64,000 bases of DNA from an uncultured Clostridia bacterium (lineage in GTDB: Bacteria; Bacillota; Clostridia; Christensenellales; Borkfalkiaceae). This document shows positions 1-64,000 of the stretch, piece after piece; the first letter of the stretch is position 1; every line of letters starts with the position of its first letter. The stretch lies in contig CANQBG010000002.1 of assembly GCA_947588985.1 (NCBI GenBank), positions 1-64,000 of the forward strand. Direction: 5' to 3'. Both the position numbers and the translations under genes were made by a program. Under the pieces are notes generated by a model that ran no database searches, was not told the DNA's origin, and was given only the letters and a program-made list of their open reading frames with translations.

Positions 1-95
1 CCCCCATTTTGTCAAGCATTTGTGCGAACATTTTGAAAATTTCTTCCCACTTGTGAACAATTTTTTTCTTCCCCCCCCCTCCCACGGCATGAAAA
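1..95 (-). repeat. Truncated second copy of the pilin-gene promoter/upstream region (copy of about 1535-1630)
   Basis: cccccattttgtcaagcatttgtgcgaacattttgaaaatttcttcccacttgtgaacaattttttt is repeated at about 1535-1602; includes the -35 complement tgtcaa at 10-15 and the end of a C-run at the window edge. Confidence 0.85.
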
Positions 96-178
96 AATTT
101 CAGAAACGCACACAAAACCGTTGACAAACAGACAACTATGTGCTATCATGATATTGAACAGCAAAGGAGAAACGGAAA

Positions 179-370
179 ATGCCGATCACGCCCAAGCAAA
201 TGGTCCGGTTCCTGAAAGAAAACGGGTTTGAGGAGGTCAGCCAAAAGGGCTCTCATCTCAAGATGAAAAACCCAAAGACAGGGAAGCAAACGGAAATCCC
301 AATGCACGCAAAGGATCTCCCGCCCGGAACGGAGAAGGCGATCCTGAAACAGGCGGGGTTGGAGAAATAA
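179..370 (+). CDS. hicA: HicA-type mRNA interferase toxin
   Basis: 63 aa, MPITPKQMVRFLKENGFEEVSQKGSHLKMKNP...TEIPMHAKDLPPGTEKAILKQAGL matches the HicA dsRBD-like pattern with the GSH motif; followed by hicB. Confidence 0.88.
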   Translation: MPITPKQMVRFLKENGFEEVSQKGSHLKMKNPKTGKQTEIPMHAKDLPPGTEKAILKQAGLEK

Positions 371-378
371 TTCCCGCC

Positions 379-897
379 ATGCACAATCTATTTGGTAGGA
401 GGCCAAAGAGAATGGAACCCAAAGGAAACGAAAAGAAACGAGTCTATCCCGCCATTTTTCATAAGGAGGACGACGGGAGATATTCGGTCGTATTCCCCGA
501 TTTAGGCTGCGCCACTTGCGGAGATACGCTCGAAGAGGCATTTCAAATGGCAAAGGAGGCCCTCGCGCTGTGGCTCGACGATTGCGAGCCGCAAGCTCCC
601 ACCCCGCTCGAACAGGTGGAGCTCCAAGGGGACGACCGCGCGATGCTCGTGGAGGCCGATCGCGACGAGGATATCGTCTACTTCAAGCATTCCGAAGTCC
701 CGCACGTCATCGAATCGGGGCTCGAACGGAAGGGCTTCACGAAATATCAGGTAGCGCAGATCTTGGGCGTGGACCGAGGCTACATCACGCGCATCGCCAA
801 CGGCCAGCGCGTTCCCTCCGTGGATATGGCCAAGCGCATCGGGACGCTGCTCGATTTCGATTGGCGGGTATTTTACCCGGACGGCGTCGGCACTTGA
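379..897 (+). CDS. hicB: HicB-type antitoxin with C-terminal HTH
   Basis: YPAIFHKEDDGRYSVVFPDLGCATCGDTLEEAFQMAKEALALWLDD HicB fold; C-terminal XRE-like helix-turn-helix (KYQVAQILGVDRGYITRIANGQRVPS). Confidence 0.88.
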   Translation: MHNLFGRRPKRMEPKGNEKKRVYPAIFHKEDDGRYSVVFPDLGCATCGDTLEEAFQMAKEALALWLDDCEPQAPTPLEQVELQGDDRAMLVEADRDEDIVYFKHSEVPHVIESGLERKGFTKYQVAQILGVDRGYITRIANGQRVPSVDMAKRIGTLLDFDWRVFYPDGVGT

Positions 898-920
898 TCC
901 CCGCTCTCCCTCCCACGGCA

Positions 921-955
921 TGAAAAAATCCCGCAGACATCTGCGGGATTTTGAT
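921..955. terminator. Rho-independent (bidirectional) terminator
   Basis: aaaaaATCCCGCAGACATCTGCGGGATttt hairpin between convergent hicB and the pilin gene. Confidence 0.8.
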
Positions 956-966
956 TTTGATGGGGA

Positions 967-1494
967 TTAGCTTGCGGAGGGCTTTGTTGTAGTGACCTCA
1001 ACACCCTTTGCGGTAATCGTTACGTAGTAATTGCCCACTTTATACTCGACTTTACCGCTACCGACTTCGTAAGTATCCTCTTTTTCCGTAGCTGAAATTT
1101 TAATACCAACCCAATCACCTGAACCCGTTGTCTTAATGTCCTTTACTGTTATAAAATCTGCAAATATAGGGGCATCATCGGTTGTATCATTCTTATCGAT
1201 TTTAGCATTGGCAAGAGTTTCTGTCGGCCCTGTTCCTGTTGCGGGAATCTGTCTTGCACTAGAAGAAGAAGAAGAAGAATCCATCTGCTTATAACAATAC
1301 TCATCGAAGTTTCCCTGATAGAGCGCAAGGATCTCGGTTTTCAAGTTGGCAGCTTCTTGTTCGGCGGCGGACTTGTTGGCGTTACCGATCACGGTGGTGA
1401 AGGTGGGGATGAGGACGGCGGCCAAGATCGCGATGACCGCGATGACGATGACCAGTTCGACGAGCGTAAAGCCCTTCTTGTTTTGCTTTTTCAT
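967..1494 (-). CDS. Type IV pilin-like (prepilin N-terminal) protein
   Basis: MKKQNKKGFTLVELVIVIAVIAILAAVLIPTFTTVI prepilin peptidase site and hydrophobic helix; in-frame TCT (Ser) microsatellite SSSSSSS. Confidence 0.88.
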   Translation of the reverse strand: MKKQNKKGFTLVELVIVIAVIAILAAVLIPTFTTVIGNANKSAAEQEAANLKTEILALYQGNFDEYCYKQMDSSSSSSSARQIPATGTGPTETLANAKIDKNDTTDDAPIFADFITVKDIKTTGSGDWVGIKISATEKEDTYEVGSGKVEYKVGNYYVTITAKGVEVTTTKPSAS

Positions 1495-1520
1495 AACATT
1501 CTCCTTAAGAATTTTTCTCT

Positions 1521-1549
1521 ATGATAGCACCCCCCCCCCATTTTGTCAA
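1521..1549 (-). promoter_or_regulatory. Promoter of the pilin-like gene with G10 tract in the spacer
   Basis: Minus strand: TTGACA-AAAT-GGGGGGGGGG-TGC-TATCAT; 17-bp spacer, extended -10 TGC. Confidence 0.8.
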
Positions 1550-1619
1550 GCATTTGTGCGAACATTTTGAAAATTTCTTCCCACTTGTGAACAATTTTTT
1601 TCTCTCCTCCCTCCCACGG

Positions 1620-1655
1620 CATGAAAAAATCCCGCAGACATCTGCGGGATGGGAG
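1620..1655. terminator. Terminator hairpin, copy of 921-955
   Basis: cccacggcatgaaaaaatcccgcagacatctgcgggat identical to the copy at 911-949. Confidence 0.75.
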
Positions 1656-1664
1656 AGGCGGGGA

Positions 1665-2816
1665 TCATTTTTTATAGGGGTCCTTGCCGTAGAGGGCGCT
1701 GATGTCGTCGGCATAGCGCTTGGCCTTCTCCGATTGTTTGAGTTCGAGGCCGGCCGCCGCGTCCGCAAAGGCCTTCTTCTGCTCGCGGGTGAGGCGCACG
1801 GGCGTCTCCACGACGGCGCGGAGATAGAGGTTGCCCGTGCCGTTTCTCGACTTGATGCCCTTGCCGCGCACCGTAAAGACGGCGTCCGTCTGCGTGCCCT
1901 CGGGGATGGTGTATTCCACGGCGTCGTCGAGGGTGGGGATGAGGACTTTGCCGCCGAGCACGGCCGTTGCGAAGGGGATGGGGAGATCGACGTAGAGATC
2001 CATATTCTTGCGTTTGAAGAGCTTGTGGGGCTCCACGCGGAATACCGTGATGAGGTCGCCCGCTTCCCCGCCGTCCTGACCGGCGTTGCCATAGCCGCGC
2101 TTGCGGATGTAGGAATTGGTATCGGCGCCCGCGGGGATCTCGAGGATGACCTTGGTCTCGCGGCGAAGATAGCCCTTGCCCTTGCAGTCGGGGCACTTCT
2201 CGAGGATGATCTTGCCGCGGCCCTTACAGTCGGGGCAGGCCCCCACGCGGACGGTCCGCCCGAACACCGTCTCCTGCGTGAAGCGGACCTGACCCTTCCC
2301 GCCACACTTTGCGCAGCTCTTGAAGGCGGTGCCGCCCTTGGCGCCCGTGCCGCCGCACGCCTTGCAGGGTTCGTCGCGATAATAGGTGATCTCCTTTCGG
2401 CAACCCTTGGCGGCGTCCATGAAGGAGAGAGAGACCTCAAGCTCCACGTCGGTGCCGCGGGTATCGCGCTGGACGGAGGCCCCGCTTCCGCCGAAGCCCT
2501 GAAAGATGGTATCGAAGATATCGCCAAAGCCGCCGAATCCTCCGAATCCGCCCATGCCGCCCATGCCGCCGGGGCCGCCCATCCCGCCCATACCGGGATG
2601 TTCCTGCTCGTAGTCGTAGGCCGCGCGCTTCTGCGGGTCGGAGAGGACCTCGTTGGCCTCGTTGATCTCCTTGAATTTCTCGGCGGCGAGAGGATCGTTG
2701 GGGTTGAGATCGGGGTGATACATCTTGACGAGCTTTTTATAGGCCGCCTTGATCTCCTCCTCCGTGGCGTCCTTCTTTACGCCGAGGATCTCATAGTAAT
2801 TCTTCTTTTCTGCCAT
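1665..2816 (-). CDS. dnaJ: Chaperone protein DnaJ
   Basis: J domain ([32 protein letters not shown]), G/F region, CxxCxGxG zinc repeats. Confidence 0.97.
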
Positions 2817-2955
2817 GACGTTTCCTGAAGAGAGATTTTTCTTTTACGCCACTTCCCCCTCAGAGCGAGGGGGAAGGGAGATGATCGATGCTATGACGGA
2901 AAACGGCATACCCATGTCCGAGGGAGAGGGCTTCGAATGCACGTTTTCGGTGCAG

Positions 2956-4746
2956 TTACTGATGGAACTCGTCGCCGCCCGCGGCGCCGCCGTCGGGACC
3001 CTGCGGGCCCGCGCCCTGCTGATAGAGCTTGGCGATGACGGGCTGGATCTTCTTGGAGAGTTCCTCGAAGGCCGCGTTGTATTTCTCCTCGTCGTCGCAC
3101 TCGAGCTCTTTTTTCGCCTCGTCCACGGCGGACTGCAACGTCGCTTTATCCTCTGCGGAGAGCTTCTCCTCGCCGTCTTTGATGGTCTGCTCCACGGAGA
3201 AGATGAGCCCGTCGAGCTTGTTCCTCGCCTCGACTTTGGCCTTGCGCTTCTTGTCCTCCTCGGCGTACTGCTCGGCCTCCTTCACGGCCTTGTTGATCTC
3301 GTCCTCGGAGAGGTTGGTAGACGACGTGATGGTGATATCGGTGGACTTGCCCGTGCCGAGGTCCTTGGCCTCCACGTGCACGATGCCGTTGGCGTCTACA
3401 TCGAAGGTGACTTCGATCTGCGGGATGCCGCGGGGCGCGGGAGCGATGCCCGTGAGGGTGAAGCGGCCCATCGTCTTGTTGTCGCGGCAGAAGTCGCGCT
3501 CGCCCTGCAGGATGTGGATCTCCACGCTCGTCTGATTGTCGGCCGCCGTAGAGAACACCTGCGACTTCTTGACGGGGATGGTCGTGTTCCTGTCGATGAG
3601 GCGGGTGAACACGCCGCCCAACGTCTCGATGCCGAGGGAGAGGGGCATGACGTCGAGAAGGAGGACGTCTTTCACTTCGCCCGTTAAAACGCCGCCCTGA
3701 ATGGCCGCGCCGATGGCGACGCATTCATCGGGATTGATGCCCTTGAAGGGCTCCTTGCCCGTGATCTCCTTGACTTTGGCGACGACGGCGGGGACGCGCG
3801 TCGAGCCGCCGACCAAAATGACCTTGTCGATGTCGCTATACGAGAGGCCGGCGTCCTTCATGGCGAGGCGCATGGGCTCGGCCGTCTTTTCGACGAGGTC
3901 GGAGATGAGCGTCTCGAACTTCTGACGGGTGATCTCGAGCTCGAGGTGGGCGGGACCGGCGTCCGTCATCGAGATGAAGGGCAGAGAGACGGAGGTGGAA
4001 GTCATGCCCGAGAGCTCGATCTTGGCCTTCTCGGCGGCCTCCTTGAGGCGCTGCATGGCCATCTTATCGCGGGTGAGATCGACGCCGTGGCTCTTCTTGA
4101 ATTCGCCCACCATGTAGTCCATGAGGCGCTTATCGAAGTCGTCGCCGCCGAGCATGTTGTTGCCGTTGGTCGCAAGGACTTCAAAGACGCCGTCGGAGAT
4201 CTCGAGGATGGAGACGTCGAAGGTGCCGCCGCCGAGGTCGTAGATCATGACCTTGCTGTTCTCCTTCTCCTTGTCGAGGCCGTAGGAGAGGGCCGCCGCC
4301 GTGGGCTCGTTGATGATGCGCAGCACGTTGAGGCCGGCGATCTTGCCCGCGTCTTTGGTGGCCTGCCGCTGGGCGTCGGTGAAGTATGCGGGGCAGGTGA
4401 TGACGGCGTCCGTCACCTTTCCGCCGAGATAGGCCTCGGCGTCCTGCTTGAGTTTGGTGAGGATCATGGCAGAGATCTCCTGCGGGGAGTAGCTCTTGTC
4501 GTCGATCTTGACCTTGTGGTCGGAACCCATCTTGCGCTTGATGGAGATGACCGTCTTATCGGGGTTAGCGACGGCCTGCCGCTTGGCTACCTGCCCGACG
4601 ACGCGGGAGCCGTCTTTTTGGAATGCGACGACGGAGGGAGTCGTTCTCGCGCCCTCCGCGTTTGCGATGACGACGGGCTCGCCGCCCTCCATCACCGCCA
4701 CACAGGAATTGGTTGTGCCTAAATCAATGCCGATTACTTTAGCCAT
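2956..4746 (-). CDS. dnaK: Chaperone protein DnaK (Hsp70); ORF track start trimmed to [22 protein letters not shown]
   Basis: Classic Hsp70 sequence; ATG complement cat at 4744-4746 with RBS upstream. Confidence 0.97.
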
Positions 4747-4986
4747 AATATATTCTCCTTCTAATTCACAAAATTCTTTCAATGAGAAGCCCCCTGCGGG
4801 GAGCATGTTGCGGGCAAAGAATTTTCGTGAGGGGTATGCCCTTTCATCTCACGGCCATTCGCCCACAAATTTTTCTGTCCTCAAAGTCAACAAGCGCATG
4901 AATGCGCAAATTGAGTCGCGCAGCGCAAAAGTGTGATTTTGCTCGCGCACAGACTAGGAAGCCAAAAGGCAACTTACTTCCTCATT

Positions 4987-5055
4987 CCGTAACCGTTAAA
5001 CACGAAGCCGCGCGCTCCTTGTTCTGCTTGCCTCTCCGCAGTTTAACGGTTACGG
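4987..5055. repeat. Inverted repeat in the grpE-dnaK intergenic region
   Basis: CCGTAACCGTTAAAC (4987-5001) and GTTTAACGGTTACGG (5041-5055), perfect 15-bp arms, 39-nt loop. Confidence 0.85.
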
Positions 5056-5144
5056 GATCGCTTTCCCTTGCCGCTTATGCCGTCATTCTGAGCGAATCGA
5101 GCCATACCATGTCCGAAACAGCTCTCTCCGGGCGCCGCGCATGG

Positions 5145-5744
5145 TCATTTCACGACCACAACTTGGGCGAATCGCAACACTTTCCCATTCTGCGCATACC
5201 CCTTCAAATACACTTCGCGCACGGTGCCGCTCTCCTCGCCCTCCAAGGGGTCCACGGCCATGATGGCCTCGTGCCGTTCCGCGTCGAAGGGCTCGCCCGC
5301 GGGGTCGATCGCCTCGATGTGTTCCTCCTCGAGGATCTTTTCGAAGGCCTTCACGACGAGTTCGATGCCCTTTCGCGTGCCCTCGCTCTCGCAGCTCTTT
5401 AAGGCGCGGTCGAGGTTGTCGGCAATGGGGAAGAGCTTGCAGACGACGTCCGCCCGCCCCTCGTTATACCTCCGCGCGCTGTCGTTTTGGGTGCGCCGAC
5501 GATAGTTTTCGTATTCCGCCGTCACCGCATACCACTTGCGCTTATAGTCCTCCGCCGCGGCCCTCGCCTCGATGAGCGCGGGGTCCTCCTGCGGGATTTC
5601 GGGCTGTGCGGAAGCGGGAGCCGCCTCTTGCGGCGCTTCGGCCGCCTTCACGGCTTCTTCCTCCGCGGGCGCGGGGGCTTGTTCGTGTTTTGCGTTTTTC
5701 TTGTTCTGTTCCACGGTGTTGTCCTGTACGTTTGCTTTTTTCAC
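5145..5744 (-). CDS. grpE: Nucleotide exchange factor GrpE
   Basis: YKRKWYAVTAEYENYRRRTQND...FPIADNLDRAL...; immediately upstream of dnaK. Confidence 0.95.
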   Translation of the reverse strand: MKKANVQDNTVEQNKKNAKHEQAPAPAEEEAVKAAEAPQEAAPASAQPEIPQEDPALIEARAAAEDYKRKWYAVTAEYENYRRRTQNDSARRYNEGRADVVCKLFPIADNLDRALKSCESEGTRKGIELVVKAFEKILEEEHIEAIDPAGEPFDAERHEAIMAVDPLEGEESGTVREVYLKGYAQNGKVLRFAQVVVVK

Positions 5745-5881
5745 ACCTTACATATAATGTAAAAAAAGAAATTCTAAACGCATTTCCGAAAAAATTCCGA
5801 AAATTTTCCGAAAAAAATGCTTTGCCGGCCTTTACAAGCGGCAAAATTTATATTACAATAAAGAGAAGGGAGGAATCTTCT

Positions 5882-6514
5882 ATGGAAACCAAGACGTATG
5901 AGCTCTTCGCGAAACGGAATAATAAGGTGCGCATCGGGGTCATCCCGGGGCACTTCGTCACCCAGCATTCCCACGTCAATTACTGCGTGGACATGACGCG
6001 GCTCAAGTCGGAAGCGGGGCTCGCCCGCGCCGCGGCCAAGCTCTTTGCCGAGAGCTTCCACGGCGTGCCCGTCGATACCATCATCACCCTCGAGCGCATG
6101 AAGATGGTGGGCGCCTTCCTCGCGGAAGAGTTCTCGAAAAATCCCGGCGTCAACATGAATCAGGAGATCGCCGTCATCTCCCCCGAATTCACGGCCGATG
6201 AAAAACTCATCCTGCGGGACAACCTCGTGCCCTACGTCAAGAGCCGGCACGTGCTCATCCTCGCCGCCACGGCGACGACGGGCATGACGGCCATGGGCGC
6301 CATCCGCGGTATCCGCTATTACGACGGCGACCCCGTCGGCCTCGCCACGGTGTTCGGCGGCTCCTTCGAGATCCCCGGCGTGCCCGTGAAGCGGCTCATC
6401 GGCATCGAGGACCTGCCCGCCTATCAATCGTATAAGCCGGGCGAATGCCCGCTGTGCAAAAACGGCGTGAAGATCGACGCCCTCATCAATTCCTACGGCT
6501 ATTCCAAGATTTGA
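5882..6514 (+). CDS. Phosphoribosyltransferase family protein (orotate PRTase-like)
   Basis: ILAATATTGMTAMGAIRGIRYYDGDP resembles a PRPP-binding region; orotate PRTase-like fold by sequence pattern. Confidence 0.65.
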   Translation: METKTYELFAKRNNKVRIGVIPGHFVTQHSHVNYCVDMTRLKSEAGLARAAAKLFAESFHGVPVDTIITLERMKMVGAFLAEEFSKNPGVNMNQEIAVISPEFTADEKLILRDNLVPYVKSRHVLILAATATTGMTAMGAIRGIRYYDGDPVGLATVFGGSFEIPGVPVKRLIGIEDLPAYQSYKPGECPLCKNGVKIDALINSYGYSKI

Positions 6515-6526
6515 ACTCTTGGGGAA

Positions 6527-6560
6527 GGACGGTCCGCTGCGGCGGGCCGTTTTTTTGCGG
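6527..6560 (+). terminator. Rho-independent terminator
   Basis: GACGGTCCGCtgcgGCGGGCCGTTTTTTTGCGGAAA. Confidence 0.8.
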
Positions 6561-6770
6561 AAAAAAACCACGCGATTGCCGCGCGGTTCTAAAGACATTC
6601 AATTTGAAAGACAAACAGAACAAGGATGGGGTGCATGTTTCTTGGCTCCCTTCTCAGCCCGCGTAAAAGCCATAAAATTTTTATTGGGCAATTCGAGGGG
6701 CGAGCAAGGAGACGGGCCCTTCTACGGATAGGAAGCGATCGGTCGTAACCCGATTGGGCGCACGACTTCG

Positions 6771-6980
6771 TTACTCGTTTTCATCAAGCATATAATCCAC
6801 CGTCACACCAAAAAATTTGGATATCTTCAGAAGATTATCTAAATCCGGCTCGCGGCTACCATTTTCCCAAAAACTGACCGTTTGATTGCATACGCCGAGG
6901 GAATCCCCCAAAGTGCGTTGAGAAAGTCCGCGTTCCTTCCTTAATTCTCTTAGCTTGATTCCGAAAATATTCCCTGTCAC
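6771..6980 (-). CDS. XRE-family HTH transcriptional regulator
   Basis: 69 aa: KLRELRKERGLSQRTLGDSLGVCNQTVSFWENGSREPDLDNLLKISKFFGVTVDYML. Confidence 0.88.
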   Translation of the reverse strand: MTGNIFGIKLRELRKERGLSQRTLGDSLGVCNQTVSFWENGSREPDLDNLLKISKFFGVTVDYMLDENE

Positions 6981-7067
6981 AAAACTATTTTACGAAAAAT
7001 TATAAAAAATTGCTTGACTTCCTACGTTTTGTAGGATATAATAGAAAAAAACAAAGGAGAGTCCTCT

Positions 7068-7565
7068 ATGAAGTACAACAAAATGAAGCACGCAATTTGT
7101 TTCTTATTGACGATTGCTATCTGCCTTCCGATTATAATTATGGCGGGCTGCAATGGCGGCGAAAGCGGCGACAAAAAAAGCGCACCGGAAGCATTCTATG
7201 ATGCCGTCGTAGAATCCCAATCCCGTTTGGATATCATAGCTGACGCCATTTACACTAATTGGTATAACGCGATCTACAAAGATATGTTTGGCAAAAGTAT
7301 CGATCTTGCGATCGCATCCGCTTTAAGTAGCAACAGTGAAAATGTCGATTTTATCGAGAGCAACGAAGTTGAAATTCAATCGCTTTATAAGAAAGCGCGC
7401 GATTCCGAGTTCAAGGATGAAGTCAAAGACGTCATGAACGCATATAGCGATTACTATGAATTTGTTATCAATGTCAGCGGGTCTTTCAATTCGTATTCAT
7501 CAAGCAAAGAGACGCTGAAAAAAGAACTTGCGAATGCGCTCAAACATCTGTCTATGGAATTGTAA
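7068..7565 (+). CDS. Putative small lipoprotein, unknown function
   Basis: Signal peptide with lipobox IIMAGC; TTGACT/TATAAT promoter and RBS upstream. Confidence 0.65.
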   Translation: MKYNKMKHAICFLLTIAICLPIIIMAGCNGGESGDKKSAPEAFYDAVVESQSRLDIIADAIYTNWYNAIYKDMFGKSIDLAIASALSSNSENVDFIESNEVEIQSLYKKARDSEFKDEVKDVMNAYSDYYEFVINVSGSFNSYSSSKETLKKELANALKHLSMEL

Positions 7566-7581
7566 ATGCGATATCAAACGG

Positions 7582-7615
7582 GACGGTCCGCTGCGGCGGG
7601 CCGTTTTTTTGCGGA
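7582..7615 (+). terminator. Rho-independent terminator, copy of 6527-6560
   Basis: GACGGTCCGCTGCGGCGGGCCGTTTTTTTGCGGAAA repeated. Confidence 0.8.
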
Positions 7616-7691
7616 AATTTGGCAGACAAGCCGGGGCGCGGGCAAGATCCATGGTATAATAAACTTGCGGCGGGTATGAATGAGGTGACAG

Positions 7692-8228
7692 ATGTCGTTC
7701 GTTCAGATCATGGGCGCATTCCGCCTCTTCGGCGCGGATGTGCTGTTGCTCGCACTCGGGGTGACGCTTCTCACGTCCCTCCTCAAAAAGACGGTCCTCA
7801 AAAGTTTGGACGCAAAGTTCTTCGTCCCGCTGCCCTTCGCGATCGGGCTCGTGCTCTATGCCGTCTACCGCATCATCGCGACGGGGAGCTTCGCCCCTCT
7901 TGCAAGCGACTTCTTCTTTACGCTCGAGGGCGGGTTCGGCTGCGGCTGTGCGGCGACGCTCTACTACGTCGTCTATGAGCAGTTCCTCCGCGGAAAGCGC
8001 AAGAAGGCCAATCCCCTTCTTCCCCTGCTCGATTTTTTGCCCGCGTCCGTCCGCGAGGAGGCCGCCGACGCGCTCTATGCCGCCGCGGCCGATCTCGAAA
8101 AAGCGGAGATGGAAAAGTTCTTCCGGGAGACGCTGAACACGTATTGCGACCCACCCATGTCCGAAGAAGAGCTTTCGGAAATTGCCGAAGTGCTCGCGGA
8201 GTACCTCGCTTCCCTCCAAAAAAAGTGA
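7692..8228 (+). CDS. Predicted membrane protein, unknown function
   Basis: 178 aa with multiple hydrophobic segments, RBS gaggtg upstream; followed by hairpin cctgcggccccgccgcagg. Confidence 0.6.
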   Translation: MSFVQIMGAFRLFGADVLLLALGVTLLTSLLKKTVLKSLDAKFFVPLPFAIGLVLYAVYRIIATGSFAPLASDFFFTLEGGFGCGCAATLYYVVYEQFLRGKRKKANPLLPLLDFLPASVREEAADALYAAAADLEKAEMEKFFRETLNTYCDPPMSEEELSEIAEVLAEYLASLQKK

Positions 8229-8320
8229 CCGTCTTTTTTCCCCGCCTGCGGCCCCGCCGCAGGCGGGTTTTTTGCGCGCCCTTTCCGCATAAAAATCCCC
8301 TGCCTCCGCATACTCCTCGT

Positions 8321-9754
8321 ATGAAAACCGTGTCGGGCGACCTCGAAAAGACCAAGGACGCCCTCAAAAAACTGCTTCCCGCAGACGACATCCTCTCCTT
8401 CGACTTCCGCTCCGGGAGCGGGATGCGGTTTTGCGTGCTGTTTGCCGACCCCATCACCGACAAGGATCTGCTCGGGGAGCAGGTCATCCGCGCGCTGAAA
8501 TCGTATGCGGGCGCGCCCAAGGCGGAGGAGGTCTCCGCGGCTTTAACGTCGCCCGAGACCAAGACGGAAAAATCCCTCGATGCGCTCGCACGGGAGGTGC
8601 TCATCGGCAATCCCGTGCTGCTCTTTTCGGGCATGGATGGGGCCGTTATCGTCGGGACCAAGAAAATTTTCCCGCGGGCCGTCACCGAGCCCCCCACCGA
8701 CGTCGCCTTAAAGGGCCCCCGCGAGGGCTTCATCGAGGACTTCAAAGTGAACACCTCTCTCGTCCGCCGCCGCCTCAAGACGGGCGAGCTGCGCATGGAG
8801 ACGACGGAGGTGGGGAGGCGGTCGAACACCGTCGTGGTCGTCTGCTATCTCGCGGGCACCGCGCGGCAGGAGGTCGTGGAGGAGGTCAAGCAAAAGCTCA
8901 AAGACATCGATATCGACGTCATCCCCGATTCCTCCTATCTCACCCACTTTCTCTCCTCCCGCCCCTATTCCCTCGTAAAACAGGTGGGGACGACGGAAAA
9001 ACCCGATATCTTCTGCGCAAAACTTGCCGAAGGGCGGGTGGGGCTCATCGTAGACGGCTCCCCCATCGCTCTCACCGTCCCCTACCTGCTCGTGGAGGAC
9101 TTCCAATCGAGCGAGGATTACTTCGTCCCCTCCTACCGGGCGACGTTTACGCGGCTTCTGCGCCTTCTGGCGCTCATCGTCGCCATCTATCTCCCCGCCT
9201 TCTACGTCGCCGCCCAGCTCTTCCGCCTCCAACTCTTCCCCATCAAACTGCTCCTCACCATCGCGGGGAGCATCCGCGATATCCCCTTCTCCCCCTCCCT
9301 CGAGATGCTGCTCGTCCTTCTCGTGCTCGAAGTTCTGAACGAGGCCTCCATCCGCATGCCGAAATACGTGGGCATGGCGCTCTCCGTGGTGGGCGCGCTC
9401 GTGCTCGGGGAGACAGCCGTCTCGGCGGGATTTGTCTCCACGCCCGCCATCATCATGATCGCCTTCTCGGGCATCGGGCTGTATGCCGTGCCCAACCTCA
9501 TCGAGCAGACGAGCGTCGTGCGGCTCGTCATGCTACTCGTGGCGGGGAGCGTGGGGACGTACGGCATCATCCTCGCGACGGCCTTCATGCTCCTCTATCT
9601 CGTGACGACGGAGAACTTCCAAACCCCTCTCCTTGCCCCCTTCTCGCCCGTCGTGGGCAAGGACCTTCGGGACAGCCTCATCAAATACAACCTCGGCTCC
9701 CTCAAGACCCGCCCCAAGACGCTGCACAGTCCCAACAAACGGAGGCTCGCATGA
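8321..9754 (+). CDS. Spore germination protein, GerA (GerAA) family
   Basis: DVALKGPREGFIEDFKVNTSLVRRRLKTGELRME is a GerAA hallmark; C-terminal TM domain. ORF-track start trimmed to ATG 8321. Confidence 0.92.
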   Translation: MKTVSGDLEKTKDALKKLLPADDILSFDFRSGSGMRFCVLFADPITDKDLLGEQVIRALKSYAGAPKAEEVSAALTSPETKTEKSLDALAREVLIGNPVLLFSGMDGAVIVGTKKIFPRAVTEPPTDVALKGPREGFIEDFKVNTSLVRRRLKTGELRMETTEVGRRSNTVVVVCYLAGTARQEVVEEVKQKLKDIDIDVIPDSSYLTHFLSSRPYSLVKQVGTTEKPDIFCAKLAEGRVGLIVDGSPIALTVPYLLVEDFQSSEDYFVPSYRATFTRLLRLLALIVAIYLPAFYVAAQLFRLQLFPIKLLLTIAGSIRDIPFSPSLEMLLVLLVLEVLNEASIRMPKYVGMALSVVGALVLGETAVSAGFVSTPAIIMIAFSGIGLYAVPNLIEQTSVVRLVMLLVAGSVGTYGIILATAFMLLYLVTTENFQTPLLAPFSPVVGKDLRDSLIKYNLGSLKTRPKTLHSPNKRRLA

Positions 9755-10824
9755 ATCGCATTTCCAAACGTCAACTGCTCTTCTTCCTCGCCTGCGTCGC
9801 CCCCGTGGGCAAGCTCGCCCTGCTCCCCGCGCGGCTCGCGGACAAGGCGGGCGGCGATCTTCTGTTTCCCGCCCTCCTTCAATTCCTCTTACAGGCGGGC
9901 GCGATCTTCTGCGTGCTTCTCCTCGCAAAGCGGGGAATGAGCTTCTTCGAACTGCTCAAAAACACCTTCGGGAAGGTAGCCGCGTGCGTTCTCATCACCG
10001 TCTACGCCCTCTTTTTGCTCTTTGCGGCGCTCCTGCCCCTGTTGGAGCAAAAACTGCTCGTGCAGACGGTATTTTACGATACGCTGCCCTCCCTCGTCGC
10101 CTTTTCGCCCTTCTTCCTCTTCGCCGTCTACCTCGTCTCCAAGCCCCTCGCCTCCTTCGGGCGCATGTGGGATATTCTCGCCCCGCTCGCCGCCTTCGGC
10201 CTTGCGGGCATCCTCGTGCTCTCGGTGGGGAGCGCCGACTTCTCCGCCCTCGCTCCCGTGGGCGCTGCGGGGGGGAAGGGCTTCTTCGAGGGTACCATGT
10301 CCGCGTTCGCATGGTTCTGCGACGCCGCTCTGCTCCTCCCGCTGCTCGGGAAATTCCGCTATGAGAAGGGCCTCGCGTGGAAGGGAACGCTCGCCTATCT
10401 CGGGGGCGGCGCGGCCGTACTCTTCTTCTATGCCGTGTTCTACGGCATCTTCCGCGAGATCGCGCCCGCCCAGCTCTTCGCCTTCACGGCGACTTCCAAG
10501 TACTTTTCGGGCGTCTCCACCCTCGGGCGCATCGACTATCTCTTCATCTTCGCGCTCTCCCTCGTCATGTCCTTTTGGGCGGCGCTCCCCCTGCAGGAGG
10601 CCGCGGACTGCGTTTTGGAGGCCTACGGGCGGCCGCGCGGGCTCCCCACCCTGCTCGGCGTCGGGCTGAGCGCCCTCTATTTCGTCCTCTCCGTCGTCCT
10701 CGACTTCCGCTTTACGGAGGCTCTCGACGTCATCACGGGAGAGCTCGTGTGGATCTTCCCCGTATTTTGCCTCCTCGTGCCCCTCCTTCTGCTCCTGACA
10801 AGGAGGCGCCGCCGTGAACATTAA
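9751..10824 (+). CDS. Spore germination permease, GerAB family
   Basis: MNRISKRQLLFFLACVAPVGKLALLPARLADKAGGD..., multi-TM; overlaps the gerAA stop (ATGA). Confidence 0.88.
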   Translation: MNRISKRQLLFFLACVAPVGKLALLPARLADKAGGDLLFPALLQFLLQAGAIFCVLLLAKRGMSFFELLKNTFGKVAACVLITVYALFLLFAALLPLLEQKLLVQTVFYDTLPSLVAFSPFFLFAVYLVSKPLASFGRMWDILAPLAAFGLAGILVLSVGSADFSALAPVGAAGGKGFFEGTMSAFAWFCDAALLLPLLGKFRYEKGLAWKGTLAYLGGGAAVLFFYAVFYGIFREIAPAQLFAFTATSKYFSGVSTLGRIDYLFIFALSLVMSFWAALPLQEAADCVLEAYGRPRGLPTLLGVGLSALYFVLSVVLDFRFTEALDVITGELVWIFPVFCLLVPLLLLLTRRRRREH

Positions 10825-12007
10825 AAAATTCTCGCGCACGCTGCCCATGAAGCTGTGGCTGCTCCTCTTGGGCGTCGTGCTCTTCTCCTTCTTTTCCAAC
10901 GACTTCGGGCTCGTGGACATTCAAAAGACGGCCATCATTCTGGCCGCCGGCGTCGATAAGACGGAGGATGGATTCTCCGTCACCGCGCAGATCGCCGTGC
11001 CCAAGGGGAGCGACCGCACGACGGGCGGAACCTCCTCGGTGGAGATCGAGGCCGAAGGCGAGACCGTCTCCGACTGCGTCTCCCTCATCTTTGCCAAGAC
11101 GGGCTGGGTGCCCAAGTTCGTATTCTGCAATCTCATCGTCGTCGGGGAGGAGGCGGCCAAGAGCGACATGATCGGCGCGCTCAACTATTTCCTCCGCAAC
11201 GATTACATGTCCGATTCCTGCCTGCTCGCCGTCTGCGAGGGGAAGGCGGGCGCCCTTCTCTCCTCCACGAGCGCCATCGACGATACCTCCTCTCTCGCCA
11301 TCGAAAAGCTCTTCTCCAATGCCGCCGTGAATTCGGGGAAAGTCGTCCCCAATAGCTTGAAGGACTTCGCCATCTCCTACTACGGCGTCTCCGAGAGCGG
11401 CTATCTCCCCTATGTGCGCGCGAGCGAGCAGGAGGGCGGCCAAAACGACCATGCGCCGACCTCCGCCGGCGCGGGGACAAACGCGGGCGGAGAGCGCGAC
11501 GAGCCGCAAAAGGTCTACATTGCCGAGGAGACGGCCCTCTTTTCCAAGGGGAAGATGGTCGGTCTCCTCCCCCGCGAACAGACCCTCGCCTTCAGTCTGC
11601 TCACGGGTAAGGTCTCCACGGGGACGTTCGGCGCGGAGGACGCGGGCAAACCCGTCACCCTCACGGTGGTGAAAAACGGCGGCGGCGTCTCCCTCGATCT
11701 CAAAGACGGCCCCACGGCCAAGCTCGCCCTCTCCGTCACCGTCCGCCTCTGCTGCCGCAGCATCACCGCCCCCGTGGAGGATATCGTCTCGGACAGCGTT
11801 CCCTCTCCCATCTTAAAGAGCGCGAAGGCCGTGCTCGAGGAGTATGCGGAGACGCTCTTTTCGATGTGCCGCGAGGCGCAGTGCGATCTCTTCCAATTCA
11901 AACGCATGCTCTACGCGCGCTCGCGCAAGGACTACGCCGCGTGGAAAGACAGCCTCCTTCTCGCCCTCCGGCCCGAGATCGAGGCGAAGGTCGTCTCCAT
12001 GAAATGA
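10814..12007 (+). CDS. Spore germination protein, GerAC family
   Basis: DIQKTAIILAAGVDKTEDGFSVTAQIAVPKGSD...; third gene of a gerA-type operon; GTG start. Confidence 0.88.
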   Translation: MNIKKFSRTLPMKLWLLLLGVVLFSFFSNDFGLVDIQKTAIILAAGVDKTEDGFSVTAQIAVPKGSDRTTGGTSSVEIEAEGETVSDCVSLIFAKTGWVPKFVFCNLIVVGEEAAKSDMIGALNYFLRNDYMSDSCLLAVCEGKAGALLSSTSAIDDTSSLAIEKLFSNAAVNSGKVVPNSLKDFAISYYGVSESGYLPYVRASEQEGGQNDHAPTSAGAGTNAGGERDEPQKVYIAEETALFSKGKMVGLLPREQTLAFSLLTGKVSTGTFGAEDAGKPVTLTVVKNGGGVSLDLKDGPTAKLALSVTVRLCCRSITAPVEDIVSDSVPSPILKSAKAVLEEYAETLFSMCREAQCDLFQFKRMLYARSRKDYAAWKDSLLLALRPEIEAKVVSMK

Positions 12008-12082
12008 CCGCCCTCCTTCCCCCCCCTTTTGGCCCTTCCGAAAAAATTTCCGAAAAATCCAAAAAAATTTTTGGAAAAACTA

Positions 12083-12110
12083 TTGACAGATTTCAAATTC
12101 GTGCTATAAT
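12083..12110 (+). promoter_or_regulatory. Sigma-A type promoter
   Basis: TTGACA (12083-12088), 16 bp spacer, TATAAT (12105-12110); extended -10 TGC. Confidence 0.85.
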
Positions 12111-12116
12111 GAAGAT

Positions 12117-12505
12117 GTAAAAAGAAAATAACGAACAAAAAAAGTTATTTTCAAACAAGGCGGTAAATTCCGATGGACATGTAAAGCACGGAACAATCTG
12201 AGAATGCAGGCAGGAAAGTTTGCATTCGCAGAGCGCCGCTGAGGGGAAACCCGCGAGATCATATCGGAGGTACAACGATATGAAGAAAGTCTTTCGACCC
12301 ACGATTTCTTTCTGAGAGGAGGACACGCCAATGTACAATTTCAATCAAGAGGCCGTAAAATAACCGACTTCCATGGATGCGCGAGGAAGGTTCCGCGCAG
12401 GGGCTAAGCCCAATCAAGAGATAGGATCGGTCGGGAGAAATTGCCTCTCCACAACTGAATGAAATAGATATCCCCCCGTGCAGTGGCGCGGGGGTCGTTT
12501 TTTGT
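12117..12505 (+). ncRNA. Candidate structured RNA, about 390 nt, class unknown
   Basis: Own consensus promoter; serial hairpins (GAAAATAAC..GTTATTTTC; GAATGCA..TGCATTC; ATATCG..CGATAT; GCGCG..CGCGC); ends in CCCCCGTGCAGTGGCGCGGGGGTCGTTTTTT terminator; no long ORF. Confidence 0.65.
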
Positions 12506-12589
12506 CTCCCCTCCCCTTCCGCCCCGCCTCAAAATAAATCGGGGAGGGGCCGAAAGGTCCCTCCCCGCTTCCGCACCGTGTTTCCTTAC

Positions 12590-12630
12590 AAAAAACCCCT
12601 CGCGCCGCATGGCGCGAGGGGCTTTTCCCT
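12590..12630 (-). terminator. galE terminator
   Basis: aaaaaACCCCTCGCGCCgcatGGCGCGAGGGGcttt. Confidence 0.85.
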
Positions 12631-12643
12631 TTATGAAAAATTC

Positions 12644-13657
12644 TTATTTGCGGTATCCGTCGGGATTATTTTTCTGCCATTTCCATTGGTCGGCGCACAT
12701 CCGCTCGATGCCGTATTCCGCCTGCCAACCGAGTTCCTCCTTGGCTTTCTCGGCGGAGGCATAGCACATCGCGATGTCGCCCGCGCGGCGGGGCTTGATC
12801 TCGTAGGGGAGCTCCCTTCCGCACGCCTTGGAGAAGGCCTTGATCATATCGAGGACGCTGTATCCCACGCCCGTGCCCAAGTTGTAGATATAGACGCCCG
12901 GCTTTTCGAGCTTCTCGAGGGCGGCCACATGCCCGCGGGCGAGATCGACGACGTGGATATAGTCCCGCACGCCCGTGCCGTCGGGAGTGGGATAGTCGTT
13001 GCCGAATACGCCGATGCACTTCAGCTTTCCGCCCGCCACCTGCGCCACATAGGGCATGAGGTTATTGGGAATGCCCTTGGGGTCCTCCCCGATGCGGCCG
13101 CTCTCGTGCGCGCCGACGGGGTTGAAATAGCGAAGTAAGGCCACCGTCCATGTGGGGTCGGCCGTGAAGAGGTCTTTGAGGATATTTTCCTGCATGACCT
13201 TGGTCGCGCCATAGGGATTGGTGGTGGGGCGAAGCGGGCTGGTCTCGCGCAAGGGGAGCTCGGCGGGGTCGCCGTAGACCGTGGCGGACGAGGAGAACAC
13301 GATCTTCTTCACGCCGAATTTCTGCATGGTCTCCACGAGGACGAGCGTGGAGACGAGGTTGTTGTCGTAATACGCGATGGGCTTCTGGACGCTCTCCCCC
13401 ACCGCCTTGAGGCCGGCGAAGTGGATGACCCAATCGATGTCGTGCGCGGTGAAGATGAGCTCGAGCGCGGCGCGGTCGCGCACGTCGTTTTCGTAAAAGA
13501 TGACCTCTCGCTTTGCGAGTTCCTGCACGCGGGCGACGGCCTCGCGGTCGGCATTGGAGAGATTGTCGATGATGACGACGTTGTGCCCCCGCTGCAAGAG
13601 CTCCAGCGCGGTGTGCGACCCGATATAGCCGGCGCCGCCCGTGATCAAAATATTCAT
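12644..13657 (-). CDS. galE: UDP-glucose 4-epimerase
   Basis: [35 protein letters not shown]; 337 aa. Confidence 0.96.
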
Positions 13658-13772
13658 AATTACCTCCTGACCTTTGTCGAATTTTGATGAATTTCGGCCG
13701 TTTCGCGGCCTTTTTGCCCAATTATCTGCTTTTTTGGCGAATGTTTGGGATATTTGTCGGATTTTGTCGAAA

Positions 13773-14897
13773 TCACAGCGTTTCCGTCACGATGCCGTCT
13801 GCGATCTCCGCGCTGTAAAATACGGCGGTGTAGCCCGTCTCGCGGGCATAGCGCTCCGCGACGTACTCCCGGAAGGCCCCCTCCTCGGACTTTTTGACGA
13901 GGGAGACGGTGCAGCCGCCGAACCCCGCGCCCGTCATGCGGGAGCCGAGGCAGGCGGGATGACTCTGCGCGGCATGAGCGAGGCAATCGAGCTCCCGGCC
14001 CGTCACTTCATAGAGCGTGCGCAGAGATTCGTGGGAGGCATTCAGAAGTTTTCCGAAGGAGACGAGGTCGCCCGCTTCGAGCGTCCTTGCGGCGCGGCGC
14101 ACGCGGTCGCATTCCTCCACGACGTGCTTTGCCCGGCGGTAGAGGAGCGCGGGAAGGTCCGCGCGGCACGCTTCGAGTTCCGCCGGGGTGAGGGCGGCGA
14201 GACAGGAGACATCTTTCTCCCTTTGGATGAGGCGCAGGGCCTCCTCCACTTCGGCGCGGCGCTCGTTGTACTTGCTCTCTACGAGGCTGTGCGGCTTCTT
14301 GCAGTCGGTGATGACGAGGGTATACTCCCCGAGCGCGACGGGGATATCCCGCTTTTCGAGGGTGGCACAGTCGAGCAGAATGGCGTGGCCCGCCCGGCCG
14401 TTGGCCGAGACGAATTGGTCCATGATGCCGCAGTTCACGCCCGCATATTCGTGTTCCGCCTTTTGGGCGACGAGGGCGACTTCAACGGGATCGAAGGGCT
14501 CCCCCGCAACGGTGGCGAGGGCGACGAGGGTGGAGACCTCGATGGCCGCCGACGAGGAGAGCCCGCTGCCGAAGGGCACCGTGCAGTCCATGAAGAGGTC
14601 GCACCCCGTCACGCGGTGGCCCGCCGCCCGCCAGAGCGCCGCACAGCCCGCGTGATATTTGGCGTGTTTGAGCGCGCGGTAGCTCTCGAGCCGATCGAGG
14701 TCGAGCACAACTTCCTCGGGAAGGTCGGCCCAGCGGATGCGGATGACGTTTTCGCCGTTGGGGCGGCAAAACACGGTATTTTTGAGGGAAAGCGCGCACG
14801 GCATCACCTTTCCGCCACAGTAATCGACGTGCTCTCCGATGAGATTGACGCGCCCGGCCGCGCTCACGCGGTGGGTATAAGTCCCTTTATCCGACAT
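13773..14897 (-). CDS. galK: Galactokinase (ORF track start trimmed to [29 protein letters not shown])
   Basis: [15 protein letters not shown] and [18 protein letters not shown] kinase motifs. Confidence 0.95.
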
Positions 14898-16314
14898 AAA
14901 ATCCCGCTCCTTGTGCGAATTGTACGGTCTCCGCATGCGTCTTGAACACGGCGGTATTGCGGAGGATACGCGCGCAGATGCTCGCAAGTTCCTCCCGCAT
15001 GCGCTCCTCGAGGTCGCCCGGCTCCGTGCCGATCTCCTCATAGAGCAGGCGGAAGGGCTCGAGCTCGGGCGGAAGGGAGCCCGCACGCAGGGCCTTTTGA
15101 AGGGCGTCGAGCTCCTCCACGAGCCGGCCGGGGAGGATGAAGAGCCCCTGCGCCTCGATGAGTCCGATGGCCTCCTTCTTGATGATATGATATTCGGGAT
15201 GGGCATGGTACACGCCGTCGGGGAACTGCTCGGTGGTGAGGTTGCTGCGCAGAATGAGATTCATGCAATAGACGTCCCCCTCCTTGAACACGGTGGGGCT
15301 GACGGCGTGGTGGACGCCCTGTTCATCACAGGCGACGAGCCCCTGCGCCTCGTTGGAATAGGCCGTCCACGCCGCGCGGATGCGCTCGGAGGCCTGAATG
15401 ACGGCGTGCGCGTCGCGCCCGCGGATGCGGATGACGCTGTTGTACCAATCGAGGACGCCGATCTCGAGCGTGGGGAAGGCGGCATGGCGCAGGGGAACGG
15501 CGATCTTCGCATCGAACATGGGAAGCCGCTCTCCGCCCCCTTGGAAGTGGTCGTGGGCGAGGACGCTTCCCCCGATGCTCGGAAGCGCGGCATTGCAGCC
15601 GATGAAGTAGTGCGGGAAGGCGTCTACAAACTCGATGAGGGCCGCGAAGGTGCCTTCGTCGACGTGCATGGGCGTGTGCCGCTCGTTGACGGCGATCCCG
15701 TGCTGGTAGAAGTAGCCGTAAGGGGAAAACTGCCAGAACCACTTTCCGTCCCCGAGCGTGAAGGAGACGGTGCGGAGGGTGCGCTTGCCGCGGGGGAAGT
15801 AGCCCTCGTTGTCGCGGCAGATGGAGCATTTGGGATACCCGCCCCGCACGCTGTTGCCGCTCATCGCCTTCTTGGGGTCGCGGAATTCGGGCTTGGCGCG
15901 GTTGATGGTGACGATGAGCCCGTTTTTGCCCGTGAAGCGGGGATTGCGATCGAGCTTTTGTTTCTTCACATAGTCGGAGGCGACGCTGTAATCATACAGC
16001 CACTCCGTCGCCTTGACGGGGGAGACCGCATAGCGGCGGTTGAACTCGTCCTCCACCTCGGCGGGGGGGAGCATGACCGCGCCCATCACGGCGTCCTGCA
16101 CCCGTTCCCGCTCCTCCGCGGGGATCTCCTCCGTGAGGACATCGAGGAGCGAAGCAAGCGCTTCCCCCTCAAAACAGGCCGCGCTGACCTCGCAGCTCTC
16201 CCTGCCGAGGAGCATGAGCACGGTGTTGCGCGCATAGATCTCGTTGCGCTTCCGGAGCATGAGGTTGCGGGAAGCGTAGTCGATGAGCTTTGCAAGTGCG
16301 GTAGAAAAATCCAT
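14887..16314 (-). CDS. galT: UDP-glucose--hexose-1-phosphate uridylyltransferase (Firmicute type)
   Basis: 475 aa; HDHFQGGGERLPM, NRAKPEFRDPKKAMSGN; operon with galK/galE. Confidence 0.94.
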   Translation of the reverse strand: MDFSTALAKLIDYASRNLMLRKRNEIYARNTVLMLLGRESCEVSAACFEGEALASLLDVLTEEIPAEERERVQDAVMGAVMLPPAEVEDEFNRRYAVSPVKATEWLYDYSVASDYVKKQKLDRNPRFTGKNGLIVTINRAKPEFRDPKKAMSGNSVRGGYPKCSICRDNEGYFPRGKRTLRTVSFTLGDGKWFWQFSPYGYFYQHGIAVNERHTPMHVDEGTFAALIEFVDAFPHYFIGCNAALPSIGGSVLAHDHFQGGGERLPMFDAKIAVPLRHAAFPTLEIGVLDWYNSVIRIRGRDAHAVIQASERIRAAWTAYSNEAQGLVACDEQGVHHAVSPTVFKEGDVYCMNLILRSNLTTEQFPDGVYHAHPEYHIIKKEAIGLIEAQGLFILPGRLVEELDALQKALRAGSLPPELEPFRLLYEEIGTEPGDLEERMREELASICARILRNTAVFKTHAETVQFAQGAGFYVG

Positions 16315-16445
16315 GGGGCGTCCTCCGAAAGAATTCTCTTGGCCCTATTATAAAAAAACCGTCTGCCGTTTGCAAGCATTCTTTTCACCGATATCGGACA
16401 TTTTTTGACATAACGCTTGACGGCGCGGCCGCGACGCGTTACAAT

Positions 16446-17327
16446 ATGGGTATGATCGCAAAAAGAGAGATAAGAAGTTATCCCAAATCGGTGAAGGTGT
16501 GGGTGGGCAAATATAAGCATTCCCACAACCTTCTGCATTGGCATTCCGACTGCGAACTCTTCTATGTGGAGCGGGGCAGCATCGACGTATTCTGCGAGGG
16601 GACAAATTATCTCCTCTCCGCGGGCGAGACCTTCTTCGTCGATCGCGGGCAGATGCACGCCATGTCCGCGCGGGAGGAGGATACCACCCTCCTCGTCATC
16701 TTCTTCGACGACGAGATCGTAAAACCCGCCCTCGGAGAGCGCCGTCTCCTCTGCCCCCGGCTGCAAACGAGCTACTCCGTCCCCGCCGTCTATGAAAAAC
16801 TGCGCGACGTTTTGCGCGCCAAAGCGGCCTACTGCGGGGCGGAAGCCGCCGCCTACGTCCTCCTGCTCATGGCGGAAATTTTCCGCGGGGAGAAGAGCGT
16901 GCCGCGGCCGGAGGACAACGCGACCAGACAAAAATTCATGCGGCTTCTGGAGGAGATCGCCGCGGGCGGCGCCTTCTTCACCTTCTCCGACGCCGCCGCC
17001 TACATGGGCATGAGCGCGGGGTACTTCTCGCGCTACTTCCACGGCGCGATGGGCGTCCCCTTCTCGCGCTATCTCAACGACGTCCGCGTCGAGCGCGCCG
17101 TCACCCTTCTCAAGGAGAGCGGACATTCTATGACGGAGATCGCGGACCTCAGCGGGTTCGGGACCATCCGCAACTTCAACCGCGTGTTCCGCGCCGTCAC
17201 GGGGTATCCCCCCCGCGAACTGCCCGCGGACTACGAATTCATCGGCGGCTTTGCCTCCCCGGGCACGGCGTCTTTCGACCCCACCTTGCACGACTGCGAG
17301 CTCCTCGAATCGGCCGCGGGGGCATAA
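16446..17327 (+). CDS. AraC-family transcriptional regulator
   Basis: Cupin-like N-terminus plus C-terminal AraC HTH (AAAYMGMSAGYFSRYFHGAMGVPFSRYLNDVRVERAVTLLKESGHSMTEIADLSGFGTIRNFNRVFRAVTGYPP). Confidence 0.92.
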   Translation: MGMIAKREIRSYPKSVKVWVGKYKHSHNLLHWHSDCELFYVERGSIDVFCEGTNYLLSAGETFFVDRGQMHAMSAREEDTTLLVIFFDDEIVKPALGERRLLCPRLQTSYSVPAVYEKLRDVLRAKAAYCGAEAAAYVLLLMAEIFRGEKSVPRPEDNATRQKFMRLLEEIAAGGAFFTFSDAAAYMGMSAGYFSRYFHGAMGVPFSRYLNDVRVERAVTLLKESGHSMTEIADLSGFGTIRNFNRVFRAVTGYPPRELPADYEFIGGFASPGTASFDPTLHDCELLESAAGA

Positions 17328-17337
17328 CGCCCCGGCC

Positions 17338-17954
17338 CTATTCGCCCTCCGTGAGCCGCGTGATCTTCGCGAGGGAAAACTTGGGCGTGCGGTCGGCAAA
17401 GAGAAGTCCGTTGACCTCCTGCCGGACGTCGGTGAGCTGGGTATAGCAGAATCCGCGCAGGGTGGGATGGGCATGGATGCCCCGCATGAGGCCGCCGTAG
17501 CGCGCGTAAAATTCCTCTTCTCCGGCCAGTACCCCTGATCGAGGATGAGCTGCTGATAACAGGGCGCGCCGTTCAAGAAGATTTGGTCTCCCCGCACCGC
17601 TATGCTGCCGCAAAGAGCGCGATCTCATACTGCGTCCGCGCCCCGTCCAAGGGGAAGCGGGCGCTTTTTACGGGCCTTCCGCCCAAGGAGACGGCGATCT
17701 CCGCCTCATCCGCGATCCCGCGCAGGGAGACGAGTTCTCCCCATACCATGCCCGAGGTCTGGTCTGCAAAAAGGTGTGCGAGGCGACGCAGTCGGCGCCG
17801 AAATAGTCGATCCACACTCGTAGGCGTTGAAGCAGAGCAGGGCGCGCATGCGGCCGGGATAGGAGAACTTCCTGCGGTACCACACCCGCGGATGGTGCGT
17901 CTCCTCCCCGACGCCGCTCGCCGCATATTGGTAGCTGAAGGGCAAAATGCGCAA
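17338..17954 (-). pseudogene. Decayed glycoside hydrolase family 2 (beta-galactosidase-like) gene
   Basis: Family-like fragments in changing frames: FSYQYAASGVGEETHHPRVWYRRKF; WGELVSLRGIADEAEIAVSLGGRPVKSARFPLDGARTQYEIALF; RGDQIFLNGAPCYQQLILDQGYWPE; then C-terminal EEFYARYGGLMRGIHAHPTLRGFCYTQLTDVRQEVNGLLFADRTPK. Confidence 0.87.
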
Positions 17955-17996
17955 AAAAAGGGAGGCGCCTTCAAACGGCCTCCCTTCGCGGAAGTT

Positions 17997-19025
17997 TTAT
18001 TCCTGCTTTTCTTCGATGTCCTTGGAGAGCTCCTTCTGCTCGGCCACGAACTCGCGCGCACCGCGCTCCGCCGCCCGCGAGACGGGCTTTTGGAATTCCG
18101 GCGGCCGGTTGACGACGACCTGCGGGAAGGGCACGTTGATGTCGTTTTCATCAAACATGATCTTGAGCTCGCGGTTGAGGTCTCTCTGCACCTGATAGAT
18201 GTCCTCCTCCTTGCACGTTGCGAGGAAGAGCAGATCGACGCTCGAGGCCGAGAGCGCGTTGACGCCCTTATAGAAGGGTCCCTCCACGATGGCGGGGATG
18301 CGCTCCTTGATCTTTTCGAGGTTGTCGCGGATGACGAGCTCCACGCGCGGGATGGATTCCCCGTATTCGATGCCGATATAGGCCTTGGCCACGGAGAGCT
18401 CCTGCGTCTGGTTGACGACCGTCTTTACCTCGCTGTTGTTGATGATCTTCACGTTTCCGCCCGCGTCCACGATCTTCGTCGTGCGGATGCCGATCTCCTG
18501 CACCGTGCCGCGCCAATCGTCGATGATGACGATGTCCCCCACCTGATACTCTCCCTCGACGACGATGAAGAGCCCGGCGATGATATCGGCAATGAGGCTC
18601 TGCGCACCGAGGCCGATGACGAGCGACAAGATCCCCGCGCTGGCGAGGAGCGTCCCCGTGTCCACGCCCCATGCGCTGAGAATGAGTAGCACAGCGACGA
18701 TGCCGATGATCCAGCTCAAAAAGCTATTGATGAGCTTGGCGATGGTGATCCCCCGCTTGCTGTGCAGAAAGAGCTTGCTCATCACCGCCTTTAAGAGCAT
18801 GGCGACGAGCAGGGCGATCGTGACGATCTGCACCGAGCGGATGAGCGCGGGGATCTTCCCGTACAGCGTCTGCAAAAAGGAATTTGCGCTGACCATGCGG
18901 TTGAACACCGAGCTCTCCCCGAAGATCTGCGAGGAAAAGACGAAGGCGGCCACGGTACACGCCGCGCAGATCGCGAGGAGGATGAGTTTCGTTACGGAAA
19001 GTTTTTTGGCTTGCGTTTGCTTCAT
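17997..19025 (-). CDS. MscS-family small-conductance mechanosensitive channel
   Basis: ASAGILSLVIGLGAQSLIADIIAGLFIVVEGEYQVGDIVIIDDWRGTVQEIGIRTT. Confidence 0.93.
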   Translation of the reverse strand: MKQTQAKKLSVTKLILLAICAACTVAAFVFSSQIFGESSVFNRMVSANSFLQTLYGKIPALIRSVQIVTIALLVAMLLKAVMSKLFLHSKRGITIAKLINSFLSWIIGIVAVLLILSAWGVDTGTLLASAGILSLVIGLGAQSLIADIIAGLFIVVEGEYQVGDIVIIDDWRGTVQEIGIRTTKIVDAGGNVKIINNSEVKTVVNQTQELSVAKAYIGIEYGESIPRVELVIRDNLEKIKERIPAIVEGPFYKGVNALSASSVDLLFLATCKEEDIYQVQRDLNRELKIMFDENDINVPFPQVVVNRPPEFQKPVSRAAERGAREFVAEQKELSKDIEEKQE

Positions 19026-19052
19026 GATGATAAAGTTCTCCGGTTTGTTCGA

Positions 19053-19850
19053 TCAGATCGCCACCGTCGCCCGGTAGAGCTCAAGCGTCCCGGACGGGGC
19101 GGCGGGGTCGCTCGTCTTGCATGTGACGACGAATTCCGCCCGATTGCCGCGGAGGCCGCCATGGAGCGCGACGTCGATGCGCTGCTCCGCCGTGGGGTCC
19201 TCCGTAAAGACGCACGCCGAGACCGTCCCCATGGCGTCGGTGAGGGTGGCGGTGAAGTCCGAAAAGTAGTGGTTTTCGTCGATGAGATCCATTTGAAAGT
19301 GGAAATACCCATCCACATCGCAGGTGCATTCGTGGGTGATGCCCCGCCATTCGGTGAGGAGTACGGGCTCCGCCGCCGTGACGACGCGCTGCGAAGATAG
19401 GGTGCGCTCGCCAAACGCCGTGCGCTGTACCACGGCCACCGTGTAGCGGACGTTGGGCCGAAGCCCCGTGAATTCGCCGCGGCAGACGCTCTCCTCAAGC
19501 GCAGCGGAGCGGTGCGTAAAATCATTGTAGAGCACGACGGAGAGCCCCTCGCCCTCGACGACGACTTCATACCGGACAGCCGTGTCGGTGACGGTCGCGG
19601 CGAGCTCCGCCGAAGCCTTGGGTGCGGACATGCCTACCGCGCCCACCGTGAGAACGGCAGCCGCGAGTAGCAAACCCGCAAGCCCCGTCGCCCCGCCGCG
19701 CTTTGTTTTTTTGCGCACGGGGACCTCTTCCGGGGAAGCGGATTCCGCGGGGACAGGGTTTCCCGCGAAGGAGAAATTCTCCTCCGCGGGGAGCTTGGAA
19801 GTTGTGTCGGGCGCGAATTCCCGCCCCGGGGAGTTGAACTCTCCGCTCAT
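19053..19850 (-). CDS. Membrane-anchored extracellular protein, FN3-like
   Basis: Single N-proximal TM (GLAGLLLAAAVLTVGAVGMS), GLRPNVRYTVAVVQRT FN3-like segment; start abuts stop of the giant gene. Confidence 0.6.
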   Translation of the reverse strand: MSGEFNSPGREFAPDTTSKLPAEENFSFAGNPVPAESASPEEVPVRKKTKRGGATGLAGLLLAAAVLTVGAVGMSAPKASAELAATVTDTAVRYEVVVEGEGLSVVLYNDFTHRSAALEESVCRGEFTGLRPNVRYTVAVVQRTAFGERTLSSQRVVTAAEPVLLTEWRGITHECTCDVDGYFHFQMDLIDENHYFSDFTATLTDAMGTVSACVFTEDPTAEQRIDVALHGGLRGNRAEFVVTCKTSDPAAPSGTLELYRATVAI

Positions 19851-19851
19851 G

Positions 19852-22800
19852 TTATGCCTCCGGCTGTTCGGCCGGCTCCTCCGCCGCTTGGTCGTGCGCC
19901 TCCGCCTCGGCCTCCTCGGCTTCCCGCACGGCCTCGGCCTGTTCCCACTCCCACTTCTCGCGGTCCGCCCGCTTGAGGCGAACGGCCACGAGGATGGTGA
20001 TGAGCCCCGCGACATCGGCAATTCCGAGCGCGATGCACAGCCCGAAGGCGTGGGTGGGAATGAGCACCGTGAGCAGTGCGCCGAGCGGCGCCACGGAGAG
20101 GAACATCGTCTTATCGCTCTCCTCCTTCTTCAAGAGAATGCTGAGGAGGATCACGATCTCCGAAACGAGGATGCAGGCGAGCAGGATGACGAGCCACCAC
20201 AGGTTGATCTCATGCTCGGCAAGGAGCACAAATTCGGAGAAGTGCGCCGTCTTGAATTCGAGATACTTGCCCTCGACGATCTTGGTCTCATAGACTTCCA
20301 CCGTGTCCTCCCCGATGTAGACGAGCTGCAGCCCGTGCATGGAGCGGAGCGACTGCGGAAGCAGCATGCTCACGAGGTACATGCCCTCGAATTCGGTGAT
20401 CTTGATGACGTCGTTCTTGAGCAGGTAGATATCGACGGTGGCGACGACTTCCTTCTCGTAGGCATACGATCTCACCGTTTCGTCGATGAGGTCGGAACCC
20501 TCCGCCGCGACGATCTTGCTACTTGCGATGGCGCTATGGATGGCCTCGCGGTCCTCCTCCGTCTCCTCGATGATGAGGCGGATGCCGCCGGGCATGGTGG
20601 CCTCGTTTTCTACGCGGCCCCAGAGGTTGCCGTCGTAATCATCGTATTCGGCCTCGCCCTCGCCCGCGAAGGTGCCGTCTGGGTTGATCTTCCCGGCCGA
20701 GGCACGGATGACGGGGACTTCGTCGAGCGCCTCGAGGAACTCTTCAAAGAGGTCGTCGAGAGCCTTTTCCGCCGCGTCGTCCGAGGAGGAAGGGATCTCC
20801 TTCGCCCGTTCGGAATATTCCGCGGCGACGTCCATGAGCTGCGCTTTGAGCGGCTCGTTGTATTGTCCGTTGTTGCCGCGCGCCTCGGCTTCCTGCGCCG
20901 CTTGGTTGGCAAACCGCTGCAATCTCTGCGCGTGCTCCGTCTCCTGCTTGGCGGCGGCATAGGCGTCGTCGAGCCGTTTCTCCTCCTCTTCGAGGTGCTT
21001 TGCGCGCGTCTCATCCGCGGTGTGCGGCGTGTATTCGAGGTCTTTGAGTTCGTTTACTTTCTCGGCGTGCGTCTCCTTTACGAATTCGCCGTCGTGCTCG
21101 TGAAGAAGCGTATCCGCCTCCTCTAAGAGGTTGGCCTTGGTCTCTTCGAAGGCGGCCCGCGCCTCACGGTCGGAGAGCTCGCCCTTCGTGCCCGAATAGC
21201 CGCTCTGCTGCGACTTGCCGTCGAGGTACTCCTTCACGCCGCTCGGGAGCTTATCAAACGCCGTCTCCGTCTCTTTGAGGGCGGAAGCGTCCCTTCTGTC
21301 CACGTCGTCGAAGGGCTTGGAGAGGGCCTCGTTTCCATCGAGGAAGCGCTCGCCCTCGATGGCGTCTTGGGCCTCCTCAAGGAGCGCGTCTGCCTCCTCC
21401 GCCGTCGCCGCGTCGCGGATCTCGTCGAGATAACCGCCCGCACCCGTGATCGCGTCCTGCACGGACTGCACGTCGTCCTTCACCTCTTCTTCGAGATAGG
21501 ACTCCGCATAGGAACGGGAGATGTCGCGCTTGCCTTCTTCGGCCGCGGCATGGGCCTCTTCGGCCGTCTCCGCCTCGTCGATCGCGGCATACGCGCCGTC
21601 TGCGATGTCGTCGAGGTTTGCAAGCTCCGCCGCGGGAACGCCCGCCGCCGCGCCCGCCTCTTTCTTCTCTTCGAGATGATCGAGGACGGCGAGTTTCTCT
21701 TCGATCCGGTCTTTGAGCTGCTCCGTGACGTCGTCGAGTTCTTCGTCGGAAGCCGCTTCGATCGCGGCGTCGGCGGCCTCTTGGAACTTCTGCACGGTCT
21801 CCTCCGCGCCGGCGGGAGCCTGCTCGAGGAGTTCCGCGATCTCCGCCTTCTTGGCGTCTTTGGCCTTTTGGACGGCGTCCAACGCGCGCTGCGCTTCGAG
21901 ATCGGCTTTCACCGATTTGACAACTTCGGAGATATCGGCAAGGTCTTGCTTTTCGTCCGCCGCCGTTACGGCCGCTTCGACCGCCTTCTTCGCCTCATCG
22001 ACGATGGCCTCTGCGGCAGCGGAATCGCCATCTTGCTTCATGCTGTCGAGGAGCTCGTTTACGGCTTCCTTTACGGCCGCATTCCGCCCCGCATTGTCCT
22101 TCGCGGCGTCGATTGCATTCAACACGGCCTTCTCGCCGCCCGCGGGCTCTACGCCGAGCACCGCCTTGCTGTCGAGATAATCCTTCTTGGCGATGCCCGC
22201 CGCTTCGATCTCGCCCATCTCTGCGATCGCGACATCCGCGATCTCGGCGGGTTCATCGGCGGTCTGCGCCGCGTCGATTTCATCTTCTGCCCGTTGTTTG
22301 GCGGCTTCGAGTGCGGTCTTGCTGCTCGCGTCCATGTTCGTGCCGCTTTCCGCGAGGATCTCGTCGTAGGCTTCTTGCACCGCCTGCTTGGCGGCGTCTT
22401 TGGCCTTTTGGACGGCGTCCAACGCGCGCTGCGCTTCGAGATCGGCCTTCACCGATTTGACAACTTCGGAGATATCGGCAAGGTCTTGCTTTTCGTCCGC
22501 CGCCGTTACGGCCGCTTCGACCGCCTTCTTCGCCTCATCGACGATGGCCTTTGCGGCAGCGGAATCGCCACCTTGCTTCATGCTGTCGAGGAGCTCGTTT
22601 ACGGCTTCCTTTACGGCCGCATTCCGCTCCGCATTGCCCTTCGCGGCGTCGATCTTATCCAACACGGCCTTCTCCCCGCCCGCGGGCTCTACGCCGAGCA
22701 CCGCTTTACTGTCGAGGTAATCCTTCTTGGCGATGCCCGCCGCTTCGATCTCGCCCATCTTCGCGATCGCGGCATCCGCGATCTCGGCGGGTTCATCGGC

Positions 22801-25800
22801 GGTCTGCGCCGCGTCGATTTCATCTTCTGCCCGTTGTTTGGCGGCATCGAGCGCGGTCTTGCTGCTGCCGTCCATGTTCGTGCCGCTCGCCTCGAGGATC
22901 TCGTCGTAGGCTTCTTGCACCGCCTGCTTGGCATCCTCTTTGGCCTTCTGTAAGGCGTCTGCGGCGCGCTGCGCCTCGAGCGCGGCCTTGGCGGCTTTGA
23001 CGATCTCCGAAACGTCCGCGATATTCCCCGCAGTCGTGGCGGCGGCAACGGCTTTATCGACCGCTGTCTTGGCGTCGGTGATGACTTTCTGCGCGGCTTG
23101 AGAATCGCCGGTCTCTCCCATCTCATCGAGGAAATCTTTCGCGGCGTTGCCGAGGGCCTCGTTGATGTTATCGAGGGACTGCTCTTTTGCAATGCTATTA
23201 GCGAATTTCTCTTTGGCTTCCGCGAAGCCGGGGTCAGCTTCGCCCTTTGCGGCGACGTACGTCTCTGCATACTCCTTCGCCGCGAGATCGCGGTAGCGAA
23301 TGGCGGGAAGTTCGGCTTGGGCGCCCTTGACGATCTTGTCGAGCTCGGCCTCGGCGGCTTCGAGAGCGTCGGCCCACGACTTGCCCGCTTCCTTATTGAG
23401 TGTTACGTCGTCAACTGCGTCCAGCGCGGCGGCCTTGGCTTTTTCGAGGGCGGCCTTGGCGGGATCCGTCATGCCACTCTGCGAAACGGCGGCATGGGCG
23501 GCTTCGATCTTTTCTTTCGCGTCTTGCTTGGCGGCGGCGAGATCTGCGATCGCGTCGTCGTGCGCTTTCGCCTCCTCGAGCGCGGCCTTGACGCCCTTCA
23601 TCTCGTCCGCAAGCTCTTCCGGGATCCCCGTGTAGTTCTCCACCGTGCCCTTCCCATCGGCAACGGCCGCGGCAAGGTTGCTTCCCTCCGCGGGAGCCGC
23701 GCCATCTACCTTGGCGGCTTCGTCGATGAGATCTTTGAGCGCTTCTTTGAAGATACCTTCTGCTTCCGCTTCCGTCGTCGCGGGTTCGAGCTGTTTTGCA
23801 AATTCTTCCGTGACGGTCGTATCCGGCGAGCTATCCGTCAAATTCTCATACGCCTTTTCGTAGGCCGCTTCAAGGTCTGCCTTGGCGTCATCGAGACGCT
23901 GTTTTTCGAGCGCGGCCTTGGCGGCTTCGACGATCTCCGAAACGTCCGCGATATTTCCCGCGCCATTGGCAGTTTCAACGGCTTTCTCGACTTCGCCCTG
24001 CGCGTCGGTGATGACTTTCTGCGCGGCAGTGGAATCGCCGGCCTCTCCCATCTCGTCGAGGAATTCTTTCGCGGCGTTGCCGAGGGCATTGTTGAGCTCT
24101 TCGAGCTTGGTGGCCTTTTCGATGGCGGCGAGCGCCTCATCGCCCTCTCCGGGGGTTGCGGTTTCGCCGTTTGCAGCCTTGTAGAGTTCGTCGTATTCCT
24201 GCTTTGCCTGTTCGCGGAGGCGTTCGAATGCGACGTCCGCTCTCGCCTTTTCGGCAATTTCTTTCAGCGTATCCTTCGAAACGACGCCCTTGTCTTGGGA
24301 CGCGCCGCCGTTCGCCGCCGCAACGGCCTTTTGGGCCTCTTCCTTGGCGCCATTCGCGACTTGTTTCACGGATTCGACGTCGTCACGGACGTATTCCTCG
24401 AGAAGGTCCGCGATTGCCTGTTGCAGGGCGGCGTTGAGGTCTACACTGTTGCTGTTTTTCGCGATTTCCGCGAGGGCGGCTGAAACGGCAGGGCCCTCGG
24501 CACCAAGCGTTGTGCCGTGGAGGCCATTGTAGAAGGCGAGGTAGGCATCCTGCGCCGCCTGCTGCTCTTTTGCGACCTGCGCGGCATAGCCGGTAGTTTC
24601 ATTCACGAAGCCCGCAATCGCGTTCTCCAAATCGGAGATCCCGGTGCGCGGATCGGCAGCGGCCTCATTCACCGCTTCGATTGCGTCGTTTACGATATCC
24701 TGCACGGCCTTGGAATCCTTATCGGCCGTCAAATGACCTTCGAGGAGCCCGACGACGGCGTCCTTCAAGCGCTTATCGGCCTCTTGGGCAGATGTTGCCT
24801 TCCCGATGTTCTCAAGATTTTTGTCCGCCGCTTCGGGGGCCTTCCCATAGATATCCGTGTAGCGCGCCGTGTATTCTTTGACTGCGGCATCGACGCTACT
24901 CTGTACTTTTTCCCCTGCGATGGTCCCAATGCCGGCTTCCACGATTCCGCTGAGGGTGGGAACGAAGCGGGTGGCCGCGACGTCTGCGGCCGTGTAGGCC
25001 GTATAGACCTCGTCTTTGACGTCTGCAACGGCCTTCTGCACCGCCTGATCATCGACCACGTTGCCCGATTCGTCCTTCGCGAGGAAGGTGTTTTCGAGCA
25101 GATTGGCCGTGGCGAGATAGAGCGCGGCGTTGAGGTCCTTCGTCGTCTCGGCGGCCTTAAAGGTCTCGGCTATTTCTTGATAATACGGCGTACCCTGCGC
25201 TACTTCAACGCCCGTGGCGGCCTTGTAGGAAGCGAAGTAATCCGCTATGGCCGCTTCGAGCTCTTTCTCGCGCTGCGCCGCGAACCGATCCCCGAAGGAG
25301 CCGGTTGCTCCCTCGTTCTCAAACGCCTCGAACTCGGCGGAGAAGTCCGCGATCTCGCCCTCGGCGGGCGTGACGCCGGCGAGCGCCTGTTGGGCTGCGG
25401 CGATGAGATCCTGCAACGCTTTGGACTGCTCGCTCTCACCGTTCTCCTCGGCGCGGAGGCCGCGAAGAAGGTCGGAAATAGCATCGCTTAAAGCTTCGTT
25501 GAGCTCTTCCGCGGTACCCATGTCTGCGGTGGCAGCTTCGAAAGCGGTAATTTCCGCCTCGGAGGCCGCTTTGCCCATGATCGCCTTGTAAGACTCTGCA
25601 TACTCCTCTTTGGCGATGGCTTTGAGGACGTTTTGCTTGAGCGCTTGGGCCTTGGCCTGCTCTTGGGCGAGCTCGCCCTGCATGCGGGTGAGGGCCTGTG
25701 CCCACGTCTCGTAGACCGCCCCATCCTCCAAGGAGGCGGGCTCGAGCTTGAGGCCGTTTACTTCCGATTGAAGCGCGGTCTGCGCTTCGGAAAGGGACGC

Positions 25801-28800
25801 GGCGTCCGCTTCGGAGACGCGCTTGCCGTCCTTTTCTGCATTATAGGCCTCTTCGACTTCCGCGAGGACTTCTTCCTTTGCGCGGAGGAATTCGAAGTTT
25901 TCCTTTGCGCCGTCTACGGCTGCGGCAACTTGGGCGATGCCGCGCGCATTGGGCTCGGCGTTCTCTACGGCTTTCGCGAGCGCGGAGGCGTATTCCTTTG
26001 CGAGACTGCCCGCTTCGTCGCCTTCGGTGGCCGTCTCGAGCAGACCATTTACGCCTTCTTTGAGCACTTCGTTGAGCGCATCCGCGGTACCCATGTCCGA
26101 ACCCGTGAGCTTTTGAAGCGTTGCGTCGTCCGGATCTGCTTCCGCGCCCGTGATGGCCTTGTGGGCCGCCTTGTATTGCGCGACGGCGTCGTCTTTCAGA
26201 CGTTGCGCCTCGATCTCGGCCTTCACGCCCTTCACGGCCGCGGCGAGAGTTTCCGCCTCAATGAGGGCGTCTCCCGCTTTCTCGATGGCCGTCTTGACTT
26301 CCGCTTTGGCGGCTTTTACGATGTTGGAAACGCTGCCTACGGGATCGCTGAGCTCCTCGAGCGTGAGGAGGGAATCGAGAAGATCTGCTATGCCGCTCTG
26401 CAGTGTTTTGTTGAGCTCCGCGACGCTCTTTGCGCCGTCGAGCGCGTCCACGGCCCTTTGGGCAACGGCGACGAGCGAGGAGAGCTCCGGATCTTCCGCG
26501 TAGGGCGTAAGATCCAATTGCGCCGTCTCCTTGCCTTCCGTCTTGGCGAAGGTGAGCTCGGGCTTGGGGTCGATTGCCGCGTTGAAGGCGGCGACGTACG
26601 CCCTCTTGGCGTCTCCGATTTGGTCGGCAAGGGTGAAGGCCGCCGTGGCCTCCGCCGCAATCTTCGCTTTGGCCTCTTCGCTGAGTTTGCCATCCGTCTT
26701 ATCCGCGTCTTGATACTCGCGCTTGGCGAGGGCGACATATTGCTTGGCGAGCTCGTCCTTCACGAGATCCGCGTTGAAGGAATCCTCCCAATTGGGCTCG
26801 GTCTGCCCTTTCACAAACGCCTCATAGGCCTTTTGCAGGGCGTCGACGGCGTCCTGAGCGAGCTCGAAGTTTTGGAGCATGCGGTCGGCCTCGTCCATCG
26901 TCCGGGCGGCGGCAATGCCCTCCACGCATTGATCGCAGAAGGGCCCGAATTGCTCCCTCTTGTTCCCCTCTGCGTCATCTTTCAGGAACGCATCTACCTT
27001 CTCCTGCATCTCCTTTTGGGCGAGCATGAGGTAGGCGGTGAGCGGCTCGGGAAGCGGCGTCTTGCTGTCGGCCTCGCCCTGCGCATAGCCATTCTCATAG
27101 AGCAGGTCTGCGAGCTTTTGCAACACGGCGAACTCGAGCTTCTCGTAGCTCGTCTCCGCCGCTTTCAAGTTCCCTTTGAGCGTGGCGAGGGCTTGCGCTC
27201 CTTCCACGTTATCGACGTCGGAATATTTCTCTCCGGTGGCGTAGTTGACCGCCTGTTTGAGATAGTCCCCGTTCTCCTCGAACCATTCCTCGGCGCGGCG
27301 AAGGTCGTAGGCCGCCTCGAGCGCGTCTTTCTTGTCCTTCTCGAAGCCGCAGACGGCCGTCTTGCGGGCCTCTTCGAGGAAGTTTTGAAGTTCCTCCGTG
27401 GCCGTTGCATTCAACGCAGTTTCGAGGTCGGCATAGGCCTCCATTACTTTTGCGAGCTCCGTGGAAGGCACTTTCTTATTCTTCAGCTCTGTGCCGTTGA
27501 AGTGCTCGGCATAGGCTCTCTCGAAATTCTCCCGCGCGGTCTGCTGTTCCGCTGTAAGGGTGAGGTAGCTATGGATGCACGAGACGGGCAGACCGGGGAA
27601 TACGGCCGTTTCGCCCGCGGGCGTGCGCGCATACAGTGTGTAGACGGTATCGGGCGCGAGGCCGGTGAAGCCGAGCGTGCCGTCTTTGGCGGTGAGCCAA
27701 ACTTCCTTGCCGTCCTCATCTGTGAGGAACTTGCCGTCCGCCGTCTGAAGAGTATATTCGAGGCCTTGGTGCTTTTCGTCTACGCCGAGCGTGAGCGAGG
27801 TGCTCGTCACGTCCTCGAGCGTGAATTGCGCGCCGGTGAGGTCGGGGTCCTCCGCACGGGAGCCGACCTTGACCTGCTTTTCTTCGCCATCCTTATCTTG
27901 GAATGTGGCGTTGCCCTGATCGTCGATCTTTATGTCGGCAGGGATCCCCTCCCCACCCCATGTCTGAGGTTCGCCGTCATTCGGGACATATTTCCAACCT
28001 TCGGGAAGTTTGAGATTCCCTTCGTCCACGACGACGACTTCGAGCGGAAGATCCTTCACCGTCACATCGGCGGCGTCGTCCTCCCAATAGAAGAGGGCGA
28101 GTTCGGCGGTCTGGTTGGTCGCGGTGAGGCCTTCCACGTCGAATGTAAAGGTTCCGTCGGCATTGAGCCGGATTTCGCCCGCCGCGGGAGACGCGGAGAC
28201 GGTGTAAACTTTCTCCCCCACCGTGAAGGTGGCCTTGGTGCAGTTGGGCACGTCGAGCACGCCCGAAACGGTGAGCTTGTTCGCTTCCGTCTGAGAGACC
28301 TCGAGGGAATAGCTGCTCTGCGCGAGGACGGTCATCTCCCCTTCCGGATAGCGGAAGTAGAAGGTGTTCGCAAAGCCTGCGGAAGCCGTTTCCTTTATGT
28401 TGAGCTTATCGAGGAGAGCTTTGGTCTCTGCAACGGTGCCCTTTGCCTTGGCGATCGCGCCGTCGGAGGCGGCTTGGCCTTCTTCGGTCTTTTCGAAGGC
28501 GACGGAGAGGCTGTCTCCCGTAAAGCCCGTCACGTCTACATAGGTCTCGTAATAGCGGTCGGAGGCGGGATAGTTGCCGGCGGCGTCGGGCGAGGCCTTG
28601 CCGTCTACGGCGTAGCAGGAGGCGTCGAGATACACATTGCCCGAGATCGCGGGGTTGCCGCTTACGGCGAGTTTGCCCGCGCCGTTGCCCTCGATATAGG
28701 GCTTGGTGGTCGCGCCCGCGTAGTCCTCCGCGCTGTATTGGTTATAGAGGTAGAGCGCGTTTTGCGAAGGCTCTACCGCGGACACGGTACCCCCCGAGAC

Positions 28801-31800
28801 GGTGAGGCTCGCGCCTTCCTCCACGGAGAGCACGCCCAAATCGTGTAGCGAAACGTTGCCCGTGATTTCGGCATTTTCGGATACGGTGGTCTCCGCGCCG
28901 CCATAGATAGACTGCACCGCGGCGCCCTTCATCTGCGAGACGTTGCCCGTGATTTTGCCGCCCGTGATGTTGACCTGCGGGCCGTGGCCACCGTTTTGCG
29001 CGGGATCGACGTAGTTGGGGTTGGGGGTGCCGTTGGTATTCTCGGGCTTATTGACGTTCATGATCGCGCCGCCCTCGCGGGAGTAGCAATCCTGAATGAG
29101 GCCGCCCGTCATGTTGAGCGTGCCCTGCCCTTCGTTGCGGACGCCGCCGCCATAGTTCTGCGAGCCGAAGCCCACCCCGGGCATGGCCCAGTTGTTGTCG
29201 TTATTCTGAATGGTGGCCCCTTCCCCAATATTGAGGGTGCCTTGGTTGACGATGACGGGAGCATGCGCCACGACGCCCGTGTTGTTGGTCTCCACGGTGC
29301 CTGCGCCGCCATTCCCGTCGTCTGCGATTTTGACCTTGCCCGCCTGCGCCGTCCAATCGGAATATGCGGGGGTCTCGGGTTTGTCCTTATTCCACACGGC
29401 GCCGCCGTCGAGGATGACGTTTGTGAGGGTGAGGGAAGCGCCCTTCTCCACCTTGATCATCTCATCGGTGAGGGACGTCCCACGCTTCAGCGTGAAGGGA
29501 TCGACTTCCTCGTCGTACTCCGCGTTGCCGCCCGACTCGGAAACGGTGCCCGTGATGCTGCCGAGGGTGATGTGCGCGCCCGCGGGGATCGTGAGTTTCT
29601 CCAAGATCTCGAGGTCGCCGCCGTATATCTGGCCGCCCTCCGTCTGCGTATTGCGATATTGGTAGAGCGCGACCTTCCCGGGATCCTCGCTCGTGGAGGT
29701 TGCGGCAACCGCGTCGATGGCCGCCTGCAAGCTCGCGCAGGGCACCCATTTCGTGCCATCGTAATATGCCGCAACGTTATCCGACGTCGGCCTAAGATGC
29801 AGCGAGCCGTCCGCCGCGTTGGGATCAAAGGTGTAGCCCGCGTTCTTGACGCGCATGAATCCCTTCATGTCGGCGGCAGAAAGCGCGTTACCTTCACTCG
29901 TAATGTACTTCGAAAAATCCTCGACTTGGTTTGCGGGGTCCTCGAATTCGACGATGATCGTCTTTCCCGCTTCGGGAGCTTCGCCCGAGAGGACGATGCT
30001 CGCGTTCTTCTCATCGCTCGCGGTGTAGCCGAGCATGATGCCGTCGTTGATGTCGTTTGCCGCCGTGGGGAGGGTAAGCGTGGAGCCGTCCGCCACATAG
30101 ACGCCGTTGGCCTTTGCGGCCGAGTTGTTTTCAATATATGTACTTTCGTGGATCCCGGCCGTGGTGCCGCTGCCGAGATAGATCGCGCCGCCCGTGGCCG
30201 CCGAGCAGCCCGTCGCCGTGATCGCGAGGTTGGCAGCCTCTACCGTTGCTTCCTCCGCATAGATCGCGCCGCCGTTTTCGGCCGCCATACAGCCGTTGAA
30301 GGTGACGGAGGCCCCTTCCTCCGCTGCCGTGAGGACCGCGCCGCCCGTGAGGGAGATGGCGCCGCCGTTTTGCGCTTTCGCGGCGGAGGCCCCGCAGGAG
30401 GCGAAGGTGTTCTCGCCCGCAAGGGTGATTTTCGCGCCCGCGCCATTTGCCGCGACGGCGGAGTTGCCGAAGCTCTCCACCGAGACATTTTCTAAGGTGA
30501 GCGCGCCGCCCGTCAAGGAGACAAGGGAGGTGGGATTTTGAGGAACGCCCTTCGCGGCGACAGCTTGCAATGTGAGGACTCCGCCGCCCTGCACCTCGAA
30601 CATGCTCCCCGCGGAAGCCGTCAGTTTGAGCTCGGCGGGCATATCCGCCTTGTCGCCCTGCGTGATCGTGATATCTTTTGAAACGGCGATCGGGGAGCCG
30701 ACTTCCACGGTGCCGTTGACGTAGATGGGGCCCGCGGCGGTGCCGGCTTCCACGGCCTTTACCGCCTCTTCGAGGGTGGGGTACGTTGTTTTCGCATCGC
30801 CGGTCCCCGTGTAAATTTCGGAGGAGAGGCTGTTGGTGACGCGGAACGACCACGTCTTGCCGTTGAGGTTGGTGCCGCCCGCATAGGAGATCTTTACGGT
30901 GGCGGTGCCCGTCTCCGAGCCGCCGGTGAGCTTCAGCGCGCTCAAATCGCCCGAGCCCGTCACGGAGACGGCCTTGCTCCCCGAAGGCTCCACGGTGATC
31001 GTAAACTTCCCGCCGTCCTTTGTGGGATCGAAGGGGGATGTGAACTTCAAAAGCGTGTCCGCGGAAATCTCTTGCCCCGGCGTCGTCTCTACGGTCTGCT
31101 GATAGGTTTCGGCCACGGGGTCCGCTTTGTCGATGTACCATGTGACCATTTTGTAATCGCCGCCGCCCAAAAGCGCGACAAGGGTATACGTCCCGGCGTT
31201 CGTCTTGTTCGTGTCGCCTGCAAAAATCACGCTCGAACCGCCCAACGTCTTGGCGAGCTTGACCCACGTATTTTCCGTTGTGAAGTTGTGCTCTTGTCCG
31301 GTGTAGGGCAAGTGATTGCCGTCGATCCCGGCCATGGCCAATGCGGATTGGGGCGTAAGTCCCGAGCTGCCGCCGCCCGTGCCGCCACTTCCGCCGGTGC
31401 CGCCGCCCGTGCTCATGTTTATGTTCAGACAGTCTGACGAGGAGGAATGCCAACTCACCGCACCGTCCTTAGTAAAGTAAGCCTTGCTCCACTCTTTCAG
31501 CTGCGCCGAGGTGGTTGATACGGCATTGTACGCCTTCATGTAGATATAGCCGTCGTTATCTACATAGAGATTTTGATATCTGGCGCTATTGACGACGATC
31601 CTGCCATCCGTAATATTGGTCAACAACGTGATCGCCGTAGACGAAGAACTGCACTGCATGATGGCGCCCGACGATACCGCCGTCCCATACGGAGCGTATA
31701 CGACCATATAGCCGCCATTCTTTACTTTATAGCCGAGCATATTCGCCGTCCCGCCCGATGACCATTGGTCAAGGATGACGGTGCCGCCATACTCGTTGAC

Positions 31801-32046
31801 GCGGTAGATCGACAGAGACTTTCCCCTCGGATCTGTCAAGTACACCGTCGCCTCTTCGTAGTACGGCGTGAAAAACTGCGCCTTCTGCGCAGGCGTCAAG
31901 ACGGTCTCCGCGGCTTCCGAAGAAACGCGCGGCTCGGCGTCGTGAAAGCCGACTGCGTGGATCAGCGCGAACGCCGAAACAAGCATGAACAGCGCAACGA
32001 GCACGTACATGACCGCATTTCGCATGAAATTTACTCGCTTTCTCAT
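19852..32046 (-). CDS. Giant (4064 aa) repeat-containing surface protein with C-terminal TM segments
   Basis: N-terminal signal/TM; beta-helix-like region (LTGGALTLENVSVESFGNSAVAANGAG..., MTGGLIQDCYSREGGAIMN); many Ala/Glu-rich helical repeats; C-terminal hydrophobic helices (INLWWLVILLACILVSEIVILLSILL). Confidence 0.9.
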   Translation of the reverse strand: MRKRVNFMRNAVMYVLVALFMLVSAFALIHAVGFHDAEPRVSSEAAETVLTPAQKAQFFTPYYEEATVYLTDPRGKSLSIYRVNEYGGTVILDQWSSGGTANMLGYKVKNGGYMVVYAPYGTAVSSGAIMQCSSSSTAITLLTNITDGRIVVNSARYQNLYVDNDGYIYMKAYNAVSTTSAQLKEWSKAYFTKDGAVSWHSSSSDCLNINMSTGGGTGGSGGTGGGSSGLTPQSALAMAGIDGNHLPYTGQEHNFTTENTWVKLAKTLGGSSVIFAGDTNKTNAGTYTLVALLGGGDYKMVTWYIDKADPVAETYQQTVETTPGQEISADTLLKFTSPFDPTKDGGKFTITVEPSGSKAVSVTGSGDLSALKLTGGSETGTATVKISYAGGTNLNGKTWSFRVTNSLSSEIYTGTGDAKTTYPTLEEAVKAVEAGTAAGPIYVNGTVEVGSPIAVSKDITITQGDKADMPAELKLTASAGSMFEVQGGGVLTLQAVAAKGVPQNPTSLVSLTGGALTLENVSVESFGNSAVAANGAGAKITLAGENTFASCGASAAKAQNGGAISLTGGAVLTAAEEGASVTFNGCMAAENGGAIYAEEATVEAANLAITATGCSAATGGAIYLGSGTTAGIHESTYIENNSAAKANGVYVADGSTLTLPTAANDINDGIMLGYTASDEKNASIVLSGEAPEAGKTIIVEFEDPANQVEDFSKYITSEGNALSAADMKGFMRVKNAGYTFDPNAADGSLHLRPTSDNVAAYYDGTKWVPCASLQAAIDAVAATSTSEDPGKVALYQYRNTQTEGGQIYGGDLEILEKLTIPAGAHITLGSITGTVSESGGNAEYDEEVDPFTLKRGTSLTDEMIKVEKGASLTLTNVILDGGAVWNKDKPETPAYSDWTAQAGKVKIADDGNGGAGTVETNNTGVVAHAPVIVNQGTLNIGEGATIQNNDNNWAMPGVGFGSQNYGGGVRNEGQGTLNMTGGLIQDCYSREGGAIMNVNKPENTNGTPNPNYVDPAQNGGHGPQVNITGGKITGNVSQMKGAAVQSIYGGAETTVSENAEITGNVSLHDLGVLSVEEGASLTVSGGTVSAVEPSQNALYLYNQYSAEDYAGATTKPYIEGNGAGKLAVSGNPAISGNVYLDASCYAVDGKASPDAAGNYPASDRYYETYVDVTGFTGDSLSVAFEKTEEGQAASDGAIAKAKGTVAETKALLDKLNIKETASAGFANTFYFRYPEGEMTVLAQSSYSLEVSQTEANKLTVSGVLDVPNCTKATFTVGEKVYTVSASPAAGEIRLNADGTFTFDVEGLTATNQTAELALFYWEDDAADVTVKDLPLEVVVVDEGNLKLPEGWKYVPNDGEPQTWGGEGIPADIKIDDQGNATFQDKDGEEKQVKVGSRAEDPDLTGAQFTLEDVTSTSLTLGVDEKHQGLEYTLQTADGKFLTDEDGKEVWLTAKDGTLGFTGLAPDTVYTLYARTPAGETAVFPGLPVSCIHSYLTLTAEQQTARENFERAYAEHFNGTELKNKKVPSTELAKVMEAYADLETALNATATEELQNFLEEARKTAVCGFEKDKKDALEAAYDLRRAEEWFEENGDYLKQAVNYATGEKYSDVDNVEGAQALATLKGNLKAAETSYEKLEFAVLQKLADLLYENGYAQGEADSKTPLPEPLTAYLMLAQKEMQEKVDAFLKDDAEGNKREQFGPFCDQCVEGIAAARTMDEADRMLQNFELAQDAVDALQKAYEAFVKGQTEPNWEDSFNADLVKDELAKQYVALAKREYQDADKTDGKLSEEAKAKIAAEATAAFTLADQIGDAKRAYVAAFNAAIDPKPELTFAKTEGKETAQLDLTPYAEDPELSSLVAVAQRAVDALDGAKSVAELNKTLQSGIADLLDSLLTLEELSDPVGSVSNIVKAAKAEVKTAIEKAGDALIEAETLAAAVKGVKAEIEAQRLKDDAVAQYKAAHKAITGAEADPDDATLQKLTGSDMGTADALNEVLKEGVNGLLETATEGDEAGSLAKEYASALAKAVENAEPNARGIAQVAAAVDGAKENFEFLRAKEEVLAEVEEAYNAEKDGKRVSEADAASLSEAQTALQSEVNGLKLEPASLEDGAVYETWAQALTRMQGELAQEQAKAQALKQNVLKAIAKEEYAESYKAIMGKAASEAEITAFEAATADMGTAEELNEALSDAISDLLRGLRAEENGESEQSKALQDLIAAAQQALAGVTPAEGEIADFSAEFEAFENEGATGSFGDRFAAQREKELEAAIADYFASYKAATGVEVAQGTPYYQEIAETFKAAETTKDLNAALYLATANLLENTFLAKDESGNVVDDQAVQKAVADVKDEVYTAYTAADVAATRFVPTLSGIVEAGIGTIAGEKVQSSVDAAVKEYTARYTDIYGKAPEAADKNLENIGKATSAQEADKRLKDAVVGLLEGHLTADKDSKAVQDIVNDAIEAVNEAAADPRTGISDLENAIAGFVNETTGYAAQVAKEQQAAQDAYLAFYNGLHGTTLGAEGPAVSAALAEIAKNSNSVDLNAALQQAIADLLEEYVRDDVESVKQVANGAKEEAQKAVAAANGGASQDKGVVSKDTLKEIAEKARADVAFERLREQAKQEYDELYKAANGETATPGEGDEALAAIEKATKLEELNNALGNAAKEFLDEMGEAGDSTAAQKVITDAQGEVEKAVETANGAGNIADVSEIVEAAKAALEKQRLDDAKADLEAAYEKAYENLTDSSPDTTVTEEFAKQLEPATTEAEAEGIFKEALKDLIDEAAKVDGAAPAEGSNLAAAVADGKGTVENYTGIPEELADEMKGVKAALEEAKAHDDAIADLAAAKQDAKEKIEAAHAAVSQSGMTDPAKAALEKAKAAALDAVDDVTLNKEAGKSWADALEAAEAELDKIVKGAQAELPAIRYRDLAAKEYAETYVAAKGEADPGFAEAKEKFANSIAKEQSLDNINEALGNAAKDFLDEMGETGDSQAAQKVITDAKTAVDKAVAAATTAGNIADVSEIVKAAKAALEAQRAADALQKAKEDAKQAVQEAYDEILEASGTNMDGSSKTALDAAKQRAEDEIDAAQTADEPAEIADAAIAKMGEIEAAGIAKKDYLDSKAVLGVEPAGGEKAVLDKIDAAKGNAERNAAVKEAVNELLDSMKQGGDSAAAKAIVDEAKKAVEAAVTAADEKQDLADISEVVKSVKADLEAQRALDAVQKAKDAAKQAVQEAYDEILAESGTNMDASSKTALEAAKQRAEDEIDAAQTADEPAEIADVAIAEMGEIEAAGIAKKDYLDSKAVLGVEPAGGEKAVLNAIDAAKDNAGRNAAVKEAVNELLDSMKQDGDSAAAEAIVDEAKKAVEAAVTAADEKQDLADISEVVKSVKADLEAQRALDAVQKAKDAKKAEIAELLEQAPAGAEETVQKFQEAADAAIEAASDEELDDVTEQLKDRIEEKLAVLDHLEEKKEAGAAAGVPAAELANLDDIADGAYAAIDEAETAEEAHAAAEEGKRDISRSYAESYLEEEVKDDVQSVQDAITGAGGYLDEIRDAATAEEADALLEEAQDAIEGERFLDGNEALSKPFDDVDRRDASALKETETAFDKLPSGVKEYLDGKSQQSGYSGTKGELSDREARAAFEETKANLLEEADTLLHEHDGEFVKETHAEKVNELKDLEYTPHTADETRAKHLEEEEKRLDDAYAAAKQETEHAQRLQRFANQAAQEAEARGNNGQYNEPLKAQLMDVAAEYSERAKEIPSSSDDAAEKALDDLFEEFLEALDEVPVIRASAGKINPDGTFAGEGEAEYDDYDGNLWGRVENEATMPGGIRLIIEETEEDREAIHSAIASSKIVAAEGSDLIDETVRSYAYEKEVVATVDIYLLKNDVIKITEFEGMYLVSMLLPQSLRSMHGLQLVYIGEDTVEVYETKIVEGKYLEFKTAHFSEFVLLAEHEINLWWLVILLACILVSEIVILLSILLKKEESDKTMFLSVAPLGALLTVLIPTHAFGLCIALGIADVAGLITILVAVRLKRADREKWEWEQAEAVREAEEAEAEAHDQAAEEPAEQPEA
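21852..22931 (-). repeat. Tandem duplication of a 540-bp (180-aa) unit within the giant gene
   Basis: ggcgtctttggccttttggacggcgtccaacgcgcgctgcgcttcgagatcgg... recurs at an exact 540-bp offset and stays near-identical across the unit. Confidence 0.9.
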
Positions 32047-32174
32047 GATTTTCTCTCCTCACTATCTTTGTTCACACAAGGTGCTTTGTCCTGTTTTCGC
32101 GCCGCACGGGGCGGCCCATGCCATTGTCGCATTCGAATTTTTCCCTCCCTGAATGGTCTCGGGTGAGGAAGTAA

Positions 32175-32200
32175 TCACTCACTGAGTGAGCGTTCACTCA
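32175..32200. promoter_or_regulatory. TetR-type operator (three TCACTCA/TGAGTGA half-sites)
   Basis: TCACTCA-C-TGAGTGA-GCGT-TCACTCA, upstream of the giant gene and next to a tetR gene. Confidence 0.75.
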
Positions 32201-32273
32201 CCAAAATCCGTATTTTTTCGGGGCAATAGCCCCGTTTTTTCGGTATTTTCAATTTTTTATTCTTTTGCGCGCC

Positions 32274-32885
32274 TCAGGAGGGAAGGCCCTCGAAGAGGCA
32301 GGAGAGACCCCTGCTCACCAGCGTGAACACGGCCTCGTAGCTCTCGGGCGTGGCGGGGAGTTCCCCGCGGATGATGCGCTTGGCGAAGATGCCCGTCGTA
32401 TCGAGGACATACGTCCAGAGGTGCTCCACCGTGAACTTCTCCGAAAAGTGCAGCTTCTCGTTGATGAGGTGCATGAGCTGCCCGAATCCCTTAAAATAGG
32501 TGGCCGCCGCCTCGTCGTCGTGTTTGGACACGGTGCGGATGTAGGGCGAATCGCGGTAGTCGAAGTAGTACACCGTCTCATACCCGCTGCGGACGAGAAG
32601 ATCGAAGTAGCGCATCCAAAGTCCGCGTATGGCGGCAAACACGGATACCATGTCCGTGAGCGGGGGGAGCGAATAGCCGTCGAAGAGGGCGGCGATGCGG
32701 CGGTGCATGCTCTCGAAACAGGCATAGAGAAGCGCGTCTTTGCTCTCGAAGTATTTATAGAGCAACGCCTCCGAAACGCCCAATTTGCGCGTTACCTGTT
32801 TCATGGAAAAACCGCCGAATCCCTTTTCGGAGACCAGCTGCATCGTCGTCTTTAGGAATGCTTCTCTGCGATCGGACTTATCCAT
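32274..32885 (-). CDS. TetR/AcrR-family transcriptional regulator
   Basis: REAFLKTTMQLVSEKGFGGFSMKQVTRKLGVSEALLYKYFESKDALLYA. Confidence 0.93.
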   Translation of the reverse strand: MDKSDRREAFLKTTMQLVSEKGFGGFSMKQVTRKLGVSEALLYKYFESKDALLYACFESMHRRIAALFDGYSLPPLTDMVSVFAAIRGLWMRYFDLLVRSGYETVYYFDYRDSPYIRTVSKHDDEAAATYFKGFGQLMHLINEKLHFSEKFTVEHLWTYVLDTTGIFAKRIIRGELPATPESYEAVFTLVSRGLSCLFEGLPS

Positions 32886-33039
32886 TCCTTCACTTCACGG
32901 GCTCATAGAAACCCTTTCTACATTTTATCACAGATCGGGCGGAATGTCAATGGTTTGCCGCCTTTTTGGGGGAGAAATTTTTCCCATACGGGGGCCGCCG
33001 CGCGGAAAAACTCCCCGCAGAGAGCGCGGGGAGCAAAGT

Positions 33040-33651
33040 TTAATCGCGGATATATTTTTTGACTTCCTTGATGACCTGGTCGGCAATATAGCGGCAGCCG
33101 CGATGGGTGGGGTGCACGCCGTCCGCCGCGAACTGTTCGGCGGGGATATCCTGCGTCACGCCCATGAAAATTTCGTCCATGGGGATGAGCGGGACGTTCT
33201 CTGCCTCTGCGATCTCGGAGATGATGGCGTTGAAGCGGTTGAGATAGGGGCGGAGGCGGGGTTTATCCCCGATGGGAAGCACGAAGGGCTGCAAAAGGAT
33301 GAGCTGCGCGCCCCCCTCCTTGATGGTCTTGACGAGGTAGGAATACCGCTCGCGGAACTGCTCGGGCGTGACGTCTACCCCGATCACAAAGCGGTGCCAT
33401 GCGTCGTTGACGCCGATCTGCAAGACGACGACGTCGGGATTTTCCTCCAAAACGTCCTTTTGGACGCGCTCCACGAGCTGTTCGGTGCGGTCTCCCCCCA
33501 CCCCGCGATTGAGGACGACGATCTCGCGGTCGGGATACATGAGGCGGAGCTTGCCCGCCGCGATCTTCACATAGCCCGAGCCCAAGTCGCTCTCGTCAAA
33601 ATGATTTCTCCCGGCGTCGGATACCGAGTCTCCGAAAAAAACGATCTTCAT
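33040..33651 (-). CDS. SGNH/GDSL hydrolase family protein
   Basis: IVFFGDSVSDAGRN; VVLQIGVNDAW; DGVHPTHRG. Confidence 0.93.
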   Translation of the reverse strand: MKIVFFGDSVSDAGRNHFDESDLGSGYVKIAAGKLRLMYPDREIVVLNRGVGGDRTEQLVERVQKDVLEENPDVVVLQIGVNDAWHRFVIGVDVTPEQFRERYSYLVKTIKEGGAQLILLQPFVLPIGDKPRLRPYLNRFNAIISEIAEAENVPLIPMDEIFMGVTQDIPAEQFAADGVHPTHRGCRYIADQVIKEVKKYIRD

Positions 33652-33672
33652 CCTGTTTCTCCTTCTCTTCCC

Positions 33673-34209
33673 TTACGAGGGTTGGCCGAATTTTTCCGCA
33701 TAGCGGGCAAGACATTTGCGCACGATCTCCACGGCTTCGTCGCGGTGGGCGATCTCCTTGACCGTCGTTTTCTTGTGCTCGAGCGTCTTATACACCTCGA
33801 AGAAGTGCATCATCTCGTCGAAAACGTGCTTGGGGAGCTCGTGGATGTCGTAATAACTGTTGTAGGTGGGATCTTTGTGCGGAATGGCAATGATCTTCTC
33901 GTCGAGCGCGCCGCTGTCGATCATCTTGATGACGCCGATGGGATAGCAGTTTACGAGCGTCATGGGGAAGATGGTCTCGTTGGTGAGGACGAGCACATCC
34001 AAAGGGTCGCCATCGTCGGCATAGGTGCGGGGAATGAACCCGTAGTTGGCGGGATAGACGGTGGAAGTATAGAGGACGCGGTCGAGCTTTAGAATGCCCG
34101 TCTCCTTGTCGAGCTCGTACTTCGCCTTGCTCCCCTTGGGGATCTCGATGAGCGCCTCGAAGCTGTTGGGTTTGATGCGGTCTGCGCTGATGTCGTGCCA
34201 GATGTTCAT
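33673..34209 (-). CDS. ppa: Inorganic pyrophosphatase (family I)
   Basis: EIPKGSKAKYELDKETG...YPANYGFIPRTYADDGDPLDVLVL. Confidence 0.95.
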   Translation of the reverse strand: MNIWHDISADRIKPNSFEALIEIPKGSKAKYELDKETGILKLDRVLYTSTVYPANYGFIPRTYADDGDPLDVLVLTNETIFPMTLVNCYPIGVIKMIDSGALDEKIIAIPHKDPTYNSYYDIHELPKHVFDEMMHFFEVYKTLEHKKTTVKEIAHRDEAVEIVRKCLARYAEKFGQPS

Positions 34210-34353
34210 AATGTCTCCTACGCCCTCTATTTTAGCACATTTCCCGCCCTCGTGCAAGAATTAAAAGAAAATTTTCGCAACTTTTTTCGATTTTGGCGAA
34301 AATATACTTTGACATTCCCGGAATTTTATGATATATTGTTAGAGAATGAGCGT

Positions 34354-34445
34354 GCAGAAGTACCCAAGAGGCTCAAGGGGCTCCCCTGCTAAGGGAGTAG
34401 TACCTGCGAAAGGTAGCACGAGTTCGAATCTCGTCTTCTGCGCCA
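34354..34445 (+). tRNA. tRNA-Ser(GCT)
   Basis: 7-bp acceptor gcagaag/cttctgc, anticodon loop within ctcccctGCTaagggag, long variable arm, TTCGAAT T-loop, encoded CCA; TTGACA/TATATT promoter upstream. Confidence 0.92.
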
Positions 34446-34520
34446 GATCCCGCCGATTTCTCGGCGGGATTTTTGCGCAAAAGACGAGTAAAAAGCAATC
34501 GCGTCGTCCGCGAATTCGCG

Positions 34521-34586
34521 CCGACCGAGGCTTCTATTTGTGCTACGAAGGTCGGCACAAGGGGCGTAAGCCCCGAAGTAATCTCG
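34521..34586. repeat. Direct repeat unit R1 (66 bp)
   Basis: ccgaccgaggcttctatttgtgctacgaaggtcggcacaaggggcgtaagccccgaagtaatctcg. Confidence 0.85.
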
Positions 34587-34623
34587 GCTTCTGCGCCGGA
34601 ACAATTTCATTTTCATTGAGCGT

Positions 34624-34698
34624 GCAGAAGTACCCAAGAGGCTCAAGGGGCTCCCCATTAAGGAGAGTAGTACCTGCGAAAGGTAGCGCGAGTTCGCC
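34624..34698 (+). pseudogene. Truncated tRNA-Ser-derived pseudo-tRNA
   Basis: Shares gcagaagtacccaagaggctcaaggggctcccc and the variable arm with 34354-34445 but has an altered anticodon arm (ctccccattaaggagag) and loses the T-arm/acceptor, joining R2 instead. Confidence 0.85.
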
Positions 34699-34764
34699 CC
34701 GACCGAGGCTTCTATTTGTGCTACGAAGGTCGGCACGAGGGGCGTAAGCCCCGAAGTAATCTCG
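34699..34764. repeat. Direct repeat unit R2 (66 bp)
   Basis: One-base difference from 34521-34586, offset 178 bp. Confidence 0.85.
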
Positions 34765-34854
34765 TAGAGTAAAAAGCAATCGCGTCCGCGAGTTCGCGCA
34801 CGGATCCTAAAGCGGAGATTTCTCGGCTCCGCTCGAAATGACAAAAACCGGAAT

Positions 34855-35349
34855 CTACTTTCTTTTGGACAAAAGGACTGCTGCGGCGACGAGGACAAGA
34901 GCGGCGAGACCAAGCAGGAAAATGCCGCCCATCGCAGGCGTGAGCGTGATCACCGATGTGATCGCCTGCGTTTTTTCTTCCTTGGGCAATGTGAAAAGCA
35001 CGATGGCAACTGCGAGCAAGAGCGCGGCGATAACGCCGAGAACAGATAACAGCAATATCCGCAATCCTCTTCCCCTGTCCCTCTTTCGCCCGGCCAAGCC
35101 TCCATCTTCTTCGGGCAATTTGGAATTCTTTTCTTCCAAAGCAGTATCGTCCCCCGTTTCCAAGAGGTCGTCCACGCGGACGCCCAACGCCTCGCAGAGT
35201 TGTTTGAGCTTATAGGCGTCGGGCGTGGCCTTGTCGTTCTCCCAATTGGAAATGGTTTGCCGCGACACCGCAAGCATTTCCGCGAGGGCTTCCTGAGAGA
35301 GCCCCCTTGCTTCGCGCAGCCGCCAAATTTTTTCGCCCAAGTTCTTCAT
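34855..35349 (-). CDS. XRE-family HTH regulator with C-terminal TM segments
   Basis: IWRLREARGLSQEALAEMLAVSRQTISNWENDKATPDAYKLKQLCEALGVRVDDLL plus two hydrophobic segments. Confidence 0.9.
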   Translation of the reverse strand: MKNLGEKIWRLREARGLSQEALAEMLAVSRQTISNWENDKATPDAYKLKQLCEALGVRVDDLLETGDDTALEEKNSKLPEEDGGLAGRKRDRGRGLRILLLSVLGVIAALLLAVAIVLFTLPKEEKTQAITSVITLTPAMGGIFLLGLAALVLVAAAVLLSKRK

Positions 35350-35621
35350 GAGGAAAGTATATCACGTTGATCGCGTTTTTGCAACCGTTTGCTTGCGACC
35401 CTGCGCGCGACGCGCCATGCGACAAACCATGCAAGCAGAATGGCCAAAACGCCGACGCTGTAGAATAGGATCGGCAATACGAAGGCCGCCCATGTCGGGA
35501 AACTCGTCGTCGCGGGCTCCCATGTAGCTTCGGCAACGATCCATGCAACACCGCCATGGATCAGTCCGACAATGATTCCGGCGAGCGCCGCGATCCCGAA
35601 CGCGAGATGAAGTTTTTTCAT
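35346..35621 (-). CDS. Small membrane protein, unknown function
   Basis: MKKLHLAFGIAALAGIIVGLIHGGVAWIV...; stop overlaps the start of the HTH gene; RBS present. Confidence 0.65.
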   Translation of the reverse strand: MKKLHLAFGIAALAGIIVGLIHGGVAWIVAEATWEPATTSFPTWAAFVLPILFYSVGVLAILLAWFVAWRVARRVASKRLQKRDQRDILSS

Positions 35622-35822
35622 GCTGTTCCTCCTTTTTCTCCATTGTAGCGCGGATCCCCGCATAAAACAAGAAAAGATCTTTGTCAATTGGGCAAACTTC
35701 TTTTTCAAAGATACGAATTTGCCCTCTTTGGAGCCGTGCGCCCGCAACCGAGCGAAAAATCGGGTTGCATTTCGGGAAAAAGTGTGATACAATATCCCCG
35801 GGTAACAAGGAGGGACCGCACC

Positions 35823-36377
35823 ATGAACAGAAAACAGGAAAAGCGGGAACTGCGCGAATACATCGAGCGCATCCGCGACGAAGAGGGCTATGCCGTGGTG
35901 GACGTCGATCTCGAGAACGTCGCGCTCTACGATCCCCTCAGCCTCAAGGGCGAGAAGGACCTTGCGGGGGAAATTTACGATTACATCGAGGCGCAGACCA
36001 ACATCATCCCCGCCATGGTCCCCCTCCGCGTCCGTCTGCACGGGAAATTCACCCCCGAAGAGCAGGAGGACATCCAGAAGATGATGCACCGGCATTATGT
36101 GATGAAGTCCTTCGATCTCTCGTGGGACCGCGTGGCCAACCTCAGGAAGATGATCCTGCTCGCCGTCTTTGGCGCCGCCGTGCTCGCCGTCTACCTCTAT
36201 CTCGCGCTCACCTCGGAAAACGCGCTCATGACGGAGGTGCTCTCCGTCGTCGGCTCCTTCTCCCTATGGGAGGCCGCCGACGCCCTCCTCTTAGAGCGGC
36301 CGCACCTGAGGCGCGAACAGCAGAATAACCGCCAAAGCTTGGAGGCGCGCATCGAGTTTGTGAACGACGGCGCATAA
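35823..36377 (+). CDS. Hypothetical membrane protein
   Basis: MNRKQEKRELREYIERIRDEEGYAVVDVDLENVALYDPL...; two TM segments; RBS aaggaggga. Confidence 0.65.
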   Translation: MNRKQEKRELREYIERIRDEEGYAVVDVDLENVALYDPLSLKGEKDLAGEIYDYIEAQTNIIPAMVPLRVRLHGKFTPEEQEDIQKMMHRHYVMKSFDLSWDRVANLRKMILLAVFGAAVLAVYLYLALTSENALMTEVLSVVGSFSLWEAADALLLERPHLRREQQNNRQSLEARIEFVNDGA

Positions 36378-36522
36378 AAATTTGAAAAACTTTTCCCCGC
36401 CATCTTGACAATCTCCCCCGTTGCGGTATAAAATGAAGATGAGCCCGGCCGCTTCCCGCGCGGAGTTTCCCGCGGAGATTTGCTGCGGAACAGGCACGGG
36501 CAATCCGAGAGGGGGAAAAGGT

Positions 36523-37029
36523 ATGACGATCACATTTTACGAATACGGCAACGAGGTCATGTTCAACAAGCAGGACATCGCGGCGGCGCACACCCAATGG
36601 GAGGAGGAGATCTCCGTCGGGGACAAGGTGCACTACCACGATTCCGCCCACGGCACGCGGCCGGTGGGGAAAGTCGTCTCCGTCTCGCCGCAACGCGAAT
36701 ATCTCATGCTGCGGCTGGCGGGGTATGAGCGCTTCGTCATCGTGCGCAAGCTCTCGCTCCACGAGTATATCGTGCTGAAATCGGATATCGCGGCCATGCT
36801 CGAGACCTCGGGGAAGCAGTACTATGAGGGCACGGCAGACCTCTGCGACGTCTTTTGGACGCTCGACCCCGACGGCGGCGAACACGCCGTGTTCGTGTGG
36901 TATCTCCACGATGAAAAGAAGGTCTCGTGCGACGTCGTCAACCTGCAGGACTACAACCACTACAAGAGCACGCGGCCCGCGGGCGAGCTCGTCGCCCACA
37001 TCAGCGGGAGATACGAATTGGAGCCCTGA
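36523..37029 (+). CDS. Hypothetical protein
   Basis: MTITFYEYGNEVMFNKQDIAAAHTQWEEEISVGDKVHYH...; candidate promoter ttgaca/tataaa near 36410-36432. Confidence 0.55.
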   Translation: MTITFYEYGNEVMFNKQDIAAAHTQWEEEISVGDKVHYHDSAHGTRPVGKVVSVSPQREYLMLRLAGYERFVIVRKLSLHEYIVLKSDIAAMLETSGKQYYEGTADLCDVFWTLDPDGGEHAVFVWYLHDEKKVSCDVVNLQDYNHYKSTRPAGELVAHISGRYELEP

Positions 37030-37120
37030 GGGCCCCTTCCTCCGCGGTAATTTTCGCGCTCCGAAGGCTTTCCCGCACAAAACCGCTTCGCCGCGCCGAT
37101 GAGAATACTTCAGTCACACG

Positions 37121-37160
37121 CAAAACCCCCGTACCATGTCTGCGGTACGGGGGTTTGGTT
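37121..37160 (-). terminator. Rho-independent terminator with TACCATGTCTG spanning stem and loop
   Basis: AAACCCCCGTACC-atgtctgc-GGTACGGGGGTTT, perfect 13-bp stem. Confidence 0.88.
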
Positions 37161-37169
37161 TTCACTTTT

Positions 37170-38447
37170 TTAGGAATTCCCCTTGGCGCGCTCCAAGGCG
37201 AGGGCGTAGATCTCCTCCGTCGCGAAGGAGAGCTTGGTGATCTGATCGCGGAGGCCGACGGGGTGCAGCCAGAAGCTGTCGTCGTTCGTCGAGATGTCCA
37301 CGCTGTCCCCAAAGACGTTGCGCCAATACTTCTTCTTGCGGAAGGGGTAGTCGTATTCGATGTGGATGCTCTCGAGCTCCGTCCCCGCCCAATGGAGCGT
37401 CGTCGGCTCGCCGTAGGCGATGCATTCGAGCGTCGTGCCCTCCGTATCCTGCGTAAGCGTTCCCGTGCCTTGGTCGTAGAACCGCTTGGCGTTGGGCAGG
37501 GTGTGGACGGTGACATCGCTGCGGAAGAAATACTTGCCCGTGCGCACCTCCTCGCGTACGTTTTGCCGCTCCCACTTCATCCAATCGGGGATGTACGAAA
37601 ACTCCGTCTCGCCCTCCACGGCCTTGAGCTCGGAGAGCTCGCTCATCTCCCACGCCTTCTTGCACGCCTCGCACCACAGCCGCGTGCCCTTCGAATACAT
37701 CCCGAACTCCGTTCCGCAGTGCGGGCATTGGTAGAGGATGGAATGCAGGCCCTCGGCGCGGTTCGGGTTGGAGATGCGGATGTTGTTTTCGCGCTGATAG
37801 AGATAGTCGTCGCGCTGCATCTTCTCATAGATGCGGGCGTAGAGGTCTTGCCACGAGACGGTCGCGAGCTCGTCCGTGCGGGCGATACATTCGAGTTCGG
37901 CGCGGAGGGGGATCTTCTGCTCGGGCTTGTTCCACTGCGGCGCGGCGACGAAGGTGCCGTACATCCGCAGAACGACGAGGGGCACCTTCATGAGCTTGGC
38001 CATCTTGGCGACGGCGGGCGGGATATACGAAGTCGTCCCGTCGAAGGAGTAGCGCGCCTCGGGATAGACGCAGACGATGCTCCCGTAGCGGTCGGCGCAG
38101 TACTTCATGTGGCGGATGAGGTGGTAGTCCTTCACGAATTTGCGCGTCGTGATGCAGCCGAGCTTGTGCATGAGATAGTCCCCCACGTCGCGCACGGCGT
38201 CGATGGCGACGACGTTGTTGGCGTTATGCGGCTTGACGGCCGTGAACATGACGGGGAAATCGAGCATGCTCGCGTGCGTCGCGAGGAGCAGATAGGGCGG
38301 CTCGACGCCCTCCATGCCGATCTTCTCCACCGTGACGGGGCGGCCCTTGAGGCGGGGCGTGATGGCGAGCGGCCACACGAGGTGCATCCAGAACTTGCTC
38401 GGCTTTTGCGGTTTCTTGGAAAAATCGTAGCGTTTGATCGGTTTCAT
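37170..38447 (-). CDS. PlsC-like acyltransferase with zinc ribbon and C-terminal domain
   Basis: ATHASMLDFPVMFTAV (HX4D-like), VYPEARYS, then CPHCG...CEACKKAW zinc ribbon. Confidence 0.82.
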   Translation of the reverse strand: MKPIKRYDFSKKPQKPSKFWMHLVWPLAITPRLKGRPVTVEKIGMEGVEPPYLLLATHASMLDFPVMFTAVKPHNANNVVAIDAVRDVGDYLMHKLGCITTRKFVKDYHLIRHMKYCADRYGSIVCVYPEARYSFDGTTSYIPPAVAKMAKLMKVPLVVLRMYGTFVAAPQWNKPEQKIPLRAELECIARTDELATVSWQDLYARIYEKMQRDDYLYQRENNIRISNPNRAEGLHSILYQCPHCGTEFGMYSKGTRLWCEACKKAWEMSELSELKAVEGETEFSYIPDWMKWERQNVREEVRTGKYFFRSDVTVHTLPNAKRFYDQGTGTLTQDTEGTTLECIAYGEPTTLHWAGTELESIHIEYDYPFRKKKYWRNVFGDSVDISTNDDSFWLHPVGLRDQITKLSFATEEIYALALERAKGNS

Positions 38448-38532
38448 ATTCTCTCTTCTCGTTTGTTAATTTGTTTTACTATTCCCATTATATCATACCC
38501 GCCGCGCGCTGTCAATCCCTCCGGCGGAAAAA

Positions 38533-39117
38533 TCACAAAAGGCCCTCGAGGAGGATCTTGAGCCCGATCGCGATGAGCACGCACCCGCCGACGAGCTTGG
38601 CCTTCTCCGCAAACTTATCCCCGAGCTTCCGCCCGAGAAGCACGGCGCAAAGCGAGAGGCAAAATGTGATGACGCCGATCAAAACCGAACACCAGATCGC
38701 GGACATGGGTAGGCCGTTTTCCGTCTCGATGGCGAGAAAGGTGACGCCGACGGCGAGCGCGTCGAGGCTCGTGGCCACCCCTTGCAGGGCGATCTCCCCC
38801 CATGCGGCGGGGCGAGGGGGTCTCTCTTCGCCCTTCTTTCTGCGCTCGAGAAAGAATTCCGCCACGGCCTTCCCGCCGACGACGGCAAGCAGCAAAAAGG
38901 AGAGTATGGGGGCGATCTTTTCCACGAGAGCGGTGAAGATGCCGCCGAAAAAGTACCCCGCGATGGGCATGAGGCACTGCATGAGGCCGAAGGTGGCCGC
39001 AATGAGCGCGATTTTGATCCATTTCATGCGCGGCTCGGCCATCCCGTCCGTCATGGCCGCCGCAAAGGCGTCCATCGAGAGCGCAACGCCGATGAGCACA
39101 ACTTCCCAGATCGTCAT
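38533..39117 (-). CDS. mntP: Manganese efflux pump MntP
   Basis: VVLIGVALSMDAFAAAMTDGM...LQGVATSLDALAVGVTF MntP family; preceded by yybP-ykoY-type element. Confidence 0.93.
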   Translation of the reverse strand: MTIWEVVLIGVALSMDAFAAAMTDGMAEPRMKWIKIALIAATFGLMQCLMPIAGYFFGGIFTALVEKIAPILSFLLLAVVGGKAVAEFFLERRKKGEERPPRPAAWGEIALQGVATSLDALAVGVTFLAIETENGLPMSAIWCSVLIGVITFCLSLCAVLLGRKLGDKFAEKAKLVGGCVLIAIGLKILLEGLL

Positions 39118-39162
39118 GATTAGCTCCGTCTCCCCTTCCTCTTAATCTATCTTTGCGGGGAT

Positions 39163-39285
39163 AAAAAAAGACTTACGCACGCAAAAAAACGTGCATAAGT
39201 CTCACCGTTTCATGCAGAACCCGCGAAAAATTCGCAGTCTGTGGACTCTGCCGCCCGCAAGACGGGCCGATTACTCCCCTATGTT
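39163..39285 (-). promoter_or_regulatory. yybP-ykoY-type Mn2+ riboswitch with terminator expression platform
   Basis: Minus strand AGGGGAGTAATCGGCCCGTC...GCAGAGTCCACAGACTGCG...CGCGGGTTCTGCATGAAACGGTGAGACTTATG followed by AGACTTATGCACG-tttttttg-CGTGCGTAAGTCTTTTTTT. Confidence 0.9.
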
Positions 39286-39316
39286 TCCCCGATTATACCA
39301 TATTCGGCGGCCGCTG

Positions 39317-39574
39317 TCAACGGTTTTCGAGCTTTTTCTCGATGCTCCGCGCGCGGTTCACGGGGACGGGCGCCGTCTGCCGGGTACACGTCTCCACGCG
39401 CACCACCACTCCTTCCGTGAGGTCCCCCTCCCTTCCGAAGGGAACGAGCACCCGATCCCCCGCCTCCACCATAAGGGGCGCGAGATACCAGCAAGGCGTG
39501 CCGTGCACGTCCACTTTGGCAAAGAGCATGGGGCCGTTGTCGGCAAGTACGCCGCCGGAGAGAGAATGGATCAT
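39317..39574 (-). CDS. Small hypothetical protein resembling the PriA N-terminal region
   Basis: MIHSLSGGVLADNGPMLFAKVDVHGTPCWYLAPLMVEAGDRVLVPFGREGDLTEGVVVRVE. Confidence 0.55.
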   Translation of the reverse strand: MIHSLSGGVLADNGPMLFAKVDVHGTPCWYLAPLMVEAGDRVLVPFGREGDLTEGVVVRVETCTRQTAPVPVNRARSIEKKLENR

Positions 39575-39590
39575 GGTTTTCTCCTTTCGA

Positions 39591-41171
39591 TCAGAACATC
39601 GGGGCAAAGATCTTGGCGAGTTCGCAGAGGCCGCGCGTCACCACGTTGCGCTTGGCGTCCTTCTCCGTCTGCTCGGCCGAGACCGCAAAGGTGGATACCA
39701 TGTCCGCCTTCACCTGCATGACAGCCGCCGAACGGTATAACAGTACGGCGTTTTCGAAGTGGTGCAAAAACGAGCGGTAGTCGAAGTTGATGGTCCCCAC
39801 CACGGCGATCTCGTCGTCTGCGAGCATCATCTTGGCGTGGACGAAGCCGGGCGTGTATTCATAAATGTGCACGCCCCCCTTGATGAGGCCCATGTAGTTG
39901 GACCGCGTGAGCGCAAAGACGAGCTTCTTATCGGGGATGTGCGGCGTTAAGATGCGCACATCCACGCCCCGCTTCACGGCCGAGACGAGGGCCTCGCGCA
40001 TGCGGTAGTCGATGATGAGATAGGGCGTGAAGATCCAGACGTATTTGCGCGCTTCATTCAAAATGTTGATATACACGTCCTCCCCGAGGTGTCTGCCGTA
40101 GAGCGGGTAGGGCCCGTCGCCGTAGGGCTGGACGTAGCCCATCTCCGCAAAGACCTCATGCTTTGCGGGGATATACTGCTCCGGATCGACAGACTGCCGC
40201 GTCCGGATGCCGTACATGCGCAAGAAGGAGAGCGTGAGGTTGTTGACGGCCTCCCCCTCGAGCCGCACGGCCGTGTCCTTCCAATAGCCGAAGGGATGGG
40301 TGGCGTTGATGTATTCGTCCGCGAGGTTGAGCCCGCCCGTGTAGCCTACCTTCCCGTCGATGACGGCGATCTTCCTGTGGTCGCGGTTGTTGTGGACGTT
40401 GGTGACGACGGGCACGAAGGGATTGAACTTCTCGCACGCGATGCCCTTCTTTTGCAGCGTCTTATGATAGTCGAAGCGGACCTTGCCCATGCAGCCGATG
40501 TCATCGTACATGACCCGCACCTCTACGCCCGCCTTGGCCTTCTCCTCGAGCACTTCGAGGACGCGATCCCAACACTTCCCCCGCTCGATGATGAAGTATT
40601 CGAGGAAGATAAACTTCTGCGCGCGCTTTAAGTCCTCTAAAAGGCGCGGAAGCATGTCCTCGCCCGAGGGGAAGTATTCCGTGCGCGTCCCACGGTGGGG
40701 AATGGCGGAGGGGTTGGCGGCAGTCAAAGCGACGCTCACCGCCGCCCAGTGCGCCATCTCGACGTGCAGCGTATCGCGGCTTATGGAGGGCGCCTCGAAG
40801 CGGCCGGTGTCCTCCCCGAGTTTTTGATAGAGCCGGCGCGTCCTGCGCGAGGGGCGGTAAGAGGAGAAGGTGGCATAGAGGGCGACGCCCAAGAGGTTGA
40901 GCGCGATGATGCACAGAAGCCACGGGATCTTGGTCTCGGGGACCATGTCGCGATTGGCGGCGTGGAGCACCGTGGCGATGTCGATGAGCCACGCGAGCGC
41001 GGTGATCGCGACGGTGACGTAGGGCTCCGAAGCGGGGAAGGCCCACACGATGAGCGCATCCAACCAATAGACCCCGACGATGATGGCCGCCACAAAGAGC
41101 AGGAAGAGCGCGATGATGGTGAGCGCGACAAGGGAAAACCGGCTGAAAATTTTCTTAACGAGTTTTTTCAT
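39591..41171 (-). CDS. cls: Cardiolipin synthase (phospholipase D family)
   Basis: Two HKD motifs (HRKIAVIDGKVGYTGGLN; FVHAKMMLADDEIAVVGTINFDYRS). Confidence 0.94.
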   Translation of the reverse strand: MKKLVKKIFSRFSLVALTIIALFLLFVAAIIVGVYWLDALIVWAFPASEPYVTVAITALAWLIDIATVLHAANRDMVPETKIPWLLCIIALNLLGVALYATFSSYRPSRRTRRLYQKLGEDTGRFEAPSISRDTLHVEMAHWAAVSVALTAANPSAIPHRGTRTEYFPSGEDMLPRLLEDLKRAQKFIFLEYFIIERGKCWDRVLEVLEEKAKAGVEVRVMYDDIGCMGKVRFDYHKTLQKKGIACEKFNPFVPVVTNVHNNRDHRKIAVIDGKVGYTGGLNLADEYINATHPFGYWKDTAVRLEGEAVNNLTLSFLRMYGIRTRQSVDPEQYIPAKHEVFAEMGYVQPYGDGPYPLYGRHLGEDVYINILNEARKYVWIFTPYLIIDYRMREALVSAVKRGVDVRILTPHIPDKKLVFALTRSNYMGLIKGGVHIYEYTPGFVHAKMMLADDEIAVVGTINFDYRSFLHHFENAVLLYRSAAVMQVKADMVSTFAVSAEQTEKDAKRNVVTRGLCELAKIFAPMF

Positions 41172-42229
41172 GACTGCTTCGTTTCCTCCCTTTCGTAGGA
41201 ACGTTCATAGAGATAGAGGCCGCCCTGCGCGGTGACGCGGTAGCCCGAAAGCGCGAGGTCTCCCCGCGTGCAGACGACGGTCTCCACCGCCGCGCCGTCG
41301 AAGGCGTGGGGCGAGAGGTCCTCGGGCAAAATCCCCGAAAGATCGACTTTTTTCAGCGTACAGCCGTAGAAGGCTTGGTCTGCAATGATGCCGTGCAACA
41401 CCGTTACATAGGCCAGCGTCTCGGGCATGGTATGCCCGTCGCTCGTCTCGAAGAGTTCACGAAGCCCCTCTCCGGCGGCGCCGCGGAGCACGGGCAGCGT
41501 GAGGGAGACGAGCTCTTCACACGGCGAGAGCGCGCCCGTATCCAAGAAATCGCATGCTCCCACGGTGAGCTCCGTCTGCTTGGGCGCCGCCGCGATGAGC
41601 CGTCTCCCGCCCGGCGTATCCAAATAGAGCGCGCTGCCGTCCGTAACATAGGGCGGCTCCGCAAGGAAGCGGACTACGGCGCTCCCCTTGAGGTCGCCCG
41701 GGCCCACTTCCGCCTCCGCGCAGACGCGCAGCACGGTCGCTCCCGCCATTTTGAGGTACCCCGCCGGGAAGGAGCCCGCAAGCAGACTGACGCGGTCCGC
41801 CGTGCGGTCTGCGGTGAGCCGGACGGCGTTTTCCCGGATGCAAAACGTCCCGTCGGCATAGTAGGTATCCCGCCCGAATTCGGCCATGATTGCGGCGTGT
41901 TCGATGGGTTTCAGGCCACCCATGTCCAAGAGATAGAGCTCGGAAAGCGTTCCCGTGCGCAAAATTTCCACCGCCGCACGGAAGGCTTCTCCCGTCTCGA
42001 TATAGCCCCGCCGCGTCCCGTCCCGGAGTGAAATCGTCCCGTCCTCCTCCACGCCGCACACGGCGGAATAGGCCTCGGCATAGGGCGTAAGCCGCGCGCC
42101 GTCCTCCCATACGCAGAGAACGTCGCTCTCCCCCGCATGGGGCCGGAAGCTGAGCCCCGCCGCAATCACCGCGCCGAGCAAGACGAGCACGGCAAAGCCG
42201 CAGAGGAGGCCGTCTCTCAGTCGTCCCAT
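41168..42229 (-). CDS. Hypothetical exported/membrane-anchored protein
   Basis: N-terminal TM (GFAVLVLLGAVIAAGLSF); C-terminal LRR-5-like AFYGCTLKKVDLSGILPEDLSPHAFDGAAVETVVC. Confidence 0.65.
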   Translation of the reverse strand: MGRLRDGLLCGFAVLVLLGAVIAAGLSFRPHAGESDVLCVWEDGARLTPYAEAYSAVCGVEEDGTISLRDGTRRGYIETGEAFRAAVEILRTGTLSELYLLDMGGLKPIEHAAIMAEFGRDTYYADGTFCIRENAVRLTADRTADRVSLLAGSFPAGYLKMAGATVLRVCAEAEVGPGDLKGSAVVRFLAEPPYVTDGSALYLDTPGGRRLIAAAPKQTELTVGACDFLDTGALSPCEELVSLTLPVLRGAAGEGLRELFETSDGHTMPETLAYVTVLHGIIADQAFYGCTLKKVDLSGILPEDLSPHAFDGAAVETVVCTRGDLALSGYRVTAQGGLYLYERSYEREETKQS

Positions 42230-42711
42230 TGCAGTCTGTGCAGGGCGCCCTTGGTCTCCATCCCCGCAAACGCATGGTGGCGCAGCCCTTCATAGACGGC
42301 GATCGCCACGCTGTTGGAGAGGTTGAGGGAGCGGCGCCCCTCGAGCATGGGGATGCGCACGCACCGCTCGCGGTTTGCCTTGAGGAGCTCTTCATCGAGC
42401 CCCGCCGTCTCCTTCCCGAATACGAGCGCGGCCCCTTCTGCGTAGGGGATCTCGTCGTATCGCTTCTCCGCCTTGGTCGTGAAGAAGTAGAAGGGCCCGC
42501 CAAGCGCGGAAAAGACCTCCGCGATGTTCTCATGGACCTCCACCTGCACGAGCGGCCAATAGTCGAGCCCCGCGCGCTTCAGATATTTATCGCTGATTTC
42601 AAACCCGAGCGGCCGAACGAGATGCAGCACGCACCCCGTCGCGGCACAGGTGCGGGCGATGTTCCCCGCGTTTTGCGGGATCTCGGGTTCTACGAGCACA
42701 ACGTGAAACAT
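42217..42711 (-). CDS. trmL: tRNA (cytidine(34)-2'-O)-methyltransferase (SPOUT)
   Basis: MFHVVLVEPEIPQNAGNIARTCAATG...VFGKETAGL...IPMLEGRRSLNLSNSVAIAVYE. Confidence 0.93.
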   Translation of the reverse strand: MFHVVLVEPEIPQNAGNIARTCAATGCVLHLVRPLGFEISDKYLKRAGLDYWPLVQVEVHENIAEVFSALGGPFYFFTTKAEKRYDEIPYAEGAALVFGKETAGLDEELLKANRERCVRIPMLEGRRSLNLSNSVAIAVYEGLRHHAFAGMETKGALHRLQWDD

Positions 42712-42937
42712 GGCTCTATTGTAATGCTTTTTTCGGATTTTGGCAAGTACTTTGCAATGATTTTCCGAAAACCCGCCAAATTGCGCCTTTTTTTCGGGGA
42801 ACACGCCCCGCGGCGCGCCCCATCCCTTGCGCTCTTTTCGCGCCTTCCCACGGGAACGCTATACGCAAAAGGAGGGTCTCCCCGACGGAGTCCCTCCTCA
42901 TTTTTGAACGCTATTCCTCAGGCATGGTATGCCCGTT

Positions 42938-44956
42938 TTATCTCAAATAGCTCCCGCGAGCCGATTCCATGACCCGGAAGATCTCCACTTCCTCGCCCGT
43001 GTTGGCGTCGAGGTAGACGAGATATTCCTCCTCGCCGTAGGTGCAGCCGAACTCGTGGCAGAGCACGGGTTTTCCGTCCACGGGGATGAGCGCGAGGTTG
43101 TGAGCGTAGGGCACGAGTCCCGCCGCAAGACGCAACTTGGCGTCATCCCGAGAGAGGCTGTGGGTGAGGTCGTATTGGGTGTTGTTGACGAGATACCCGC
43201 GCGCGTCCAAGCCGACCACGCGGCCCTTCTCCTCGCAGACGCGCACGCGGATGATCTCGGGATAGAGGCGCACGCCCTCAGAGACGGCCGTATAGGTGAG
43301 GTTGGCCACCATGCCGCCGTCGGAGAGCCACACGGCCTCCACGTTTTCGATGCCGAGGTTTTTAAGGAACGCGCGGGCGAGCCCGTCGCACTCCTCGAGG
43401 TCGAAGTTCTTCTGCATGCACTCCTCATAAGTGTCGAAGAAGAGGAGCTTGCCGCCGTTCTTGGTGATCTGCGCAAAGATCTCGATGCCGTTTTCGTCGG
43501 TGAGGACGAAGTCGTAGCAGTTGAATTCCCGCGTCACCGTCTCGCCGGTATAGCGCACGTCCGCGATGCGGTAGCTCTCGAAATACTGCCGCGCGAGTTC
43601 CTCCGCCTCGGCCGAGGAGATCTCGGTGAGCTCGAAGAGACGGTTCTTGCCGATGTTGCCCTCGTCCGCGAAGGGGGCGTCGGTGAGCGCACCGCCGTCG
43701 TGACCGAGATCATGCAGCCGCTCCGTCATGCCGCCAATCCCCGCAAAGAGTTCCTGAAGGGAAGCCGACCGCGTGATGAGCTCGTTGAGCTCGCCATAGA
43801 GGGTGTCGTTGACCTCATAGAGACGGGCGACGCGGGCCATGTCGTCCTCGTTGACCCCTTCCCCCGCGGCAAGGCGGTCAAGAAGGCTCTTTGCGTAGGC
43901 GTTGGTCTCATTGAGGAAGGCGGAGATGTCCGTGCCCGTGGCGCTGTCGACGGGGACGCGCTGCACGGAGGCCTCCAAAAGCGCGGTGTCCACAAGAATA
44001 TTGGTGAGCAAACGCCGCTGTTCGCCCGCACCCGCGGAGACGCGGAGCTTGCCGAGGCTGTCGTCGAGGTCCTCGCACGCGGAGACCATCTCATAGAGGG
44101 TGGAACGGGCGTTCCCCTCCGCCTCGACCGTCATGTCGTTCATGCGGAAGGCGCCCGCGGTGACGATCGCCCCGAGGACGAGGCAGGCCGTGCCGAGGGA
44201 GATGACGGCCGCGAGCCAACCGCCGTAGCCGTTGCGCCGACGCTCCGTCCGCTGTTCTCTCTTGTGCTTTTTATCCTCCGCTCTTCGGGCATGGGTGGCC
44301 TCTCTTGCCTTGGCCTTGTTCTCCCGCGCATGTTCGCGGGCCTCGATCTTGCGCCGTCTTACGGCGAGGCGCTCCTTCTTCTCCCGCTCCAAACGCTTCC
44401 CGCGCTCGGCCTTGGTCTCGTTTTTGAGAAGTTCGCGGCGCGCCGTCTTTTCCGCCTTGCGCTCGACACGCTTGGCCTTGAGATCGGCCTTCCGCTTGGC
44501 GCGGTTTTCGAGCCGCTCCGCCTTTTTCTTGGCTACCATCTCCTTGCGCGCGAGCTTCTTTTCCGCGATCTTCTGCTTCTTTTCGAGCTTGGCCTGTTGG
44601 ATGGCGGCCTTTTTCTCAATCTTCGCCTGCTTGACGGCAGCCTTCTTTCCGATCTTCTCCTCTTTTTCGGCTGCCCGCTGTTTGGCGGCTTGCACGCGCC
44701 GATCGGCGGAGGCTTCCTCCGATTTTTCCGCCTTCTTCGCGCGCGCCTTCTCCTCTTTGCCCGTGCCCCGTTTCCCTTGGGTAGATGTTGTTTTCCGCGC
44801 CTTGCTTTCGGACATGGTACCCTCATTCTTGCTCTTCGTGCCCGCAGACGCCTTGGGGGAAGCGCCCGTATCCACCGTGTCTTGCGTGAAATTTTCCTCT
44901 ACGCGCTCCACTTTTTCCGCGCCGCTCGAGATGTGATTTTCGTTTTGCTTTTTCAT
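42938..44956 (-). CDS. ypeB: YpeB-like germination protein with long Lys/Arg/Glu-rich N-terminal extension
   Basis: C-terminal YpeB/PepSY-like region, directly downstream of sleB; about 200-residue charged N-terminal region before the TM. Confidence 0.8.
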   Translation of the reverse strand: MKKQNENHISSGAEKVERVEENFTQDTVDTGASPKASAGTKSKNEGTMSESKARKTTSTQGKRGTGKEEKARAKKAEKSEEASADRRVQAAKQRAAEKEEKIGKKAAVKQAKIEKKAAIQQAKLEKKQKIAEKKLARKEMVAKKKAERLENRAKRKADLKAKRVERKAEKTARRELLKNETKAERGKRLEREKKERLAVRRRKIEAREHARENKAKAREATHARRAEDKKHKREQRTERRRNGYGGWLAAVISLGTACLVLGAIVTAGAFRMNDMTVEAEGNARSTLYEMVSACEDLDDSLGKLRVSAGAGEQRRLLTNILVDTALLEASVQRVPVDSATGTDISAFLNETNAYAKSLLDRLAAGEGVNEDDMARVARLYEVNDTLYGELNELITRSASLQELFAGIGGMTERLHDLGHDGGALTDAPFADEGNIGKNRLFELTEISSAEAEELARQYFESYRIADVRYTGETVTREFNCYDFVLTDENGIEIFAQITKNGGKLLFFDTYEECMQKNFDLEECDGLARAFLKNLGIENVEAVWLSDGGMVANLTYTAVSEGVRLYPEIIRVRVCEEKGRVVGLDARGYLVNNTQYDLTHSLSRDDAKLRLAAGLVPYAHNLALIPVDGKPVLCHEFGCTYGEEEYLVYLDANTGEEVEIFRVMESARGSYLR

Positions 44957-44965
44957 ACTCCCTCC

Positions 44966-45724
44966 TTAAATGGCAAAGACATGCTTGCCGATGACCGTCA
45001 CCGTCTGCCGTCCGAAGATCCACGAACTCGTCGCAACGGCGGGGTTATAGTAGTAGAGACAACCGTAGGTGGGATCCCAGCCGTTCATGGCGTCCCGCGC
45101 GGCATTGTAGGCCGTTTGGTTGGGCTCCAAATTGATCTGCCCGTCCGTCACCGCCGTGAAGGCCCCCTTCTGATAGATGACCCCCGAGACGGAGTTGGGG
45201 AAGGACTTGCTCTTCACGCGGTTCAGGATGACCGCGCCGATGGCCACCTGCCCCGTGTAGCTCTCCCCGCGCCCCTCCGCGTAGATGGCCTTGGCGAGGA
45301 GATAGAGATCGGACGAGGTATAGTTCGAGGGCACCCCGCTCGAAGGTCTGCCGCTGCTTGTGCCGCTTCCGCCGTTCCCGTTTAAGGCGTTATAGGAATC
45401 GTTCATCCCGAGGGCGGCGTACGTCGCCTTGCCGACGATCCCGTCTGCGGTGAGGCCGTTTTTCTTCTGAAAGGCGACGACGGCCTTTTTCGTTCCCGCA
45501 CCGAAGATGCCGTCTACTGCGCCCGTGTAGTAGCCCCAATTTTTCAGCCTGCGCTGGACCTCCTTCACCTCCGCGCCCGTACTGCCTTGACGGAGCACGG
45601 CCGCCTCGACGGCGGTCTCCAGCACGGGGACTTCCCGCTCGCCGCTTCTCGAGACGACAACGCCCGTCGCGAGGGTTGCGATCGCGGCAAGCGAGAGCGC
45701 GGCGACTAACAAAAACTTCTTCAT
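44966..45724 (-). CDS. sleB: Spore cortex-lytic enzyme SleB
   Basis: N-terminal PG-binding domain (VLRQGSTGAEVKEVQRRLKNWGYY) plus SleB hydrolase (LLAKAIYAEGRGESYTGQVAIGAVILNRVKS). Confidence 0.94.
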   Translation of the reverse strand: MKKFLLVAALSLAAIATLATGVVVSRSGEREVPVLETAVEAAVLRQGSTGAEVKEVQRRLKNWGYYTGAVDGIFGAGTKKAVVAFQKKNGLTADGIVGKATYAALGMNDSYNALNGNGGSGTSSGRPSSGVPSNYTSSDLYLLAKAIYAEGRGESYTGQVAIGAVILNRVKSKSFPNSVSGVIYQKGAFTAVTDGQINLEPNQTAYNAARDAMNGWDPTYGCLYYYNPAVATSSWIFGRQTVTVIGKHVFAI

Positions 45725-45865
45725 AATTTCCTCCTATGCGCAATGTGTGCAAGGCCTTCTAAAATTATGCAACCGCCCCGCTGCTCCCCTTCCCCACGCT
45801 CTCCGCGGGTACCATGTCCGAATCCGAGCCTCACAAAACGCACGAAGGCAATTTTACGGCACAGA

Positions 45866-45900
45866 AAAGGGCCGAGGCGATTTGCCTCGGCCCTCTCTCA
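45866..45900 (-). terminator. Terminator of the large pilin-like gene
   Basis: GGGCCGAGGC-gattt-GCCTCGGCCC with T-run on the minus strand. Confidence 0.8.
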
Positions 45901-45924
45901 AAACAGGTTTTTGCAGATCGGCTC

Positions 45925-47973
45925 TTATGCCCCCTGTTTTTCAAGCATGATGATAATTTCCTGTGTCGGCTCATACATTCCCATCGACACATTCCCGCCG
46001 AAATACATATGATAGGATTCCATTAAATAAAAGGTATTGTCTTGCAAAGCTGTATTCTTCAGAGAAATTCCATCGACAAGTTCCAATCCCGAGCACACGC
46101 TGAGCGCGTCAAACGCATTTCTTACCTGTTCTTTCCAATCCTTATCGACCCACTTGTAGACATTATTCGTTTTTGTGCTATCACGGGCTTCATTATAAAG
46201 CGGCGTGGTATCTTTATCCGAAATTCCATACCAATAGATATTTCCATAATAAATGTTCCAATACCAAAGTACGATTTCCGGTTCGGAATAATGATAAGCC
46301 GAAGCATTGCCGTCCACAAAGTTCGACCCTTGATTAGAGCTTTCCCAAACTCCGTTTTGGATATTTAAGATGTCGCTCCAAGCAATGTCATCCATGGTAT
46401 CCGCATGATATCGTTTTTTCAGCCAATCCGCAAGAGTTTGCCCTTCCGGCTTAGAAAGTTGTTCCATATAGGCATTATAACTTGCTTGACTCCACTCCCT
46501 ATCGGTAGTGCCCAGAACTTCATGGGCATAGGTCAGCGCGGTAACGCTACTCGTCATGACAGGATAATAATGTTCGTCGAATCCGTAGATTTCCTTGATT
46601 TTTTCGAGGATCCCTTCCGTGTTTCCGCTCTCGACTGCCGTTTTCAGCATGGTAATCGCGCCCAATACATTCATATCAAACGTCGTTTTGACGTTGACAG
46701 CCGCATACAAATTCTTTCCGCCGCCGAACTTCACTTTATTATTTACCCCATCTCCCGGCATCGTGGAAGAGGGCCTCTTTAATTCGAATTGCAAGGAAAC
46801 CCTATCCGTTAAATAGTTCTCGTCGTCGGGCAACTGAAATTGCCAACTCAAATCGTATTTATCTGTTCCGGTTTGACTGGACTCGGTTTCCACCACCAAT
46901 TTGCCGTATTCATAGGAGTGGCCGGCCACCGTGCCGGTGTAGAGGCGGTTGTTTTTGTAATAATACCCGTTCGCAACGCCGCCCGCCGTTCCGCCAAGCG
47001 GCTCGAAGCCCTCCGGCGCCTTTGCATTGCAATAGATGCAATAATACCCTTCGTCCTTGCGATATTCAAAAGTACAGGCAAGGCCCGTCGCCGGGGCGCC
47101 GTTGTCGGGGCAGGCAGAGTCCGTGCACCGCCTATTATGCGTGCCGTTGTTTTGAGGCGTATATTCAAAGACGTGTCTGTGCGTGCTGACGGGCTGGTCG
47201 TAGTCGCAATAGACGCAGCGGCCCGCGGCATCGAAGGTGCAGTCCTCCTGGGTGGGCTGATTGCAGATCTTGCAGACCTTGGTGTGCGTGCCGTCCCCGT
47301 TGGCGGTATACGACCCCACCCCATAGGCATGCGCGCAGGGATCGGTGTCGCTGTTCGTCTCCTTCTTCCAGCCGCACTTACTGCATGCGCCGTCCGCCCC
47401 GTCGGTATCGTGCGGGGCGTCCATGACGATGACCTCATGGCATTTGCCGCAGATGACGAGGTGGAACTCCGAGCCGCCCGTCTCGAGCGCGATGGGGCGA
47501 TAGGTGTAGCCGTAGCCCACGAGGTGCAGGCAGGCCTCCGTGGTGGGCGCGAGGCTGAACCACGTTAAGGCGGCCATCTCATATTTTGCCGCGAGGTCGG
47601 CGGGATAGACGATGGAGACGGGATTTTTCCCGTTCATCTCCACGAGGACCACGCGGTTGACGGACTGCTCCCCGCTCTTCTGGATCCAATAGAAGGCATA
47701 CCCGGAGGAAGCCGTATCGACGGGGGCGTTGAGGCCCGCGCTCCGCAGGATGGTTTCCGCACCGGCAAGGCCGTCGGGGACGTTCCCTGCGACCTCTTCG
47801 GCCGTGAGGGCCACATTCATGTTGCGCACCGTCTGCTGGTCTGCCGACATGTTCGCCTTTTGGATCACGCTCGTGAACGTCGGGATGAGCACGGCCGCCA
47901 AAATCGCAATGACCGCGATCACGATGACGAGCTCAACGAGCGTGAATCCGCGGCGCCGTTTGCTTTGTTTCAT
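45925..47973 (-). CDS. Large (682 aa) type IV pilin-like protein with Cys/His-rich module
   Basis: MKQSKRRRGFTLVELVIVIAVIAILAAVLIPTFTSVI; repeated CxxC motifs (ICGKCH, CSKCGW, CKICN, CVYCD, CIYCN). Confidence 0.9.
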   Translation of the reverse strand: MKQSKRRRGFTLVELVIVIAVIAILAAVLIPTFTSVIQKANMSADQQTVRNMNVALTAEEVAGNVPDGLAGAETILRSAGLNAPVDTASSGYAFYWIQKSGEQSVNRVVLVEMNGKNPVSIVYPADLAAKYEMAALTWFSLAPTTEACLHLVGYGYTYRPIALETGGSEFHLVICGKCHEVIVMDAPHDTDGADGACSKCGWKKETNSDTDPCAHAYGVGSYTANGDGTHTKVCKICNQPTQEDCTFDAAGRCVYCDYDQPVSTHRHVFEYTPQNNGTHNRRCTDSACPDNGAPATGLACTFEYRKDEGYYCIYCNAKAPEGFEPLGGTAGGVANGYYYKNNRLYTGTVAGHSYEYGKLVVETESSQTGTDKYDLSWQFQLPDDENYLTDRVSLQFELKRPSSTMPGDGVNNKVKFGGGKNLYAAVNVKTTFDMNVLGAITMLKTAVESGNTEGILEKIKEIYGFDEHYYPVMTSSVTALTYAHEVLGTTDREWSQASYNAYMEQLSKPEGQTLADWLKKRYHADTMDDIAWSDILNIQNGVWESSNQGSNFVDGNASAYHYSEPEIVLWYWNIYYGNIYWYGISDKDTTPLYNEARDSTKTNNVYKWVDKDWKEQVRNAFDALSVCSGLELVDGISLKNTALQDNTFYLMESYHMYFGGNVSMGMYEPTQEIIIMLEKQGA

Positions 47974-48060
47974 ATCGCATTCTCCTTTTGATTTTTTTCC
48001 GCGGCCCGAACTTCTGTCGAATACCCGAATGTTACCGTTTGGGCCGGTTTTTGTGTTCCT

Positions 48061-48088
48061 ATTATAGCACCCCCCCCCGGTCTGTCAA
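48061..48088 (-). promoter_or_regulatory. Promoter of the large pilin-like gene with G9 tract in spacer
   Basis: Minus strand: TTGACA-GACC-GGGGGGGGG-TGC-TATAAT, spacer 16. Confidence 0.85.
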
Positions 48089-48318
48089 GTATTTGATAGG
48101 ATTTTTTGAAAAATTTTTGGGGGACGCGAAAATTTTTTTGGGAGAACGCGAGACGGGACGAACGCCGGAAACAGGCGGAAAGCGGCGACGGAGGGAAAAC
48201 AGAGGGCGCGAAAGACCCCGCGGAAGGCCGCGGGGTGCAATCGGGAATGCGCGATCGGAAAACGAGCGCTGTGGGGTGTGCGAATGAGAAAGATGGGAAG
48301 GCGAGGGAAGCGCCCTTT

Positions 48319-49026
48319 TTATTTCTCGTCGAGTACGGGTTTGATATAGTCGGTGGGATCGACGTAGTCGCCGCTCAAGATGACTTCGAGGTGCAGATGC
48401 TCGCCGTCCTTGGCCTCACTGCCGTAGGCCGTGGCGACTTCCCCGATCTTCTGGCCCACCGTCACGGCGTCGCCCGCCTTCAGACCCTCGACGGGCTCGA
48501 CGAAGCGATAGACCGACTTCAAGCCGTCGCCGTGGTCGATGACGATGAGATTGCCGAGCTCGGGGCTCATGCTGATCTCCTCCACCTTGCCCGCGGCCAT
48601 GCTCCGCACCTCGGTGCCCGCGGCCGCCGCGAAATCCACCGCCTTATGGCGATACCACCAGCCGTTGATCTGATTCTCGTAGATGGCCGCGTATTCCACC
48701 GCGTACGTCTCGCAGTCGATGGGCGCGACGAACTTGACCGTCTCGCCGCCCGTGGGACCGGAGGGATCGTCGGGCTCTGCGGGATCCGAGGGACCGGTGG
48801 GATCCGAAGGTTCGTCGGGGCCCGCGGGATCGTTCGGATCGTCGGGGCCGGGGTTTTCGGGACCATCGACGGGGGGCTTCTCGACGACGGGGTTCTTCTC
48901 CGCCGTGACGAAATAGACGGTGAGCACCAGCCCCGCGATGAGCAGGAGGGCGCACACGGCGATCAGGGCATAGTAGATGACTTTCTTTTTGCTTTTGGAA
49001 TTGGGATTGGGATTGGTTTCTTCCAT
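48319..49026 (-). CDS. M23-family peptidase domain protein (SpoIIQ-like)
   Basis: N-terminal TM, Pro-rich linker, RHKAVDFAAAAGTEV and HLHLEV M23 motifs. Confidence 0.85.
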   Translation of the reverse strand: MEETNPNPNSKSKKKVIYYALIAVCALLLIAGLVLTVYFVTAEKNPVVEKPPVDGPENPGPDDPNDPAGPDEPSDPTGPSDPAEPDDPSGPTGGETVKFVAPIDCETYAVEYAAIYENQINGWWYRHKAVDFAAAAGTEVRSMAAGKVEEISMSPELGNLIVIDHGDGLKSVYRFVEPVEGLKAGDAVTVGQKIGEVATAYGSEAKDGEHLHLEVILSGDYVDPTDYIKPVLDEK

Positions 49027-49111
49027 ATTTTGCCTCCGAAAAATTTGTATGTAGATGATGGACGAGGGCGAGGCGATTTATACCTCCCATCTTTGCGCGC
49101 CCGCCGTTTTT

Positions 49112-49552
49112 TCAGAATCCGCCGAAGATGACGGGCGTGCCCACCTTGGTCATTTCCGCGCTTACCGCGATGTGCAAATTGACCGCATGACCGTTTATGG
49201 CGATACCATGTCCGAGAGAGGGGGCGTAGTAATAATAATTTACGACGCCTGCCGCCTCCTCCGTGAAGAGGAGCTTTGCGGAAAATTTTTTCTCGAGGGC
49301 GGCCTTTACGTTCCCCTCGTAGAGTGTGCTCTCCCCCCGCACGTCGGGGCGGAGGAACTTTTCGAGGGCGGGGGAGGCCGTCTCGACGATGTCCGCGGAG
49401 GAAGTCCCCATATAGAGCTCATAGCTGAGGCCGGGCTCGAACACGGGCGCGGCCATGAGCGCATAGAGGCCCCCCGCGCCGAACAGGCAAAGCGCGAGCA
49501 GCAGGATGAGTTTCAAAGTCCCCGTGCGCAGCATAAAAAAATCCTCCCGCAT
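49112..49552 (-). CDS. Hypothetical secreted/membrane protein
   Basis: N-terminal TM LKLILLLALCLFGAGGLYALM; 146 aa. Confidence 0.5.
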   Translation of the reverse strand: MREDFFMLRTGTLKLILLLALCLFGAGGLYALMAAPVFEPGLSYELYMGTSSADIVETASPALEKFLRPDVRGESTLYEGNVKAALEKKFSAKLLFTEEAAGVVNYYYYAPSLGHGIAINGHAVNLHIAVSAEMTKVGTPVIFGGF

Positions 49553-49606
49553 GATTCGGAAGGATTATCGCCGCATGGGCGCGGATTTATACGTCGCAGG
49601 GAAAAA

Positions 49607-49942
49607 TTATCCCCACGCGAGCGGTTCGCCGCCGAGAATGTGGATGTGAAGGTGGGGAACGGTCTGCCCCGCGGCCTCCCCCTGATTGACGACGAGGCGA
49701 TACCCCCCTTCGAGCCCGAGGGAGGGCGCAAGGCGGCCGATCGTAGAAAGCGCGCGCGCGAGCACGCCGGCGCGGGCGTCCGTGAGTTCCGCGAGCGTCT
49801 TATAGTGCTCCTTGGGGACGGCGAGCAGGTGGATCTTCGCGATGGGCGCGATGTCCTTGAATACGACGATCTCCTCGTCCTCGTAGACCTTCGCGGAGGG
49901 GATCTCCCCGGCAATGATTTTGCAGAATACGCAGGTTTCCAT
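49607..49942 (-). CDS. HIT family protein
   Basis: CVFCKIIAGEIPSAKVYEDEEIVVFKDIAPIAKIHLLAVPKEHY...GQTVPHLHIHILGG. Confidence 0.95.
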   Translation of the reverse strand: METCVFCKIIAGEIPSAKVYEDEEIVVFKDIAPIAKIHLLAVPKEHYKTLAELTDARAGVLARALSTIGRLAPSLGLEGGYRLVVNQGEAAGQTVPHLHIHILGGEPLAWG

Positions 49943-49972
49943 GTGATTTCTCCTTATCGAAAATTCGTTGAT

Positions 49973-51247
49973 TTATTTACGGGGACTCGTTTCCAAGGGG
50001 CCGGAAACGAGGTCGCACGCCGCGCCGTCGAGATGGCGTTTTGTGAGCCGAACCTCGTACATGCCCCCCTCCTTTGCCGTCTCATTGTAGACGCGGATGT
50101 AGTTTTCGGTGTAGCCGCCGTCCTCCTCGAAGAGCGCGGTGAGCGTTTTCCCCAAGAAGCGGGAGAGGTAGCGCTCCTGTGCGCGCGCGGCGACTTCCCC
50201 GAGCCGTTTTGCGCGCTCCTTTTTGACGTCTGCGGCAATTTGTACAAGGCGCGCCGCCTGCGTCCCCGGCCGCGGGGAGAAGGGAAAGACGTGCACGCGC
50301 GCGAATCCCGCCTCCTCCACGATGGAACACGACGAGAGAAAGTCCTCCTCCGTCTCGGTGGGGAAGCCGACGATGATGTCCGTCGTGATGGCGGCCTCCG
50401 GAAAGGCCGCGTAAATTTCCTCGCAGACGGCGAGGTACTCCTCCCGCGTATAGCGGCGGTTCATGGCACGGAGGACGCGCGTAGACCCGCTCTGCAGGGA
50501 GAGGTGGAAGTGCGGCGCGACGTTGCCCGCCGCCTTCATCTTTCGGAGGAAATCCTTGCCCACGATCCCCGCCTCGAGCGAGCCCAAACGGACGCGCGCG
50601 GGGAGATCCCGGAGGGCGAGGAGGAGGTCTCCGAGGTCGCGCTCCCCATCCCGCCATGCCGAGAGGTCGATGCCGGTGAGCACGATCTCCTTCGCCGGGA
50701 GGGCAGAGGCCTCCGCGACGATGGACGAGAGGGCGCGGCTGCGGCTCCTCCCGCGCAGGTAGGGAATAAGGCAGTAGGAACAGAAGCGGTCGCACCCGTC
50801 CTGCACCCGCAAAAAGGCGCGCGTCTTGTTGGACGCGGGCGGGGGGAGCTCGGTGAACTCCGTCTCCGCCTCGAGCATGACCCCCTTGGCGAACGCGCCG
50901 ACGCGCTCCGCTCCGGCCGGGCCGATGAACTCGAGCAGGCGGTCCTTGTGCATGGCCCCCGCGACGAGCACGACGCCCGTCCGCTCCGCAAACTCCTCCG
51001 CGTTCTCCTGCGCGGCGCAGCCGAACACGACGACGGGCGCGGCGGGGCTGAATTTCCGCATGCGGGCGATCGCCTGCCGCGACTTCCGCGCCGCTTCCGC
51101 CGTGACGGCGCATGTGTTGAGAAGGTAGAGATCGGCGGGGCCGAGCGCGTCCGTCACCGTGTGCCCGAGATCCGCAAGCCCCCGCATGAGCGAGGCGCTC
51201 TCGACCTCATTCTGCTTGCAACCGAGCGTGAAAATACAGATCTTCAT
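49973..51247 (-). CDS. mtaB: tRNA t6A37 methylthiotransferase MtaB (radical SAM)
   Basis: IFTLGCKQNEVES; VQDGCDRFCSYCLIPYLRGRSRSR; start trimmed to MKICIFTLGCKQN. Confidence 0.94.
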   Translation of the reverse strand: MKICIFTLGCKQNEVESASLMRGLADLGHTVTDALGPADLYLLNTCAVTAEAARKSRQAIARMRKFSPAAPVVVFGCAAQENAEEFAERTGVVLVAGAMHKDRLLEFIGPAGAERVGAFAKGVMLEAETEFTELPPPASNKTRAFLRVQDGCDRFCSYCLIPYLRGRSRSRALSSIVAEASALPAKEIVLTGIDLSAWRDGERDLGDLLLALRDLPARVRLGSLEAGIVGKDFLRKMKAAGNVAPHFHLSLQSGSTRVLRAMNRRYTREEYLAVCEEIYAAFPEAAITTDIIVGFPTETEEDFLSSCSIVEEAGFARVHVFPFSPRPGTQAARLVQIAADVKKERAKRLGEVAARAQERYLSRFLGKTLTALFEEDGGYTENYIRVYNETAKEGGMYEVRLTKRHLDGAACDLVSGPLETSPRK

Positions 51248-51960
51248 CCGAGTTCTCCGAGCGCGTGCGCCGCGACGGCCACCATGGCGATCGCCGCCGT
51301 CTCCGCCCGCAAGATGCGCCGCCCGAGCGTGACGCCGCGATATCCGAGCGCCACGGCCTCCGCGTATTCCTCCTCCGCAAAGCCCCCTTCGCTGCCCACA
51401 ACAAGGGCGCACGGGGCCTCGATCGCGGACATGCCCCCCTCGTTTTGCATCAGGAACTCGCAAGCGAAGAGTTTTACGGGATACTCCGCGGCGGAGAGGA
51501 GGGCCTCCTTTAAGGTGGGAAAATAGTCGATCGCGGGGGTCTTGGTCCGAAGGCATTGCTTCGCGGCCTCCCGCGCCACCTTTTTGAGGCGTTCGAGCTT
51601 GTTTTCATTCATGTATGCGGCGCAGAATTTGGAGGAAAAGACGCCCACGCGGCTCACTCCGAGCTCCGTCGCCTTCTGTACGACGAGCTCCGTCTTATCC
51701 CCCTTCAAGAGGCCTACGAGAAGGCAGATCTCGGACATGGGTTCGGTGGACGCGGTCTGCTCCTTCACGACGTGCAGCAACATGCGCCCCTTTTCCACCC
51801 CCGTGACGACGGCGGAATACGCCTTTCCGCTCCCATCGAGGAGGGTGACTTCGTCCCCGACGGTGAGGCGGAGCACATTCTTGGCATGGCGGAATTCGTC
51901 GCCCGCGAGCGCCACTTCCTCCGTGACGCGTTCCACAAAAAATCGCTTGGGAGCCGCCAT
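51244..51960 (-). CDS. rsmE: 16S rRNA (uracil1498-N3)-methyltransferase
   Basis: PKRFFVERV...HAKNVLRLTVGDEV...VVGSEGGFAEEEY...LGRRILRAETA. Confidence 0.94.
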   Translation of the reverse strand: MAAPKRFFVERVTEEVALAGDEFRHAKNVLRLTVGDEVTLLDGSGKAYSAVVTGVEKGRMLLHVVKEQTASTEPMSEICLLVGLLKGDKTELVVQKATELGVSRVGVFSSKFCAAYMNENKLERLKKVAREAAKQCLRTKTPAIDYFPTLKEALLSAAEYPVKLFACEFLMQNEGGMSAIEAPCALVVGSEGGFAEEEYAEAVALGYRGVTLGRRILRAETAAIAMVAVAAHALGELG

Positions 51961-52895
51961 CACCGCCTCCCGAACACGAGCGCGCACCAGCCGCCCCGGC
52001 TGCGCTCCTCCAAAAGGCGAAGCCCCTGCGCGGCGTAGGCCTCCGCCACGGCGCCCCGCCGCTCCTCGAGAATGCCCGAGAGCACGACGGTCCCCCCCTC
52101 CTCGAGATGGGCGGGAATGGCGGGCGCGAGCAGCAGGAGCACCTCCGCCGTGATGTTGGCGAGGATGAGGCCGGCCTTCATGGCGGTGTCGTCTAAGAGA
52201 TTGGTCTCGGAGACGGCGACGTCCACGCCGTTTTTGGCGGCATTATGTTTGGCGCTGGCGACGGCGATGGGGTCGATATCGGTGAGATAACAGCCCTTCG
52301 CGCCGAGTTTTTTGGCCGCGATGCCCAAGATCCCGCTTCCGCAGCCCACGTCTAAGGCGACGTCGCCCGCCTTGAGATACTTCTGCATGAGCTCGACGCA
52401 CATCGCCGTCGTCTCGTGTTCCCCCGTGCCGAAGGCCATGTTGGAGTCGAGAAGGATGACCTTCTCTTCGGGCGCGGCACGGTATTCGATCCACTCGGGC
52501 ACGACGACCACCTTCCCCAACCGGATGGGGCGGAAGTGCTTCTTCCAGATCTCGATCCAGTCGTCGCCGTCGATCTCGCGCACGCTCTCCTCGAGGGTGC
52601 CGAAGTCGATCTCCCCCGCGGCGAGCGCCTTCCGCTCGCGGAGGGCGCGCACGATGGCGGGGATCTCCTCCCGCGCGGAGAGCTCCAAAAAGGCCTTGAC
52701 GAGCACGTCGCTGCGGGGCGTCTGCAGGGCGGGGTCGAGGTAGTCCCAATAGATCCCGTGGACGCCCGCCTGCAAAGCGACGACGTCGGCGTAGTCGGAG
52801 ACGGCCACGCCGCCCACGGTGTAGTCCCAGAGGAGGTCCGCGACGAGCTCGCTCGCCTCCGAAGTCGTCCGGATGGTAAGTTCGAGATATTTCAT
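51960..52895 (-). CDS. prmA: Ribosomal protein L11 methyltransferase
   Basis: LLDSNMAFGTGEHETTAMCVELMQKYLKAGDVALDVGCGSGILGIAAKKLGA; start trimmed to MKYLELTIRTTSEASE. Confidence 0.95.
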   Translation of the reverse strand: MKYLELTIRTTSEASELVADLLWDYTVGGVAVSDYADVVALQAGVHGIYWDYLDPALQTPRSDVLVKAFLELSAREEIPAIVRALRERKALAAGEIDFGTLEESVREIDGDDWIEIWKKHFRPIRLGKVVVVPEWIEYRAAPEEKVILLDSNMAFGTGEHETTAMCVELMQKYLKAGDVALDVGCGSGILGIAAKKLGAKGCYLTDIDPIAVASAKHNAAKNGVDVAVSETNLLDDTAMKAGLILANITAEVLLLLAPAIPAHLEEGGTVVLSGILEERRGAVAEAYAAQGLRLLEERSRGGWCALVFGRR

Positions 52896-53037
52896 GCCTC
52901 TATTATAATGGATGGCGCGGCGGATGTCAAGGATTTGCAAAAGACGCGCCCGAAATGCCCGAAATCTCGCAATCCCCCCTTGCAAAGTAAAAAAAATTGT
53001 GCTATAATACGGGTAATATCTCATTGCAGAGGAATGT

Positions 53038-54543
53038 ATGAAACGACACCGCGCGCCCCACGGCTCCCCGGAAGGGAGCGCCTCCCCCTCAAAACGCGGC
53101 TTTCTCGGCCGGCTCGACGCCTTCTTCGGCATCACGGCCGCAGGGTCCGACTTCAAACGGGAGATCTTAGCCGGGCTCACCACCTTCACGGCCATGGTCT
53201 ATATCCTCATGGCCAATTCCGAGATGTTCGCAAAAGTCATCCCGGCGGAAAACGCCGCCGCGGCCTACGGCGCCGCCTACCTCGCCACGGCGATCGGAGC
53301 CGTCGCGGGGACGATGCTCATGGCCTTCTTCGCCAAAATGCCCCTCGCGCAGGCCTCCGGCATGGGCATCAACGCCTTTATCGTCTACTCGCTCATCCTC
53401 GGCGGGACGGGTCTCACCTATGCCAACTGCATGGCGATCACCCTCCTCAACGGCGCCCTCTTCCTCATCCTCACCCTCACGGGAGTGCGCAAGCGGATCT
53501 TCGAGGCCATCCCCGCGGGCATCCGCCACGCCATCCCCATCGGGATCGGGCTCTTCATCGCCTTTGTGGGGTTGCAGGACGCGGGCGTCATCACCGCCGA
53601 TCCCTCCACCCTCGTCACTCTCGTCTCCTTCAACCTCCTCGGCACGAACACCTATTTCAACATGGTCGGCGCGCTCGTCGCCCTCCTCGGCGTCGTCGCC
53701 ATCGCCGCCTTCGCGAAGAAGAACGTGAAGGGCGGGCTCTTTTGGGGCATTCTCGGCTCTACGGCGCTTTACTATGCCCTCACCGGCATCGGCGCGGCCT
53801 GCGGGTCCGTCGCGTGCAGGGAGTTTTACGGGAGCTTCACCCTCACCGACCCCTTCTCCGCCTTCGCCGCGTGGGGGAAGCACTCCTTTGCGGCCGTCTT
53901 TACGCAGGGCTTCGATTTCAGCGGCTACCTCGGCACGCCGGGCAACAATGCGGGCACGCTCGCCGTCCTTCTCGTCACCTCCGAGCTCTCCCTCTGCATG
54001 ATCGGCATGTTCGACACGGTGGGCACGCTCTACGGCGCATGCTCCAAGGGCAACCTGCTCGATGAGCGGGGCGTTCCCCTCCGCATGGAACGCATGATGC
54101 TCACCGATTCCATCGCTACCTGCGTGGGCGCGGTGGCGGGGACCTCCACCGTGATCACCTTCGTGGAGTCCTCCTCGGGCGTCGCGGCGGGCGGAAAGAC
54201 GGGGTTCACCGCCTTCACGGCGGGGCTTCTCTTCTTAGCCGCCATGCTGCTCTCCCCCATCGCACGGCTCATCCCCGCCCCTGCGACGGCGGCCGCGCTC
54301 ATCTGGATCGGCGTGCAGATGATGTCCTCCGTCACCAAGATCGATTGGGAGGACCCCGCCGACGCCGCCGTGGCCTTCCTCTCCTTCCTCGTGATGCTGC
54401 TCGGCTACTCCATCGCCAAGGGGATCGGCATCGGCATCCTCGCCTATATCCTCATCATGCTCGTCACGGGGAACGCAAAGAAGGTGCCCGTGCCCACCTA
54501 TCTCATCGGCGCGCTCTTTCTCGCCACCTTCCTCCTGACATAA
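53038..54543 (+). CDS. NCS2-family purine permease (AzgA-like)
   Basis: RLDAFFGITAAGSDFKREILAGLTTFTAMVYILMANSEMF...GMFDTVGTLYGACSKG...AGTSTVITFVESSSGVAAGGKTGFTA. Confidence 0.93.
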   Translation: MKRHRAPHGSPEGSASPSKRGFLGRLDAFFGITAAGSDFKREILAGLTTFTAMVYILMANSEMFAKVIPAENAAAAYGAAYLATAIGAVAGTMLMAFFAKMPLAQASGMGINAFIVYSLILGGTGLTYANCMAITLLNGALFLILTLTGVRKRIFEAIPAGIRHAIPIGIGLFIAFVGLQDAGVITADPSTLVTLVSFNLLGTNTYFNMVGALVALLGVVAIAAFAKKNVKGGLFWGILGSTALYYALTGIGAACGSVACREFYGSFTLTDPFSAFAAWGKHSFAAVFTQGFDFSGYLGTPGNNAGTLAVLLVTSELSLCMIGMFDTVGTLYGACSKGNLLDERGVPLRMERMMLTDSIATCVGAVAGTSTVITFVESSSGVAAGGKTGFTAFTAGLLFLAAMLLSPIARLIPAPATAAALIWIGVQMMSSVTKIDWEDPADAAVAFLSFLVMLLGYSIAKGIGIGILAYILIMLVTGNAKKVPVPTYLIGALFLATFLLT

Positions 54544-54644
54544 AAAAACGGCGCATCGCTCGCCGTGTAGAAGAAATCGGGGCCACCCATGTGCGAAACA
54601 GACCCATTCGAATCGCATTTTGATCCCAAGATAGCACACTGTCC

Positions 54645-54672
54645 CCGGCGCGAAAGGCTGCGCCGGGGACAG
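54645..54672. terminator. Strong inverted repeat between convergent genes (possible terminator)
   Basis: CTGTCCCCGGCGC-gaaaggct-GCGCCGGGGACAG; weak T-tract. Confidence 0.55.
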
Positions 54673-54718
54673 GATCTTATTGGAAGAAGTTCGCTCTTCC
54701 GCCCCGAAGGGGAGAGGA

Positions 54719-55645
54719 TCAATACTTGGTCACTTTGACCGATTTGATGAGGATGGGCATCTCGATCGGCGTCTCGAAGGTGGCCGTGTAGGCGCTCTTG
54801 CGGACGCTCTCGAAGGGCTCGTATTGGTTGAGCGGCACGTTTTCCTGCGTCGTCGTGAAGGAGAACTCGTCCTCCTCGCTGTGCTCCCCAATGTAATCGC
54901 TGATGGCGAGGAGCAGACCGTTTTGGAGCTGGCCCTCATAGTCCTTCGCCATGCCGAACACGCAGTATTTCTCCGCGAGGTCGTAATTGGGGGCGCTGCT
55001 CGGGGAGAGATAGGTGTAGAAGAGGGACGTCGCGCTGTTCATGACGTAGTTCTCGTATTGGAGCGCCTTCCCATCCGTGGCCTTGCCGCCGTCCGCACGG
55101 GCGATCGTCACCTTGTCGGTGATCTTGTCGCCCTTGTCGGAATAATACATGACGAGCGCGCCCTGCCTGTGGTCGTACTCGCGGCCATACTCATTCTGCA
55201 CCTTGCCCGCCTGTTCGCCATAGACGGTGTAGAGCCCTTCGCCCTTGTCGGGCGCAATTTGGGTGCCCGCCGTCCGCCAGACGGACTGCGTGAAGGTGAT
55301 CCCCTTCTCCTCCTCGAGGGCGCGGACTTCCGTGAAATAGTCCACTTCGCGGAGCTCGTCGTTTTCGAGCTTATAGCCGCCCGTGTAGAGGAAGTTGGCG
55401 TCATAGTCGTGGATGCACATGCCCTCGTAGTAGCCCGCGTCGGCAAGCTCGATGAAGTGCTTCACCGTCTGCGGAGCGTCGGTGCGGGAGAGGACATAGT
55501 CCACGGCATAGTCCTTGCCGTTGAACGAATAGGTGATGGTGAGCTCGGGGTTGGTCGTCGTACAGCCGGAAAACGCCATGAGCACGCCCGCGGAGAGGGC
55601 GACGGTCAGGGCGACGGCGCCCATTTTGAAGAATTTCTTATTCAC
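54719..55645 (-). CDS. Lipoprotein with divergent cyclophilin-like domain
   Basis: Lipobox SGC; APQTVKHFIELADAGYYEGMCIHDYDANFLYTGGYK resembles the cyclophilin APKTVxNF..G.Y.G..FHR....GG pattern. Confidence 0.6.
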   Translation of the reverse strand: MNKKFFKMGAVALTVALSAGVLMAFSGCTTTNPELTITYSFNGKDYAVDYVLSRTDAPQTVKHFIELADAGYYEGMCIHDYDANFLYTGGYKLENDELREVDYFTEVRALEEEKGITFTQSVWRTAGTQIAPDKGEGLYTVYGEQAGKVQNEYGREYDHRQGALVMYYSDKGDKITDKVTIARADGGKATDGKALQYENYVMNSATSLFYTYLSPSSAPNYDLAEKYCVFGMAKDYEGQLQNGLLLAISDYIGEHSEEDEFSFTTTQENVPLNQYEPFESVRKSAYTATFETPIEMPILIKSVKVTKY

Positions 55646-55960
55646 AAACAGCCTCCTGAATGTCTCGATAGGAATACACTCCTATTTTACCCGTATTTTT
55701 TCCATCCGTCAAGTGCTTTCGGCGGATTCTCGGTGAAAATTGTGTTATGAACGCAAAAATCCGCCCATAAAGCGCGCCCCTTCGGCGGACGTGCCGCCTT
55801 TCCGCGGCTCGGGTTTTATTTGGTGAGATAGGATTTCCCATCCCGCGCGGGGAGTTTCAGTTGTTTACAAATTGTAATCAACTGACCCATCCCCTCCTTT
55901 GGCGGGATGGCGCACGCGCGAGCGCGTAGGAAAAAGCCCCCCGAGGAGGGAGGGCATAGG

Positions 55961-56950
55961 TTATGCGGGGAGGGTGAGTTTTTTGAGAAGGACGGGGGAG
56001 CCGATGACGCGGCCGCCGCCGAGCACCACCGCCGTGTGGACGTCCGTGGCGAGATGGGCCTCCATGTTGAGCTTCTCCGAGAAGTAGTCGGCAAACCCCG
56101 CGAGGGCGCATACGCCGCCGGAGAGGTAGATCCCGTTCTTTTTGAGGGAGGCGGAGACCTCGGCCGCCACCTTGCTCATAAGGCGCTCGGAGTAGGAGAT
56201 GGCCGCGTCCACGATCTTGCGGATGGGGGGAAGAATGTCGCCCGAAGTCACCGTCACCGCGCGCGGGCGGCCCGTCTTGAGGTCGCGCCCGTTGACGACG
56301 GTGCTCTGGTTGTCCCCCGCGAGCAGGCTGCCCACGGCGATCTTGAGGCGTTCGCTCGAGAGGAGGCCGAGCTTGAGGTCGTAGGTCTCGGCCACTTCAT
56401 CGATGATGCCCACGTCCATATTGTTGCCGCCGATGGCCAAATTGACGCCCGCGATCATGCCGTCGAGGGAGAAGATGGCGGCGGACGTCTTGCCGGCGCC
56501 GAAGTCGAGGGCGAAGATGGGGTTGGAATCGGAGAGGGGCACGTCTTGCCCGAGGGCGACGAGGAAGGGCGTGGGGACAAAGGAGACGCGGGTGACGCCC
56601 ACGGCCTTGGCGACGCGGTAATACCCCTCCTGCGCCTCGGGACGGATGCCCACGGGCACGCAGAAGAGCACTTCCATGGAGAAAGCGCGCCGCACGACTT
56701 TGCTCAAAAAGTATTCGAGCAGGGCCGCGGCATACCGCTCCTGCACGATCTCGCCCTCCGCGATGGGAAAGATGAGCTCGGTGAGTTCGCCCGTCTTGCC
56801 GAGCAGACGCTTGGCGTCGTCGCCATAGGCGCGGATCTCCTTCGTCTCACGGGAGACGGCGAGGCAGGTGGCCTCTGCGAGCACGATCCCGTAGCCGATG
56901 CGATAGATTTTCGTGACCGACGTTCCGAAGTCGATCGCAAGCTTCAACAT
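55961..56950 (-). CDS. MreB/actin-like ATPase
   Basis: MLKLAIDFGTSVTKIYRIGYGIVLAEATCLAV...FALDFGAGKTSAAIF...YLSGGVCALAG; overlaps maf. Confidence 0.85.
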   Translation of the reverse strand: MLKLAIDFGTSVTKIYRIGYGIVLAEATCLAVSRETKEIRAYGDDAKRLLGKTGELTELIFPIAEGEIVQERYAAALLEYFLSKVVRRAFSMEVLFCVPVGIRPEAQEGYYRVAKAVGVTRVSFVPTPFLVALGQDVPLSDSNPIFALDFGAGKTSAAIFSLDGMIAGVNLAIGGNNMDVGIIDEVAETYDLKLGLLSSERLKIAVGSLLAGDNQSTVVNGRDLKTGRPRAVTVTSGDILPPIRKIVDAAISYSERLMSKVAAEVSASLKKNGIYLSGGVCALAGFADYFSEKLNMEAHLATDVHTAVVLGGGRVIGSPVLLKKLTLPA

Positions 56951-57501
56951 AGCGTTCCTCCATGTATGGTCGCGAGCATGGTACCCACCTCTTCGGTCGG
57001 AAGGCCCACAACGTTGGTATAACTCCCCTCGATCCGCTCCACGAGCGGATACCCGTCCTGAATGCCGTATGCCCCCGCCTTGCCCTGCCAGAGGCCGCTT
57101 TCGAGATAGGCAAAGAGCACCTCCTCCCCGAGGGACGCGAACGTCACTTGGGTCGCGGCGACGCATTCCCGCCGCCCGTGTGCGGAGAGCACGCAGACGC
57201 CCGTATACACGGTGTGCGTCTTGCCCGAGAGCCGGCGAAGCATGCGCTCCGCGTCCGCGCGGTCCTTTGGCTTTCCGAGGGCCTCCCCCTCCGAAGCGAC
57301 CACGGTATCCGCGCCGAGCACGACGTCGCCTTTGTGGCGCGAAAAGACGTCCTCCGCCTTCCCGCGGGCGTTGAGAAGGGCCTCCTCGTCGGGGGCAAGG
57401 CCGCTCTTCTCCGGAAAATCGGAGGGCTCGACTGCAAACGCGTAGCCGAGCTCCCGTAAAAGTTCCCGCCTGCGCGGGGAATTGGATGCGAGGATCAACA
57501 T
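56944..57501 (-). CDS. maf: Maf-family nucleotide pyrophosphatase
   Basis: MLILASNSPRRRELLRELGYAF...VVLGADTVVASEGEALGKP. Confidence 0.95.
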   Translation of the reverse strand: MLILASNSPRRRELLRELGYAFAVEPSDFPEKSGLAPDEEALLNARGKAEDVFSRHKGDVVLGADTVVASEGEALGKPKDRADAERMLRRLSGKTHTVYTGVCVLSAHGRRECVAATQVTFASLGEEVLFAYLESGLWQGKAGAYGIQDGYPLVERIEGSYTNVVGLPTEEVGTMLATIHGGTLC

Positions 57502-57575
57502 GGCGATATCGGGGGTACAAAGGGGTATCAGACAGAAAACGGGCATACCATGTCTGAAGAGGAGGATTCAAAAAC

Positions 57576-59087
57576 TCAAAGGATCTCGAGATTTTTCCGG
57601 AAGGTGCGCTTGAATTCCGCGCCCGCCTTGGCGGCCTGACGGAGCTCGAGCGTCGCATCGCCCGCGAGCTCCGTTTTCATGATGACGGAGTCGCCCAACA
57701 CGTCGCAGTTGATCCCCTTCACCATGCCGAGGCCGCTCCTGTCGAGGCTCTCCGCTATGCGGAGGAGCACGCCGAGCTTTCTCACCACGTCGAGGTCCTC
57801 GTCCGTGACGATGTCGCGGTAGCGGTTCCAATCGGCGGGGAGGAGGTCCTCCTTCCGATGGCAGCCCGCCACGAAGGCGGCGAGCACGATCTCCCGGTGC
57901 GTCGCCCCATAGATGCCGCTGTTCAAGATCATGTAGCGGCTGTGCTTCTGATGGTTATAATACCGCACGCGCAGCCCGCAGTCGTGCAGGCTCGCCGCGA
58001 TCTTGAGCACTTTTAAGTAAATGCGCGGGAACTTGTGCAGGACGCGCAACTGTTTGAAGAGCTGAATGGCGAGATGGACGACGTTCTCCACATGCTTTTC
58101 GTTGCACCCGTAGTATGTGACGAGGGTGGAAAGGGAATAAGAGAGCACGTCGGAGATGGGCCGCTCCACCGTCATGGGGATGGCCATGTTGAACATGATG
58201 CCCTCGCGGAGGCCGCAGCCGCTCAGCGTGAAGCCGTCGATGTGGAGGTAGTCCGTGAACGCCTTGATGATGGCGAGCGCGGCGGGCATGATGTCGGCCC
58301 GTTCGGGGGAGAGCCCGCGGATGCGCTTGCGCTTCTCCACGTCTAAAACGCGCACCATCTCATAGACGGAGGTGAAGTCCTCCGTGGTGAAGGCATAGTT
58401 GTGCACCGTGTTGAGCGGATACTTGCGCACGATGCGGTTGATCTTATAGAGGTTGCGGAAGGACCCGCCCACGCCGATCATCTGCGTGTCGGGATCGACC
58501 TCCGAGAGCCATTCGATCTTCTTGAACTGCTCGGTGAAGAACTCCTCGATGCGCGCCGTCTGCTCCTCGGGCGTGCCGTCGTCCGCGAAGAGATCGGTGA
58601 GCGTCACCGCGCCGAAGGCGAGCGTCGCGAAGTTCAGGATGGAGCGGCGGTTGTAGTAGATGATCTTGGTGCTGCCGCCGCCGATCTCGAGGATGATGCC
58701 CTTGGGGATATCCATCGAGTTGATGACGCCGCGATAGACGAGCGTGGCCTCCTCTTCCTCCGAGAGCACGTCCACGCGGATGCCGCAGGACGCCTGGATC
58801 TCATCGAGAAAGGACCGCTGGTTCTTGGCACGGCGAACGGCCGCCGTCGCAACGGCGATGATCTGGTCGACGCCCGAAGCGTCGCACAGCCGCTTAAACA
58901 TCTTTAAGGTCTTGATGGTCTCCGATACGCGTTGCGGCTTCAGAAAGCCGTCCCTGTCCATATCTTGTCCGAGGCGCACGCTCTCCTTGAGCTCGTCCTC
59001 CACCATAAAGTGCCCGTCCCCGAACATCTGCACGATCACGAGCCGCGCGGAATTGGAACCCAGGTCTATGATGCCGATTTTTTCCAT
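57576..59087 (-). CDS. Ppx/GppA family phosphatase with C-terminal HD-like region
   Basis: IGIIDLGSNSARLVIV...ILEIGGGSTKIIYYN...ASLHDCGLRVRYYNHQKHSRYMI. Confidence 0.93.
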   Translation of the reverse strand: MEKIGIIDLGSNSARLVIVQMFGDGHFMVEDELKESVRLGQDMDRDGFLKPQRVSETIKTLKMFKRLCDASGVDQIIAVATAAVRRAKNQRSFLDEIQASCGIRVDVLSEEEEATLVYRGVINSMDIPKGIILEIGGGSTKIIYYNRRSILNFATLAFGAVTLTDLFADDGTPEEQTARIEEFFTEQFKKIEWLSEVDPDTQMIGVGGSFRNLYKINRIVRKYPLNTVHNYAFTTEDFTSVYEMVRVLDVEKRKRIRGLSPERADIMPAALAIIKAFTDYLHIDGFTLSGCGLREGIMFNMAIPMTVERPISDVLSYSLSTLVTYYGCNEKHVENVVHLAIQLFKQLRVLHKFPRIYLKVLKIAASLHDCGLRVRYYNHQKHSRYMILNSGIYGATHREIVLAAFVAGCHRKEDLLPADWNRYRDIVTDEDLDVVRKLGVLLRIAESLDRSGLGMVKGINCDVLGDSVIMKTELAGDATLELRQAAKAGAEFKRTFRKNLEIL

Positions 59088-59303
59088 GTGGATCTCCTTT
59101 CCGTAACCGGCAGACCCTCTCTGCCGGGATCCGAGGTCGTTTCGTTTGACTGCAACTTCGAAAATCGCCCCATTTTTTTACTCTTCGCTATTTTATCACA
59201 CGTTTGCGGTTTTGTCCATACCCTTTTTGAAAATTTTTTCCCTTTTCACAAAAATTTTTCATTGCCGCCCGCATGTCCCCTTTTTATATAGACAATATAT
59301 TTA

Positions 59304-59711
59304 CTATTTATTATAAATATTTCGGGGACGGTCCGTCGGCCGCCCATGGGCGGAGGCGCGCGATTTGTGAAATATTAACACCGCGAGCCCGCACAAAAAG
59401 AGCCCGAAGCCCTGCCGCAGCATCCCCGCGGGAAGATAGGCCGCGGCGAGGGAGGAGAGCACCGAACAGAGCAGCGCGGGGACGATGAGGGCGATTAGGC
59501 CGCGCCGGTCGAGCAGGCCGCCCTTGGCGTGGACGGCGAGGGCGAGCAGCGACATGGGGAGAAAGGAGAGGAGATTGACCCCCTGCGCCGTCCGCTGCGG
59601 CACGCCGAGGACGAGGGTGAGGAGGGGGATGAGCACGGTGCCGCCGCCCATGCCCATTCCCCCGAGGACTCCGCCGAGCACGCCGCAGAGGAGATAGACA
59701 AGAAAGCTCAC
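59304..59711 (-). CDS. TauE/SafE family permease half-protein
   Basis: MSFLVYLLCGVLGGVLGGMGMGGGTVLIPLLTLVLGVPQRTAQGVNLL; overlaps neighbouring half. Confidence 0.85.
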   Translation of the reverse strand: MSFLVYLLCGVLGGVLGGMGMGGGTVLIPLLTLVLGVPQRTAQGVNLLSFLPMSLLALAVHAKGGLLDRRGLIALIVPALLCSVLSSLAAAYLPAGMLRQGFGLFLCGLAVLIFHKSRASAHGRPTDRPRNIYNK

Positions 59712-60055
59712 GGCAGCAGCATCCGGATCCCCGCCGCGAGCATAAGCGCGGCAAAGAGGAAGCTCACGGCGCGCCCCGAGACGTGCGGCAGAAGGCGTGC
59801 GCCCAAAAGTCCGCCCCCGAGCACGCCGAGGGAGACGGGTATCAATACGGCGAGCGGGACGGCCCCCTCGAAGAGATAGACGGCCGCGCTCACGGCCGAA
59901 GCGGGGAGGATGACGGAGAGGGCGGTGGCATGCGCGATGTGCGCGGGCCGCCCCATGCCCTCGAGCAGGGGTACGGCGATCATGCCGCCCCCGCCGCCGA
60001 AGAGTCCGTTTGCGATCCCCACGGCCGCTCCGCCGAGAATGGCTTTGAAATTCAT
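59708..60055 (-). CDS. TauE/SafE family permease half-protein
   Basis: MNFKAILGGAAVGIANGLFGGGGGMIAVPLLEGMGRPAHIAHATALSVILPASAVSAAVYL; ORF-track start trimmed. Confidence 0.85.
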   Translation of the reverse strand: MNFKAILGGAAVGIANGLFGGGGGMIAVPLLEGMGRPAHIAHATALSVILPASAVSAAVYLFEGAVPLAVLIPVSLGVLGGGLLGARLLPHVSGRAVSFLFAALMLAAGIRMLLP

Positions 60056-60255
60056 ATGTACGCCGCCCGCTTTGCGAAAAATTGCGGCGGATCGCATGAA
60101 AAGTATGTGTAAGCGGAAAAAAAATTTACCTTTTTTGACGATAGGCCGCGAAACCGCTTGCAACTCAACTTGATTTGTATTAAAATGGAAAGGTATTGTA
60201 AGAAAAATCTCGGCCCCTCCGGAATTTCCGTCGGCGGCCACAGTAGGTGTTAAGT

Positions 60256-63200
60256 ATGGCAACATTTATTCAAACGGGCAAGAGAAAGCGGCGCGTCGTC
60301 TCCGCGCTCAGCATTCTCCTCTCCACCACTCTCGCGCTTGGCGTCTTTGCCGCGTGCAATCCCACCGTAGAGGAACCCGAGGACGAGGATACCGGCGTCT
60401 CCGCGACCGATTCCCAGCTCCTCAAAAACGGGAACTTCGAATTCTACGGCGAAATGGACGAAGAGGACGAGGACGGGGAAAAGAAGCACGAGCAAGATGA
60501 GCTCCGCGCCTTCATCAATTCCCCCAATAACTGGTCCTTCTCCTCCGGCTCCCCCTCCTCCGTCACGAGCTCCGGCATCGTGAACACGGCCGACTGGGAG
60601 TATATGGTCAAGCCCAAGACCGACCTCATCCTCGAGGCCGATAAGTGGGTGCGCGCCGAGGACGGCGACGAAAAGGACAGCGCGGGCTATAAGCTCGAGG
60701 ACGGCAAGCGCGTGGAGGCGACGAGCGCCACCCTCTCCGACGCGGCGGTCTCCAATGCCGAGTCGAAATGGGAAAATGCCAACGTCTACGACAGGCTCAA
60801 GTTCTACGACTTCTATTCGGTAGATTCCGCTTCCGAGTTCGCGCTCTACAAGGACTACAAGTATTCCATCGACTTCGAGGACCTCAAGTATCTCGAAAAA
60901 GTGCAGGCGGAAAACCTCCTCTATGCGGAATCGGACGGGCGCAATGCGGAAGAGACGAGCATCCTGATGATCCACAACCAGGCGACGACCAACAGCGTCG
61001 CCGGCACGGCGCAGTACTATACGTCGAGCACCACCGTCACCCTGCAAGCGGGCACGGCGGCCGAGCTCTCCGTGTGGGTGCGCACCTCCGAACTCTATCA
61101 CTATGGCATCGGCAGCGATGACAAAGAAAACGGCGTCCCCGTGACGGCGCGCGCCGGCGCGTACATCGGCATCACCAACACCGTCGGCGGCACCACCCTC
61201 GACCAGATGCAGATCAAGTACATCAACACCCACGATACGTGGCAGCAGTACACCGTCTACATCCGCGCCAACTCCTTCGCCTCCACCACCTTCCGCGTGG
61301 TGCTCGGTCTCGGACACGGTACCTCCGACAACCGCTATGAGTCCGTCAACGGCTACGCCTTCTTCGACGACGTGAGCTGCAAACTCATCACCGACAACGC
61401 CTACGACGCGGCCGTCGAAGAGAACGATCTCACCCACGAGAGCGTGCTCGGCCTCGGCAACTTCTGCGACCTCAACAGCGAGGGCGACGCCAAGAAATTC
61501 TACGCCACCGACACCGCGACGGGCGAAAAGACCGCCTACAGCACCTTCGCGCTCGACCTCAATAAGACGGAGGACTTCGCACCCCTCAACTTCAACGAAG
61601 CGGGCGCCACGCACACGACCGACCTCACCAAGGAGGTCTCCGGCAGCCGTACCTATACCTCCGAGAGCATCGATAAAGGCCTCGGCAAGAACGAGGGCGG
61701 CGCCTTCGGCAACGTGTTCGGCGTCGTCAACTACGACTCCTTAAAGACGACGGACAACAACTACCTCAAATATATCTATGAACACGACTTCGCGGAGGAC
61801 GATCTCCCCGACTTCTTCGGGGAAGAGGGCGTGAAGGATCAGATCGTGCTCATGCTCTCCGCCAACGGCGCGTCGCTCACCACCAAGCTCGAGCACCCCG
61901 CCTTCACCCTCGCCCCCAAGGAGAGAAAGCTCATCTCCTTCTTCGTCAAGACGAGCGAGATCCGCTCGGGCAAGACGGGCGCGAGCGCCATCCTCATGGA
62001 CGGCACCAACAAGAACACCATCGCCGCGTTCGACTCCACCAAGGTAGCCACGGTGGATATCGAGGGCGCCACCGAAGAGGAGACCGTAAAGGATATCTAT
62101 AAGGGTTGGGTGCGCTGCTTCTTCTTCGTACAGAACGAGACGGAGGAAGATAAGACCTTCACCCTCGAACTCACCTACGGCCCCACCGCCATCTCGGGCA
62201 CGAGCAAGACGGACTATGCCGACGGCTACGCCGCCTTCGCCAACTTCGAAGTGTGCAACCTCACCAAGGCACAATACGGCTATGCCGCCACGGGCACCTA
62301 TGCGCAGAAGGTCTCCCTCACCGCTTCCGTGAAGGATTCCTCCAAGTTCGCGGAGGCCTCCGCCAACGGCACCCAGCTCGAGGAAGGGCTCGCCATTCCC
62401 GTCGGCTATGAGGGCATTCAGGCCGGCAGCAACTATATCGTCGAAACCAAGTACGACGAGGACGGCGAGATCGCAAACGGCAATCCCGATCGGGAAGAAC
62501 TCGCGGCCGCCGGGCTCTACACCGGCCTTGTCGCCTCCGAGTACGCCGATAAGTATCTCTCCGATCCCACGGGCAACCCGTGGCTTACGGAGCTTTCCCC
62601 CGTCACCCTCACGGGCGATGAGGCCGCGCAGAAAGCGGCGGCGGCCGATTGGTGGAAAACCATCTTCGGCAACCCCGGCACGGTGGCAAGCCCCGCCTAT
62701 CAGCCCCTCGTCATCATCAACGCGAGCGACGATACGCTCCCCGGCTACGGCTTCTTCGGCGCCGACGCGACGGTCTCCTCCAACAGCGCAAGCCGCATCT
62801 CCGTGCGCGTGAAGCTCTCCGCGAATGCCACCGCCTACCTCTATCTCTCCGATACGTCCGAGGTGACGGAATACAATAAGCGCCTCGCGCCCACCCTTCC
62901 CAAAGTCACCTATTGGTACGACGACGAGGGCAACATCGTCGCAAAGGATCCCTCCGATAAGGACTTCGACGAGAAGAAGGATATCCTCTTCACCCTCGAG
63001 GAAAACGGCCTCTACAAGAACGCCGTGGATACGAGCGACGCCAAGTACTATGCCAACCTCGCCTCCTTCGACCGCGACGACGAACACAACTATGTGACGA
63101 CGAGCGGCACCATCGCCTTCTACCACAACCCCGCCGATACCGACGAGAACACGGCCTACGCCTACTACGATAAGGATACCGACACGTATTCCGAGCTCGT

Positions 63201-64000
63201 CTCGCCCCTTCCCGCCGACAAGGGCGTGCGCTACACCGCCCCCGCCGACCTCACGGGGTATGAGGCCGTCATCAAGCTCGAAGGCAGCGCCGAGAACGCG
63301 GGCAAGTGGATCACCGCCTCCTTCTATGTGCAGACGGGGAACACCGCCAAGAATTACCGCCTCGAACTGTGGGCGGGTGCGCGTGACGCCGATAAGGACA
63401 ACCTCACGGACGGCATCGCTCCGCACAGCTATGTATTCTTCGACAAGTGCGCGACGACCTCCGTCTCCAACTATTCCACCGTCCTCGACGGCGTGAAGGA
63501 CGCCATGCTCGGCTACAAGACGGAGGACGGGAAGTATCCCTACCGCGCCGCCGACCCTGCAGACTCCGCGAAGCAGCTCAAGGACAAGCTCGCCTCCGAC
63601 TACGCGCTCTACTACACCTTCACCTTCTTCGATTCCCCCGACTATCTCCGCTACGACAAGACGGAGGATACGGAAAAACTCGGCAATCCTTGGGGTTCCT
63701 ACAAGCAGTCCGAACACGAAGAGGCCCTCACGTGGCTGTTCTGCGACGACGCCACCGGAGAGCTCTTCGGCGCCTTCCCCACCGTCTCCCTCTACATGAG
63801 CTACGCGGACAACGAAGTGACGGTAACGCCCGATGAGCTCGGAGAGAGCGACAGCGGGACCAATAATAACAGCAGCTCCTCGAGCAGCACCACGCCGAAC
63901 GGCGGCGCCAACATCTGGCTGCTTCTCTCCTCCATCCTGCTCGCGGCCGCGCTCCTCTTCGCCATCATCGCAGTCGGCGTGAGAAGGCTCATGAAGAAGC
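60256..64000 (+). CDS. Large exported (lipo)protein, incomplete at the window end
   Basis: Open frame from ATG 60256 (MATFIQTGKRKRRVVSALSILLSTTLALGVFAACNPTVEEPEDED...) to the right edge; near-end TM ...NSSSSSSTTPNGGANIWLLLSSILLAAALLFAIIAVGVRRLMKK; missing from the ORF track because no stop is reached. Confidence 0.8.
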   Translation, partial: MATFIQTGKRKRRVVSALSILLSTTLALGVFAACNPTVEEPEDEDTGVSATDSQLLKNGNFEFYGEMDEEDEDGEKKHEQDELRAFINSPNNWSFSSGSPSSVTSSGIVNTADWEYMVKPKTDLILEADKWVRAEDGDEKDSAGYKLEDGKRVEATSATLSDAAVSNAESKWENANVYDRLKFYDFYSVDSASEFALYKDYKYSIDFEDLKYLEKVQAENLLYAESDGRNAEETSILMIHNQATTNSVAGTAQYYTSSTTVTLQAGTAAELSVWVRTSELYHYGIGSDDKENGVPVTARAGAYIGITNTVGGTTLDQMQIKYINTHDTWQQYTVYIRANSFASTTFRVVLGLGHGTSDNRYESVNGYAFFDDVSCKLITDNAYDAAVEENDLTHESVLGLGNFCDLNSEGDAKKFYATDTATGEKTAYSTFALDLNKTEDFAPLNFNEAGATHTTDLTKEVSGSRTYTSESIDKGLGKNEGGAFGNVFGVVNYDSLKTTDNNYLKYIYEHDFAEDDLPDFFGEEGVKDQIVLMLSANGASLTTKLEHPAFTLAPKERKLISFFVKTSEIRSGKTGASAILMDGTNKNTIAAFDSTKVATVDIEGATEEETVKDIYKGWVRCFFFVQNETEEDKTFTLELTYGPTAISGTSKTDYADGYAAFANFEVCNLTKAQYGYAATGTYAQKVSLTASVKDSSKFAEASANGTQLEEGLAIPVGYEGIQAGSNYIVETKYDEDGEIANGNPDREELAAAGLYTGLVASEYADKYLSDPTGNPWLTELSPVTLTGDEAAQKAAAADWWKTIFGNPGTVASPAYQPLVIINASDDTLPGYGFFGADATVSSNSASRISVRVKLSANATAYLYLSDTSEVTEYNKRLAPTLPKVTYWYDDEGNIVAKDPSDKDFDEKKDILFTLEENGLYKNAVDTSDAKYYANLASFDRDDEHNYVTTSGTIAFYHNPADTDENTAYAYYDKDTDTYSELVSPLPADKGVRYTAPADLTGYEAVIKLEGSAENAGKWITASFYVQTGNTAKNYRLELWAGARDADKDNLTDGIAPHSYVFFDKCATTSVSNYSTVLDGVKDAMLGYKTEDGKYPYRAADPADSAKQLKDKLASDYALYYTFTFFDSPDYLRYDKTEDTEKLGNPWGSYKQSEHEEALTWLFCDDATGELFGAFPTVSLYMSYADNEVTVTPDELGESDSGTNNNSSSSSSTTPNGGANIWLLLSSILLAAALLFAIIAVGVRRLMKK

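Follow-up and report, generated by a model that had tools for sequence, protein, structure and literature searches.

Near the left end of a 64-kb stretch of DNA from an uncultured Clostridia bacterium (the window), a run of ten G residues lies between the -35 and -10 hexamers in front of a short pilin-like gene. Slippage-tuned promoters are mostly known from pathogens, in which a handful of loci per species are affected. The question raised by this locus is whether its homopolymer makes the promoter phase-variable, or whether it is a fixed element, a chance run or an artefact of sequencing.

The focal promoter and its surroundings

Positions 1549 to 1521 of the minus strand read TTGACAAAATGGGGGGGGGGTGCTATCAT, which resolves into TTGACA-AAAT-G10-TGC-TATCAT with a spacer of 17 nt (Table 1). 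As in promoters of the porA and tp0126 type, a homopolymer of at least about eight bases is located wholly between a recognisable -35 and a recognisable -10, and the spacer, 17 bp as assembled, is at or close to a length at which a single base makes a difference. The promoter matches at 11 of 12 positions in a promoter scan, the joint top score of the region, and no other G/C homopolymer of the window is as long as its tract, C10 on the plus strand. The sequence-only reading had described the same layout from the -35 to the -10, but had placed the ribosome-binding site about 20 nt away; it is found 14 nt below the -10, followed by the pilin ATG at 1494.

Table 1. Features of the focal promoter region and of the second poly-G promoter of the window
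Feature	Positions	Strand	Remarks
-35 hexamer, TTGACA	1544–1549	-	6/6 consensus
G10 homopolymer in the spacer (C10 on the plus strand)	1530–1539	-	proposed slippage tract
TGC-TATCAT	1521–1529	-	extended -10 (TGn) at 1529–1527; -10 hexamer at 1526–1521, 5/6
Ribosome-binding site, AAGGAG	1501–1506	-	direct reading
Prepilin-like protein, 175 aa	967–1494	-	PF07963, 35.7 bits (cut-off 21.2); N-methylation motif GFTLVELVIVIAVIAILAAVLIPTF
Conserved upstream region that extends into the focal promoter	1535–1611	-	further copies at 1–77 (96%) and on C34
Second copy of the upstream region	1–77	-	truncated within its G tract, where the contig starts
Terminator-like hairpin after dnaJ	1629–1650	-	lies between the grpE-dnaK-dnaJ genes and the pilin unit
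Second poly-G promoter, TTGACA-GACC-G9-TGC-TATAAT	48061–48088	-	G9 at 48070–48078; spacer 16
Prepilin-type surface protein, 682 aa, behind the second promoter	45925–47973	-	PF07963, 33.5 bits

The protein encoded behind the focal promoter has the N-terminal methylation motif G/FTLVE, with a glutamate at position 5 after the cleavage glycine, as in type IV pilins, and its PF07963 match predicts a surface location. Within its gene an in-frame TTC/TCT repeat (1262–1281, minus strand) encodes a run of serines and is a possible length-variable, frame-neutral site. The gene is located downstream of dnaK and dnaJ, which are themselves preceded by a grpE-like reading frame; dnaJ was identified from Pfam, while the dnaK and grpE-like frames were assigned by reading their sequences. 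A hairpin identical to the one after dnaJ recurs after the pilin, at 928–952.

Three near-identical short pilins with the same promoter type are present in the genome, one in the window and two on contig C34. At the left end of the window, 51 bp inside the promoter are identical to the start of C34, which carries the next pilin. Most likely, therefore, three pilin units follow one another, every one behind a poly-G promoter and the first two separated by a hicAB-like pair, the join itself being deduced from this overlap. In the window, the pair (179–897, plus strand) has a copy of the pilin promoter region on either side. It comprises a HicA-type toxin (PF07927, 72.5 bits) and a HicB-like antitoxin with a helix-turn-helix (PF15919, PF01381), and has its own TTGACA-N17-TATCAT promoter at 121–149. 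A run of nine G is also present on the minus strand at 71–79, upstream of the truncated promoter copy and outside any spacer; the other two copies of the region have a shorter run or a broken one.

Machinery for pilus assembly is present in the genome, at a type IV pilus locus on contig C31 that contains two T2SSF/PilC domains beside three other prepilins, the latter without poly-G promoters. The focal pilin gene is not adjacent to it. The description of the pilin as an orphan thus holds as far as its place outside the C31 locus is concerned, but the family of prepilins behind this type of promoter, to which the protein belongs, has at least seven members.

Poly-G promoters in the genome and the lineage

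When the assembly (1.6 Mb, 83.5% complete) was searched with the pattern TTGACA-N-G6-N-TATNAT, 18 matches were found, against none for the reversed pattern; exact TTGACA and TATNAT were demanded, so that promoters with weaker hexamers are uncounted in these figures. Nine matches are on the forward strand and nine on the reverse strand, and the tract is G9 or G10 in 15 of the 18. The assembly contains 28 runs of nine or more G, 15 of which are inside consensus promoter spacers. Apart from three short pilins, the genes behind these promoters encode several prepilin-type proteins of about 600–970 residues, two lipoproteins of more than 1100 residues (a domain scan of one of them found a Listeria-Bacteroides repeat), two other lipoproteins, one of them collagen-like, and a secreted protein of 276 residues. 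Some of the clustering of the promoter copies is gene duplication. Several of the large prepilin-type genes are preceded by a repeated unit, in which an AT-rich upstream region and the poly-G promoter are followed by a leader of about 300 nt that might have a regulation of its own; the unit is found on contigs C15, C19, C29, C60 and C52 (loci L009–L011, L013, L018 and L289), and contig ends fall within the repeat.

The pattern extends to 80 of 103 genomes of the same genus, with up to 19 matches per genome, while the reversed control is found in 0 of 103. It was found in 7 of the 15 genera sampled in the family (74 of 203 genomes) and in 24 of the 104 sampled in the order (57 of 247 genomes), where the matches cluster in three families and several others have none. 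No genome among the 140 that represent other orders of the class contains it, the sole match besides the own genome being in another member of the order; poly-G promoters are therefore no general by-product. Poly-C at the same place in the spacer is found 14 times, in 11 of the 103 congeners and mostly as C9 (for example in G039, G091 and G099), G being far commoner than C as the spacer homopolymer of the genus. The nearest matches in protein searches are from uncultured Clostridia assemblies of rabbit and sheep gut, at roughly 40–54% identity, which suggests a gut habitat for this bacterium too.

For the genus, the genes behind 147 distinct poly-G promoters were compared with those behind 71 usable ordinary promoters (TTGACA-N17-TATAATA), taking in each case the first gene with a start codon and ribosome-binding site. 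Export was called for both sets by the same rule of thumb (prepilin, lipobox or single N-terminal signal). Exported products are encoded behind 99 of 140 poly-G promoters, against 8 of 71 ordinary ones (Fisher p = 5e-17), and after grouping of related proteins the figures are 74 of 105 against 8 of 71 (p = 1.5e-15). By inspection, many of the remaining genes look membrane-linked, such as those for ABC transporter ATPases with Walker A motifs and for small zinc-ribbon membrane proteins.

Lengths of spacers and tracts

With a search that allowed spacers of 12–23, 81 ordinary consensus promoters were found in the own genome, and their spacers are 16 (4), 17 (71) or 18 (6), with none outside this range. 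Its 15 poly-G promoters have spacers of 16 (4), 17 (2), 19 (3) and 20 (6), a lower share at 17 (Fisher p = 2e-8). The same is seen at the level of the genus, where 155 poly-G promoters from 56 genomes have spacers of 15 (34), 16 (30), 17 (9), 18 (18), 19 (32) and 20 (17), with a few outside these values; the full range is 13–22, and 98 of the 155 are outside 16–18. The trough at 17, below both 16 and 19, is retained in 4998 of 5000 genome bootstraps, and in two other families few of the poly-G promoters have a spacer of 17 (3 of 52 and 3 of 25). Promoters whose hexamers are perfect but whose spacers fall outside the ordinary range are difficult to understand as fixed, but easily understood if gain and loss of G retune the spacing. 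We infer from these lengths that many of the promoters are weak or OFF in the state in which they were assembled. An altered spacing optimum on poly-G DNA could be an alternative account of the depletion. As a specific observation, the depletion of 17-bp spacers in consensus assemblies is new, and it raises the question whether OFF is the common state.

Tract lengths in the genus, read from short-read assemblies in which homopolymers may be off by one or two G, range from 7 to 11, with a mode of 9; elsewhere in the family and order, tracts of 12–18 are occasionally present. Range and mode agree with poly-G switches proven by experiment, the tracts of Treponema pallidum tprL being 7–11 long and mostly 9 (PMC7864442) and those of Campylobacter jejuni mainly G9–G10, a distribution ascribed to opposing insertion and deletion biases (PMC8355987). 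Near-identical copies can differ by a single G: the pilin paralogues have G9 and G10, the sister pilin with G9 thereby having a 16-bp spacer, and the sister-species orthologues L169 and L172 have G8 and G9, with six substitutions in 500 bp. As most close pairs of copies have tracts of equal length, and some genomes are uniform (almost all G8 in G059, all G9 in G056), the comparative excess of tract changes appears modest, and the hypermutation signal is supportive, not strong. Of 121 genomes of the order tested for MutL, 119 have it, the own genome included, and a general loss of mismatch repair was thus rejected as a cause. One of the two genomes without MutL, that of the order relative G259 (family f17, 97% complete), contains the longest spacer tract, G18; this is a single case.

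A probable slippage switch and its alternatives

Phase variation of promoter spacing, driven by slippage, is very probably the best explanation for the focal promoter and its relatives. The G10 tract would be the slippage site that sets the distance between the -35 and -10 of a sigma-A-type promoter. When replication slippage adds or removes one G, the spacer would move to or away from 17 bp, and transcription of the pilin would be turned on, down or off in individual cells. The focal copy as assembled, with G10 and 17 bp, is tuned and presumably ON, while promoters of the same genome with spacers of 19–20 bp are presumably OFF. The focal promoter would be one of about 15 independent switches in the genome, of a type that may be used across the genus and in parts of the order, in front of genes that mostly encode exported proteins, lipoproteins and prepilins among them. 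The sequence-only reading had proposed a phase-variable promoter, and this is favoured by the lineage-wide family, the exported products, the tracts of 7–11, the depletion at 17 bp and the one-G differences. We infer that slippage takes place within the population, affects transcription, gives rise to ON and OFF states and has an adaptive role in the gut.

If, instead, the tract were a fixed structural or binding element, either A-form-like poly-G DNA or the target of a tract-reading regulator, its exact length would be no switch. Such an element would agree with the presence of poly-G in 80 of 103 genomes, often several times in each, against 14 poly-C matches in 11, and with the narrow tract lengths, which in some genomes are uniform; an altered helix geometry could also shift the optimal spacing and help to explain the two spacing classes. 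It is nevertheless an unlikely explanation. The tract has no constant place in the spacer, where it may be anywhere between direct contact with the -35 and direct contact with the -10, and thus fits a binding site poorly, spacers of 13–22 bp are too dispersed for a single optimum, and near-identical copies differ by one G. Poly-C occurs too, and an element consisting of G only was rejected because poly-C spacer promoters, though rarer, are found in 11 of the 103 genomes.

An ordinary constitutive promoter, in which the G run arose by chance in a genome of 60% G+C and has no regulatory role, would be compatible with the optimal 17-bp spacer of the focal promoter as assembled and with the location of about half of the G9 or longer runs of the genome outside promoters. 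It would leave unaccounted for a pattern found in 80 of 103 genomes whose reverse is found in none, the strong bias towards exported proteins and the absence from 140 genomes of other orders; it is strongly disfavoured already, and we give it very little chance of being correct. An artefact of sequencing or assembly, be it two-colour Illumina poly-G or repeat collapse, is brought to mind by the several poly-G promoters at contig ends (C2, C19, C29, C34 and C60). Several of these ends are at exact repeats of 30–77 bp, which explains the assembly breaks. The two-colour artefact was rejected on the balance between strands (9 forward, 9 reverse), on the exact context, the runs ending precisely and continuing into -10, ribosome-binding site and gene, and on recurrence in 80 independent species assemblies, and an artefact of either kind is extremely improbable.

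The switch proposed here shows similarity to that of Neisseria meningitidis porA, where a G homopolymer between the -35 and -10 of a surface protein gene alters the spacing by one-G changes (PMC3899988; PMC7864442) and transcript levels follow the count of G residues in the spacer (PMC3899988). However, the promoters described here have consensus hexamers, number about 15 per genome and extend over a whole genus of gut Clostridia, where they are known from sequence. Treponema pallidum tp0126 also has a poly-G between -35 and -10, and is transcribed best when this gives a 17-nt spacer (PMC7864442). The Treponema products are unrelated spirochaete outer-membrane proteins, while those considered here are lipoproteins and prepilins of a Gram-positive lineage, and not all the Treponema tracts are in the spacer, that of tprL spanning part of the -10. 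In Bifidobacterium breve UCC2003, like the present organism a Gram-positive gut commensal, slippage in a G10–G11 tract controls pili; the switching proven there is by intragenic G tracts, promoter-spacer tracts being mentioned as outside the scope of the study (PMC9187656), and the proven tracts are frameshift switches of sortase pili in an unrelated actinobacterium. Campylobacter jejuni resembles our case in its many G/C tracts per genome, their surface functions and an equilibrium at G9–G10 (PMC8355987), but its tracts are mostly within reading frames and so act on translation, while tracts in promoter spacers would act on transcription.

No report of poly-G promoters in this bacterial group was found in a search limited to openly accessible journal papers, with few subscription journals and no preprints. 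With the mechanism proven elsewhere, this points to a known mechanism on an unusual scale, and it is the scale in uncultured gut Clostridia that appears new. More tentatively, and as a possibility rather than an expectation, independent promoter switches may be spread order-wide in uncultured gut Clostridia, with selection keeping the majority state mistuned and expression confined to a minority. Two designs would then exist: one with a spacer about 1–2 bp too short, turned on by gain of G, and the other with a spacer about 2–3 bp too long, turned on by loss of G. If this is true, each surface protein would be expressed by a minority of cells, leading to combinatorial surface diversity. Poly-G switches look like a standard means of surface-protein control in a large group of uncultured gut commensals and, if they are, strain-level surface diversity would reside partly in one-base differences between G tracts, which are invisible to comparisons of gene content.

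Follow-up and report, generated by a model that had tools for sequence, protein, structure and literature searches.

Poly-G tracts in promoter spacers of type IV prepilin and lipoprotein genes point to a probable phase-variation regulon in a genus of uncultured Clostridia

What is a run of nine G doing between the -35 and -10 elements of an otherwise consensus promoter? The question is raised by a locus on the minus strand of the window (the whole 64-kb stretch of DNA analysed here, taken from the beginning of contig C2), where the promoter of a gene for a 682-aa protein reads TTGACA-GACC-GGGGGGGGG-TGC-TATAAT. Direct reading of the sequence and a pattern search both place this promoter at 48061..48088: the -35 hexamer TTGACA (48088-48083) is followed by GACC (48082-48079), nine G (48078-48070), TGC (48069-48067) and the -10 hexamer TATAAT (48066-48061), such that nine bases of the 16-bp spacer are G. 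The G9 homopolymer (48070..48078, minus strand) is the proposed site of slippage. An A/T-rich stretch adjoins the -35 element on its upstream side (48089..48134, minus strand) and may function like an UP element; such a stretch is also present upstream of other poly-G promoters. Between the -10 element and the start codon lies an 87-nt leader (47974..48060, minus strand) with a Shine-Dalgarno sequence, AAGGAG, at 47982-47987. An Rfam search of the leaders found no family near threshold and no known riboswitch. The open reading frame (45925..47973, minus strand) begins with ATG at 47973, and the start of its product, MKQSKRRRGFTLVELVIVIAVIAILAAVLIPTF, is a Pfam N_methyl prepilin signal (PF07963, E 2.6e-8, above the cut-off). 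This N-terminus, GFTLVELVIVIAVIAILAAVLIPTF, has the class III signal G-F-T-L-V-E and the hydrophobic helix of a type IV prepilin, and is followed by a large, unclassified C-terminal part. Thus, the preliminary description of this promoter and its 16-bp spacer ahead of a prepilin-like gene is exact to the base.

The window contains a sister promoter, TTGACA-AAAT-G10-TGC-TATCAT, at 1521..1549 on the minus strand, with the G10 tract at 1530-1539 and a spacer of 17 bp. It precedes a gene for a 175-aa prepilin (967..1494, minus strand; PF07963, E 5.3e-9). The two promoters had been described as lying about 47 kb apart and as differing in tract and spacer (G10 and 17 bp against G9 and 16 bp); we measured a distance of 46.5 kb, and the lengths agree exactly. 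A third copy, which reads TTGACAAAATGGGGG, is cut by the contig end (1..15, minus strand), the contig stopping within the G-run. The last 51 nt at this contig end are identical to those that open contig C34, where two more prepilin genes follow, with G10 and G9 tracts in their promoters. Given this identity and the additional prepilins on C34, the two contigs are likely to be parts of a tandem prepilin array that was split by the assembler. Five copies of the poly-G promoter are found where contigs end (window 1-15 on the minus strand, C19:32, C29:15, C34:37 and C60:4305); the assembly breaks at these promoters because of repeats, tract polymorphism, or both.

We compared the frequency of such promoters with chance at several scales. 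The window has two matches to the poly-G promoter pattern, and 100 dinucleotide shuffles have none. Runs of seven G are as such no more frequent in the window than expected (16 overlapping matches versus 15.7); hence, it is their placement within promoters that is unusual. Across this genome (1.6 Mb, 83.5% complete), the pattern TTGACN5G6N0-12TATNAT matched 16 times, and the reversed pattern did not match at all. Fifteen of these matches have at least seven G. A sixteenth promoter with a tract of that length, TTGACAAACGCATAC-G10-TATAAT on contig C11, has a longer gap between -35 and G-run, and was found outside the pattern by searching for a G-run together with a generic promoter; this brings the total to 16. 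Such promoter spacers account for 15 of the 35 runs of eight or more G in this genome. Thus, homopolymers of about seven or more bases between recognisable -35 and -10 elements, in the right order and on the right strand, occur in excess over chance, and we rejected chance as their source because neither the shuffles nor the reversed-pattern controls yielded a match.

The same architecture extends across the genus, with 118 matches in 33 of 37 species genomes and none for the reversed control. A stricter pattern was matched in 23/37 genomes of the genus versus 3/398 other genomes of the phylum, with one match in each of the three (Fisher 1e-25). Among the matches listed from a scan of GTDB species are metagenome-assembled genomes (MAGs) of Bacilli, Faecalibacterium, Candidatus Ancillula and Selenomonadaceae, all of them gut-associated, and Treponema ruminis. 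The architecture is restricted to one genus and scattered gut lineages, and the habitat of the genus is presumably the gut. A phage-borne promoter was considered and rejected, since only three IMG/VR viral contigs match. The equivalent pattern with a run of C gave only 10 matches in 61 genomes, five of which are one orthologous site; set against the roughly 118 G-run promoters in 37 genomes, this is a genus-wide bias for G on the coding strand, a bias that slippage alone does not explain.

To each promoter we assigned the best open reading frame preceded by a Shine-Dalgarno sequence, and we sorted the encoded N-termini by a simple rule into those with a prepilin motif, a lipobox, or a signal or anchor helix. 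As controls, we processed ordinary TTGACA-N15-19-TATAAT promoters from this genome in the same manner. All 13 callable poly-G genes in this genome encode exported products: seven prepilins, five lipoproteins and one signal-peptide protein. (We counted L005 as a lipoprotein; the rule returned signal/anchor, but the lipobox IAACG is present.) Exported products were found for 64 of 87 poly-G genes in the sister species but for only 5 of 26 control promoters, an excess with p ~1e-6 for each of the two sets. When three big paralogue expansions were left out of the sister-species set, 41/64 products were still exported (p = 1.5e-4 versus controls); some sister-species downstream genes look cytosolic or encode ABC transporters. 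Hence, surface or exported factors make up 13/13 of the controlled genes here and 64/87 in the genus, against 5/26 of the controls. Pfam domains at poly-G genes comprise the N_methyl prepilin signal and, in lipoproteins, SdrD_B/SpaA domains, InlB-type B repeats and collagen repeats, which are typical of surface proteins and adhesins. The genome-wide search with a listing of downstream genes that had been proposed at the outset thus returned 16 promoters, no control matches and prepilins at 7/13 callable sites; a similar frequency at housekeeping genes, named in advance as evidence against a regulon, was not seen. The proposal of a pilin regulon holds as far as the regulon is concerned, but not in its specificity. 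A regulon of pilins only is rejected, because lipoproteins are prominent in this genome and dominant in the sister species.

This genome encodes 12 prepilins, seven of which have a poly-G promoter. Two of the genes, on contigs C52 and C65, lie near contig ends: C52 opens partway into a leader of the kind found downstream of the C15 and C19 poly-G promoters, and the 420 nt examined upstream of the C65 gene contain no poly-G tract. A similar leader of about 300 nt separates poly-G promoter and prepilin gene at L007 and L009 and is seen again at the start of C52 (L361); it had no match in an Rfam search. For the three prepilin genes on contig C31 we looked for a poly-G promoter and found none. 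This contig carries the type IV pilus core cluster (L360, G000 contig C31, 6639-13537), comprising PilB, PilC and the prepilin peptidase PilD, as identified by PF00437 (E 2e-131), PF00482, PF01478 and PF06750, together with minor prepilins. Since 7/12 prepilins have the poly-G architecture and none of these is on C31, the pilus machine is not under poly-G promoters, whereas most of the accessory pilin repertoire is. A divergently placed paralogue of the poly-G prepilins sits in the C31 cluster behind an ordinary promoter.

Spacer length sets the poly-G promoters apart from others in the same genome. Allowing spacers of 15-19 bp, we found 17 bp in 69 of 79 ordinary promoters, and 15 or 19 bp in not one of them. 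Of the 92 distinct poly-G promoters in the genus, just 11 are spaced at 17 bp (p ~1e-24); the range is 11-23 bp, with most at 15-16 and 19-20. In this genome the poly-G spacers are 16 bp (n=4), 17 bp (n=2), 19 bp (n=4) and 20 bp (n=6). Tracts are 7-13 G long across the genus and 7-10 G in this genome. Such scatter around 17 is the pattern expected of slipping promoters. If the assembled homopolymer lengths are right to one base, the shortage of 17-bp spacers further suggests that, in the majority that was assembled, expression from many poly-G loci is low. The position of the tract also varies: across the genus it begins 0-9 nt past the -35 element and stops 0-11 nt short of the -10 element, with a few G-runs overlapping the final base of the -35. 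The trinucleotide TGC often supplies the TGn motif of an extended -10. Therefore, the shared cassette proposed earlier (four nucleotides, G-run, TGC, -10) does not have a fixed layout. Because the G-run floats between -35 and -10, there is no fixed-phasing operator, and an operator with constant spacing is rejected genus-wide; yet two species hold a spacer of 15 bp.

Comparisons of tract length used one assembly per species. Near-identical copies differ in two cases: G10 versus G9 in this genome, with two differences in 140 flanking bases, and G8 versus G10 in a Faecalibacterium MAG, with one difference in 138. Homologous genes of sister species keep the poly-G promoter with tracts of different length (G7/G8, G11/G10 and G8/G12). 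Near-identical promoter pairs have the same length in 31/35 cases, some pairs being one locus fetched twice. Two large paralogue expansions are close to uniform, with G8 in 12 of 13 distinct copies in species G002 and G9 in 7/7 in species G030, and a 15-bp spacer in most copies of both. This constancy means that slippage may be slow at G8-G9, or that the copies may be recent. MutS is present in 37/37 genomes of the genus, which indicates that no loss of mismatch repair enhances slippage here, and we rejected such loss as a driver. Length variation is the weakest part of the case for slippage. From the spacer scatter and the few length differences between near-identical copies, we infer that the promoters slip independently of one another.

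We propose, with a probability of roughly 0.83, that the focal site belongs to a phase-variation regulon of pilins and surface lipoproteins that works by slippage in promoter spacers. Each promoter would be of the housekeeping type (TTGACA, often with an extended -10, TGnTATAAT) with a homopolymeric G-run in its spacer. Slipped-strand mispairing at replication would add or remove G, shifting the distance between -35 and -10 in 1-bp steps, and downstream transcription would move between a high state, with a spacer near 17 bp, and a low or off state. Thus, each gene is probably turned up or down randomly as a G is gained or lost during DNA copying. With each promoter slipping alone, cells would differ in the pilin-like proteins and surface lipoproteins that they display. 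Slippage in the living population, its effect on transcription and a selective reason for it, such as immune, phage or niche diversification, are what the promoter sequences lead us to infer.

Alternatively, the G-tract may mark a static promoter class, in which it serves as a fixed structural or regulatory element, either a binding site or a DNA shape, with a length that is invariant on biological time scales. The constancy of G8 (G002) and G9 (G030) with a 15-bp spacer over many paralogues would fit this explanation, as would the strict G-strand bias and the presence of mutS. However, both flanks of the G-run float, leaving no fixed phasing; tract and spacer lengths are scattered, in contrast to the 17 bp kept by ordinary promoters in this genome; near-identical copies differ by one G or two; and the constancy of the paralogues can equally mean recent duplication. 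We therefore regard a static class as unlikely, although it is the alternative to which we give most weight.

Still less probable is that a promoter cassette simply spread by duplication along with the prepilin and lipoprotein families, the G-run being an inherited passenger with no function. Several of the promoters do belong to near-identical paralogues, and the promoter stretch (query 188-287) resembles those of unrelated sister-species genes, the resemblance being partly one of low complexity. But within this genome and across 33 species the architecture recurs at genes that are unrelated and differ in their flanks, and a functionless G-run should have been lost or interrupted while TTGACA and TATAAT remained intact. 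We give almost no credence to accidental G-runs in promoters or to miscounted assemblies. Contigs do end at or near several poly-G promoters, and G counts in a metagenome assembly may be off by about one; nevertheless, the empty shuffled and reversed controls and the recurrence in dozens of independent assemblies argue against an artefact, and the result stands whatever the exact counts.

A literature search for promoter-spacer slippage returned, within Clostridia, only the inversion switches of C. difficile and, outside Clostridia, the G-tracts of Bifidobacterium. The vlp genes of Mycoplasma hyorhinis resemble the slipping promoters proposed here in forming a multigene surface lipoprotein family in which each gene has its own promoter-spacer homopolymer; they differ in that the tract is poly-A, the genes are one clustered family and the bacteria are wall-less. 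In Treponema pallidum, the poly-G of tp0126 lies between -35 and -10, with the best transcription at 17 bp, and that of tprL varies from G7 to G11 within isolates, G8 and G10 giving different GFP output in E. coli (PMC7864442). T. pallidum likewise has poly-G at surface-protein promoters at several loci per genome (tp0126, tprE/G/J, tprL; PMC7864442), but it is a spirochaete pathogen and the products are outer-membrane proteins rather than prepilins and lipoproteins; variation and expression have been measured there, whereas the Clostridia system is known here from sequence alone. In tprL and its paralogues, the tract is just upstream of the start site and not clearly in the spacer. Neisseria has promoter homopolymers of G in porA and of C in opc and fetA, which change the -35/-10 spacing or the -35 region, with an optimum of 17 for porA (PMC5320596, PMC7864442); these are few single loci with the tract on either strand, in contrast to the 16 or more loci per genome here, nearly always with G. 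In Bordetella, a C-stretch lies in the promoters of several pilus-subunit genes (fim2, fim3 and fimX), and a single base alters expression (PMC1891110). Bifidobacterium breve is, like the present genus, a gut commensal with G-tracts that govern pilus expression by replication slippage, and shifts in the mixture of lengths have been measured in mice (PMC9187656); the main tracts are coding and act on the reading frame, the pili are sortase pili, and the host belongs to the Actinomycetota, although the authors also mention promoter-spacer G-tracts (PMC9187656). By analogy, the system described here would work like tp0126, porA, fetA, fim and the B. breve tracts. Novel here are the lineage of the host, the scale (genus-wide, with no fewer than 16 loci in this genome), the set of targets (type IV pilins and lipoproteins) and a coding-strand tract that is nearly always G.

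Transcriptional phase variation by homopolymers has mainly been described for individual loci, or for small groups of them, in host-adapted pathogens. The putative regulon in the present case is large, belongs to an uncultured gut genus, is associated with type IV pilins and with lipoproteins resembling adhesins, and is predictable from sequence alone. If the tracts slip, archived metagenomic reads would reveal the strain- and host-dependent on/off state of each surface gene without culture. The pattern can be used to search gut Bacillota for phase-variable surface genes. We advance only tentatively, and with more doubt than conviction, a combinatorial surface display across the genus, in which 15 or more pilin and lipoprotein genes would each have an independent poly-G spacer switch; in the dominant cells, most of these switches would be set to a spacer other than the 17-bp optimum (low or off). 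Since MAGs of Faecalibacterium and Bacilli have similar promoters, gut Bacillota in general may diversify their surfaces by poly-G switching, with a preference for G over C on the coding strand that is yet to be explained. We also note a possible translational contingency locus on contig C4 (L371, near 3657-3665), namely a G9 run that is apparently within a coding region or on its border and is followed by TGCTATCC, and an open reading frame of 4064 aa in the window (19852-32046, minus strand).
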